Source: a virus. From it: a stretch of DNA of 34,308 nt. The notes under the pieces were generated by a model that did not search any database, was not told the DNA's origin, and saw only the letters and a program-made list of their open reading frames with translations. The number at the start of each line of letters is the position of its first letter. Positions within the stretch are counted from its first letter, which is position 1. Below, one piece after another: positions 1-34,308 of the stretch. A program made the position numbers and the translations under genes. The stretch spans positions 1 to 34,308 of the IMG/VR virus record IMGVR_UViG_3300034072_001334; one strand, written 5' to 3'.

Positions 1-92
1 GACCCATTGGAAATATCCACCCCTGAAATAGCCTTGCCCACGAAATCCGCAAAGCCTAGCCTTCATTTGCCGGGGAATGGGGGATCGCCAGC

Positions 93-509
93 ATGACCGA
101 AAAGGACGAACGCGCGAGCCAGGATGGTGCCGGTCATCGCGCCCGCCTGCGCCAGCGCCTGGCCGAAGGCGGCGACGGGCTGCTCGATCATGAACTGATC
201 GAATATCTGCTCGCCCTCGCCATCCCCCGCCGCGACACCAAACCGCTGGCCCGGCTGCTGCTACGCGAATTTGGCGGGATCGGCGGATTGATGGCGGCCG
301 ATTGGCAGGCAATCGCACGGGTGCCCGGCATGGGCGATACCAGCGTCGCCGCGATCAAGATCGTTCAGGCAACCGCGCTGCGGATGCTGCGCAACGATGT
401 GGCGGAACGACCGGTGCTGGGCAGTTGGCAGGCGCTGCTCGACTATCTGCGCGCCGACATGGCCTATCTCCATGTCGAACGCGTGCGGGTGCTGCATCTC
501 AACAGATAA
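93..509 (+). pseudogene. radC: Truncated radC (N-terminal part only)
   Basis: The 138 residues match the N-terminal UPF0758 part of RadC, including a helix-hairpin-helix-like stretch with RVPGMGDTS near residues 77-85. Full RadC proteins are about 220 residues and end in a JAB/MPN metalloprotease-like domain with an HxHPSG-type motif. Here reading stops just after RVRVLHLN, at the first strand of that domain, so the catalytic motif is missing. The start ATG follows a purine-rich GGGGGAT stretch. Phage-type genes begin directly downstream, so truncation by prophage integration is the simplest reading. The wording of the protein is typical of sphingomonad RadC, which is my main clue to the host. 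It is unlikely to be functional. Confidence 0.85.
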
Positions 510-512
510 AAT
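485..512. other. Putative radC/prophage junction (attL side)
   Basis: RadC-like reading runs to LHLN and then changes to AGA TAA. The recombination core should lie within or just left of this stretch. The other attachment half, which would carry the 3' part of radC, is outside the window, so the core cannot be defined. Confidence 0.5.
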
Positions 513-568
513 AATGTTGCGCGGAAATCGTAAAGCGCGGTTTTCCGGGGATTTCACATCATCAGCCC

Positions 569-574
569 TAAATA
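569..574 (+). promoter_or_regulatory. TAAATA start-proximal motif (first phage gene)
   Basis: CCCTAAATACGTGATG: TAAATA lies 4 nt before the ATG at 579. No Shine-Dalgarno sequence is visible. It is the leftmost of 17 copies and one of only two on the + strand. Confidence 0.55.
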
Positions 575-578
575 CGTG

Positions 579-1019
579 ATGCGCGACAATGACGAATCAC
601 CCTGCCCCGCCCTCCGACACGACATCATGAACCTTTTCAACAGCCCGCCAGAGCCGTTGGACCATCTGTCCTACGTCGTCGATCCCATGGGCATCCCGCT
701 CTTGATCGCCACGGTCCACCCAGAGGATCGAAGCGACCTGGGCCTGGACCGTCCCCTCCCCATGTATCCCACCCCCGACCCTTCGCCTGGTGCGGTCCTG
801 CACCGTGTCGCTCGGAGGATGCTGAAGTCGATGAACCTGCGCCGTCCCGCAGACGATCAACTCACGGATGATGACAAAGTGTTTCCCGATTTCGGCAACC
901 CGGAACTACTGAAGAGCGTCAACGATTTCCGCGAGGCGATGGAAGCGATCGGTGATAGCATCGCTTTGTCAGGAGAGACGCTATGCCGGACGTTGCAGAC
1001 CTCGACGATGCAAGCCTGA
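579..1019 (+). CDS. Phage protein of unknown function (146 aa)
   Basis: I do not recognise a family. The ATG at 579 is preferred over the GTG at 576 because it sits 4 nt after a TAAATA motif, as at other genes here. The protein is acidic and proline-rich around residues 55-70, has no obvious membrane segment or signal peptide, and ends in a helical region. It is the first phage gene after the radC junction and runs opposite to the tail and lysis genes. Its 3' end overlaps the next small gene by 37 nt. The motif suggests expression together with the late genes. Function is unknown. Confidence 0.6.
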   Translation: MRDNDESPCPALRHDIMNLFNSPPEPLDHLSYVVDPMGIPLLIATVHPEDRSDLGLDRPLPMYPTPDPSPGAVLHRVARRMLKSMNLRRPADDQLTDDDKVFPDFGNPELLKSVNDFREAMEAIGDSIALSGETLCRTLQTSTMQA

Positions 1020-1111
1020 TCGCGATCTGGAACCAGGCCGATCCCGAAAATCTCACCGACTACGAGCGAGAGGCCGTCGAGGAAATGGAACGTCGCGAGA
1101 TCAAATTCTGA
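983..1111 (+). CDS. Small acidic phage protein (42 aa)
   Basis: ATG at 983 with a strong AGGAGAG Shine-Dalgarno at 971-977. The product begins MPDVADLDDASL, is rich in Asp and Glu, and ends in a charged helix finishing EIKF. Its start lies inside the end of the preceding gene. Its TGA overlaps the next ATG by one base (TGATG), so the two are probably translationally coupled. The family is not recognised. Confidence 0.55.
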   Translation: MPDVADLDDASLIAIWNQADPENLTDYEREAVEEMERREIKF

Positions 1112-1236
1112 TGCGAGACGATCGCCAGTATGATCGCCCTTCCGGCAATACCCTGCTGACGATCGAGGCGTGCGTCCTGGCGTTGCTGATGATCGTCAGC
1201 GCGGTCAGCGGGATCGTCAGTCTGATTGGCAGATGA
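1111..1236 (+). CDS. Small single-pass membrane protein (41 aa)
   Basis: It starts at the ATG sharing a base with the previous stop (TGATG). After a charged N-terminus of about 12 residues there is one hydrophobic helix (IEACVLALLMIVSAVSGIV) and a short GR tail. It converges with the leftward gene ending at 1246. Its closeness to the lysis genes would allow a holin or holin-accessory role, but nothing in the sequence proves that. Confidence 0.55.
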   Translation: MRDDRQYDRPSGNTLLTIEACVLALLMIVSAVSGIVSLIGR

Positions 1237-1245
1237 CGCGGCGCT

Positions 1246-1545
1246 CTAGTTGATCGATGGGCGCGAGAGGCTGAAATCGCCAGCGCTGATCAGCATGCGA
1301 AATTCATCATCCGCCTTAACGAGCGCGCCGCGCGCGAAAGCCGTTTGCGCGGCATCGGCGATCCATCCGATCATGCCGCCGAAAGCGACCAGGACTTCGT
1401 CATCCGCAGCTTCGGTCGCTGCCAGCATCTCATGTTCGGGCAAAATCAGGAAACCGGACAGGCCCGCGAACGTCGCCGGAATTCGCATTTCGCCATCGGC
1501 CACTTCACCAGCAGCCCAATCGACCTGGAGTGTATCGCTATCCAT
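1246..1545 (-). CDS. Phage protein of unknown function downstream of lysozyme
   Basis: About 99 residues from the ATG at 1545. An in-frame TTG at 1569, 7 nt after the lysozyme stop, would add eight residues, so the start is uncertain. The protein is acidic with no clear membrane helix or catalytic motif. It is the last gene of the leftward late block and converges with the rightward genes ending at 1236. The family is not recognised. Confidence 0.5.
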   Translation of the reverse strand: MDSDTLQVDWAAGEVADGEMRIPATFAGLSGFLILPEHEMLAATEAADDEVLVAFGGMIGWIADAAQTAFARGALVKADDEFRMLISAGDFSLSRPSIN

Positions 1546-1576
1546 CACCGGAGCATGACGAACGCGCAAGGCTCCA

Positions 1577-2010
1577 TCAAGACATATACAGCGCAGCTTC
1601 TGCCGCGCGCCGTTTCACGAGGCCAGGCAGCACCTTGCCGCCGCCACGGTTCCACCGAGCGAATTCCTTCGCGGCCCCGGCATAGTCGCCCACCAGGTGC
1701 TTCTTCAGCAGCGTCGAGGATCGAAGGGCGGCCTCGCCGCAATTGAAGGCAAAACTCACCATCGCGTCGAACTGGCCCTGGCTCATCCGTCCGCCCATAC
1801 GATTGACCGCACGCTCGAACCGGAGAAGGTCGGCGACGAGAATTTCTTGGGATCGTTGTCGGGTGATTGTGAGACCAGGCCGGACATCGGGTCCGGTATG
1901 GCCAACGCCGATCGTGAGGACACCTGCCGGACAGAGATAGGCGACCAGGCGCTCGCCTTCGAAACGGGTAATAATCGCCCGACCAGCGGGCGACGTTTTC
2001 AGAGGTTCAT
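1577..2010 (-). pseudogene. Phage lysozyme (GH24 endolysin), apparently frameshifted at codon 3
   Basis: From CTG at 2002 the frame encodes a near-complete GH24 muramidase of about 141 residues. It opens LKTSPAGRAIITRFEGE (catalytic Glu in RFEGE) and continues AYLCPAGVLTIGVGHTGPDV, the substrate-cleft strand with Cys at the usual Asp position, as in many GH24 endolysins. QFDAMVSFAFNCG and ARWNRGGGKVLPGL are typical of the C-terminal half. The natural ATG at 2010 lies 5 nt after a TAAATA motif, but it reads Met-Asn-Leu-stop. Removing one CT from the CTCT gives MNLKTSPAG in frame. Either a small indel has broken the gene, or translation starts at a non-standard CTG. It would cleave peptidoglycan at host lysis. 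Confidence 0.75.
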
Positions 2011-2015
2011 TCTAT

Positions 2016-2021
2016 TATTTA
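2016..2021 (-). promoter_or_regulatory. TAAATA start-proximal motif (lysozyme)
   Basis: On the minus strand, TAAATA is followed by ATAGA and then ATG at 2010, a 5-nt spacing. It points to 2010 as the ancestral lysozyme start. Confidence 0.5.
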
Positions 2022-2032
2022 TGTGGTGGTGA

Positions 2033-2275
2033 TCACCCCTTGGGGTGCAGGCCTTCCAACCGTCCCGCCAAGTTCTCTAGCCGCATCACCACCTCAAGCA
2101 TCCGATCGGAAAGCGTCCGGATTTCGGCATCGACGCGGACCTCTAGCTCTTCCACCCGACGTTCCAGGGCCTCGACCCGAAAGTCAAACCTGGCGCGCGT
2201 ATGGAGAAAGCCAAGCAATGCCGCCAGGCCGCCCAATATGGCGATCACTGCCTCGACCGTCAGGTTGCCGATCAC
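2033..2275 (-). CDS. Small membrane plus coiled-coil protein, lysis block (80 aa)
   Basis: GTG start at 2275, overlapping the previous TGA as GTGA. An N-terminal hydrophobic helix (VEAVIAILGGLAALLGFL, about residues 7-24) is followed by a long charged coiled coil with heptad spacing. The shape is that of a one-pass membrane protein with a helical tail, as seen in some holins and spanin-like proteins. The lysozyme lies about 20 nt downstream, so a lysis role is likely but inferred from position. The same frame stays open upstream, but the overlap arrangement favours this start. Confidence 0.6.
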   Translation of the reverse strand: MIGNLTVEAVIAILGGLAALLGFLHTRARFDFRVEALERRVEELEVRVDAEIRTLSDRMLEVVMRLENLAGRLEGLHPKG

Positions 2276-2439
2276 TGCGCCAGGCCGTCCACGATAGCGA
2301 CGATGATCGAACCCACGACACCACCACCCGCAACGCGGATGATGTTCGTTACGATGGCGGATCGGACGGGCGGGAGGTGCCACAGCCAAATCGCTGCGGC
2401 CCCCACTTTTTCGCCCACGCTTTTCAGACGGTCGATCAC
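2272..2439 (-). CDS. Small membrane protein, lysis block (55 aa)
   Basis: GTG start at 2439 overlaps the preceding TGA as GTGA, and its own TGA overlaps the next GTG the same way, so three genes are chained by coupling. The product begins MIDRLKSVGEKVG and has one glycine-rich hydrophobic segment (IRVAGGGVVGSIIVAIVDGL) near the C-terminus. Size and context fit a small holin-like protein, without family proof. Confidence 0.55.
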   Translation of the reverse strand: MIDRLKSVGEKVGAAAIWLWHLPPVRSAIVTNIIRVAGGGVVGSIIVAIVDGLAQ

Positions 2440-2687
2440 TCGCTGACCTCACTTGCCAGGATATCTTCCAGACGCGCCCGCTCGTTATGCAGGTTGATCA
2501 GCGATCCGTTCAGGACGGAGATGTGGTTGACGAAATTCTGCGCGCACATCGGATCGATGGCGCCGCCCTGGCGGACAGTGGCTGCTTCGATCGCGGCTTC
2601 GATTTCGTCGATCTGGGCGACCACTGCGGCCAGACTTGCGGTAATGATTTCACGAAGGGTCGTGGAGAGGTTTGAATACAGGCTCAT
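2436..2687 (-). CDS. Small helical phage protein (83 aa)
   Basis: ATG at 2687 is chosen because it lies 5 nt after TAAATA. An in-frame ATG at 2693 sits inside the motif. The protein is mostly alpha-helical, with acidic heptad-like stretches (AQIDEIEAAIEAA, NLHNERARLEDIL) and no membrane segment. It heads a three-gene GTGA-coupled chain leading into the lysozyme. The family is not recognised; an accessory role in lysis or at the tail tip is possible. Confidence 0.55.
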   Translation of the reverse strand: MSLYSNLSTTLREIITASLAAVVAQIDEIEAAIEAATVRQGGAIDPMCAQNFVNHISVLNGSLINLHNERARLEDILASEVSE

Positions 2688-2692
2688 GCCCA

Positions 2693-2698
2693 TATTTA
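2693..2698 (-). promoter_or_regulatory. TAAATA start-proximal motif (lysis block)
   Basis: GCTAAATATGGGCATG, 5 nt before ATG 2687. The GCTAAATATGGGCATG stretch is the same as the one ahead of the fibre-tip paralogue at 3260. Confidence 0.6.
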
Positions 2699-2720
2699 GC
2701 TTCCCGCAACCCTCAGAGTG

Positions 2721-3254
2721 TCACCACGCCGTCCATTTGCACCGCAGGCTATGGACCGCGAGCCGATAATAATCGCTGGAAATCTGGTCGAGATAGTAGT
2801 CGTCGCGCTTCACCAGTCCGGTTTTTACATCCCCCTTCTCGAAATGCAGCGAGAGGGTAACGTTTCCAGTCGTGTCGTCGTCGCTCAAGTCGTCAAACTT
2901 GCAAGAGAGATCGACCGAATGATTGCGGACCTCGTGGCTCGCAGGCTGCGGCGTCTGCCATGATTTCCTGGCAATTTCCCGACCGTCTTTTGAGAGCGTG
3001 AGGACGAACAGACCATCTGCCAGGCGCTCCATGTAGCACGGCATCCCCTCTTTCGTCCCTATCGGCAGGACGCCTGCTGCATATCTGCACGAGAATGTCC
3101 CCGTGACCTGGTAGGAGCCATCTGCCGTTGTCTCACCAATGTCGAGCGAGAGTGGCTGCGCAGGATCGAACTTGGCGGCCGATATCGGACCAGCGCGTAG
3201 GAGGAAACGGGATAGGCCAGACGGAGAAGCGGGTGGGGCAATGGGCTTGGTCAT
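2721..3254 (-). CDS. Stand-alone paralogue of the tail fibre C-terminal domain
   Basis: 177 residues from ATG 3254; the ATG at 3260 lies within the TAAATATGG motif. Residues from about 45 onward align with the last 150 residues of the giant fibre encoded just upstream. Shared blocks are GxYQ, DDLxxDxxTGNVTL, TGxxxxxDYY and a final CKWxxW. The N-terminus is a short Pro/Ala/Ser-rich stretch instead of a shaft. The fibre copy is terminal, so this domain probably forms the receptor-binding tip or a trimer cap. The separate copy may be a second adhesin, a chaperone or a tip decoration. The family is not recognised beyond this internal homology. Confidence 0.75.
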   Translation of the reverse strand: MTKPIAPPASPSGLSRFLLRAGPISAAKFDPAQPLSLDIGETTADGSYQVTGTFSCRYAAGVLPIGTKEGMPCYMERLADGLFVLTLSKDGREIARKSWQTPQPASHEVRNHSVDLSCKFDDLSDDDTTGNVTLSLHFEKGDVKTGLVKRDDYYLDQISSDYYRLAVHSLRCKWTAW

Positions 3255-3259
3255 GCCCA

Positions 3260-3265
3260 TATTTA
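3260..3265 (-). promoter_or_regulatory. TAAATA start-proximal motif (fibre-tip paralogue)
   Basis: GGCTAAATATGGGCATG, 5 nt before ATG 3254. No Shine-Dalgarno is visible. Confidence 0.6.
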
Positions 3266-3287
3266 GCCCCATACGCGCCCTGCCCGA

Positions 3288-6200
3288 TCACCACAGCCTC
3301 CACTTACACTTCACGCCCGTCATCGAAAAATTATAGTAATTTCCCGACAGTTGGCGGGTGTAATAGTCACCCTGGTTGATCATGCCAGTGTCCGAGTTGC
3401 CTTTGCGCGAATAGACCGCAAGCGTCACGTTGCCCGTGGACGTATCGAGGTCGAGATCGTCGAAGATCGTCGTGATGTCGGCCGTGAAATTCTGTGCGCC
3501 ATAGACACTCAACATGTTGCCGGTCCACAAGCGCTGGGCGATCGTCTGGCCATTCTTGGTCAACGCGATCAACATCCCACCATCATTCAAGTAATCGATA
3601 TAATATGGACGGCCGCTCTGCGTCATGGTCTGGCGACCAGATGTGTATGTGAAGCCAATCTGTCCCTGCAACTGATACTCACCATTGGCGATCGTCGTGC
3701 CGAGATCGACGGCATACATCAGCCTGGCGTCGCTCGCGGTGGCCGACGCAGGGCCAATTTTCCTGACGAAGCGGCTCAAATCCAACGCTTCTGGGTTGAT
3801 GGTGCCACCGATCATCGCGTCGCCGCTGATGCGAACATCGCCCTCGATATCGACACCGCCACCGCCGTTCGAATCCGCCACGACACGCAGTTTCGCGCGA
3901 CCGTCACCGCCAACCGCTTCGACCTGCCAGAACGCGGTCGTCCGCCCCTGGAGGTTTGAGACGGCCCCCATCGTTTGCGAGACATTCGCTTCGGCAGCCT
4001 GGAGCCTGGTCGTGTGGTTGGCGATCGTGCTGTTGGCCGTCGCGATGGCGGTTTGCGTCGTGGTGATCAGCGCCTGTTGCGCGGCCTGCGTCGCCCGGCC
4101 ATTCGCGGGAGCGTATGGGCTTGGACCACTCGCCTGCTCATAAGTCTCGCGGAACATCGGCCGCGCCATCCACGCGTAGCTATCTGGCTGTCCTCCTGCG
4201 GTGCCATCCTTGGCGAAAATCAGGAAACAAGTTGCCGCGTTCGACGGCGACTTGACCTTGTTCCAGCAGCGCAACCAGTTGGAGATCGTGGGACCACCGG
4301 ATTTCTGTGCGTTGTTTCCGTTGCTGTAATCGTTGCGAAGGAAATTGTTGTTGGCGTCATACCAATCGACCCGGAGGTAGGTGTTGCAACGATGCGCGGC
4401 CAGGAACGCGCTGAATTCATACCAAACGCCGGGAAGAACGGTGATCCGTTTGGGCGCCATCTGCGAGACGCGATCCGCCGCACTGCTGGCCTGTCGGATG
4501 CCCAAGACATGTTCTTCCATGGGGCGCCAAGAATCGCCCGCGAGATCGCGTCCGAACGAGAAATCCGCATTGCCGCTGGGCGACCAGAATTCCCAATCGC
4601 CCTGACCGACTTCAAACGAACTTTCCGCCAGGAGGTTACCACCACCGGTGCTGTAGGTCGCCGCCAAAGTGGCCTGGGTCGTCGCCGTGGATGCTGCACT
4701 CGATGCCGTCGCGGCCGATCCTGCCGCCGCCGATGCGCTCGACGATGCCTCGCCAGCCCGGATATTCGCGGTATTGGCACTGTTCGATGCAGACGTGGCC
4801 GATTGACCGGCCTCCCCCGCCTTGGTCGATGCCGTCGAAGCGCTCGAAGCGGCAGCGCTTGCACTACCTGCCGCCGAATTGCTCTCGGTGATATCCTCGA
4901 TCCGTAGTCCGACGACGCGCGCATCATGCACCGAACCAGGCTGGCCGCTGTCGTTGTTGGATTGGATAAATGGCTTAAATCGAAGGATCGTCGCGGCAAT
5001 GGCCAGATTGTATTCGAAATAGGTCCAGGTCGTGACACCGGCCGCGCAAGCAGCGCTCATCGGATAGGTGAATGACCCGTTGGCCAATTGTCCTTGGACG
5101 CCGACCCTGACGGCATAGGCGGATGACGAGCCGCCGCGCGCGTAACCCGACACCCGGAAAACCCGTGCTGTATTCATTGGAAGCTGGATGAAGTCAGCGC
5201 CTTCGGTGGCATCGCGCGCTCGACTGCGCAGTTCCTTGGTCGTGCCGAGGGAGGAGTTGGCGTAGCTGGTGACTGACACCGAGCCGTTCCACATGCCGGT
5301 GTCGCCATCCTCGAAGGTCGGTTTGGCCACAAAATTACCAGCGGCGCGCGAGGAAGCGTAAAGCGCCTGGGTGCTGGCGACGGCAGCGCTATTGGCGGCA
5401 TTGTTCGCCTGGGTGCTGGCAGTGCTGGCGCTCGACTGTGCGGCCGATGCGCTGCCTCCCGCTGCGTTGGCCGAATTCGCGGCATTGGTGGCCTGGGTGC
5501 TGGCCGTGTTCGCGCTGTTGGCGGCATTGTTCGCGCTGGTGCTGGCCTGGCTTGCGCTGGTCGAAGCCTGCCCCGCCGAAGTCGCCGCATTCGTCGCATT
5601 TGTCTGCGCCGATGATGCGCTGCTCGCTGCCCCCGCCTGGCTCGCGGAAGCCTGTGATGCACTATTGGCGGCAGCACTCGCTGACCCTGCTGCGCCGCTG
5701 CTTTCGGTGATATCCTCAATCCGGATGAAGGCATAATCGACCGTCACGGTGGACGACGCAGCCGCCAGACGCAGCAGCGAACGGATGCTGGACGCGCCAG
5801 CCGCGATCATTGCGTTGGTGGTGGATGCCGAAACCGTGCCGGTCAGTTCGACCCACTGATTGAGCGCGGTGAAGGTGTAGGAGGAAGGGTTGGTGACGGT
5901 GCCATTGCCCATCGTGCTGCCGGTGGCATTCACGCCGATCCGGTAAAGTTGGACCTGGGCAAAAACAGAACCGGTCTGCTGGCGAACCTTCGCGGTCAAA
6001 CGATAGACGCGATCCGCCTGGAGCGGGATCATGCCGATGTTGCCAACGTCAGTCTGACCACTAGCGGTGACGCGCATCGTCCGGCCAACGTCGCTGTTGT
6101 TCACGAACGCGAAGGTCGAATTTGCGGTGATCGAATTCAGGTTCTGGGGGAGACCGCCGAAACCCTGCTGCCAGTATCGTCCATCCTGCTGAAAATCCGA

Positions 6201-9200
6201 CGGCATCAACGATGCAGCCGTCAGCTTGGCGGACACGTCACTGCTGTTAGCGGCGGTCGCCGAGTTTCCAGCGGCTGAAGATGAGCTAGACGCGCTAGAC
6301 GCACTATTAGCGGCAGACGATGCAGACGCGGCGGCTTCATTAGCGCGGGTCGTGGCAGTATTCGCGGATTGGGTCGCGCTGTTCGCACTGGTGCCCGCCT
6401 GGGTGGCGCTGGTCCCTGCCTGGCTCGCGCTCGTAGCCGCAGCCGACGCAGACGATTCAGCGGCAAGCTGGCTGGTGACATCCTCGATTTTCAGGGATGC
6501 AAGCTGGATGGTGTGAGTTTCACCAGGGTCGAGGCGCAGCAGCGGACGCAGATAAGCACCACCACCCGCGATCACATCATCGCCCGAGATGTTTAGGACG
6601 TAGTCATACCATTGGTTTCGAACCGCCAGCGTCTGCGGAACGGACGGCTGGCCAATCTGACCGAACGAACTCGACAGATAAATTCCATACAACCTGACGA
6701 CCGGAGAGGTCGCGGAAGTGGCTCGCACCGACATCGTGAGACGATACGTCCGACCGGCAGTGACGCTGACAGCGCCCACGGGTGCAATATAGCGATACGT
6801 GCTGGTGCCCGTCATTTGGGCGACGCGACCGACGCTGGCGACATCGACGAACGTAACCGCAGAGGTCAGCGCAGCCTGGGTGCCAGGGGCGCCCGTGAAA
6901 GTATGCGACCACAGGTCCGGATTACCGAAATCCGAGGGCAGCATCGACGCGGCGGTCAGGCGCGCACTGTCATATGAAGACGATGCAGATACGGCCGATG
7001 CCGCCGCCGACTGCGCGGAATTTCCAGCCTGGGTGGCCGATGTCGAAGCGTTACTAGCACTACCCGACGCCGCAGTCGCGGAATTACCTGCCTGGGTCGC
7101 TGAATTCGCGGCGTTGTTCGCGCTGGTCGAAGCAGCGTTTTTCGACGCGTTGGCGCTGCTTTCGCTGCTCGCCGCCTGGTTCGCCGACGTGCTGGCCTCG
7201 CCCGCTTTCGTCGATGCTGTATTGGCGCTCGTGGATGCCGAATTCGCGCTGGTGCCCGCCGCAGTCGCGGAGGTCGCCGCCTGGGACGCTGATGTCGAAG
7301 CCGCCGACGCGCTGTTCGCCGCACCATCGGCCGCCGCCAGGGCGGCTTCCCGCTCGGTGACATCCGTGATGCGAATTTCACCGACCCGGAAAACCAGAGA
7401 CCCCGACGCTTCAGAACTGTTTAGGCGCAGACCGGCCCGGAAAAGCTGAACATCGGCTGGAATTTTCGTGACGCCATTGATGGTGTCGAGCGAGTATTTC
7501 CGCGTCATGGTGTTGACGACGCCGGTGGTCGTGAACGTCTGCGAAGCACCGCTGGTCAAATTGGAAGCGGCTGCGCCATAGCCCGCGACCATGGTGCCAA
7601 GCGCGCTATTGAAGCTGACCGAGCCGTCCGACGCCATGATCTTGAAGGTAACCGACACCTCATAGATGCGGCCCGGTTTCGGGGCGATCACGCCCTTGGT
7701 CATGACGTTGTTGCCAGCACCGGCCCAATTCGTGATTTCCAGGGACGGCCCCATGTCGGCGTCCATCACCGCAGTCGCGGGGATATCGGTCAGGTTGATC
7801 GGGTTACCGAGGCGCTCCCTGGTCCAATGCTTCGCCCCTTCCTCGAAAGTCGCGGGCAAGATCGGTGACGACGTGTAGAGCGCCGACAGGGTGCTGTCAT
7901 AAGCACTGCTCGCCGATACCGCCGACGCAGCAGCGGAGGTCGCACTGTTTCCAGCATTCGACGCCTGGGTGGTTGCAGTCGAAGCGCTATCGGAGGCTGC
8001 GGTCGCGCTGTTCTTCGCATTGGTCGCGCTGGTTGCAGCCGTCGAGGCGCTGGATGCTGCGGCATTTTTGGAAGCGAGCGCATCACTCGCGCTGGATGCC
8101 GACTGCGTCGCCGAGGTCGATGCTTCACCCGCTTTTGTGGTCGCGGTCGTGGCACTGGTCTGCGCGGAAGACGCTGATTGGCCCGCCTCTGTCGCTTTCG
8201 TCGAAGCCGTCGAGGCAGAAATCGCGGCAGCATCAGCCTTCTGACCAGCCGTGGTGGCGCTCGTCGCGGCAGCGGTCTGCGACGATTTCGCCGCATTCTC
8301 CGACCCCTTGGCATTGGTCTCGCTGGTCGCCGCATTCGTGGCGCTGGTCGATGCTTTACCAGCCTGCGTCGTCGCGGTGGTCGCACTGGTCTGCGCAGCA
8401 GTGGCGGATTGACCGGCCTGGCCAGCGCTGGTCGAAGCCGCCGAGGCGCTCGTGGCGGCAGCATCCGCGCTGTCCTGGGAATCAGCAGCAGCAGATTGTG
8501 CGGAAACCTGTGACGCTGCGGCAGCAGCGGCAGATTTTCCTGCGTCGGTGGCCTTCGTCGAGGCGGTGGAGGCGCTCCCTGCCGCAGCCGTCGCCGAATT
8601 GCTCGCGTTGGTGGCCTGCGTTTGAGCCTGACTTTTCGCGGTTTCAGCGGCCGTCTGGGCCGCCTGGGCTGCATTCTTCGCGGTCGTCGAATTCGAGAAA
8701 GCCGCTTCGGCGTCCGTCTTGGCGGTCTGGGCTGCGGTCTTCGCGCTTTCAGCAGCGGTCTTGGCAGTCTCCGCAGCAGTCTTCGCCGAACCAGCGTTTG
8801 TGGCATGGGTCTGGGCGGTCGCCCGCGCGCTTTCGGCGGCGGTCTTGGCCGCAACCGCATCAGCTTCAGCCTGTTCCGCATCGGTCTTTGCCTGGGCTGC
8901 ATTGGTGGCGGCGGTCTGCGCGTTCGCCAGGTGCTGGGCAGCAGCATCCGCGCTGGCGGCGGCGGCGGCGGTCGAACCATAAGTCGTTTTGAGATCGGCG
9001 ATCTCGCTTTCCGCGCCATCCATCGCAGCATCGAGCGTCGCGAATTTCTGCTCCAGCGTGGTGGTCTTTGTGACCGTCTGATCGACCGTTTCCTTGACGC
9101 CTTCGAGATCGGTGGCGACATCATCGACCTTGCCGATCGCATTGGAAGCGTCAGCCGCAGCCTGGTCAGCAGCGCCCTTGGCATCGTCGGCGGTGTCCTG

Positions 9201-10784
9201 CGCGTTGCCAGCGCGCGCGGCGGTGACATCTGCAATTTTGTTCTGAAGCGCGACGTAGCGCGAGACATATGACGACCAAGTCGCGTTGAACTGCGCACGG
9301 TCGATCGGGGTCGCGGCGCTGCTATCGTTCCACGCTGGTGCCAGGCCGTTGAGATAAGCGGTCAGCCCATCAAAGGCGGCGACATAGCTGGAGACCTGGG
9401 TGGTGATCCCCAGGGCCTGAGCCTGGATTACCAGGGCGGTCTTGGTCGTCGAGGCTTCAGCATAATCGCGCTCCAGACGCTTCTTTTCCGCACGGTCGAG
9501 CCAGGCGTCTTCGCTCATTTCGTTGATCTGGCTGATCAACACTGCGCCATCAGCCTGCGCCTGTTCGGCAGCTTCCTGGGCGGCTTCGGCGGCTTGGCGC
9601 GCTGCCTGCGCATCTTCGGAAATCGCCGTCAGGGCACCGCTGACCTCGTTGGCCGAATGGACGGACCAGCAACGCGAGTGACCGATGCGGACGCTATAGA
9701 CGATCGAGGGCGAAGCGATCAGGCGCGGAGACGACAAGACCGTTCGATCGCCGCTGCTGTCGAGATAGAGATCGGACGGCGCAGAATTCGCCAGGAAACT
9801 ACCAGCGGCGAGGACGCCGTTGGTCTTGGAAATCAGATAGCCGCCATGTTCATAAAGAGCGCGCCGCAGAAGATCACCGACCGTGGTTTCATCGCTGACA
9901 TATGCGCACCAGGGCTGGTCGAACGCTGCCAGCGATGCCGTGTCGAGACCGGACGCGGGGATACCCGCCTGCTCAACCATATGCGCGGCAATGTCAGCCA
10001 GGGAGGTCGGAAAGCTCGTGCCGAACTTCGCACCCCCTACGTCGGCCGTGATCTTGCCGGTGGGTTCGGCGCCAAGCAAGAAACCGCCAGCGCCCGGAAT
10101 ATCCACCCATTCGCCAGGAGCAGGAGCAGCAGCGATGGCCTGCGCCAGCGTATTGACGCGAGCCTTCGCGGCAGGAAGCTGGAGTGCATTTTCGTAGACG
10201 GCGCGAGTGCCATCGGTCGCGCCATAGCCGTGCCACTGGTAGAACCAATATTGACCGTCATAGAGCTTGACCGGCTCGACGTTCTGGCATTCGCCTGAAG
10301 TCCAGGGCTTGCGGCGATTGCGGACACCAGCCGGACCCTCAACACCGCCCGTGCCAGCGTAAACGCCCGCTAGAAGCTCGACATCGAGATAGGCTTCCGC
10401 ACCAAGCAGAGTGACGGTCGCGATATCATCGGCGATCTCCAGTCCGCTGATCGAACCTTCGAACCACCTCCCGCCGAGACCATCCCCCTCGCCGATCCAG
10501 ATGCGACCGAGCGCACCAGACCAGGACAGCTTCGCCCACTCCGGATTTCCAATGATGGAAAAGCTGATCGACCCGTGGTCGGTGGAGACCTGGGAGAAAT
10601 TCCCGCCAGCCATGACATCGACGGTGCGCGTCGGCCATTCGGTGATGACCGGCTCCCATTCATAGCCGTCCGCCTGGGTAGCTTCGCCACCCATGGCGTC
10701 GATAGAAGTCAGTCGAAGGGTCTTGGTGCTGCGGTCGCTCGGATCGAGGACCGAGACTTCAAAATGAATATTTCTGTGGTTCAC
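3288..10784 (-). CDS. Giant J-like tail fibre / host specificity protein (2498 aa)
   Basis: GTG start at 10784, 4 nt after TAAATA. Residues 1 to about 390 form a tail-hub-like globular part. At about 430-550 is a helical domain (MSEDAWLDRAEKKRLERD) common in phage J-type proteins. Long Ala/Ser/Thr repeat shafts follow, like lambda side-tail-fibre repeats. The shafts are broken by five beta-sandwich modules starting near residues 975, 1280, 1526, 1818 and 2051, four of which close with an IxDVT/IEDIT-type strand. Each begins with an F-E/D-x-G or PSDF motif and resembles carbohydrate-binding jelly rolls. Residues about 2250-2345 resemble DUF1983 (TTAFWQVEAVGGDGRAKL). The last 150 residues are paralogous to the next gene. 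Its role is adsorption to a surface glycan or protein receptor. Confidence 0.85.
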   Translation of the reverse strand: MNHRNIHFEVSVLDPSDRSTKTLRLTSIDAMGGEATQADGYEWEPVITEWPTRTVDVMAGGNFSQVSTDHGSISFSIIGNPEWAKLSWSGALGRIWIGEGDGLGGRWFEGSISGLEIADDIATVTLLGAEAYLDVELLAGVYAGTGGVEGPAGVRNRRKPWTSGECQNVEPVKLYDGQYWFYQWHGYGATDGTRAVYENALQLPAAKARVNTLAQAIAAAPAPGEWVDIPGAGGFLLGAEPTGKITADVGGAKFGTSFPTSLADIAAHMVEQAGIPASGLDTASLAAFDQPWCAYVSDETTVGDLLRRALYEHGGYLISKTNGVLAAGSFLANSAPSDLYLDSSGDRTVLSSPRLIASPSIVYSVRIGHSRCWSVHSANEVSGALTAISEDAQAARQAAEAAQEAAEQAQADGAVLISQINEMSEDAWLDRAEKKRLERDYAEASTTKTALVIQAQALGITTQVSSYVAAFDGLTAYLNGLAPAWNDSSAATPIDRAQFNATWSSYVSRYVALQNKIADVTAARAGNAQDTADDAKGAADQAAADASNAIGKVDDVATDLEGVKETVDQTVTKTTTLEQKFATLDAAMDGAESEIADLKTTYGSTAAAAASADAAAQHLANAQTAATNAAQAKTDAEQAEADAVAAKTAAESARATAQTHATNAGSAKTAAETAKTAAESAKTAAQTAKTDAEAAFSNSTTAKNAAQAAQTAAETAKSQAQTQATNASNSATAAAGSASTASTKATDAGKSAAAAAASQVSAQSAAADSQDSADAAATSASAASTSAGQAGQSATAAQTSATTATTQAGKASTSATNAATSETNAKGSENAAKSSQTAAATSATTAGQKADAAAISASTASTKATEAGQSASSAQTSATTATTKAGEASTSATQSASSASDALASKNAAASSASTAATSATNAKNSATAASDSASTATTQASNAGNSATSAAASAVSASSAYDSTLSALYTSSPILPATFEEGAKHWTRERLGNPINLTDIPATAVMDADMGPSLEITNWAGAGNNVMTKGVIAPKPGRIYEVSVTFKIMASDGSVSFNSALGTMVAGYGAAASNLTSGASQTFTTTGVVNTMTRKYSLDTINGVTKIPADVQLFRAGLRLNSSEASGSLVFRVGEIRITDVTEREAALAAADGAANSASAASTSASQAATSATAAGTSANSASTSANTASTKAGEASTSANQAASSESSANASKNAASTSANNAANSATQAGNSATAASGSASNASTSATQAGNSAQSAAASAVSASSSYDSARLTAASMLPSDFGNPDLWSHTFTGAPGTQAALTSAVTFVDVASVGRVAQMTGTSTYRYIAPVGAVSVTAGRTYRLTMSVRATSATSPVVRLYGIYLSSSFGQIGQPSVPQTLAVRNQWYDYVLNISGDDVIAGGGAYLRPLLRLDPGETHTIQLASLKIEDVTSQLAAESSASAAATSASQAGTSATQAGTSANSATQSANTATTRANEAAASASSAANSASSASSSSSAAGNSATAANSSDVSAKLTAASLMPSDFQQDGRYWQQGFGGLPQNLNSITANSTFAFVNNSDVGRTMRVTASGQTDVGNIGMIPLQADRVYRLTAKVRQQTGSVFAQVQLYRIGVNATGSTMGNGTVTNPSSYTFTALNQWVELTGTVSASTTNAMIAAGASSIRSLLRLAAASSTVTVDYAFIRIEDITESSGAAGSASAAANSASQASASQAGAASSASSAQTNATNAATSAGQASTSASQASTSANNAANSANTASTQATNAANSANAAGGSASAAQSSASTASTQANNAANSAAVASTQALYASSRAAGNFVAKPTFEDGDTGMWNGSVSVTSYANSSLGTTKELRSRARDATEGADFIQLPMNTARVFRVSGYARGGSSSAYAVRVGVQGQLANGSFTYPMSAACAAGVTTWTYFEYNLAIAATILRFKPFIQSNNDSGQPGSVHDARVVGLRIEDITESNSAAGSASAAASSASTASTKAGEAGQSATSASNSANTANIRAGEASSSASAAAGSAATASSAASTATTQATLAATYSTGGGNLLAESSFEVGQGDWEFWSPSGNADFSFGRDLAGDSWRPMEEHVLGIRQASSAADRVSQMAPKRITVLPGVWYEFSAFLAAHRCNTYLRVDWYDANNNFLRNDYSNGNNAQKSGGPTISNWLRCWNKVKSPSNAATCFLIFAKDGTAGGQPDSYAWMARPMFRETYEQASGPSPYAPANGRATQAAQQALITTTQTAIATANSTIANHTTRLQAAEANVSQTMGAVSNLQGRTTAFWQVEAVGGDGRAKLRVVADSNGGGGVDIEGDVRISGDAMIGGTINPEALDLSRFVRKIGPASATASDARLMYAVDLGTTIANGEYQLQGQIGFTYTSGRQTMTQSGRPYYIDYLNDGGMLIALTKNGQTIAQRLWTGNMLSVYGAQNFTADITTIFDDLDLDTSTGNVTLAVYSRKGNSDTGMINQGDYYTRQLSGNYYNFSMTGVKCKWRLW

Positions 10785-10788
10785 CGGC

Positions 10789-10794
10789 TATTTA
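10789..10794 (-). promoter_or_regulatory. TAAATA motif inside an inverted repeat (tail fibre)
   Basis: CCGGCTAAATAGCCGG is a perfect 7-bp inverted repeat around AA, and the GTG start overlaps its end with 4-nt spacing from TAAATA. The dyad could also serve as an operator between the divergent fibre and PIN-like genes. Confidence 0.55.
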
Positions 10795-10873
10795 GCCGGA
10801 CGGTCCTTCGCTGATGGCCGTTGACACCGTGGTCGGAATTTTCGACCAGACGATATCAGCAAAGGGGGAAGTG

Positions 10874-12193
10874 ATGTCTGAAGCGAAGCCACAGCAGAAT
10901 CAGGAACGACAGAAGGCGCGCAATGGCGACGTGTCAGTCGATGATGCGTTCTGGCTTACTGATCTCTATCCCGATGCAGCCGCCTTAATCGCACACGATA
11001 TTGTCGAGCTTCCGGAGGCGGTGAAGGACTGCATCGTGGTGTTAGATGGAAACATCCTTCTCTGGCCATATGATTATTCCACAGCGTCTCTCAAAGCTGT
11101 CGAGGACGTTTACCGGAGGCTCGCTGACGACAAACGCCTGATCGTTCCGGGCCAAGCTGTTCGCGAATATTATAAGCATCGCAGCCGCAAAATTGCCGCG
11201 ATTGGTCAAAAAATAGAAGGCGTCATCAGCAAGAGCAATCACCAAATCTTCGATAAGATTTCCATTCTCGAAGAAGACAAGGATTACAAAGCCGCCAGGA
11301 AGGTTGCGGTTGATATCCAGAAGAAGGGGCAGGAGATTGCCAATCGCTTCAAAGCCATTAATCATCGGCTGAAGAATGATGTGGGCGCCGACCGCGTCTC
11401 TGCCCTATATCGCGACGTTCTCAAGGATTGCATCATCGAACTACCGATGGATGCGAAGGGACGCCAGGAGTTACTGGACGATGCGAAGCGTCGTTCGCGC
11501 TTGGAGATCGCTCCAGGTTTTAAGGACGATTCCAAGGCGGATGGTGGCATCGGCGACTTGCTGATCTGGAAGACTCTTCTCTCGGTAGCGGCCGAACGTA
11601 AATGTCATGCGATCTTCGTAACTGACGAAGCCAAAAATGACTGGTGGGTTCGCTCGAACGGCGCTTATCATCCGCGTCCTGAACTTATCGAAGAATATCG
11701 GGCTCATTCAGGTGGTAAGAGCTTGCATATGATGCCGCTTTCAGGACTTCTAGCAGCATTCGAAAGCCCAACTGACGTGGTGCAACAGGCATTAGAGCTT
11801 GAACAGTCGGTCAAAACACCAGATTTCCCAAAATCCTCCTCCCATGTAGCGCCGAGCTTCCTGCTGTTCGAAAATACATACAGAAACCTCACAATGAATT
11901 TGGCTGCCATCCAGAGCGAAATCAACCAGTTAACCGCAGAGATTGGAACAATCGAGGCCGACCCGACATTGTCTCCGGACGAGAAGGAAGCGCTCCTCTC
12001 TCTTCTTCGGAATAACGTTGAACGGAAAAATGAAGAAGCCGAAGTTTGCTACAGAAAACTTGCGATCAACAGCCAGAAGATGACTCGCGGCATGTTTGCT
12101 GGCGGCAGAGACCAGGCAAATGCCTCTCTCGGTTCATGGCGCAACAAGCGTAATGGACTATGGAGACACGGCAGTAACAGCCAGGATGATTGA
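10874..12193 (+). CDS. PIN-like domain protein (PIN_8/DUF4935 type), accessory gene
   Basis: 439 residues from ATG 10874, with a strong AAAGGGGGAA ribosome site at 10861-10870. The N-terminal 260 residues fit a PIN-like nuclease: VVLDGNILLWPY (Asp58), PGQAVREYY (Glu98), GGIGDLLIWKTLL (Asp227) and FVTDEAKNDWW (Asp250) are the expected acidic residues. A long helical C-terminal region follows (about 345-400). Such proteins are predicted metal-dependent RNases and often occur among phage-defence genes. The gene faces against the tail genes, looks less GC-rich than they do, lacks the TAAATA motif, and has a TTGACA at 10821 as a possible own promoter. Its last 36 nt overlap the convergent tail gene. 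A moron giving superinfection exclusion is plausible. Confidence 0.7.
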   Translation: MSEAKPQQNQERQKARNGDVSVDDAFWLTDLYPDAAALIAHDIVELPEAVKDCIVVLDGNILLWPYDYSTASLKAVEDVYRRLADDKRLIVPGQAVREYYKHRSRKIAAIGQKIEGVISKSNHQIFDKISILEEDKDYKAARKVAVDIQKKGQEIANRFKAINHRLKNDVGADRVSALYRDVLKDCIIELPMDAKGRQELLDDAKRRSRLEIAPGFKDDSKADGGIGDLLIWKTLLSVAAERKCHAIFVTDEAKNDWWVRSNGAYHPRPELIEEYRAHSGGKSLHMMPLSGLLAAFESPTDVVQQALELEQSVKTPDFPKSSSHVAPSFLLFENTYRNLTMNLAAIQSEINQLTAEIGTIEADPTLSPDEKEALLSLLRNNVERKNEEAEVCYRKLAINSQKMTRGMFAGGRDQANASLGSWRNKRNGLWRHGSNSQDD

Positions 12194-12910
12194 CCAATAG
12201 TCCACCCCTTCGCTGGTGCCTTCCGCCTTCGCGGTGATCCGCCCGAAAATGATGGAGTTCTGCCTAGGACTTTCATCATCGGGCACGAATAGCAGCGGGA
12301 GGGAGGTGCCCACTTCCGTGAAGAATGGCATCCATTCGTCATAATAGGCGTCGTCACTCTCCACAGTGATCGTGGCGCGCCAAGACGGCAGACGCTTGTA
12401 AGCGCGGAATTCCTGGTAGTTCACACCAGCGACGGCGGGACTGTTATCCTCGACCGAGAATTTCGCATCATAGTCCAGACCACTGCACCGAACCGCGCGG
12501 CCGACCACCAGGCGCTGGGCTTCGAACACCTTCGGCGATGACGACAAGACGGTCACGCGGATGAAGCGGAACGATTGGGCCGGGAACGATATGATCGTCT
12601 TGGTGGAAATACGGTCGGACTTATTGCCTGTGTAACCAGGAACAGAGATCGGCGCGGCGGCATCGAGGCCAGCCAAGGTGTCCGCGAACCGCACGAACAT
12701 CACGTCCGAGAAAGCCAGGTTGCTGCCGACCAGAGCGATCGTGTCGATCACCCTGCTGTCGCCGCTGATGTCGATCGATGCAGAGGTCGCGGACGATGAA
12801 CGCCAGACCTTCGCCGGATGGTCCTTTGTCAGGTTCGATGCCGGTCCTGTCGTGGATTGGTCGGCTCGCTCGATCTTGATCGGCGCAGGCGCCAGGACAT
12901 ATGCGCCCAT
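12158..12910 (-). CDS. Distal tail / tail-tip protein (250 aa)
   Basis: It starts at an ATG that shares one base with the preceding TGA (TGATG), giving tight coupling. The protein is beta-rich, with a discoidin-like or jelly-roll character in the first 130 residues (SFRFIRVTVLSSSP) and an AFYDEW-like end (ESDDAYYDEWMPFFTEVG). Its place between tape measure and fibre fits a distal tail or baseplate hub component. The C-terminal dozen codons lie antisense to the end of the PIN-like gene. No catalytic motif is visible. Assignment rests mostly on gene order. Confidence 0.6.
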   Translation of the reverse strand: MGAYVLAPAPIKIERADQSTTGPASNLTKDHPAKVWRSSSATSASIDISGDSRVIDTIALVGSNLAFSDVMFVRFADTLAGLDAAAPISVPGYTGNKSDRISTKTIISFPAQSFRFIRVTVLSSSPKVFEAQRLVVGRAVRCSGLDYDAKFSVEDNSPAVAGVNYQEFRAYKRLPSWRATITVESDDAYYDEWMPFFTEVGTSLPLLFVPDDESPRQNSIIFGRITAKAEGTSEGVDYWSIILAVTAVSP

Positions 12911-13254
12911 CAGCCGACCCTCAAGGTGGTGGTGATCACGCCCGTCGCGCTATCCTCGACGATGCGCACCGCCTTCCCGACGTTAGTGCCATCCAGGTCA
13001 TAGCGTGGCAGGCTTCCGACCAGGTCATCGCCCGAGAATTCTCCGGTCCAATCCACTTCAAAGGTGCGTTTGAACACACCGAATTCTGCGAGATAGGCCG
13101 CCGCAAGCTCTTCAGCGGTGGCATCATTGATCGACGCATCGACCGTCAGTTCGCGGGCGTCGTCATACACCGCCTTGATCGAATGGTCGTCCTGCTGGGC
13201 GTAGCGATATTCTGCCTGGACGAAGGCGGCGCGATTGTAATCGAGTTCTGTCAT
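12910..13254 (-). CDS. Tail-tip associated protein (114 aa)
   Basis: ATG at 13254 follows AAGGA at good spacing, 13 nt after the tape measure stop. There is no TAAATA motif, so it is probably read through from the tape measure. The protein is acidic, with a mixed helix then beta pattern (WTGEFSGDDLVGSLPRYDLDG). Its stop overlaps the next start. Position after the tape measure suggests a distal tail component; the family is not recognised. Confidence 0.55.
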   Translation of the reverse strand: MTELDYNRAAFVQAEYRYAQQDDHSIKAVYDDARELTVDASINDATAEELAAAYLAEFGVFKRTFEVDWTGEFSGDDLVGSLPRYDLDGTNVGKAVRIVEDSATGVITTTLRVG

Positions 13255-13267
13255 ATCCTTACTTATC

Positions 13268-16200
13268 TCAAACGTAGTTCATCACGCCGTTCACCGCCCG
13301 TGACGTGCCGCCGCCCGACACAGAAAGGCTCGAAGCGATCACCTGGAGAATCTGAAGCTGCTGGAGGGCGAGGTCGTTGTTGACCGCCATCAGATTGTTC
13401 GTCTCCTGGGTGGCAGTGACGACGGGATCAATGTTCAATGCGGTGTCGAACGCCTTTTCGATCGACAGGCCAAGAGCGTCGGTGGTCGAGACCAGGCGGC
13501 TCCAGATGTCCTGCGACTGAGCGGTTGCGGTGCCATACACCTCGACGTTCAGGTCTTGGACCTTCTGCACCAGAGCGGCGTAAGCGTCCTGGTCCACCGT
13601 CTTGCCAGCGTCGATGTCGGCTTTCATCGCATCGAATTTGGCGAGTTCCGCGTTCAAGCGGGTCAGCGCGGTGCGACCCGAACCTTCCCCATTCAGGAAA
13701 TCACGGATGTCCTGGACGCCCTGCAACTCCGATTTGCGGAGCTTATCGAGTTCGATGGCACGATACTTGTCGATCTGCGCAATATCATCGGCCGTCGCAC
13801 CGTATTGCACCATCTGCTGACGCAGGGTGTTGATCGGCTTCAGCAGGGCATCGACGGCCCCCGCGATCGGGTTTTCGTAGGCCTTGATCGCGGTGACCAC
13901 GCCTTCCCATTGGGTGGCGATCGAAACGGCCTTGTCGAGATCAACCGTAGATTTCAGCAGCTTGCTGGAGAACGCGGAGACGCCAGTCAGGACGTTCTGT
14001 TCAAGGGCGACGCGGATCGCATATCCGATCGCATCCCCCTGCCCGTCCTTACCGAAATCCTTGATGTCCGTGCGCCCGCTGCCGCCTTTCAGCTTGCCGG
14101 TGCGGCCGATATCGGAGACGCGCCACTTGTCCTTATAGGTGCCGATCGAAACCGTTGGGGTGCCGGAAATCACACCGCCGAGTTGGGCAGCAATGGCGTC
14201 CAGGCCTTGGTTGATGCTGCCAGCGGCGCCAGTCGTGACCTTCTCACGCGACGAACTATTCCCCTTCGTGTTGGACGAAAGGTCGCCGTTCGCGTCGCGG
14301 GAAATCGTGCTGGTTGAGTATTTGGCTTTCTTCAGGAGATTGCCGGTAATGCCACCGACGATGCTACCAGCGACGGCACCGATCGGCCCCGCCAGACCAC
14401 CAATCGCGCCGCCAATCTGAGCGCCACCCGAAGACATTTTCAGGCCAAGGGCATTCGACAAACCAGCAATGGTCCCGCCGATCTGCTGTCCCGCGCCGAC
14501 CTTGCCCATGATTGAGCCGACGCCTTTCTGAAAGTCGCCACCCTTTTTGAAAATGTCGTTGAAGTCCTGGCCCAGGTCATCGAACCCTTTCCCGATGGAA
14601 GTCAGCGGGCTTTTCAGGCCTTCGAGCAGTCGGGTGCCATAATCGGCCTGGCCTTCGCCGCCCGAGAACACCTTCTGAGCAGCCTGACCCAGCCGGTTCT
14701 GACCACCCTTTCCATTCGAACCAAACAGGTTGATCAGGGCGCCAGCCGGGCCAAGGCCCGAAAAATCGCCGGATTTCGCGCGCGTGAGACCGTCGAGCAA
14801 CGACCCCAGATTTTCGATCGCAGAACCGAACGTCCCACCGAACTGCTGGCCCAGCACGCTGATCCGATCGGCAAATTCAAAGCGGAAACGGTCGGCGACG
14901 ACCTGGGTGGCCTGAATGTTCGCATCACGGGCACGACGGGCGCCATCAAGTAAACGACGCTGATCTTCGGTCATTGCCGGGCCGATCGCCTCCAGCGCGT
15001 TGATGGCCGCCATGATCGACTGACCTTCCAGGTCGAGGCTGCGGAGATCATTTGCCTGGGCGGTGCGCGGATCATATTTCACGATGGTGGACGGCGCGTT
15101 CTTGAGCAGCTTCGACTCGCGTTCGCGCTCGAAGGTTTCCTTCGCCGCCGCTTCCAGCGTCTTCAACTGAAGCTGATACTTCTCATCCGCCAGGTCTACG
15201 CCTTCACGCCCAGCACGGACGGTCCAATCACGCGTCGATTGTGCGATGTTCAGCGCATCTTCTGACAGAGCGAGCGTCTTCTTGGTCCACTCGAAATCAG
15301 CCTTGCCAGCGTCGTTGGCCGACTTGGCATCATTGGCGGCGACGGTCAGGTCACGAAGAAGTTCACCGGCGCGAGTCTGTTGGAGCAGAGTGGCCAGGCG
15401 CTTCTTACCATCCTCGCCCAGCGCTTTGATGACGCCACCGGTCGCGATAGCATATGCCTTCTGAAGCTCATATTCCTTTGTAAGCTGGGCGGCAGGGATC
15501 GGCAGTTCGGCGGCGACATCGCGCGCTTTTTCAAGCTGCTGCCAATAGTCGCGAACAGCTTCAGCCGACCGTTCAGCATCGGTTTTCTTGGGCTTTTTGC
15601 CTGGCTTTTCGGGCACTGGCGGCGCGACGACCGGAAGATCGCCCTTGCCGAGCGGATCGTTGGTCGCATGGTCGAGTTGATCCTGGATGCGGAGGCTATT
15701 CTGGACCGCCTTGTCATAGGCGGCAGAATTCTCGCGGTCGGTGCGACCACCCGACCACCAGTTGCGGAGGCCAGCCATCGTCGCGCTGGGATCGAACGCC
15801 GTGGAGAAATCGCCTTCCCACAGCGCTGACCACGAACGGTCGGTCGCAGCCTGGCGACCACCAGGTAGGATCGCCGCCAAACTACGCTCCTGCCCCTGAC
15901 TTTCCGTAAGCTGCTTTTTGAGAATTTCCTTTCTCGCCTGTCGAGCAGCGTGCGCTTGTTCATAAAGTGCCTGGGCAGCGCGACCGGTCGCACCAGCGAA
16001 ATTATCGACATGCGGGATGGCACTCTCACTGTCGGTGGCGACCCCACGCGTCTCGCCAGCCAGCGTTTTTGCGGCACCAGCGGCCTTATCGAGTTCCGTG
16101 TTCAGCCGTTCATGGGTGGCAGCGACAGCAGCGACGATCGCGTCCGCTTTGTTCGCCTCGATCGCATATGCACCGATACCAAGGGTCAGCCCGGTGACTG

Positions 16201-17377
16201 CCAGGCCGATCGGCCCACCGAACGCGCCCAGCATCGCGCTACCAAGACCACCGGCCGCGACGCGCGCCGCAACCATGTTGGTCACCAGGCCGACGCCGAG
16301 GGCCGTCGAAAGCGCCACGACGCTCGGGATGACGATGTCGAGATTTTTGGTGACGACCGAGAGCGCATCACCGAGCGCCCGCGATCCCGCGACGGCAGCG
16401 GCGTTCTGGCCAAGGTATTCCTCTAGGCCATTTTTCGCGAGGGTCAGGTTGTCAGCGAACGTCTTCGGAATTTTGGCGAATTCATCGTCCAGCGCGCCGG
16501 TCAGGCGACTGTCGGTGAAGGCCTTGATGATCATCTCCGAGGTGATCTTGCCCTCGCTGCCCAAGGCCTTCAGCGCACCGACAGGCAGCTTGGTGCTATC
16601 AGCGAGCAAGCGCATCAGGCGTGGCGCATTTTCCGCCATGGCCCGGAATTCTTCACCCTGGAGCTTTCCGGACGCGAGCGCCTGGCCAAGCTGGAGGATG
16701 GTAGAACTGGTTTCCTGGGCTGATGCGCCCGACACCTTCAGCGCCTTGGCGACGGTTTCCGTCGTGCGGCTGACAGCGGCCTGGGAGGTGCCCAAGTCTT
16801 TACCGGCGAAGCTAACCTTCGAATAAAGTGCGGCGACATCGTCCAGCCCGGATCGCGTGGTGGCAGCGATGCGGCTCACGTCCTCCATGGCCTTGCCAGA
16901 GTCGCCAAGCCCCTGGACAGCGATGCCGAGCTTCGCTGCCATTAGGCCATAGGCATCGGTCAGATGGACGGCACCCGCGATGGCAGCGGTGAAGGACAGG
17001 CCACCTAGGATGGCGCCAAGTCGCGACAGACCATCCGCGTGACGATCGGTCGAAGACTTCGCCTTGGCGGACGCTGACTGCATTTGCAGAAGCGCGGCAG
17101 TGTTACGATCTAGGGCTGCGGTGTTGGCGTGCAGAGACGCTGCACTAAGCTGGGTAGCGGCATTGAGGCCGCGCATGGCGGCCGATAGGCCTGCCATATT
17201 CTGCGACGCGGATTTTGAGGCCTGGGCGGCACTCGCCATCGCTTTTCGGGCAGCATCCATGCCGCGCTGGGCAGCACCGGCGCCGTTACCAATGGAGCGG
17301 AGGGCGGCGTTAGCCTGGGCGGCGCCACGCTTAGCGCCCGCCGCATCGATGTTTACTTTGATGGTCCGTGTCGTCAC
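13268..17377 (-). CDS. Tail tape measure protein (1369 aa)
   Basis: GTG start at 17377, 4 nt after TAAATA. Residues 1-115 are an Ala/Gln-rich helix. Residues about 140-325 match the tape-measure N-terminal domain (LQGEEFRAMAENAPRLMRLLAD, GKITSEMIIKAF). Hydrophobic, glycine-rich segments at about 350-410 and 980-1020 could act in membrane passage at DNA ejection. Lambda-type tape measures set tail length at about 0.15 nm per residue, so this one would give a tail near 200 nm. That indicates a siphovirus. It lies directly after the chaperone frameshift product, as usual. Confidence 0.92.
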   Translation of the reverse strand: MTTRTIKVNIDAAGAKRGAAQANAALRSIGNGAGAAQRGMDAARKAMASAAQASKSASQNMAGLSAAMRGLNAATQLSAASLHANTAALDRNTAALLQMQSASAKAKSSTDRHADGLSRLGAILGGLSFTAAIAGAVHLTDAYGLMAAKLGIAVQGLGDSGKAMEDVSRIAATTRSGLDDVAALYSKVSFAGKDLGTSQAAVSRTTETVAKALKVSGASAQETSSTILQLGQALASGKLQGEEFRAMAENAPRLMRLLADSTKLPVGALKALGSEGKITSEMIIKAFTDSRLTGALDDEFAKIPKTFADNLTLAKNGLEEYLGQNAAAVAGSRALGDALSVVTKNLDIVIPSVVALSTALGVGLVTNMVAARVAAGGLGSAMLGAFGGPIGLAVTGLTLGIGAYAIEANKADAIVAAVAATHERLNTELDKAAGAAKTLAGETRGVATDSESAIPHVDNFAGATGRAAQALYEQAHAARQARKEILKKQLTESQGQERSLAAILPGGRQAATDRSWSALWEGDFSTAFDPSATMAGLRNWWSGGRTDRENSAAYDKAVQNSLRIQDQLDHATNDPLGKGDLPVVAPPVPEKPGKKPKKTDAERSAEAVRDYWQQLEKARDVAAELPIPAAQLTKEYELQKAYAIATGGVIKALGEDGKKRLATLLQQTRAGELLRDLTVAANDAKSANDAGKADFEWTKKTLALSEDALNIAQSTRDWTVRAGREGVDLADEKYQLQLKTLEAAAKETFERERESKLLKNAPSTIVKYDPRTAQANDLRSLDLEGQSIMAAINALEAIGPAMTEDQRRLLDGARRARDANIQATQVVADRFRFEFADRISVLGQQFGGTFGSAIENLGSLLDGLTRAKSGDFSGLGPAGALINLFGSNGKGGQNRLGQAAQKVFSGGEGQADYGTRLLEGLKSPLTSIGKGFDDLGQDFNDIFKKGGDFQKGVGSIMGKVGAGQQIGGTIAGLSNALGLKMSSGGAQIGGAIGGLAGPIGAVAGSIVGGITGNLLKKAKYSTSTISRDANGDLSSNTKGNSSSREKVTTGAAGSINQGLDAIAAQLGGVISGTPTVSIGTYKDKWRVSDIGRTGKLKGGSGRTDIKDFGKDGQGDAIGYAIRVALEQNVLTGVSAFSSKLLKSTVDLDKAVSIATQWEGVVTAIKAYENPIAGAVDALLKPINTLRQQMVQYGATADDIAQIDKYRAIELDKLRKSELQGVQDIRDFLNGEGSGRTALTRLNAELAKFDAMKADIDAGKTVDQDAYAALVQKVQDLNVEVYGTATAQSQDIWSRLVSTTDALGLSIEKAFDTALNIDPVVTATQETNNLMAVNNDLALQQLQILQVIASSLSVSGGGTSRAVNGVMNYV

Positions 17378-17380
17378 GGA

Positions 17381-18147
17381 CTATTTAGAATTAACGGCCG
17401 CCTTCTCGCTCATCAGGCGAAGCTGGTGATTATCCACGAGAACAATAATTCTGGCCGCTGACTCCCATTCGTCTACGTCCATCAAACGCATGTATTGCAC
17501 GATATCCAAATATGGGATTTGACCCATGCCGCCCATTGCGCCGAGTGACCGGTGAGACTGTAGATGAGCAAAGGCGGTCCAGAAGAACAGTTCCAGGCCG
17601 GTCAGGGGCGGCGCATCGGCTGCGATCTTGTCCCGCATCTTGCGAGACCGTTCATGACCGCGTTCCGCGTCCCGGTTGAGCTTGACCACCTGGGACGCGA
17701 ATTTCGCGTCGTAATCGATGCGCGCGATTAGTTTTTTGCGATTGCCTCGCTCTGGGCGGCGATGCTGACTGCCTTGAAATTCGCAGCATCAAGCGCCTTG
17801 TTCCAGATGGACAGGACGACCCATTCATGACCATCGGTCAGCAGAAATTCGCGACAAAGGTCCGGATCGAACTTCACCGGCTTGTCGTCTTCATCGACCA
17901 TGTCCCAATCGACCACACTGAATTCCATCAGCGTATCGACAAGCTGTTCGATGTCATTGAGCTTGTCCAGGCGTGCTTTCCGCTTCGGCTCTTCCAACTT
18001 CACCTTGGTGGCCTGCGACAGGAAATCGATATAGCGGCACTTATAACGACCACCATTCACATCCAGTTCTTCATCGACGATATCGAAGAACACGCCGCCA
18101 GTAGCGGCCTCGCGATTGACGCGAGAAACAGATTTCAACTTAACCAA
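17381..18147 (-). CDS. Tail assembly chaperone GT, made by -1 frameshift
   Basis: The long form is 255 residues. Residues 1-139 are shared with the short protein, then the ribosome slips -1 at A AAA AAC (17737-17731) and reads CTA ATC GCG onward to TAG at 17381, adding 116 residues (LIARIDYDAKFASQ...). The extension includes LTGLELFFWTAF and ends AAVNSK. The extension frame has no convincing start of its own; a GTG at 17689 lacks TAAATA and a ribosome site. In lambda, G and GT bind tape measure and tube subunits during tail assembly, and this gene lies immediately upstream of the tape measure. Confidence 0.8.
17382..17387 (-). promoter_or_regulatory. TAAATA start-proximal motif (tape measure)
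   Basis: TTCTAAATAGTCCGTG, 4 nt before GTG 17377. The TAG of the motif is the stop codon of the GT frame. Confidence 0.6.
17728..18147 (-). CDS. Tail assembly chaperone G (139 aa)
   Basis: It starts at TTG 18147 (MVKLKSVSRV) and ends KN-TAA directly after the slippery heptamer. Size, acidic character and place between tail tube and tape measure match the G-type chaperone. The leader is 29 nt from the TAAATA hexamer and contains an ATAACCC/GGGTTAT inverted repeat. Weak TTG initiation together with frameshifting would help keep the dose low. Confidence 0.75.
   Translation of the reverse strand: MVKLKSVSRVNREAATGGVFFDIVDEELDVNGGRYKCRYIDFLSQATKVKLEEPKRKARLDKLNDIEQLVDTLMEFSVVDWDMVDEDDKPVKFDPDLCREFLLTDGHEWVVLSIWNKALDAANFKAVSIAAQSEAIAKN
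17731..17737 (-). other. -1 ribosomal slippery site A AAA AAC
   Basis: The frame is GCA AAA AAC TAA: a perfect X XXY YYZ heptamer with the zero-frame stop immediately after it, at the G to GT boundary where such sites are conserved in long-tailed phages. Confidence 0.8.
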
Positions 18148-18176
18148 TGTATAACCCTCAAAATTGATTTACGGGT

Positions 18177-18182
18177 TATTTA
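18177..18182 (-). promoter_or_regulatory. TAAATA motif with leader (tail chaperone)
   Basis: TTGCATAAATAACCCG right after the terminator hairpin of the tail tube gene. A 29-nt leader separates it from TTG 18147. Confidence 0.5.
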
Positions 18183-18189
18183 TGCAAAT

Positions 18190-18217
18190 GGAGCCGACCC
18201 CATGCGGGACCGGCTCC
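18190..18217 (-). terminator. Intrinsic terminator after tail tube gene
   Basis: Minus-strand hairpin: GGAGCCG pairs with CGGCTCC, and CCC with GGG, around a GCAT loop. Only a short ATTT follows, so termination may be partial. A TAAATA motif lies 7 nt downstream. Confidence 0.55.
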
Positions 18218-18243
18218 AATCGGCTGCGGAGGGTGACGCAGAC

Positions 18244-19146
18244 TTAGAGGAAGGTTACCGACGTGCTGGTGTTGGCAACCGGATCGAGACCACCCGACAG
18301 ATTGATGACCGAGTAGATCATCTCATCTTCCTCGTCCTGCGGGCGGGAGAAATTGGCCTTGTAGACCGTCAGCTTGATACCATTGCCGACCCTGCCGAGC
18401 GTGATTTCGACAAGCTGACCGACCTCGCCCAGCGTGTTGGCGAGCGTGTGGTCCTCTTTGAATACAGTGACGCTGCCGGTCACGTTACGGCGACCGCTCG
18501 TGGCAATGTTGCGGGCCTGCTTGGCGCCCATCTTGTAGACGGCGTTGCGGGTGTGGGCGACCTCCAGGGTGAAGGACGAAAGCTCCAGGTCGTCAAACGC
18601 GCCGATCTTGACCAGGCCAAGTTCAGCCGAAGTCAGAAGCGGGACGCTGCTTTCTACGCCTTCGGTCAGGCCCTCGATCTCAGTGTCGGTCTCTTCCAGG
18701 CTCTGGCCGACCAAGGGGAAGGTCACGCGAATGAAGGTGCCAACTTCGCCGGAAATGTTGGCGCTGACGCACTGCACGCCACGGTAATACTGAACGTTAA
18801 CACCATCCGCATTCTGGGTCAGCTTGCGCACGGTGAACGACTTGTCGGCCTTACCAGCCTTAATGACGTTGGTTGCCAGGGTGCCGCTGTAGGCGCTTTC
18901 GAACAGCACCTTGATTGCGGGGCTGGCGCGAAGCTCCATCTCGAACTGGCCAGTCACGGATTCCGTCAGGGCACGGGCGCCCAGGCCGTCACGGGTCGCA
19001 GTCTTCGTTTCGGCCTCAACCATATCGGATTCGAGACTGATGGTGGAACTATCAAGGACAGCGACGGGAATCCAAGCGCCAGTGGTGGGGGTAACGCCAG
19101 CCACGTCTTCGACGATGATGGCGTAGGAAATGTCAGAGGTATTCAT
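18244..19146 (-). CDS. Major tail tube protein (300 aa)
   Basis: ATG 19146 follows TTTGGAGACC at the same spacing as in the capsid gene. The sequence is a typical tail tube beta-sandwich: an N-terminal TGAWIPVAVLDSSTISLESDMVEAE-type stretch, GQFEMELRASPAIKVLFESA, and a C-terminal INLSGGLDP. It has no membrane segment or Cys-rich region. It lies between the tail terminator and chaperone genes. The longer leader, separate TAAATA copy and downstream terminator suggest a strong single-gene transcript, as expected for a protein needed in hundreds of copies. Confidence 0.85.
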   Translation of the reverse strand: MNTSDISYAIIVEDVAGVTPTTGAWIPVAVLDSSTISLESDMVEAETKTATRDGLGARALTESVTGQFEMELRASPAIKVLFESAYSGTLATNVIKAGKADKSFTVRKLTQNADGVNVQYYRGVQCVSANISGEVGTFIRVTFPLVGQSLEETDTEIEGLTEGVESSVPLLTSAELGLVKIGAFDDLELSSFTLEVAHTRNAVYKMGAKQARNIATSGRRNVTGSVTVFKEDHTLANTLGEVGQLVEITLGRVGNGIKLTVYKANFSRPQDEEDEMIYSVINLSGGLDPVANTSTSVTFL

Positions 19147-19195
19147 TGAGAAAAACGGTCTCCAAATAATCGTTTAGAGCCGTTCGGCCCTTCAT
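19133..19195 (-). other. Possible 20-codon upstream ORF overlapping the tail tube start
   Basis: ATG at 19195 lies 3 nt after TAAATA and opens a 20-codon frame (MKGRTALNDYLETV...) ending at TGA 19133, 14 nt past the tail tube ATG. It may be a chance frame or may tune tail tube translation. Confidence 0.25.
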
Positions 19196-19198
19196 CGT
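19147..19198 (-). promoter_or_regulatory. Tail tube mRNA leader with 5' hairpin and GGAGACC
   Basis: After TAAATA, a GGGCC-GAAC-GGCTC hairpin lies near the predicted 5' end, followed by TTTGGAGACC about 10 nt before ATG. The GGAGACC stretch and its spacing match the capsid leader. Confidence 0.5.
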
Positions 19199-19204
19199 TA
19201 TTTA
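19199..19204 (-). promoter_or_regulatory. TAAATA motif with leader (tail tube)
   Basis: TCGATAAATAACGATG. The tail tube ATG is about 52 nt downstream. Confidence 0.55.
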
Positions 19205-19227
19205 TCGATCTGACCGTTTCCACCGCT

Positions 19228-19626
19228 TCAGGCGGGTCTGTTCTTCAGCCTGGACGAGCGCCATGGGATCGAGATGCGAATTTCGTATCCCTGGTCTTCA
19301 TAAACATCGACATCGGCACCGCCGCACCACAGGTTTTCCGTAGACCATTCTTCGAAAATGTCGCGGATATGCTGGGCGAGTTCATTTGCTGCGCCAGTCC
19401 CCTCGCCCTTCTTGTCGCGGATAACGGCGATGATCCGGCCAAGCTGGGTCTGGCGATATTGCGTCCGACCTGTGCTGCTGCGCTGTGACGCGCCTGGCAC
19501 AAAGGAAATCGAGGCGCGAAGGATATCGGCGACATCCTGTGACGGACGATTGGCGCGGATGACCGGCGCGGGATGATCATATGCAGCGTCGAAGCGAGCG
19601 CGCAGAATTGCGAGGTCTTCGATCAT
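19228..19626 (-). CDS. Tail terminator / completion protein (132 aa)
   Basis: The ATG overlaps the previous TGA as ATGA. The 132-residue alpha/beta protein (VFAA-type gene follows upstream; here ELAQHIRDIFEEWSTENL and YEDQGYEIRISIPW) has the size and position of a tail terminator (gpU-like), which caps the tail tube at the neck. It is the last of four connector genes. Direct family recognition is weak; gene order carries the call. Confidence 0.6.
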   Translation of the reverse strand: MIEDLAILRARFDAAYDHPAPVIRANRPSQDVADILRASISFVPGASQRSSTGRTQYRQTQLGRIIAVIRDKKGEGTGAANELAQHIRDIFEEWSTENLWCGGADVDVYEDQGYEIRISIPWRSSRLKNRPA

Positions 19627-20027
19627 GCGTCGAACCCCGCTGTAGCCGCGTCGATGGCATTGTCGGCCCAGCCCTCTGGCGCCTGTGGCGAATGACCATC
19701 CAGCAGCGGCCCTGTGTAGACCGTGGGGTTCGTGATGAAGACATCCTGATACGCTTTTCGGGCGGCGACCGTGGCTTGGGCGCGACCGATCGCCCCTCCC
19801 CCACTCTTATCCTCGCCTGGAATTTCGGTCATGGCTGGCGCGCCCAGGGTCGTCTGGAAATTGTGGCGGAAATGGCCGGTATCGACCGGCGCTGCAAAAA
19901 CAAGGTTGGTGGTGGCATCCAGAGTGATCTTACCGGCGACCAATTTCTCCAGGTCGGCGGTTAGCGCATCTTCAACATTGAGATTGTCTACGATGTCCGA
20001 CATGTCGATTTCGAATTCGCGGCTCAT
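19623..20027 (-). CDS. HK97 gp10-like head-tail connector (134 aa)
   Basis: ATG 20027 overlaps the previous stop as ATGA, so the longer frame starting at 20048 is not preferred. The protein has the typical gp10 layout: an N-terminal helix, then VFAAPVDTGHFRHNFQTT, where the PVDTGxxR motif is shared by gp10-type neck proteins, then a GWADNAIDAA helix at the end. It should act in joining completed heads to tails. Confidence 0.75.
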   Translation of the reverse strand: MSREFEIDMSDIVDNLNVEDALTADLEKLVAGKITLDATTNLVFAAPVDTGHFRHNFQTTLGAPAMTEIPGEDKSGGGAIGRAQATVAARKAYQDVFITNPTVYTGPLLDGHSPQAPEGWADNAIDAATAGFDA

Positions 20028-20368
20028 CCCTCGACGACGACCTCCCATACGATCGCGGTCGATTTCAGCATCACCGCGCGGGTCTGGGCGATAGCCAGGC
20101 GACGATCGCCGACCAGGATGATGTCGCCGAGTTCAGGAGTGGCGCCACGGATAAGCGCACCCGAAAGCATCACCTTGCGTCCGGCCTCGTCGGTGCTTTC
20201 GATCGGCTTATCGACCATCATGCAGGTCAGTTGCGTGACTGTGCCTGGGATTTTCTTATCGGTGACCGGATCGAACGTCGGCGCTTTCTCGCGCCACAAG
20301 ATCGCGGCAGAGCCGAACAGATTTCCGATCAGGTCGTCGGCAAGGGCAGAGAAAGTTTGCTCGATCAT
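20024..20368 (-). CDS. Head closure / stopper-like protein (114 aa)
   Basis: It starts in an ATGA overlap with the upstream connector and ends in an ATGA overlap with the gp10-like gene. The beta-rich protein contains ALIRGATPELGDIILVGDRRLAI, a barrel-like pattern of head-closure or minor neck proteins. It probably seals the portal channel after packaging. The assignment is from position, size and fold pattern. Confidence 0.55.
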   Translation of the reverse strand: MIEQTFSALADDLIGNLFGSAAILWREKAPTFDPVTDKKIPGTVTQLTCMMVDKPIESTDEAGRKVMLSGALIRGATPELGDIILVGDRRLAIAQTRAVMLKSTAIVWEVVVEG

Positions 20369-20769
20369 CGAGCCATCCTCGACGAAGAAGCGATGCGGGC
20401 GCTGACATTGTTGCCACGCAGCGACGCGATCGGGGCTAGGATGGAGGTGATCTGCGGATAGGGATCACGATCGAGATCACGCTTGGTCGTGACGCGGCCG
20501 ACACCGGCAAGCTCCTGGGTCGATTCCGTCACGGTTGGATCGACTGCCTGGGCGGTCAGGAGGGTGGCGGCGAGGACGATTGCGGCACGTTTCGCGAGAG
20601 GGTCGGCTTTATCATCCTTGGCGAGCGTGCCGACGTAGCGATCAGCGATATAGTCGCTGGCGCGGATCAGGAGGGCAGCGCGCATGTCGTCGGCGGCAGT
20701 GGCCCAGCCCTGCGTCAGGCGGGCATCATGAAATTCATCTGCTTCAGCAAGGGTCGCAAAAATGGTCAT
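20365..20769 (-). CDS. Head-tail adaptor, DnaT-like/gp6-like family (134 aa)
   Basis: ATG 20769, 5 nt after TAAATA and just downstream of the capsid terminator. The helical protein begins with ATLAEADEFHDARL and contains RASDYIADRYVGT and RVTTKRDLDRDPYP. It resembles the phage family often labelled DnaT-like ssDNA-binding, which in this position is more likely the adaptor docked on the portal. It starts a four-gene ATGA-coupled neck cluster. Confidence 0.65.
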   Translation of the reverse strand: MTIFATLAEADEFHDARLTQGWATAADDMRAALLIRASDYIADRYVGTLAKDDKADPLAKRAAIVLAATLLTAQAVDPTVTESTQELAGVGRVTTKRDLDRDPYPQITSILAPIASLRGNNVSARIASSSRMAR

Positions 20770-20774
20770 CCAGC

Positions 20775-20780
20775 TATTTA
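20775..20780 (-). promoter_or_regulatory. TAAATA start-proximal motif (adaptor), after a terminator
   Basis: CAGCATAAATAGCTGGATG, 5 nt before ATG 20769 and about 11 nt after the T-run of the capsid terminator. Transcription of the neck genes needs either readthrough or initiation here. Confidence 0.65.
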
Positions 20781-20790
20781 TGCTGACACG

Positions 20791-20820
20791 AAAAAGCCCT
20801 GGTGGCGGACCACCAGGGCT
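20791..20820 (-). terminator. Strong intrinsic terminator after major capsid gene
   Basis: A perfect 11-bp stem AGCCCTGGTGG/CCACCAGGGCT with a 4-nt loop, followed on the minus strand by TTTTT. It lies 24 nt after the capsid stop. Confidence 0.85.
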
Positions 20821-20843
20821 TTCTACGTCGGGCTAAGCGCTCT

Positions 20844-21854
20844 TTAGCCGTTGGTCTTCAGGATCGCGATCGGGACCAGCTTGCGGTCGTAAACGCGCTT
20901 GAGGGCGCCTTCAGCGGCAAACTGCGCATTGGTCGGCGACTTGGACGGTGCAGTCACCGCAGCAAGCGACTGATAGCCGCGCGGATGCAGGACGAAGGCC
21001 TTGCGGGTGAACAGCTTGTCTTCACCCGAGTTGTCACCCGAGTGCGGATCGCGACCGACTTCGGCAGCATCTTCGCCGAGATCGCCTTCACCATAGGCGA
21101 AGGCGCCCTGGCCCAGCATGAAGGTGGTGTAGGTCTTGCGGTTGGTGCCCTGTTCGACGGGGCATGCATCGGTGACGATGACCGTGCGGCCGTAGTAGGT
21201 GCCGAACGGCGCCACTGCCGAAATCGGACCCCATGCACCGGGTTCGGACTTCTGAAGCTCGGTCTTCACGAACGAATGCATGACGATCATGCCCAGCGAA
21301 TCCTGGGCATCACCCATCGTCTGGAAGGTGTCGGCGATGCTGGCATAACCAGCCTTCTGAGCAGCAGTGACCGCGCCGGTGCCATCCGTCGCGACATTGA
21401 TGACCATGTCGCCACCATTGTCAGCGACGTTGTTGACAGCGATGCCCCGCAGCATGGCGAGCAGGGTGTTCTGCAAATCGATCGACCAATAGTCGGCCGC
21501 GAAGGTCGCGATGGCCTGCATCGGATCGCTACCGGCGACCAGGCCAGCCAGCGCCATGCTCGACCATGCCTTGTTTCGGAAGTTCTTTTGCGCGACCTGC
21601 TTGGCAGCAGTGATGCCAGCGGTCTCGCCCTTACGATCGGGATCGTCCGACCCGACCGAGCTTTCGCCATAGTCGAGGACATTCCAGTGCGGCAGGTCCA
21701 TCACGGTGCCGCCCGAGTTGGCAAGCTGTGCGGCTTCAGGGGTGCGGGTGATGATGCCGCTATTCAGAATAGCGGACTTCTCAACCGTCTGCGCAAGAAC
21801 ATACTGCGCGAAAATCTTCGGTTCGATAATATTCGAGAGGCGTGTCGTCGCCAT
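20844..21854 (-). CDS. Major capsid protein (336 aa)
   Basis: ATG 21854 (MATTRLSNIIEPKIF) is preferred over the in-frame TTG at 21872. Features typical of HK97-fold coat proteins are the N-terminal helix ending AQYVLAQTVEKSAIL, a central PHWNVLDYGESSVG loop, LQNTLLAMLRGI, AQDSLGMIVMHSFVKTELQK and YYGRTVIVTDACP. There is no separate protease gene; the scaffold candidate lies upstream. Leader, GGAGACC and a following terminator give it its own strong transcription unit. The label rests on size, order and fold pattern. Confidence 0.88.
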   Translation of the reverse strand: MATTRLSNIIEPKIFAQYVLAQTVEKSAILNSGIITRTPEAAQLANSGGTVMDLPHWNVLDYGESSVGSDDPDRKGETAGITAAKQVAQKNFRNKAWSSMALAGLVAGSDPMQAIATFAADYWSIDLQNTLLAMLRGIAVNNVADNGGDMVINVATDGTGAVTAAQKAGYASIADTFQTMGDAQDSLGMIVMHSFVKTELQKSEPGAWGPISAVAPFGTYYGRTVIVTDACPVEQGTNRKTYTTFMLGQGAFAYGEGDLGEDAAEVGRDPHSGDNSGEDKLFTRKAFVLHPRGYQSLAAVTAPSKSPTNAQFAAEGALKRVYDRKLVPIAILKTNG

Positions 21855-21912
21855 ATTGATTTGGGTCTCCAAAAATTAAACGACGACACACACAAACGTT
21901 ATCGTCTGGCCT
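21855..21912 (-). promoter_or_regulatory. Capsid mRNA leader with GGAGACC element
   Basis: The 58-nt leader has a possible GACGA/TCGTC stem and ends in TTTTTGGAGACCCAAATCAA before ATG. The GGAGACC block and its distance to ATG match the tail tube leader. Confidence 0.45.
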
Positions 21913-21918
21913 TATTTA
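21913..21918 (-). promoter_or_regulatory. TAAATA motif with leader (major capsid)
   Basis: CTGATAAATAAGGCC, 23 nt after the scaffold stop. Confidence 0.55.
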
Positions 21919-21941
21919 TCAGCGAGACGATTTCTCCTGGC

Positions 21942-22550
21942 TCAGGAGAGGTAATCATGACCATGCTTTGCCGCATATGCTTTGGCAGTTTCGCCATTTT
22001 CTTTCTTGAGGCGATTATAGGCATCCAGTGACCAAGCATCTGGCGTCGCCTTGGCTGCGTTACGCAGGCCCATGCCGACATCGCTGTTGGCGGGCTTCTC
22101 GATGTAGGCAGCGCCGGTGCCAGCGAAATATTCGGCGAAATGCGCGCCAACCGTTTTGTCGCCGATCATCGCGCCACCATCGCGGACTTCGATCCGGCCG
22201 ATATTGGCGGCGGTGAGGAGGTCGAGATGCGCGGGGTCAACCTTCGCCGCAGCGAAGGCAGCGGTGAGTTCATGCGATTTCAAGCGGGCGTGATGCGCGG
22301 CTCGCTCTGTGTCCAATTCGGCGCGGTAGCGATCGAGTTCTGCTTGGTGGCTGGCCTTGAGGGCTTCGACATTTCCGGCCTTTTCGGCCGCGTCGCGCGC
22401 CGCCTGGTCGGCCTTGGTCTTCGCATCGACCTTCTCGCTTTTCAGGGCCGCGTTGGTGGTTTCGAGTGAAGAAACCGACGCGGTGAGCGAGCTAATTTTT
22501 TCGACGGCCGCAGTAAGTTCGGCCTGTAATTCTTCGATAGTCTTTTCCAT
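21942..22550 (-). CDS. Probable capsid scaffold protein (202 aa, DUF6651-like)
   Basis: ATG 22550 has AAAGGAAAC upstream. Residues 1-115 are a long charged coiled coil (MEKTIEELQAELTAAVEKIS); the C-terminal part has AAFAAAKVDPAHLDLL and a small basic end. This is the usual look of a head scaffold, and it lies directly before the capsid gene. No serine protease motif is visible, so it is scaffold only. It has its own TAAATA copy and a hairpin-bearing leader. Confidence 0.7.
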   Translation of the reverse strand: MEKTIEELQAELTAAVEKISSLTASVSSLETTNAALKSEKVDAKTKADQAARDAAEKAGNVEALKASHQAELDRYRAELDTERAAHHARLKSHELTAAFAAAKVDPAHLDLLTAANIGRIEVRDGGAMIGDKTVGAHFAEYFAGTGAAYIEKPANSDVGMGLRNAAKATPDAWSLDAYNRLKKENGETAKAYAAKHGHDYLS

Positions 22551-22603
22551 GTTTCCTTTCGTCTGCTGATTAGAGGACGCCACCCAGGCTTGGGTGACGC
22601 TTC
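22551..22603 (-). promoter_or_regulatory. Scaffold mRNA leader with 5' hairpin
   Basis: A perfect CACCCA/TGGGTG hairpin with a 4-nt loop (22581-22596) lies near the predicted 5' end; AAAGGA precedes ATG. Confidence 0.45.
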
Positions 22604-22609
22604 TATTTA
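22604..22609 (-). promoter_or_regulatory. TAAATA motif with leader (scaffold)
   Basis: TTCGCTAAATAGAAGCG. The TAA of the motif is the stop codon of the MuF-like gene. Confidence 0.5.
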
Positions 22610-23686
22610 GCGAAAGGCAGCAGGGTGAAGCCGACGTAGCTGTTCGAGGGTGTATTCCTTGCCCGTGCCGTCGTGGAAATCCTGAAACTTAATTTTCTTG
22701 CTGATGAAAAGGTCGGCTTTCCGTTTGCCCAGCACTTCTTCGATCGTGGCGCGGGACTGCTTGGGCAGCCAGGTCGCATAGGTTTCCAAGCCGCCCACCT
22801 GGCCGTTCATGGATGCGCGGGCGGGGGGAGGAACATCATCGACATCTAAACCAAGCTCGCGCCAGGTTGGGGTGACCGGCACAAGGAGCGACCGGCAGCG
22901 AATATGCAGCGCAGGCTTGGGATGCGGCTTCGAACGCTCGAAGACCTTGCCATCTAGGCTGCGGCAACGATCGGTCGTCCGCGTGTCGAGCGTCGCGACG
23001 AAGCGAACACGAGGAACCAGCGCCGGATTTTCATCATACAACGCCTCTCGTGCGTTATTCTGCACAGTCGCCGTGGCGGTCAAAACCATCGACTGGACGC
23101 TCTTTCGAGAAGCGCCCAGGACACCATCAGCATAGCCCTTCGCGCGGGTGCCACGGAGCGAGCGGACGATCTGATCGGTCGTCCGGCCAGATGATACGCC
23201 ATCCCGGATCACAGCCTCAATTTTGGTGATCCGACTTTCCGCAATGCCATCCACCCAAGGCCGGACAAGATAACCACTGACCGGCGATTCCTCGACAAGC
23301 TGGCGCAGGACGCCGGGGGCTGGGATGTTCACGCCAAGCTGGACGGGGATGACCCGCTTGATCGTCGAAGCCGCCCATTCCGCTTCATATTCGGCGAAAT
23401 CCGAAAGTTCTTCGATCAGGTCGTTCGCTACAGGGCGATAGGCGTTGTCATTGATGGCGCGGAGGTCGCGGATCGTCTCTTCGATCCGTCGCGTCGTGGC
23501 CGGACCACGGTCGAAACCATCTGCCGCGATCTGCGCGTATCGCCGGGTCACTTCATCAAGCAGCGACTTGTCGGCGCTGTTGATCATCCGGACAATCTTG
23601 GCCGCAACCGACTTGCCATAACGTTGGGCGTAGATCGCATGGAGGACATAGAGCGACGCCAGTTCGTCGTTGACGCTGTCAGCCAT
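22607..23686 (-). CDS. MuF-like minor head protein (SPP1 gp7 family, 359 aa)
   Basis: The ATG shares one base with the portal stop (TAATG). The N-terminal 200 residues are helical. Residues about 228-270 hold the Mu F motif: RFVATLDTRTTDRCRSLDG, then HPKPALHIRCRS. Proteins of this family bind portal or enter the capsid in few copies, and in some phages carry effector domains. The C-terminal 80 residues (ATWLPKQSRATIEEVLGKRK) look like a separate small domain seen in several MuF proteins. Its place directly after portal is canonical. Confidence 0.85.
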   Translation of the reverse strand: MADSVNDELASLYVLHAIYAQRYGKSVAAKIVRMINSADKSLLDEVTRRYAQIAADGFDRGPATTRRIEETIRDLRAINDNAYRPVANDLIEELSDFAEYEAEWAASTIKRVIPVQLGVNIPAPGVLRQLVEESPVSGYLVRPWVDGIAESRITKIEAVIRDGVSSGRTTDQIVRSLRGTRAKGYADGVLGASRKSVQSMVLTATATVQNNAREALYDENPALVPRVRFVATLDTRTTDRCRSLDGKVFERSKPHPKPALHIRCRSLLVPVTPTWRELGLDVDDVPPPARASMNGQVGGLETYATWLPKQSRATIEEVLGKRKADLFISKKIKFQDFHDGTGKEYTLEQLRRLHPAAFR

Positions 23687-25047
23687 TATTCGACCTGGGC
23701 GACCGGCTCGACGGCGGGATCATACGGAGGAAGGAGGTTGGCCTCCCCTTCCAGCCTGGCGCGCTCTTCCTCCCACGAAATCGACGGATCACGCCAGCCA
23801 CCATCGACCATCATCGTGTGGTAGCTTTCCAAGCTGAGACGGCCTTCGCGCACATCGGTTGCCAGGGTGGAGACTTCGGTGTCACTCCAAGGGACAGGGA
23901 TGAAATCGGTATTGAGGGCGAATTCAACGCCGTCGAGACCGGCCCACTCCAACATGAGATTGATGGGCTTTTCGAGCCAGGCAGAGACGCTGCGGGCAAC
24001 ACCAGCCAGGGAAGCATTCTCGCCAGAGTGGCGCATCGCGACCGTATCAGCGGCCTCCACACCTGCCTTTTCACCTGCCAGGATGCGCGACCCCAGCGCT
24101 GCCATATGGGCCTCCAAGCGATCTAGTTCGGAGCGGACGCCGGGCAATTCCGCGCTCGCCTGGATGATCTTCGCATCGGAGGACTTCCCATTTTCACTCG
24201 CGGGAAGCCACCAGACCGCGCCAGGCGCCATCGAAAGCGGGATTTCGTTGCCATTGGCATCGACTTCGCGCTCTGCGCCGATCATCACGACACGCGGGGT
24301 GGTGGTCCAGGCAAGGCCATCATAGTGGCGCGCCTGTAGTTGATAATGCTTCACAGCCGTGACGGCGACGGGATCGAGCAGGCTGGTGGTCGTGCTGTCG
24401 CCGCGCACGAAAAGCGGCAGGCTGGTCAGCGGACGATTTCCCATCGAGATGGTGACCGGATCGGTTGCAGTCCAGACAGTGCCGTCGCGGGTGTGAATGA
24501 TCACCTGGGCGGCACCACTCACAATCGAGAGTTCACGGATCGTGTCGGCATCGTCGCGAAGGCGGGCGTAGATCAGACCCTTCCGGCCTCCAACGATGCC
24601 ATGCTGGAGATCGAGAATATCATCGGCCTGATAGAGGGCCAGAAAAGGCCGTGCGGCAGCTTCCTGCCAGAAAACCAAGACCGCCGCGAAGTCGGTGATC
24701 GCGGCCTCCTTAAATGCCATCGCGGCGAATTCAGGGAGGCTGTCCCCTTCAATGGTGACCGTCGCGAGGAAATCTTCGACCACCGCGCTGTCAGTGGTCG
24801 CCGTGGGGTCTTCGCGAAACACCTGGCCCATGATCCCGCCGAGGGTTCGGGCGGTCGCCTCGTAGAATGGCGTCTGATCGCAATATGCGGTGAATTCATC
24901 GTCGCTATAGCCGGACGGGCGAATGAGATAGTGGCCAGCCTTCGCCTGGGCGGACATCTGGTCACCGCCATCGACACAGTCGCGGGTGCGCTGCCAGCGG
25001 CGGTTCTGCTTCGAAAATTTCTCGGTCTGGATCGATGGTGATTGCAT
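23686..25047 (-). CDS. Portal protein, DUF4055 type (453 aa)
   Basis: ATG 25047 lies 4 nt after TAAATA; the TerL TAA is inside the motif. The protein matches the DUF4055 portal pattern: WQRTRDCVDGGDQMSAQAK, YLIRPSGYSDDEFTAY, ATARTLGGIMGQVFREDP, VLVFWQEAAARPFLALY and a helical LPGVRSELDRLEAHMAALG region. Twelve copies should form the DNA channel at the capsid vertex and bind TerL. The C-terminal acidic tail PPYDPAVEPVAQVE runs into the next start. Confidence 0.85.
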   Translation of the reverse strand: MQSPSIQTEKFSKQNRRWQRTRDCVDGGDQMSAQAKAGHYLIRPSGYSDDEFTAYCDQTPFYEATARTLGGIMGQVFREDPTATTDSAVVEDFLATVTIEGDSLPEFAAMAFKEAAITDFAAVLVFWQEAAARPFLALYQADDILDLQHGIVGGRKGLIYARLRDDADTIRELSIVSGAAQVIIHTRDGTVWTATDPVTISMGNRPLTSLPLFVRGDSTTTSLLDPVAVTAVKHYQLQARHYDGLAWTTTPRVVMIGAEREVDANGNEIPLSMAPGAVWWLPASENGKSSDAKIIQASAELPGVRSELDRLEAHMAALGSRILAGEKAGVEAADTVAMRHSGENASLAGVARSVSAWLEKPINLMLEWAGLDGVEFALNTDFIPVPWSDTEVSTLATDVREGRLSLESYHTMMVDGGWRDPSISWEEERARLEGEANLLPPYDPAVEPVAQVE

Positions 25048-25051
25048 CGGC

Positions 25052-25057
25052 TATTTA
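25052..25057 (-). promoter_or_regulatory. TAAATA start-proximal motif (portal)
   Basis: GGCTAAATAGCCGATG, 4 nt before ATG 25047. GGCTA/TAGCC forms a short dyad around AA. The TerL stop codon lies inside. Confidence 0.6.
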
Positions 25058-26425
25058 GCCGTATCGACCAGTCACCTTCCCGGATGCGACATGACGATTG
25101 ACCGGGCGCCCGACCATCAGTTCGGTGAAGCCCCAAACCATGGCGTCCACGCGGTCGGGCGATTTCACGCCAGACATGCCTTTCTTGTATGTGCTTTCGA
25201 GCGCATACATTTGATCTTCGAGAAGGCGATGTTCGCCGACATGGCGGATCAGCCCACGACGGTAGAGTTCAGCCACCGGCTCCGCGCGGGAGACCTTGCT
25301 ATTCTTGGCGTTGACCAGGGCGACATTGGCCGTGGGATCGATGGAATGCAGCAGATTGACCAGGAGATCGCGCCCCTGATTTCCTTCGACGGTAATGCGA
25401 TCGGCCTGCCAGCGGTGATAGGCGTCTATGACGGCCTTGCCCCACACACTGGTGTGAGCTTTCATCGACACGTCCGCCAGGACATAGCCGAAGCCATCCG
25501 CGTCGAGACCGACCACGACGATACCTGTTTCGTCTGACTTGTCTGACTTGGTGACGCTGGGATCGACCGCCACGACGATGCGATCCATCTGAGCGCGCAA
25601 TTCATCGATCCGCGCCCGACGCTCTATGGCATCGACAGGGAGACCGACCACACGATGGTCATTGACCCAACTCTCCAAGAATAGCGCATTTTCGACATCC
25701 TCGCCCCACTGCCCCTCGAAGAAGCGGCGGCGACGTTCGGGCGAATAGTCCTTCAGGCGCTGGATATAGCCTGCACCCAGGTTGGCAACGTTATGTTCCG
25801 GGGTGATATGCGCGACACGATATTTGCCAGGATCAGCGAGGGGCTGGCGTGTCGCCGGGTTGATCTTCTCTACAAAGAGCCGGTAGGCGAAATGCGATTT
25901 CTTCGTCGGATTGCAGTCGAGGATCAGCTTGGTCGGCGCAGTGAGCGTCTTGCCGTCAATCTCGTATCGACAGACCTGGCGGATGCGGGAATCCACATCT
26001 TCGAAGTCCTCAAAGCCAAAGTCGGTGGCTTCGTTCAGCCAAGCGGTAAGGACAGTCTGACCAAGGATTTTGTCGCGCTGGTCGCCGGTTTCCAGGCCGC
26101 CGAATCTGAGGACGGAGCCATTCCGGAAGGTGGCGGTCAGCTCCTCAAGATTGAGTTTGACTGTCTCCTTCAGGCCTGGCTTGGACGCCAGGACATCCAT
26201 AAAAACCTGGTTCCAGAGGCTTTCCTTCACGGAAGCGCGGGTGCGGCGCAGAGCTAGGTGGCGCGACCCTGGCACGTAGAGGCAGACGTTCGTCTGATAT
26301 TCCAGAATGACGCGGGACTTACCGCCGCCAGACCCGCCAGGAAGAAGGTTGTAAGGAAGCGTCGAGTAAAGGAGGCGCTGGGCCTCGACCTGGCCAGGGT
26401 TGGGAACGAAATTGTCAGTGATCAC
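25055..26425 (-). CDS. terL: Terminase large subunit (456 aa)
   Basis: GTG start at 26425, 4 nt after TAAATA. The ATPase has Walker A GGSGGGKS (residues 30-37), a coupling region QRDKILGQ, and Walker B VLTAWLNEATD (about 125-135). The RNase H-like nuclease has VAVDP (Asp288), TVEGNQG (Glu347) and SPDRVDAM (Asp424/Asp427). It pumps and cuts DNA during packaging. It follows an HNH gene, a pairing typical of phages that cut at defined ends, although TerS is displaced by an accessory block. Confidence 0.95.
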   Translation of the reverse strand: MITDNFVPNPGQVEAQRLLYSTLPYNLLPGGSGGGKSRVILEYQTNVCLYVPGSRHLALRRTRASVKESLWNQVFMDVLASKPGLKETVKLNLEELTATFRNGSVLRFGGLETGDQRDKILGQTVLTAWLNEATDFGFEDFEDVDSRIRQVCRYEIDGKTLTAPTKLILDCNPTKKSHFAYRLFVEKINPATRQPLADPGKYRVAHITPEHNVANLGAGYIQRLKDYSPERRRRFFEGQWGEDVENALFLESWVNDHRVVGLPVDAIERRARIDELRAQMDRIVVAVDPSVTKSDKSDETGIVVVGLDADGFGYVLADVSMKAHTSVWGKAVIDAYHRWQADRITVEGNQGRDLLVNLLHSIDPTANVALVNAKNSKVSRAEPVAELYRRGLIRHVGEHRLLEDQMYALESTYKKGMSGVKSPDRVDAMVWGFTELMVGRPVNRHVASGKVTGRYG

Positions 26426-26429
26426 CGAC

Positions 26430-26435
26430 TATTTA
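26430..26435 (-). promoter_or_regulatory. TAAATA start-proximal motif (terL)
   Basis: CCCTAAATAGTCGGTG, 4 nt before GTG 26425, inside a 13-nt gap after the HNH stop. Confidence 0.6.
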
Positions 26436-26438
26436 GGG

Positions 26439-26852
26439 TCAGCGGGCGAACCCTGCCCCGGACATCCGGAGACGCTTCATAAGGTCGGCCCCACGGTCTG
26501 GCCAACCGCTGACCAGGTGCAGCAGGAGGTGAAATTCATCGCCGGACATGGCTCCCTTGGCCCTATTCGCCGCAGGGGATGCCAGGCATAAATTCGAGAG
26601 ATCGTGGGTGCCGCCTCGATCGAGCGGTATCATATGGTCAACATGGAGATCGGCGATGTCGAGAAGCTCACCGGTGTAGCTGCAATGTGCGGGTTGGCTT
26701 CGGAGCCAGGCTTCCAGTTCATCCGTGGACGGTCTGGGGAGATCGGGGGCGCGGCGCCCCATGCTCGATCGGAGATTGCGGGCGCGATAACGGTAGATGT
26801 TGGCCTTGGCGGCGAGGGTCTGTGGGGACAGTTGACGTTTCTTGGCTGGCAC
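26439..26852 (-). CDS. HNH endonuclease, packaging-associated (137 aa)
   Basis: GTG start at 26852, 4 nt after TAAATA. The HNH core is HVDHMIPLDRGGTHDLSNL (His70, Asp72, His73, Asn88) followed by NRAKG (Asn96). A zinc-binding Cys pair is not evident (only Cys57 and Cys89 nearby). HNH proteins next to terminase assist DNA cleavage at packaging in HK97-like phages. A free homing-type nuclease is less likely given its place and shared promoter motif. Confidence 0.85.
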   Translation of the reverse strand: MPAKKRQLSPQTLAAKANIYRYRARNLRSSMGRRAPDLPRPSTDELEAWLRSQPAHCSYTGELLDIADLHVDHMIPLDRGGTHDLSNLCLASPAANRAKGAMSGDEFHLLLHLVSGWPDRGADLMKRLRMSGAGFAR

Positions 26853-26856
26853 CGTC

Positions 26857-26862
26857 TATTTA
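26857..26862 (-). promoter_or_regulatory. TAAATA motif in a perfect palindrome (HNH gene)
   Basis: CTATTTCTAAATAGACGGTG on the minus strand: CTATTT and AAATAG flank CT. It is 4 nt before GTG 26852, in the gap between divergent genes. Confidence 0.55.
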
Positions 26863-26887
26863 GAAATAGCCATCCGGGGGATCGAAA

Positions 26888-27151
26888 TTGTTCAAGCGGC
26901 TGATTTACGTTTCCGTCTACTACGTCGGCAGCATCGTTGTCTGCGCAGGGTTAGCGATGTCGTTCGCCGTCAACGATTACCCTCGCTGGTCGGCCGTCAT
27001 CCCTCCCCTGGTCCTAGCCGCCTGCGTTGCCGGTTCGGACCAACCTGAATTTCCGATCAAGCCACCTATAGTCGCGGCCATCGTGATTGGCGGCCTCGCC
27101 CTTGTCGCATCTATCGTCGGTTTCCTGATTGGTCCGCCCACGACCTGGTGA
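26888..27151 (+). CDS. Small three-helix membrane protein (87 aa), rightward in the late block
   Basis: The only start in frame near the 5' end is TTG 26888, with GGGGGAT upstream. Three hydrophobic helices are visible: IYVSVYYVGSIVVCAGLAM, WSAVIPPLVLAACVAG and IVAAIVIGGLALVASIVGFL. It is divergent from the HNH gene and converges with higA, from which it is separated by three bases. No family is recognised. An accessory (moron) membrane protein, for instance in exclusion, is possible but unproven. Confidence 0.5.
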   Translation: MFKRLIYVSVYYVGSIVVCAGLAMSFAVNDYPRWSAVIPPLVLAACVAGSDQPEFPIKPPIVAAIVIGGLALVASIVGFLIGPPTTW

Positions 27152-27154
27152 ACG

Positions 27155-27517
27155 TCAGGGCGCCACAGGCTCCATCCTGGCGATCGTGTCACGATAGGCC
27201 AGACGCTTCGGCCGCTCCTGCTCAAGCGTCCAGCGCTGCTGCCAAAGGATCAGGAGATCGGCGACTTCATCGCGCATCAGGGCGGCCAGCTTATACGCGA
27301 GATCGTTGGTGACCGGCGACTGGCCAGACAACACCTTATGGAAGCTGGCACGGTCCATCCCGATCGCCTTCGCGCCGGTTGAGACATTCAGCCCATACTC
27401 CTTGAGCAAGGTTTCGCGGATGAACTGACCAGGGTGCATATCGATCGCGGGGATGGTCTTGACGATCATGTCCTCGACCTTGTCGATCTTATACTGGCTG
27501 GTGTCGCGCTTGGTCAT
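27155..27517 (-). CDS. higA: HigA-like antitoxin (XRE family, 120 aa)
   Basis: ATG 27517 follows GGTGGAGGAA. After a 30-residue N-terminal arm the protein reads HPGQFIRETLLKEYGL, then a helix-turn-helix (STGAKAIGMDRASFHKVLSG), the HigA pattern. The C-terminal helix ends DLLILWQQRW. It should neutralise the HigB-like toxin encoded upstream and bind operators. Unusually, a terminator and two palindromes separate it from the toxin, so it may have its own promoter and run in excess. Confidence 0.8.
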   Translation of the reverse strand: MTKRDTSQYKIDKVEDMIVKTIPAIDMHPGQFIRETLLKEYGLNVSTGAKAIGMDRASFHKVLSGQSPVTNDLAYKLAALMRDEVADLLILWQQRWTLEQERPKRLAYRDTIARMEPVAP

Positions 27518-27542
27518 ATCGATATTCCTCCACCCTGCCAGA

Positions 27543-27561
27543 TGTAGGTCATTGGCCTACA
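27543..27561. promoter_or_regulatory. 19-bp palindromic operator, copy 1
   Basis: TGTAGGTCATTGGCCTACA; the arms extend outward to GATGTAGG/CCTACATC. It lies upstream of higA. Confidence 0.65.
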
Positions 27562-27577
27562 TCATGCAAATGATATT

Positions 27578-27596
27578 TGTGGGGCAACGCCCTACA
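27578..27596. promoter_or_regulatory. 19-bp palindromic operator, copy 2
   Basis: TGTGGGGCAACGCCCTACA, a slightly diverged copy 35 bp after copy 1. Confidence 0.6.
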
Positions 27597-27620
27597 AAAA
27601 AAGGGGGCCATCGGCCCCCT
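27596..27620 (-). terminator. Intrinsic terminator between higB and higA
   Basis: On the minus strand AGGGGGCC-GAT-GGCCCCCT is followed by six to seven T. It starts 9 nt after the higB stop and precedes higA. Confidence 0.85.
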
Positions 27621-27628
27621 CTTCTCCA

Positions 27629-27928
27629 TCAGTGGTAGTCTTCATAATCGAGCAAGGTGACCTCTTGCCGCTCGACCGAGACCATGAAGGTCAGGCGATA
27701 GTTGCGGGTCACCACGAGGGACCATTTGTCGGGCTGGCCGGGGGTCAATTCGTGGGCCTTCCACGATGCGACAGCGCGAAGCTGCTGCGGATTGGTCATC
27801 ACCCGGATCGCGATGATCATTTCAGAAATCTTGCGGGTTTCCAGTGCATCCAGGCCCTTCACGCTGGTCTGCTTGGGGTTTTCGACCAGCGCCTTCACGC
27901 GCTTGTCACGGACACTCACAATCTCCAT
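27629..27928 (-). CDS. higB: HigB/RelE-like toxin (99 aa)
   Basis: ATG 27928 has GGAGG at good spacing. The protein has the RelE/HigB layout: an N-terminal helix pair (RDKRVKALVENP, DALETRKISEMI), SWKAHELTPGQPDKWSLVV, then NYRLTFMV and a final VTLLDYEDYH, the usual HigB ending. The family cleaves mRNA at the ribosome. It is the first gene of the pair, as in HigBA systems. Three operator palindromes lie upstream. Confidence 0.85.
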   Translation of the reverse strand: MEIVSVRDKRVKALVENPKQTSVKGLDALETRKISEMIIAIRVMTNPQQLRAVASWKAHELTPGQPDKWSLVVTRNYRLTFMVSVERQEVTLLDYEDYH

Positions 27929-27942
27929 TCACACCTCCATTG

Positions 27943-27961
27943 TGTAGGCCGTTACCCTACA
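27943..27961. promoter_or_regulatory. 19-bp palindromic operator, copy 3
   Basis: TGTAGGCCGTTACCCTACA, 15 bp upstream of the higB start. Confidence 0.65.
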
Positions 27962-27990
27962 TTTGAAAGAGGTATGCAGCAAGCAAAATA

Positions 27991-28009
27991 TGTAGGGCGT
28001 TACCCTACA
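27991..28009. promoter_or_regulatory. 19-bp palindromic operator, copy 4
   Basis: TGTAGGGCGTTACCCTACA, 48 bp from copy 3, in the region between divergent genes. Confidence 0.65.
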
Positions 28010-28025
28010 CTTTTTTCTTGCGGTT

Positions 28026-28044
28026 TGTAGGCCATTGCCCTACA
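28026..28044. promoter_or_regulatory. 19-bp palindromic operator, copy 5
   Basis: TGTAGGCCATTGCCCTACA, 35 bp from copy 4 and 28 bp before the rightward ATG at 28072. Confidence 0.65.
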
Positions 28045-28071
28045 CAAAGGTCATCCAATCGGAGACCACGA

Positions 28072-28377
28072 ATGACCAACGAAATGACGATCGGCCGCAT
28101 CATCCTTCGCCAGCTTGGCGGACGCTTCATCGCGATGACTGGCGCGAAAGACCTGATCGATTTGGGCAACGGAATTCAGATGACGCTGCCCGCCACGATG
28201 ACGAAAAATCGTGGGTCGAAGCTCCGGATCACACTCAATGGCGATGATCTCTATGATATTGAGTTCGGCAAGATCGTCCGGTTGGAATATCGCGTCCTGG
28301 AGCGCCTGGAGAGCGTGTTTGTGGGCGATATGCACCGGTTGATTGAGGACATGACCGGCCTCGCGACAAGACTCTGA
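28072..28377 (+). CDS. Conserved phage protein of unknown function (101 aa)
   Basis: ATG 28072 follows GGAGACC. The pattern ILRQLGGRFIAMTGAKDLI, then LPATMTKNRGSKLRITLNGDDLYDIEFGKI and a C-terminal LIEDMTGLATRL, belongs to a small protein family common in phages and plasmids, function unknown. It diverges from higB and shares the operator region, so it may belong to the same regulon. It ends at a strong terminator. Confidence 0.65.
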   Translation: MTNEMTIGRIILRQLGGRFIAMTGAKDLIDLGNGIQMTLPATMTKNRGSKLRITLNGDDLYDIEFGKIVRLEYRVLERLESVFVGDMHRLIEDMTGLATRL

Positions 28378-28409
28378 GAGAGGCTTACCCCCCCCTTGGA
28401 GGGCATTGT

Positions 28410-28437
28410 GGGGCGGCCATTAAGGCCGCCCCTTTTT
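28410..28437 (+). terminator. Intrinsic terminator, rightward
   Basis: A 9-bp stem GGGGCGGCC/GGCCGCCCC with loop ATTAA is followed by TTTTT. The recombinase stop codon overlaps the T-run from the other strand. Confidence 0.9.
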
Positions 28438-29113
28438 ATACAGACGATCGGGCGATCATGTTCTTGACCGCTGTGGCCGTCCAGGATTTGCCCCGCGCCG
28501 TCGTCACACCACGTTGATCCAGATATGCCGCGATCTGGCGTAAACTGTGGTGGCCCGACGCTTTGGCTTCCTCGACATAATGCATCACCTTCGCAGCGCG
28601 ATCGTCAGCCGCTGCCACGCGGACCTTCGCTGCCGCCTCGCCCGCACTTTTTGCGTCGAGCCTATGCCCCCGATTGCCACCCAACTTCACACCACGCGCC
28701 CTGGCTGCCGCAAGCGCCTCTTTGGTGCGACGGCTGATCTGATCCGCCTCCCACTCCGCGAGAACCGCCATGATTGAAATCATCATTTTGTCAGCCTGCG
28801 GCATATCAGCGAAGACGATTTTGATCGGCGTTTTCTGGAGGGTGATAAGGAACGCAGCGTCACGCGACAGCCGGTCCAGCTTTGCAACGACGAGGGTCGC
28901 TCCGGTCAGTTCGCAGTGACGAAGCGCCTTCGCGAGTTCAGGGCGATCCGAATTCTTGCCGCTCTCAACCTCGACGAATTCTGCGGCGAGCGTCCAGGCT
29001 CCACCGTTCAGGTAGTCCAGAACTGCCGATTTCTGCGCCTCCAGGCCGAGACCGCTCTTTCCCTGTTTGGGTGTTGAAACCCGATAATAAGCGACGTGCT
29101 TTCCGTCTGCCAT
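28436..29113 (-). CDS. Small serine recombinase (resolvase/invertase family, 225 aa)
   Basis: ATG 29113 (MADGKHVAYYRVSTPKQG). The nucleophile is Ser13 in YRVS, with VAKLDRLSRD (Arg81, Arg84) and an E-helix MMISIMAVLAEWEADQISRR. A C-terminal helix-turn-helix covers SLRQIAAYLDQRGVTTARG to the end. At 225 residues it has the resolvase/invertase layout, not that of large serine integrases. It sits between TerS and the accessory block. It may resolve dimers, invert DNA, or mobilise the inserted block; no inverted sites were found nearby. The integrase for the radC site is probably elsewhere. Confidence 0.88.
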   Translation of the reverse strand: MADGKHVAYYRVSTPKQGKSGLGLEAQKSAVLDYLNGGAWTLAAEFVEVESGKNSDRPELAKALRHCELTGATLVVAKLDRLSRDAAFLITLQKTPIKIVFADMPQADKMMISIMAVLAEWEADQISRRTKEALAAARARGVKLGGNRGHRLDAKSAGEAAAKVRVAAADDRAAKVMHYVEEAKASGHHSLRQIAAYLDQRGVTTARGKSWTATAVKNMIARSSV

Positions 29114-29146
29114 GGCTGTAAATTTATCTCCAATGCCCGTTGAAGA

Positions 29147-29152
29147 TATTTA
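29147..29152 (-). promoter_or_regulatory. TAAATA motif with leader (recombinase)
   Basis: GTATAAATATCTTC, overlapping the TerS stop codon (TAA). It leaves a leader of about 33 nt, within which a related TAAATT occurs 7 nt before ATG 29113. Confidence 0.45.
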
Positions 29153-29725
29153 TACATCATCTGCGGAATCGATGTCACTATCAATCTGAAGCGGTGCATC
29201 AGCATATTCCGCGTCGATTATCGGCGGCGCCGATAACATCGCAGTGACGGCCGGATTGGCCGCGATCGTGTAACCGGTGGTATCGACCTTCACGTCCACA
29301 CGGTCGCCAAAGCGCCGGTAATTGATCTTGCTGGCCTTCCACTTCATGGCATCGATCAGCAACCGATCGCGCTGAACGTCACCGCTCGAAAATGCACCGC
29401 CGCGCGCAATAGAGTGCATGGCATCCACCTGCGCCCACTGCCCCCATTCATATGCTTCATCGAGCTTCTGCGCGAAGTCTGCGTAGCGCTGCCGCCACGT
29501 CATCGCTGTCCGATACGGTGGCATGTGATCGTCCTGGCAAACCTCCAGAAGGCTTTCACCAGCCGCCACGCGCGAGAGAATTTCTTCCTCGCAATCCTCT
29601 CTCGCGACGTGACCGCGACCTTTCGGATTGGTCATGTCACGCATCATGTTCGTGGTCTCTTTGGCGCGAATGGCCAGCATCCGCCCTGTCTCGCCGCGAG
29701 GATCAATTTTCGTTGGTATATCCAT
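29150..29725 (-). CDS. terS: Terminase small subunit (191 aa)
   Basis: ATG 29725 lies 5 nt after TAAATA; the open frame extends upstream to 29809 but that part lacks support. The pattern is of Sf6-type TerS: a helix-turn-helix start (SRVAAGESLLEVCQD, PYRTAMTWRQ), then a helical core (AQVDAMHSIARGG) and DRLLIDAMKWKASKINYRRFGD, which is highly typical. A variable acidic tail ends SDIDSADDV. It should recognise the pac or cos site and recruit TerL. Confidence 0.85.
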   Translation of the reverse strand: MDIPTKIDPRGETGRMLAIRAKETTNMMRDMTNPKGRGHVAREDCEEEILSRVAAGESLLEVCQDDHMPPYRTAMTWRQRYADFAQKLDEAYEWGQWAQVDAMHSIARGGAFSSGDVQRDRLLIDAMKWKASKINYRRFGDRVDVKVDTTGYTIAANPAVTAMLSAPPIIDAEYADAPLQIDSDIDSADDV

Positions 29726-29730
29726 GCCAA

Positions 29731-29736
29731 TATTTA
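29731..29736 (-). promoter_or_regulatory. TAAATA start-proximal motif (terS)
   Basis: TCCCTAAATATTGGCATG, 5 nt before ATG 29725. It is the most upstream copy of the leftward late region. Confidence 0.6.
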
Positions 29737-29807
29737 GGGAGGCATCGTCAATGAAGTTGCACGCACTTATCAATTGGTTATGAGCCTTCCAAAATGGGGG
29801 ACGGCAC

Positions 29808-30371
29808 ATGACTATGCAATTGAGCGACCTTTGGGACGATCCGGAAGAAATCTCCGGCTACAACGGTCGGAGATACTTTCGCGTCGCAACAATCACCTGG
29901 TCAAAGCCCCGCGTCTGGCACCCCGACGATCCGTCGTTTCGTGTTCCTGAAGGATGGGCAGGCCACGGTGGCATCTATGCTTTCATTCGGTCGCATTGGA
30001 GCCAAAGTGAGGAAAACCGGATCGCATATATCGGGAAAGCAAACAGCTTCTCGAAACGCCTGACCCGACGGCACCAGCATTTCGATCTCGTGAGCAAGCG
30101 CGGGCAAACCGCCGTGTCGTGCGGACGAGTTGCGTTCACCCGGCTTCAAAACGAGAAAGCGAGTTCGGGACACTATCTCGAAATCGAAGACATCGTGAAA
30201 TTCGTCCTCCACGAGCACTTGGAAAACACTCAGGGTTTCGAATCCCTGCCTGGTTTCCGCCGGGGGCAGCCCCGCGCGATGAACCCCTGGGTGATCATAA
30301 ACAAGGGTCACCGGTTCGGCGGACAAATGCCACGACGCATCATGTATCCTTGGATCGGCGTCGAATTCTAA
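29808..30371 (+). CDS. GIY-YIG-like protein (187 aa)
   Basis: ATG 29808 with GGGGGAC upstream. GGIYAFI (55-57 as GIY) and AYIGKANSFSKRL (YIG 74-76, Arg84) fit a divergent GIY-YIG nuclease domain, with Glu125 and Asn165 as candidates for the remaining catalytic residues. The C-terminal third is basic. It is the first gene of the rightward region and diverges from terS. A role in DNA processing or in attack on competitor DNA is possible; a homing nuclease is an alternative. No TAAATA precedes it; TTGCAC-N16-TATGAG at 29757-29784 is a weak promoter candidate. Confidence 0.6.
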   Translation: MTMQLSDLWDDPEEISGYNGRRYFRVATITWSKPRVWHPDDPSFRVPEGWAGHGGIYAFIRSHWSQSEENRIAYIGKANSFSKRLTRRHQHFDLVSKRGQTAVSCGRVAFTRLQNEKASSGHYLEIEDIVKFVLHEHLENTQGFESLPGFRRGQPRAMNPWVIINKGHRFGGQMPRRIMYPWIGVEF

Positions 30372-30423
30372 ACCTGCCCTAGCGGAGTTTTTGTTCCCCA
30401 TTCGTTCTCGTGTATCAGGGGGC

Positions 30424-30744
30424 ATGAATCGGGACGACCATCGGCGCTACGAGCGCAACCGCGCAGACGATCTACACAAGGTCGTCGCCGGGGGATTCGC
30501 GGTGCGGATCGGGTGCAAGCGGTGCAAAACGGAGCGGACAATCGAGGCCAAGCCCCTCTTGGCCCTCTTCATCGCTCGCCGGTGGGAGACCAATCTGATC
30601 GCCGCGAGCAACCGCTTGCGCTGCCGGTCGTGCGGCGCCAAATGGGGATGGATGGAGGCGCACATCGGCGGTGCCGATAGCCCATCGATCGGCCCGACGA
30701 CCGACGAAGAGTATAAGCGACTGATTGCCAGGCTTCGCAGATAG
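30424..30744 (+). CDS. Zinc-ribbon protein (106 aa)
   Basis: ATG 30424 (MNRDDHRRYERN) is preferred over an upstream TTG in frame. Two knuckles, GCKRCK (about residue 41) and CRSCGAKW (about 74), are suited to bind one zinc. The rest is basic and Arg-rich. No further domain is recognised. It probably binds nucleic acid. It lies in a run of small rightward genes between the GIY-YIG-like and DUF2971 genes. Confidence 0.6.
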   Translation: MNRDDHRRYERNRADDLHKVVAGGFAVRIGCKRCKTERTIEAKPLLALFIARRWETNLIAASNRLRCRSCGAKWGWMEAHIGGADSPSIGPTTDEEYKRLIARLRR

Positions 30745-30790
30745 AGTTTACAAGTCAGCCGAGCCTCAAAGCGGGATACGGTGGCGAGAG

Positions 30791-31057
30791 ATGCGCGGAA
30801 AATCTGTTCCAGATTCCATACCAACAAATAGTCGGCGATACGGGAAACATCTACGGCTAATACGAGGTGACACCGCGCACTACTACTGCGACAATTGCGG
30901 GAAACACGCTTTCTCGAATAGCAAGGGCTTTAGTATCTTGCCAGATCGCAAAATATTTTGCTCGAAAGAATGCGAGGAGGAAATTTTTCCGCCGTGGCTC
31001 GTCACGGCGGTAACTATTCTCATTTTTGCAGCATGGGGATATTGGCTGTTCTTCTGA
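30791..31057 (+). CDS. Zinc-knuckle protein with C-terminal membrane helix (88 aa)
   Basis: The ATG at 30791 is chosen after GGCGAGAG; the frame is open from 30725. YYCDNCGKHAF and FCSKECEEE supply four cysteines for a zinc site. The C-terminus, PPWLVTAVTILIFAAWGYWLFF, is a single membrane helix. A tail-anchored zinc protein of unknown role; membrane-linked exclusion is speculative. Confidence 0.5.
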   Translation: MRGKSVPDSIPTNSRRYGKHLRLIRGDTAHYYCDNCGKHAFSNSKGFSILPDRKIFCSKECEEEIFPPWLVTAVTILIFAAWGYWLFF

Positions 31058-31153
31058 CGGATGCACTTCGATCAAACTGGAACCGTGACAGCTTCGCGAG
31101 ATGCTGCTACCCGCGTCGCGCGACCCGCCCTTGGACGACGGTCCAGGAGCATT

Positions 31154-31187
31154 ATGGCGAGATCATCCAGGATGGTCTCGCCATTTT
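31154..31187 (+). terminator. Hairpin terminator after the small zinc-protein genes
   Basis: ATGGCGAGA pairs with TCTCGCCAT, with an inner CAT/ATG extension and a 5-nt loop, followed by TTTTC. The 176 bases at 31058-31233 hold no gene that I can support. Confidence 0.6.
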
Positions 31188-31233
31188 CGCATTCTGACTA
31201 CACTGACCGAGCGGATCGCGATATGGCGATGCA

Positions 31234-32205
31234 ATGCTCGACGAGATTGCGACCCATAAACTACTGACATCTGTCTTTTATTCCGAGAATGAAGACCTGG
31301 TGAAACGCCTCGATGGCGGGGTGCAGTTTGCACATTACACCAGCGCTGAAACCGCCATGCGGATCATTCAGAGCAAGCCGCCAGAACGTTCGCTCTGGCT
31401 TCGAAATTCTACGGAGATGAATGATTTCGCCGAGATTGAATATGGGTGCTACTGGCTGAACAAATGCCTCGAAGACCCGGCATTCAATATGAAAATTCTC
31501 CACCTTGCCGATGCGTTGAAGCTACGCCCTGTCGAACTATTGCGCTCGATCAGTGCATCGAGCAACCAACTGAAGGTCGGCACTTATCTGCTCAGCTTGG
31601 CCGAGCATGGAGAAAGCGACAATACGGGCACGCTTAGCATGTGGCGCGCCTACGGCGGCGACGCCAACGTCTGCATAGTCCTCAAAGCCGAACCGCTTGC
31701 GGGCGATCAAGACGCCTATTCGGTCGATCTGGTGGCGGTCGATTACAATGGCGAAGAGGGGTTCAAGCGGCGGCTGATGAGGCTGCTCGATAACATCGAA
31801 GGCAACCTGGAGGCGCTCCGATCATGCGATCGCGGTCAGGTTCTTGCGAACTGGTTGCTGGCCATTGACGAACTGGTGCTTTCGACCAAAGACCCTGGCT
31901 TTCATGAAGAGAAAGAATGGCGGATCATCCACCGACCTTCCCGGAAATGGACCCCATTAGACGTGCCGAGCAGGGTCGTATCTGTCGGCGGCATCGTCCA
32001 GATAATCCACTATCTCCCGTTCCAGAACATCCCCGAACACGGCCTCAACGGGGTCGAGCTTGAAGAAATCCTGGATCGCATAATCATCGGCCCAACACCC
32101 AATCCCGAGTTGGTCCGGCAAGCGTTCATACGCCTGTTGAAGGATGCAAACATCACGAACGCGGAAAAGCGTGTCGTGGTCAGCAACATCCCGCTTCGCC
32201 GGTGA
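31234..32205 (+). CDS. DUF2971 family protein (323 aa)
   Basis: ATG 31234 (MLDEIATHKLL). The N-terminal FAHYTSAETAMRIIQSK, then LWLRNSTEMNDFAEIEYG, and later LSMWRAYGGDANVCIVL and EEKEWRII are the marks of DUF2971. The function of this family is not settled; members occur in defence-rich regions. The H-Y-T and later Glu resemble ADP-ribosyltransferase motifs, but that is only a guess. It lies between a terminator and the 37-bp repeats, so it is probably transcribed on its own. An anti-phage or exclusion role is plausible. Confidence 0.7.
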   Translation: MLDEIATHKLLTSVFYSENEDLVKRLDGGVQFAHYTSAETAMRIIQSKPPERSLWLRNSTEMNDFAEIEYGCYWLNKCLEDPAFNMKILHLADALKLRPVELLRSISASSNQLKVGTYLLSLAEHGESDNTGTLSMWRAYGGDANVCIVLKAEPLAGDQDAYSVDLVAVDYNGEEGFKRRLMRLLDNIEGNLEALRSCDRGQVLANWLLAIDELVLSTKDPGFHEEKEWRIIHRPSRKWTPLDVPSRVVSVGGIVQIIHYLPFQNIPEHGLNGVELEEILDRIIIGPTPNPELVRQAFIRLLKDANITNAEKRVVVSNIPLRR

Positions 32206-32220
32206 GTGCCCCACGCCATA

Positions 32221-32311
32221 GTTAGACACGTCATACACGAGGTTGAGCTTCAACGAAGTTAGACACCTTAGACGCGATGTTGCAAATCCCGAAAGTTAGA
32301 CAGCCTAGACA
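32221..32311. repeat. Three direct repeats with exact 37-bp period (iteron/operator-like)
   Basis: GTTAGACA occurs at 32221, 32258 and 32295. Each copy carries a second TAGACA-like half 9 bp on (CATACA, TAGACG, TAGACA). The rest of the unit is partly conserved (CGA-GTTG, CGAA). The third copy runs up to the ATG of the winged-helix gene. Confidence 0.75.
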
Positions 32312-32776
32312 ATGATGTATCGCCCGCGCCTTTCTAGCAGTCACCTTCTTGTCATGGATGCCCTCCACCGTGCGCCACCAGCCGGGATGAACGTTGCCAG
32401 GTTGTTGGAGGAATTTCACGGCGAGATGTCGCGGTCCACGGTCAACAATGCGCTGGCCGCGTTCATGAAGGCTGGCCTGATCGTCCGGTCGAAGGTCGAG
32501 CCGTATCACTACTGGATCGCCAGCGACCTGGACGACGATCAGCGAGCATGGTTGGCCGAGGCGTCGGCGGCGTTCGAGGAAATGATCGGCGAGCCTCTCG
32601 CCCAGGTCGATCATTCGGTGGAACGTCAGGAAGCGGAAGTGGAGCCAGTGCGCGCAAAACGGTCACGCCACAGGGTCGCCCCGGAAGCCCCCGCGCCAAT
32701 ACCGCGAACCCGTTCCAAGCAACCCTCCAGGAAGGAACTGCGCGCGCAGGGTCGCCTGAAACCTTTCACGTGGTGA
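32312..32776 (+). CDS. Winged-helix DNA-binding protein (154 aa)
   Basis: ATG 32312 or 32315. Residues about 8-75 form a winged helix: LVMDALHRAPPAGMNVARLLEEF, SRSTVNNALAAFMKAGLIVRSK and a wing ending YHYWIAS. The C-terminal half is basic and disordered (RAKRSRHRV, SKQPSRKELR). It has the size and look of a phage regulator or replication accessory protein. The repeats that end at its start codon suggest autoregulation, or that it binds these repeats as an initiator. Confidence 0.65.
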   Translation: MMYRPRLSSSHLLVMDALHRAPPAGMNVARLLEEFHGEMSRSTVNNALAAFMKAGLIVRSKVEPYHYWIASDLDDDQRAWLAEASAAFEEMIGEPLAQVDHSVERQEAEVEPVRAKRSRHRVAPEAPAPIPRTRSKQPSRKELRAQGRLKPFTW

Positions 32777-32899
32777 TCGTCTCACCGGCGCCCGCTGCGC
32801 TCGATCGTATCACCCCACCCGTCGCCAGGTCGATATATCTTTACTGTGGAAAAACAGGCGGTTGAAGCCTATCTGGGCGGTCCACTTATGGAGGACACG

Positions 32900-33079
32900 A
32901 TGGCTGAACAACCGAAGACCTTGGCCGAACTCATACGCGCATGGTTCGATGTATCCGAAGGCACAATCGACATGATCCAGGCACAAGGCCTGTTGCGCGC
33001 ACTGGATGGTGAATTTCAGCAGCGCGACGATCGGATTGCAGCCCTCGAAGCTGAAATCGAGAAACTGAAGAGGCTGTAA
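32900..33079 (+). CDS. Small coiled-coil protein (59 aa)
   Basis: ATG 32900 with TGGAGGACACG just before it; an in-frame ATG at 32888 overlaps that ribosome site. The product is one helical hairpin with a C-terminal coiled coil (QQRDDRIAALEAEIEKLKRL). It lies directly left of the origin-like repeats. The family is not recognised; a role in replication or its control is possible from position only. Confidence 0.55.
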   Translation: MAEQPKTLAELIRAWFDVSEGTIDMIQAQGLLRALDGEFQQRDDRIAALEAEIEKLKRL

Positions 33080-33098
33080 GGCCTCCAGGGCGCGTGTA

Positions 33099-33176
33099 AC
33101 TACCACAACTACCACGCACTACCACAACAAACTCTAATAAAAACAATAACTTCGGTAGTGTGGTAGTTGTGGTAGT
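33099..33176. repeat. Long inverted repeat, 25/23-nt arms
   Basis: Left arm 33099-33123 (three ACTACC units) and right arm 33154-33176 are near-perfect reverse complements with one 2-nt difference, around a 30-nt AT-rich loop. Confidence 0.8.
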
Positions 33177-33351
33177 AGTTTCATAATAGAAATAGAAAAA
33201 AATAAAATACTCATCAGTGATATGAAACCACTACTTCAACTACCACACTACCACATATATGAATAAATGGCGGATTTCCGTGGTTTTCGATGAACATATT
33301 GGCGATTTCACTACCACACCAACTACCACAGCGCCACCACGAACTACCACA
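33099..33351. repeat. ACTACCACA repeat cluster in AT-rich DNA, candidate replication origin
   Basis: ACTACCAC(A/G) occurs at 33099, 33108, 33118, 33239, 33247, 33310, 33322 and 33343, and reversed at 33159 and 33168. AT-rich blocks lie at 33178-33222 and 33370-33412. No gene is seen in 33080-33442. The next gene is a VapE-like replication gene. Iterons plus an AT-rich stretch beside replication genes are the usual look of an origin. Confidence 0.65.
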
Positions 33352-33430
33352 CCGCCGATCTCGATCGAAATATTCCTGAATTTTTTACGAAAAAAAAATA
33401 GACGGATTTAATTTTCTGCGGCATATTTGC

Positions 33431-33436
33431 TAAATA
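33431..33436 (+). promoter_or_regulatory. TAAATA start-proximal motif, replication side
   Basis: TTGCTAAATAATACTGATG, 6 nt before ATG 33443. It is the only copy in the rightward replication region. Confidence 0.5.
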
Positions 33437-33442
33437 ATACTG

Positions 33443-33625
33443 ATGGCTGATGCGGAACAGATGTCATCTCTAAAGCATTGGTCATCGACTCCCGTAGAGT
33501 ATCATCCAAGAATTAGGGTTCGGCTTTCCGCATCGCCGGACCCTTTTTCTTTTTGGATGAACTACGAAGGACATGATCACAGAAATTATCTCTACCCTGG
33601 CCGCCCAACGTGCGAGCGGCGATAG
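33443..33625 (+). CDS. Possible leader ORF containing a terminator (60 aa)
   Basis: ATG 33443 lies 6 nt after TAAATA. The 60-codon frame (MADAEQMSSLKHW) overlaps the VapE-like start by 53 nt, and a terminator hairpin lies in its second half. No family is recognised. It may be a chance frame or a leader whose translation affects termination. Confidence 0.35.
   Translation: MADAEQMSSLKHWSSTPVEYHPRIRVRLSASPDPFSFWMNYEGHDHRNYLYPGRPTCERR
33515..33555 (+). terminator. Intrinsic terminator between TAAATA motif and VapE-like gene
   Basis: AGGGTTCGGC pairs with GCCGGACCCT (10 bp, one T-G pair) with a 10-nt loop, followed by TTTTCTTTTT. It ends 18 nt before ATG 33573. Confidence 0.75.
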
Positions 33626-34183
33626 CATTACCGTCACCGACATCTTCCGCCTGATCGACGATCTCGACCAGGACTTGCGCGCAGTGTGCGATTGGGCCGT
33701 GCCCGCGATCTGCACCAAGAGCGAGTGGAACCGCGCCCTGGCGCGCGAGAAGCGTAATCGGACCCTCATTGAAATCTTCGGCGCTGTGCCGACCGATGCC
33801 ATGGACTTCGTCGAGCGCTACAGCGCAGCGAAGCTGGTGACGATCTACTTCGACGGTCGGATTACCATGGTGCCGCCCGATCGCGCGGATATCGAACACG
33901 TAGAACGCTCACGCTGGGCGCGGCTTTGTCGGATTGCGGCCGAGAAGCTGAACCTGGATTATTCGCGAGTTGCGATGGACGACGCCTGTGACGAATATTT
34001 CGAGCGCGAGCAGGCCGCGCGTCGTGTGAAGGTGATGTCGGCCATCAGCCATAACCCTGCGGCCAAGTTCGACTGGCTCGCCCTGGCGCAGGCGACATGT
34101 GCCGTGGACAACCTCCACTTTGCCGCCGCCATGATGCAGCATTTCATGTGGCAGGTAAAACGCAAGGAAGCGGCCCTCCCGAT
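33573..34183 (+). pseudogene. VapE-like replication protein, interrupted by an IS256 element
   Basis: ATG 33573 with GAAGGAC upstream (MITEIISTLAAQRASGD). The 203 residues before the IS include an N-terminal domain, a helical ISHNPAAKFDWLALAQ region, and HFAAAMMQHFMWQVKRK, which resembles the stretch just before the P-loop in virulence-associated E (VapE) primase/helicase proteins. The expected GxxGxGKS would follow but is replaced by IS sequence from about 34184. The frame happens to stay open to the window end but then no longer reads as VapE. Loss of this protein would probably prevent normal phage replication. Confidence 0.65.
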
Positions 34184-34308
34184 GGGACTGTCAGGATTTC
34201 CGTGTGTGGCCGGGCATAATGGGCAACAAGGAGTCCCACTATGTCACGACGCAAAGAACCTGCCATACCGAATGAGCTTCTCGATCAGCTTTTGGCGGGC
34301 GGCGCTGC
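34184..34308 (+). mobile_element. IS256-family insertion sequence, left end
   Basis: The putative terminal repeat begins GGGACTGTCAGGATTTCCGT at 34184. A short leader and a transposase start follow. The right end, the second inverted repeat and the target duplication are outside the window, so the exact boundary is approximate. Confidence 0.7.
34241..34308 (+). CDS. IS256-family transposase, N-terminal fragment
   Basis: ATG 34241 with AAGGAG upstream. The visible residues, MSRRKEPAIPNELLDQLLAG, are the conserved opening of IS256-family DDE transposases (R-K-x-P-x-I-P-x-x-L-L-D-Q-L-L). The catalytic part lies beyond the window. Confidence 0.8.
   Translation, partial: MSRRKEPAIPNELLDQLLAGGA

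Follow-up and report, generated by a model that had tools for sequence, protein, structure and literature searches.

What is the function of a dense cluster of short repeats that lies beside a VapE-like gene, close to one end of a viral record? The record, IMGVR_UViG_3300034072_001334, is linear and 34,308 bp long, and was analysed as a whole (hereafter the window). Its genes include a terminase, a capsid protein, a lysozyme and long tail-like ORFs. The last 125 bp (34184-34308, + strand) correspond to the first ~125 bp of ISSpwi2, an insertion sequence of the IS256 family, and are 98-100% identical to copies on sphingomonad plasmids. Exact matches to this piece are also found in sphingomonad genomes. 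From these ISSpwi2 copies we infer that the host is most likely a sphingomonad. The repeat cluster occupies the region between the stop codon of a 77-aa ORF (33079) and an ATG at 33573. We consider it quite likely that this array serves a sphingomonad prophage as its replication origin, or as one of a pair of cis sites comparable to ori and crr of P4, the downstream VapE-like helicase being the most likely initiator.

The word ACTACCAC is present in 10 exact copies between 33099 and 33351, eight forward and two reverse, in agreement with the at least ten units in both orientations reported by the first-pass annotation. The first group (33099-33126, + strand) has units starting at 33099, 33108 and 33118, with spacings of 9 and 10 bp. 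At 42 bp from its last unit, two reverse iterons TGTGGTAGT are found (33159-33176, - strand), with 8-mer cores at 33160 and 33169, 9 bp apart. A second forward group (33230-33255) combines a degenerate unit, ACTACTTCA, at 33230 with exact units at 33239 and 33247. The third one (33310-33351, + strand) has exact units at 33310, 33322 and 33343. The layout can be written '> 9 > 10 > 42 < 9 < 70 > 8 > 63 > 12 > 21 >'. The array is far above chance. The 7-mer CTACCAC is found 10 times in 33099-33351 and twice in the remaining ~34 kb, with 1.2 occurrences expected for the whole window, and the top 7-mer never exceeded 4 copies in 2000 shuffles of region 33080-33442. This region has a GC content of 38.8%, compared with 59.1% for the record. 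Its description as a gene-free stretch of 363 bp mostly holds: the only ORFs reaching into it are a spurious one of 50 aa and two on the minus strand, which overlap it with their start-side ends. No exact DnaA box TTATNCACA is present in the window, one-mismatch boxes are at chance level (10 found, 10.2 expected), and no plasmid initiator family was detected in the window.

AT-rich DNA accompanies the repeats. One block (33127-33153, 78% AT) is located within the 42-bp inverted spacing. The main tract (33177-33226) is 80% AT, reaches 90% over 30 nt and is flanked by iterons on both sides. A further tract (33365-33441) is 74% AT. When all 50-mers of the record are ranked by stability, the main tract comes last and the further tract second to last, the respective 50-mers starting at 33173 and 33367. 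Two AT-rich blocks besides the loop had been noted at first reading. An inverted repeat spans 33154-33252, with arms at 33154-33185 and 33221-33252 that are built of ACTACCAC units. It had been described with 25- and 23-nt arms; the arms are in fact 32 nt long, with 91% complementarity, and the 35-nt loop is AT-rich as described (up to 90%). Folded as single-stranded DNA, this element gives a z-score of -8.8. Its Rfam matches, all to eukaryotic miRNA models and far under gathering scores, are caused by the inverted repeat and were discarded. Finally, a strong terminator-like hairpin with a U-rich tail is predicted on the + strand between the array and the helicase gene (33497-33564; fold -37.9 kcal/mol, z -6.25). 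It is absent from the pattern-scan list because its loop is too long. This hairpin may attenuate helicase expression.

The neighbouring ORF (33573-34184, + strand) encodes 204 aa. It has no Pfam or PHROG match, and the first methods used found no relative in phages, plasmids, IMG/VR or species genomes. A six-frame search of 200 Sphingomonadaceae genomes identified one convincing relative (G154:C19 / L244). This homologue covers the whole fragment at 28% identity (pairwise E 1e-15) and runs straight on into a PF05272 VapE-like domain (E 3e-15). The gene preceding it resembles a phage primase. A second VapE protein matches weakly (E 5e-5), in agreement with the VapE-like label; no further relatives were found in 385 class-level genomes. 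When the fragment was compared by profile with VapE proteins of the short form, no match was obtained, which counts against this identity. The gene itself has no recognisable domain. Because the homology extends over the whole fragment and continues into PF05272, the label assigned at first reading is probably right; it depends essentially on one homologue at 28% identity. Homology of the ORF to VapE concerns the N-terminal part only, and the helicase domain lies beyond the insertion sequence. ISSpwi2 indeed interrupts the gene just short of the expected Walker A motif, which explains why the record ends at 34,308. Because of this interruption, the copy in the record is probably defective in replication: it has probably lost autonomous replication and could hardly start it, barring an intact initiator acting in trans.

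Does the array have relatives? Searching for the repeat in related phages, as had been suggested, was unsuccessful for the word itself. A search with ACTACCACAACTACCAC in IMG/VR returned at least 119 viral stretches, and the clustered matches examined were almost all in-frame runs of threonine codons. An inverted-pair pattern returned 33 stretches, where the pairs stand alone and belong to a few gene families. With a triple direct pattern there were 82 stretches, mostly threonine-coding, other coding or simple repeats, none with the architecture of the window; the same pattern is absent from 398 Sphingomonadaceae genomes. Exact ACTACCAC was thus found in no comparable non-coding array elsewhere in the searched viral and sphingomonad sequences. 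Among the 20 best-ranked of 310 literature matches to the repeat word, no title or abstract dealt with replication origins. The first-pass statement that the repeat does not match known origin iterons is correct. One IMG/VR contig (L172, ~6679-6733) carries an unrelated-looking, iteron-like tandem array, ACTACCACAAAACTGTATACG-, with a ACTACCACA core.

The anatomy of the array, on the other hand, recurs elsewhere. We scanned without bias for 8-mers that occur five or more times in 400 bp with both orientations represented; the same scan recovers the annotated ori of P4. Mixed-orientation arrays were found at 47 of 80 IMG/VR VapE loci versus 8 of 217 other viral contigs (p ~1e-24), these control contigs having been picked by Thr-rich or inverted patterns and so not forming a random sample. 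In sphingomonads, 8 of 33 VapE loci have an array, whereas 20 control regions taken from these genomes have none (p = 0.02). If the sphingomonad loci are split into long and short forms, a division drawn after seeing the data, arrays are present at 8 of 15 long-form loci (one a degraded gene) and at none of 18 short-form loci. The short-form loci without array include that of the homologue L244, whose contig is cut off upstream. Mixed-orientation iteron arrays are therefore strongly associated with VapE genes. Their position is also regular. All 8 sphingomonad arrays lie 3' of VapE, most of them starting within ~20 bp of the stop codon, and at the viral loci the array starts at a median of 18.5 bp past the long-ORF stop, within 150 bp in 39 of 46 cases. 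The 46 non-redundant arrays use 44 different 8-mer words, none of which is ACTACCAC. Arrays of VapE-type prophages, for instance L306 with GGTAGACA and L336 with TGGTAACA, resemble that of the window in their mixed-orientation 8-mers, their inverted spacing of 42-48 bp and their AT-rich tract. They differ in that each has its own word and most begin right past the VapE stop. It had been proposed that repeats unique to one strain would refute an origin. Since nearly every phage of the family has a private word, this test is the wrong one, and a strain-unique repeat is no refutation.

Some of these arrays show features of their own. In L276 (sphingomonad G397), the 3' side of VapE contains TGTTCACC/GGTGAACA units (4 exact) and CTGTTCA (8 copies), so that an alphaproteobacterial VapE locus carries units matching the type 1 iteron word of phage P4. 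Six GGTGAACA units are also found in an IMG/VR contig (L128:6398-6497); no P4-alpha relative was found near them in the fetched stretch. The related loci L280 and L283 have a common array layout, and L280 mixes CGTTCCCC with CGTACCCC units, possibly reflecting iteron turnover in progress.

The arrays also have a common geometry. Among neighbouring units at most 13 bp apart, 162 have the same orientation and 10 are inverted, whereas at 42-48 bp 42 are inverted and 6 have the same orientation. An inverted spacing of 42-48 bp is observed in 39 of the 46 non-redundant arrays (44 words), a count that is not fully independent because the band was chosen after the gap list had been inspected and some arrays come from related phages. 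Random placement gave a mean of 7.9 such arrays, with a maximum of 19 in 2000 trials. The spacing is 43 bp in P4 ori and crr and 42 bp in the window. The full layout '> 12 > 44 < 9 < 101 > 9 >' recurs frequently. In arrays L330-L409, inverted gaps of greater length group around 90, 101 and 112 bp, which looks like steps of a helical turn; the window has 70 bp. A strict module of exact repeats was found in the window and at 14 of the 80 viral VapE loci. It is absent from the 217 other viral contigs, the 20 control regions and 100 shuffled windows. Under exact matching, it is also missing from P4 and from all 33 sphingomonad VapE loci, and is therefore specific and not sensitive.

Iteron origins next to self-loading helicases have published precedent (PMC6092414; PMC7581432). 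The closest comparison is phage P4 (NC_001609), where ori and crr are associated with the alpha primase-helicase. As in the window, P4 has short repeats in both orientations (8-bp type 1 units), AT-rich DNA, direct neighbours spaced by 9-11 bp, a distance of 43 bp between inverted groups and a site beside or near the primase-helicase gene. The word differs, since the P4 type 1 iteron is GGTGAACA and the array in the window uses ACTACCAC. A tblastn comparison of P4 alpha with the window and the VapE loci gave no match. Of the two separate sites in P4, one lies directly 3' of alpha and the other, ori, is not 3', whereas the array in the window is 5' of the helicase gene. In PICI and SaPI, which encode Rep or Pri-Rep, the gene is followed immediately on its 3' side by the origin; these elements are satellites, in contrast to the window, which is the record of a tailed phage and encodes structural genes of its own. 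The SCCmec Cch2 origin is likewise a repeat site; there, a self-loading helicase recognises it through its C-terminal domain (PMC7581432). It has only three direct repeats (AAGTG), is downstream of the gene and is not from a phage. Classical iteron plasmids and oriC share the juxtaposition of repeats and AT-rich DNA, but the window has none of the exact DnaA boxes that would be expected of DnaA-dependent systems.

The best reading of the locus is thus that of a candidate P4/PICI-type iteron origin; such origins are known and its word is new. Iterons in both orientations, an AT-rich region flanked by them and inverted groups 42 bp apart are all present. The array ends 222 bp 5' of the VapE-like ATG, and the immediate 3' position of PICI/SaPI origins is not observed. 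Judged from sequence, the array fits this type in every feature but position. The position counts against an origin, as the arrays of relatives are almost always 3'. Since P4 also has a site that is not 3', the array could be an ori-like second site, or the gene order could have been rearranged. Two further observations weigh against this reading: the short-form sphingomonad VapE loci lack arrays, and under exact matching the strict module is missing from P4 and the sphingomonad loci. The origin next to a VapE-like gene proposed by the first-pass annotation is supported by the homology of the neighbour to the N-terminus of a VapE-like helicase, by the VapE association and by the 42-48 bp spacing common to P4 ori and crr. 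Taking P4 alpha, SaPI Rep and SCCmec Cch2 as models, we would expect the initiator to bind ACTACCAC through an origin-binding domain. Its hexamers would load onto two facing iteron groups, 42 bp apart, the adjacent AT-rich tract 33177-33226 would melt, and the helicase would then unwind the DNA. Binding, melting and replication, as well as the identity of the binding protein, are what we infer from this analogy. This reading gives the candidate repeat cluster a predicted initiator and makes it testable as a phage origin.

Other readings were weighed against this one. Repeats in both orientations also occur in operators and partition sites, and the array might be a regulatory or partition site, either a multi-operator of the phage-repressor kind or a centromere-like element, with no origin function. 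It would then be bound by another protein, such as the winged-helix protein encoded nearby at 32312-32776, which has a weak MarR_2 match. The hairpin immediately ahead of the helicase gene, with its U-rich tail, indicates that the region is also a control region. Such sites leave the association with VapE, the AT-rich tracts and the P4-origin spacing unexplained, making this reading unlikely. That the array is a chance or coding repeat, left over from a threonine-rich coding sequence (ACT ACC ACA) or from the expansion of a simple repeat, is barely conceivable. Many viral contigs do contain the same 17-mer in runs of in-frame threonine codons, but the copies in the window are in both orientations and out of frame, are separated by AT-rich DNA and have no open frame across them, and the module geometry is found in none of the 217 other viral contigs.

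Alternatively, the array could be an origin served by a split or different initiator, for example the 154-aa winged-helix protein encoded upstream. The gene order (154-aa winged-helix gene, 77-aa gene, array, VapE-like gene) would then place the array 3' of its own initiator gene, as usual. The winged-helix protein faintly matches MCM_C and a replication-initiation PHROG, but these matches fall short of the curated cut-offs or are close to chance, and a solved relative was not found. In P4, SaPI and SCCmec, moreover, the helicase itself carries the origin-binding domain (PMC7581432). We regard this alternative as rather unlikely and retain the VapE-like helicase as the predicted initiator of a P4/PICI-type origin.

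The conserved spacing leads us to consider a more general proposal, to which we give an even chance of being correct: VapE/P4-type initiators would follow a geometric code in which the word is nearly free, the layout is fixed and the footprint of a double hexamer is conserved. The fixed layout would comprise direct pairs at 8-13 bp, inverted groups at 42-48 bp and often a further pair ~101 bp on. With footprint conserved and not sequence, origins would be findable by layout alone. The window would then illustrate the code with a new word, its array being shifted 5' of the helicase gene. Repeat-sequence searching fails for such origins and layout searching works, so that the rule would offer a sequence-independent route to the origins of VapE-type prophages and satellites. 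It would also allow the placement of two helicase hexamers to be tested directly. The rule may already be known to specialists of P4/SaPI replication; in the open-licence literature searched, no paper was found that states it across words. Private words suggest a way for co-resident prophages and satellites to avoid replicating each other.

Three other loci of the record deserve mention. The 2498-aa ORF at 3288-10784, rich in Ala/Ser/Thr repeats, is probably a tail fibre or tip protein. A PIN_8-domain gene (10814-12193, + strand; E 4e-40), for which PADLOC gave no match, lies inside the minus-strand tail module. At 27155-27928 (- strand), an antitoxin-like HTH gene (PHROG 'plasmid antitoxin with HTH domain', E 2e-9) has beside it a small gene that appears HigB-like by eye, without a Pfam match, and the two likely form a toxin-antitoxin pair.
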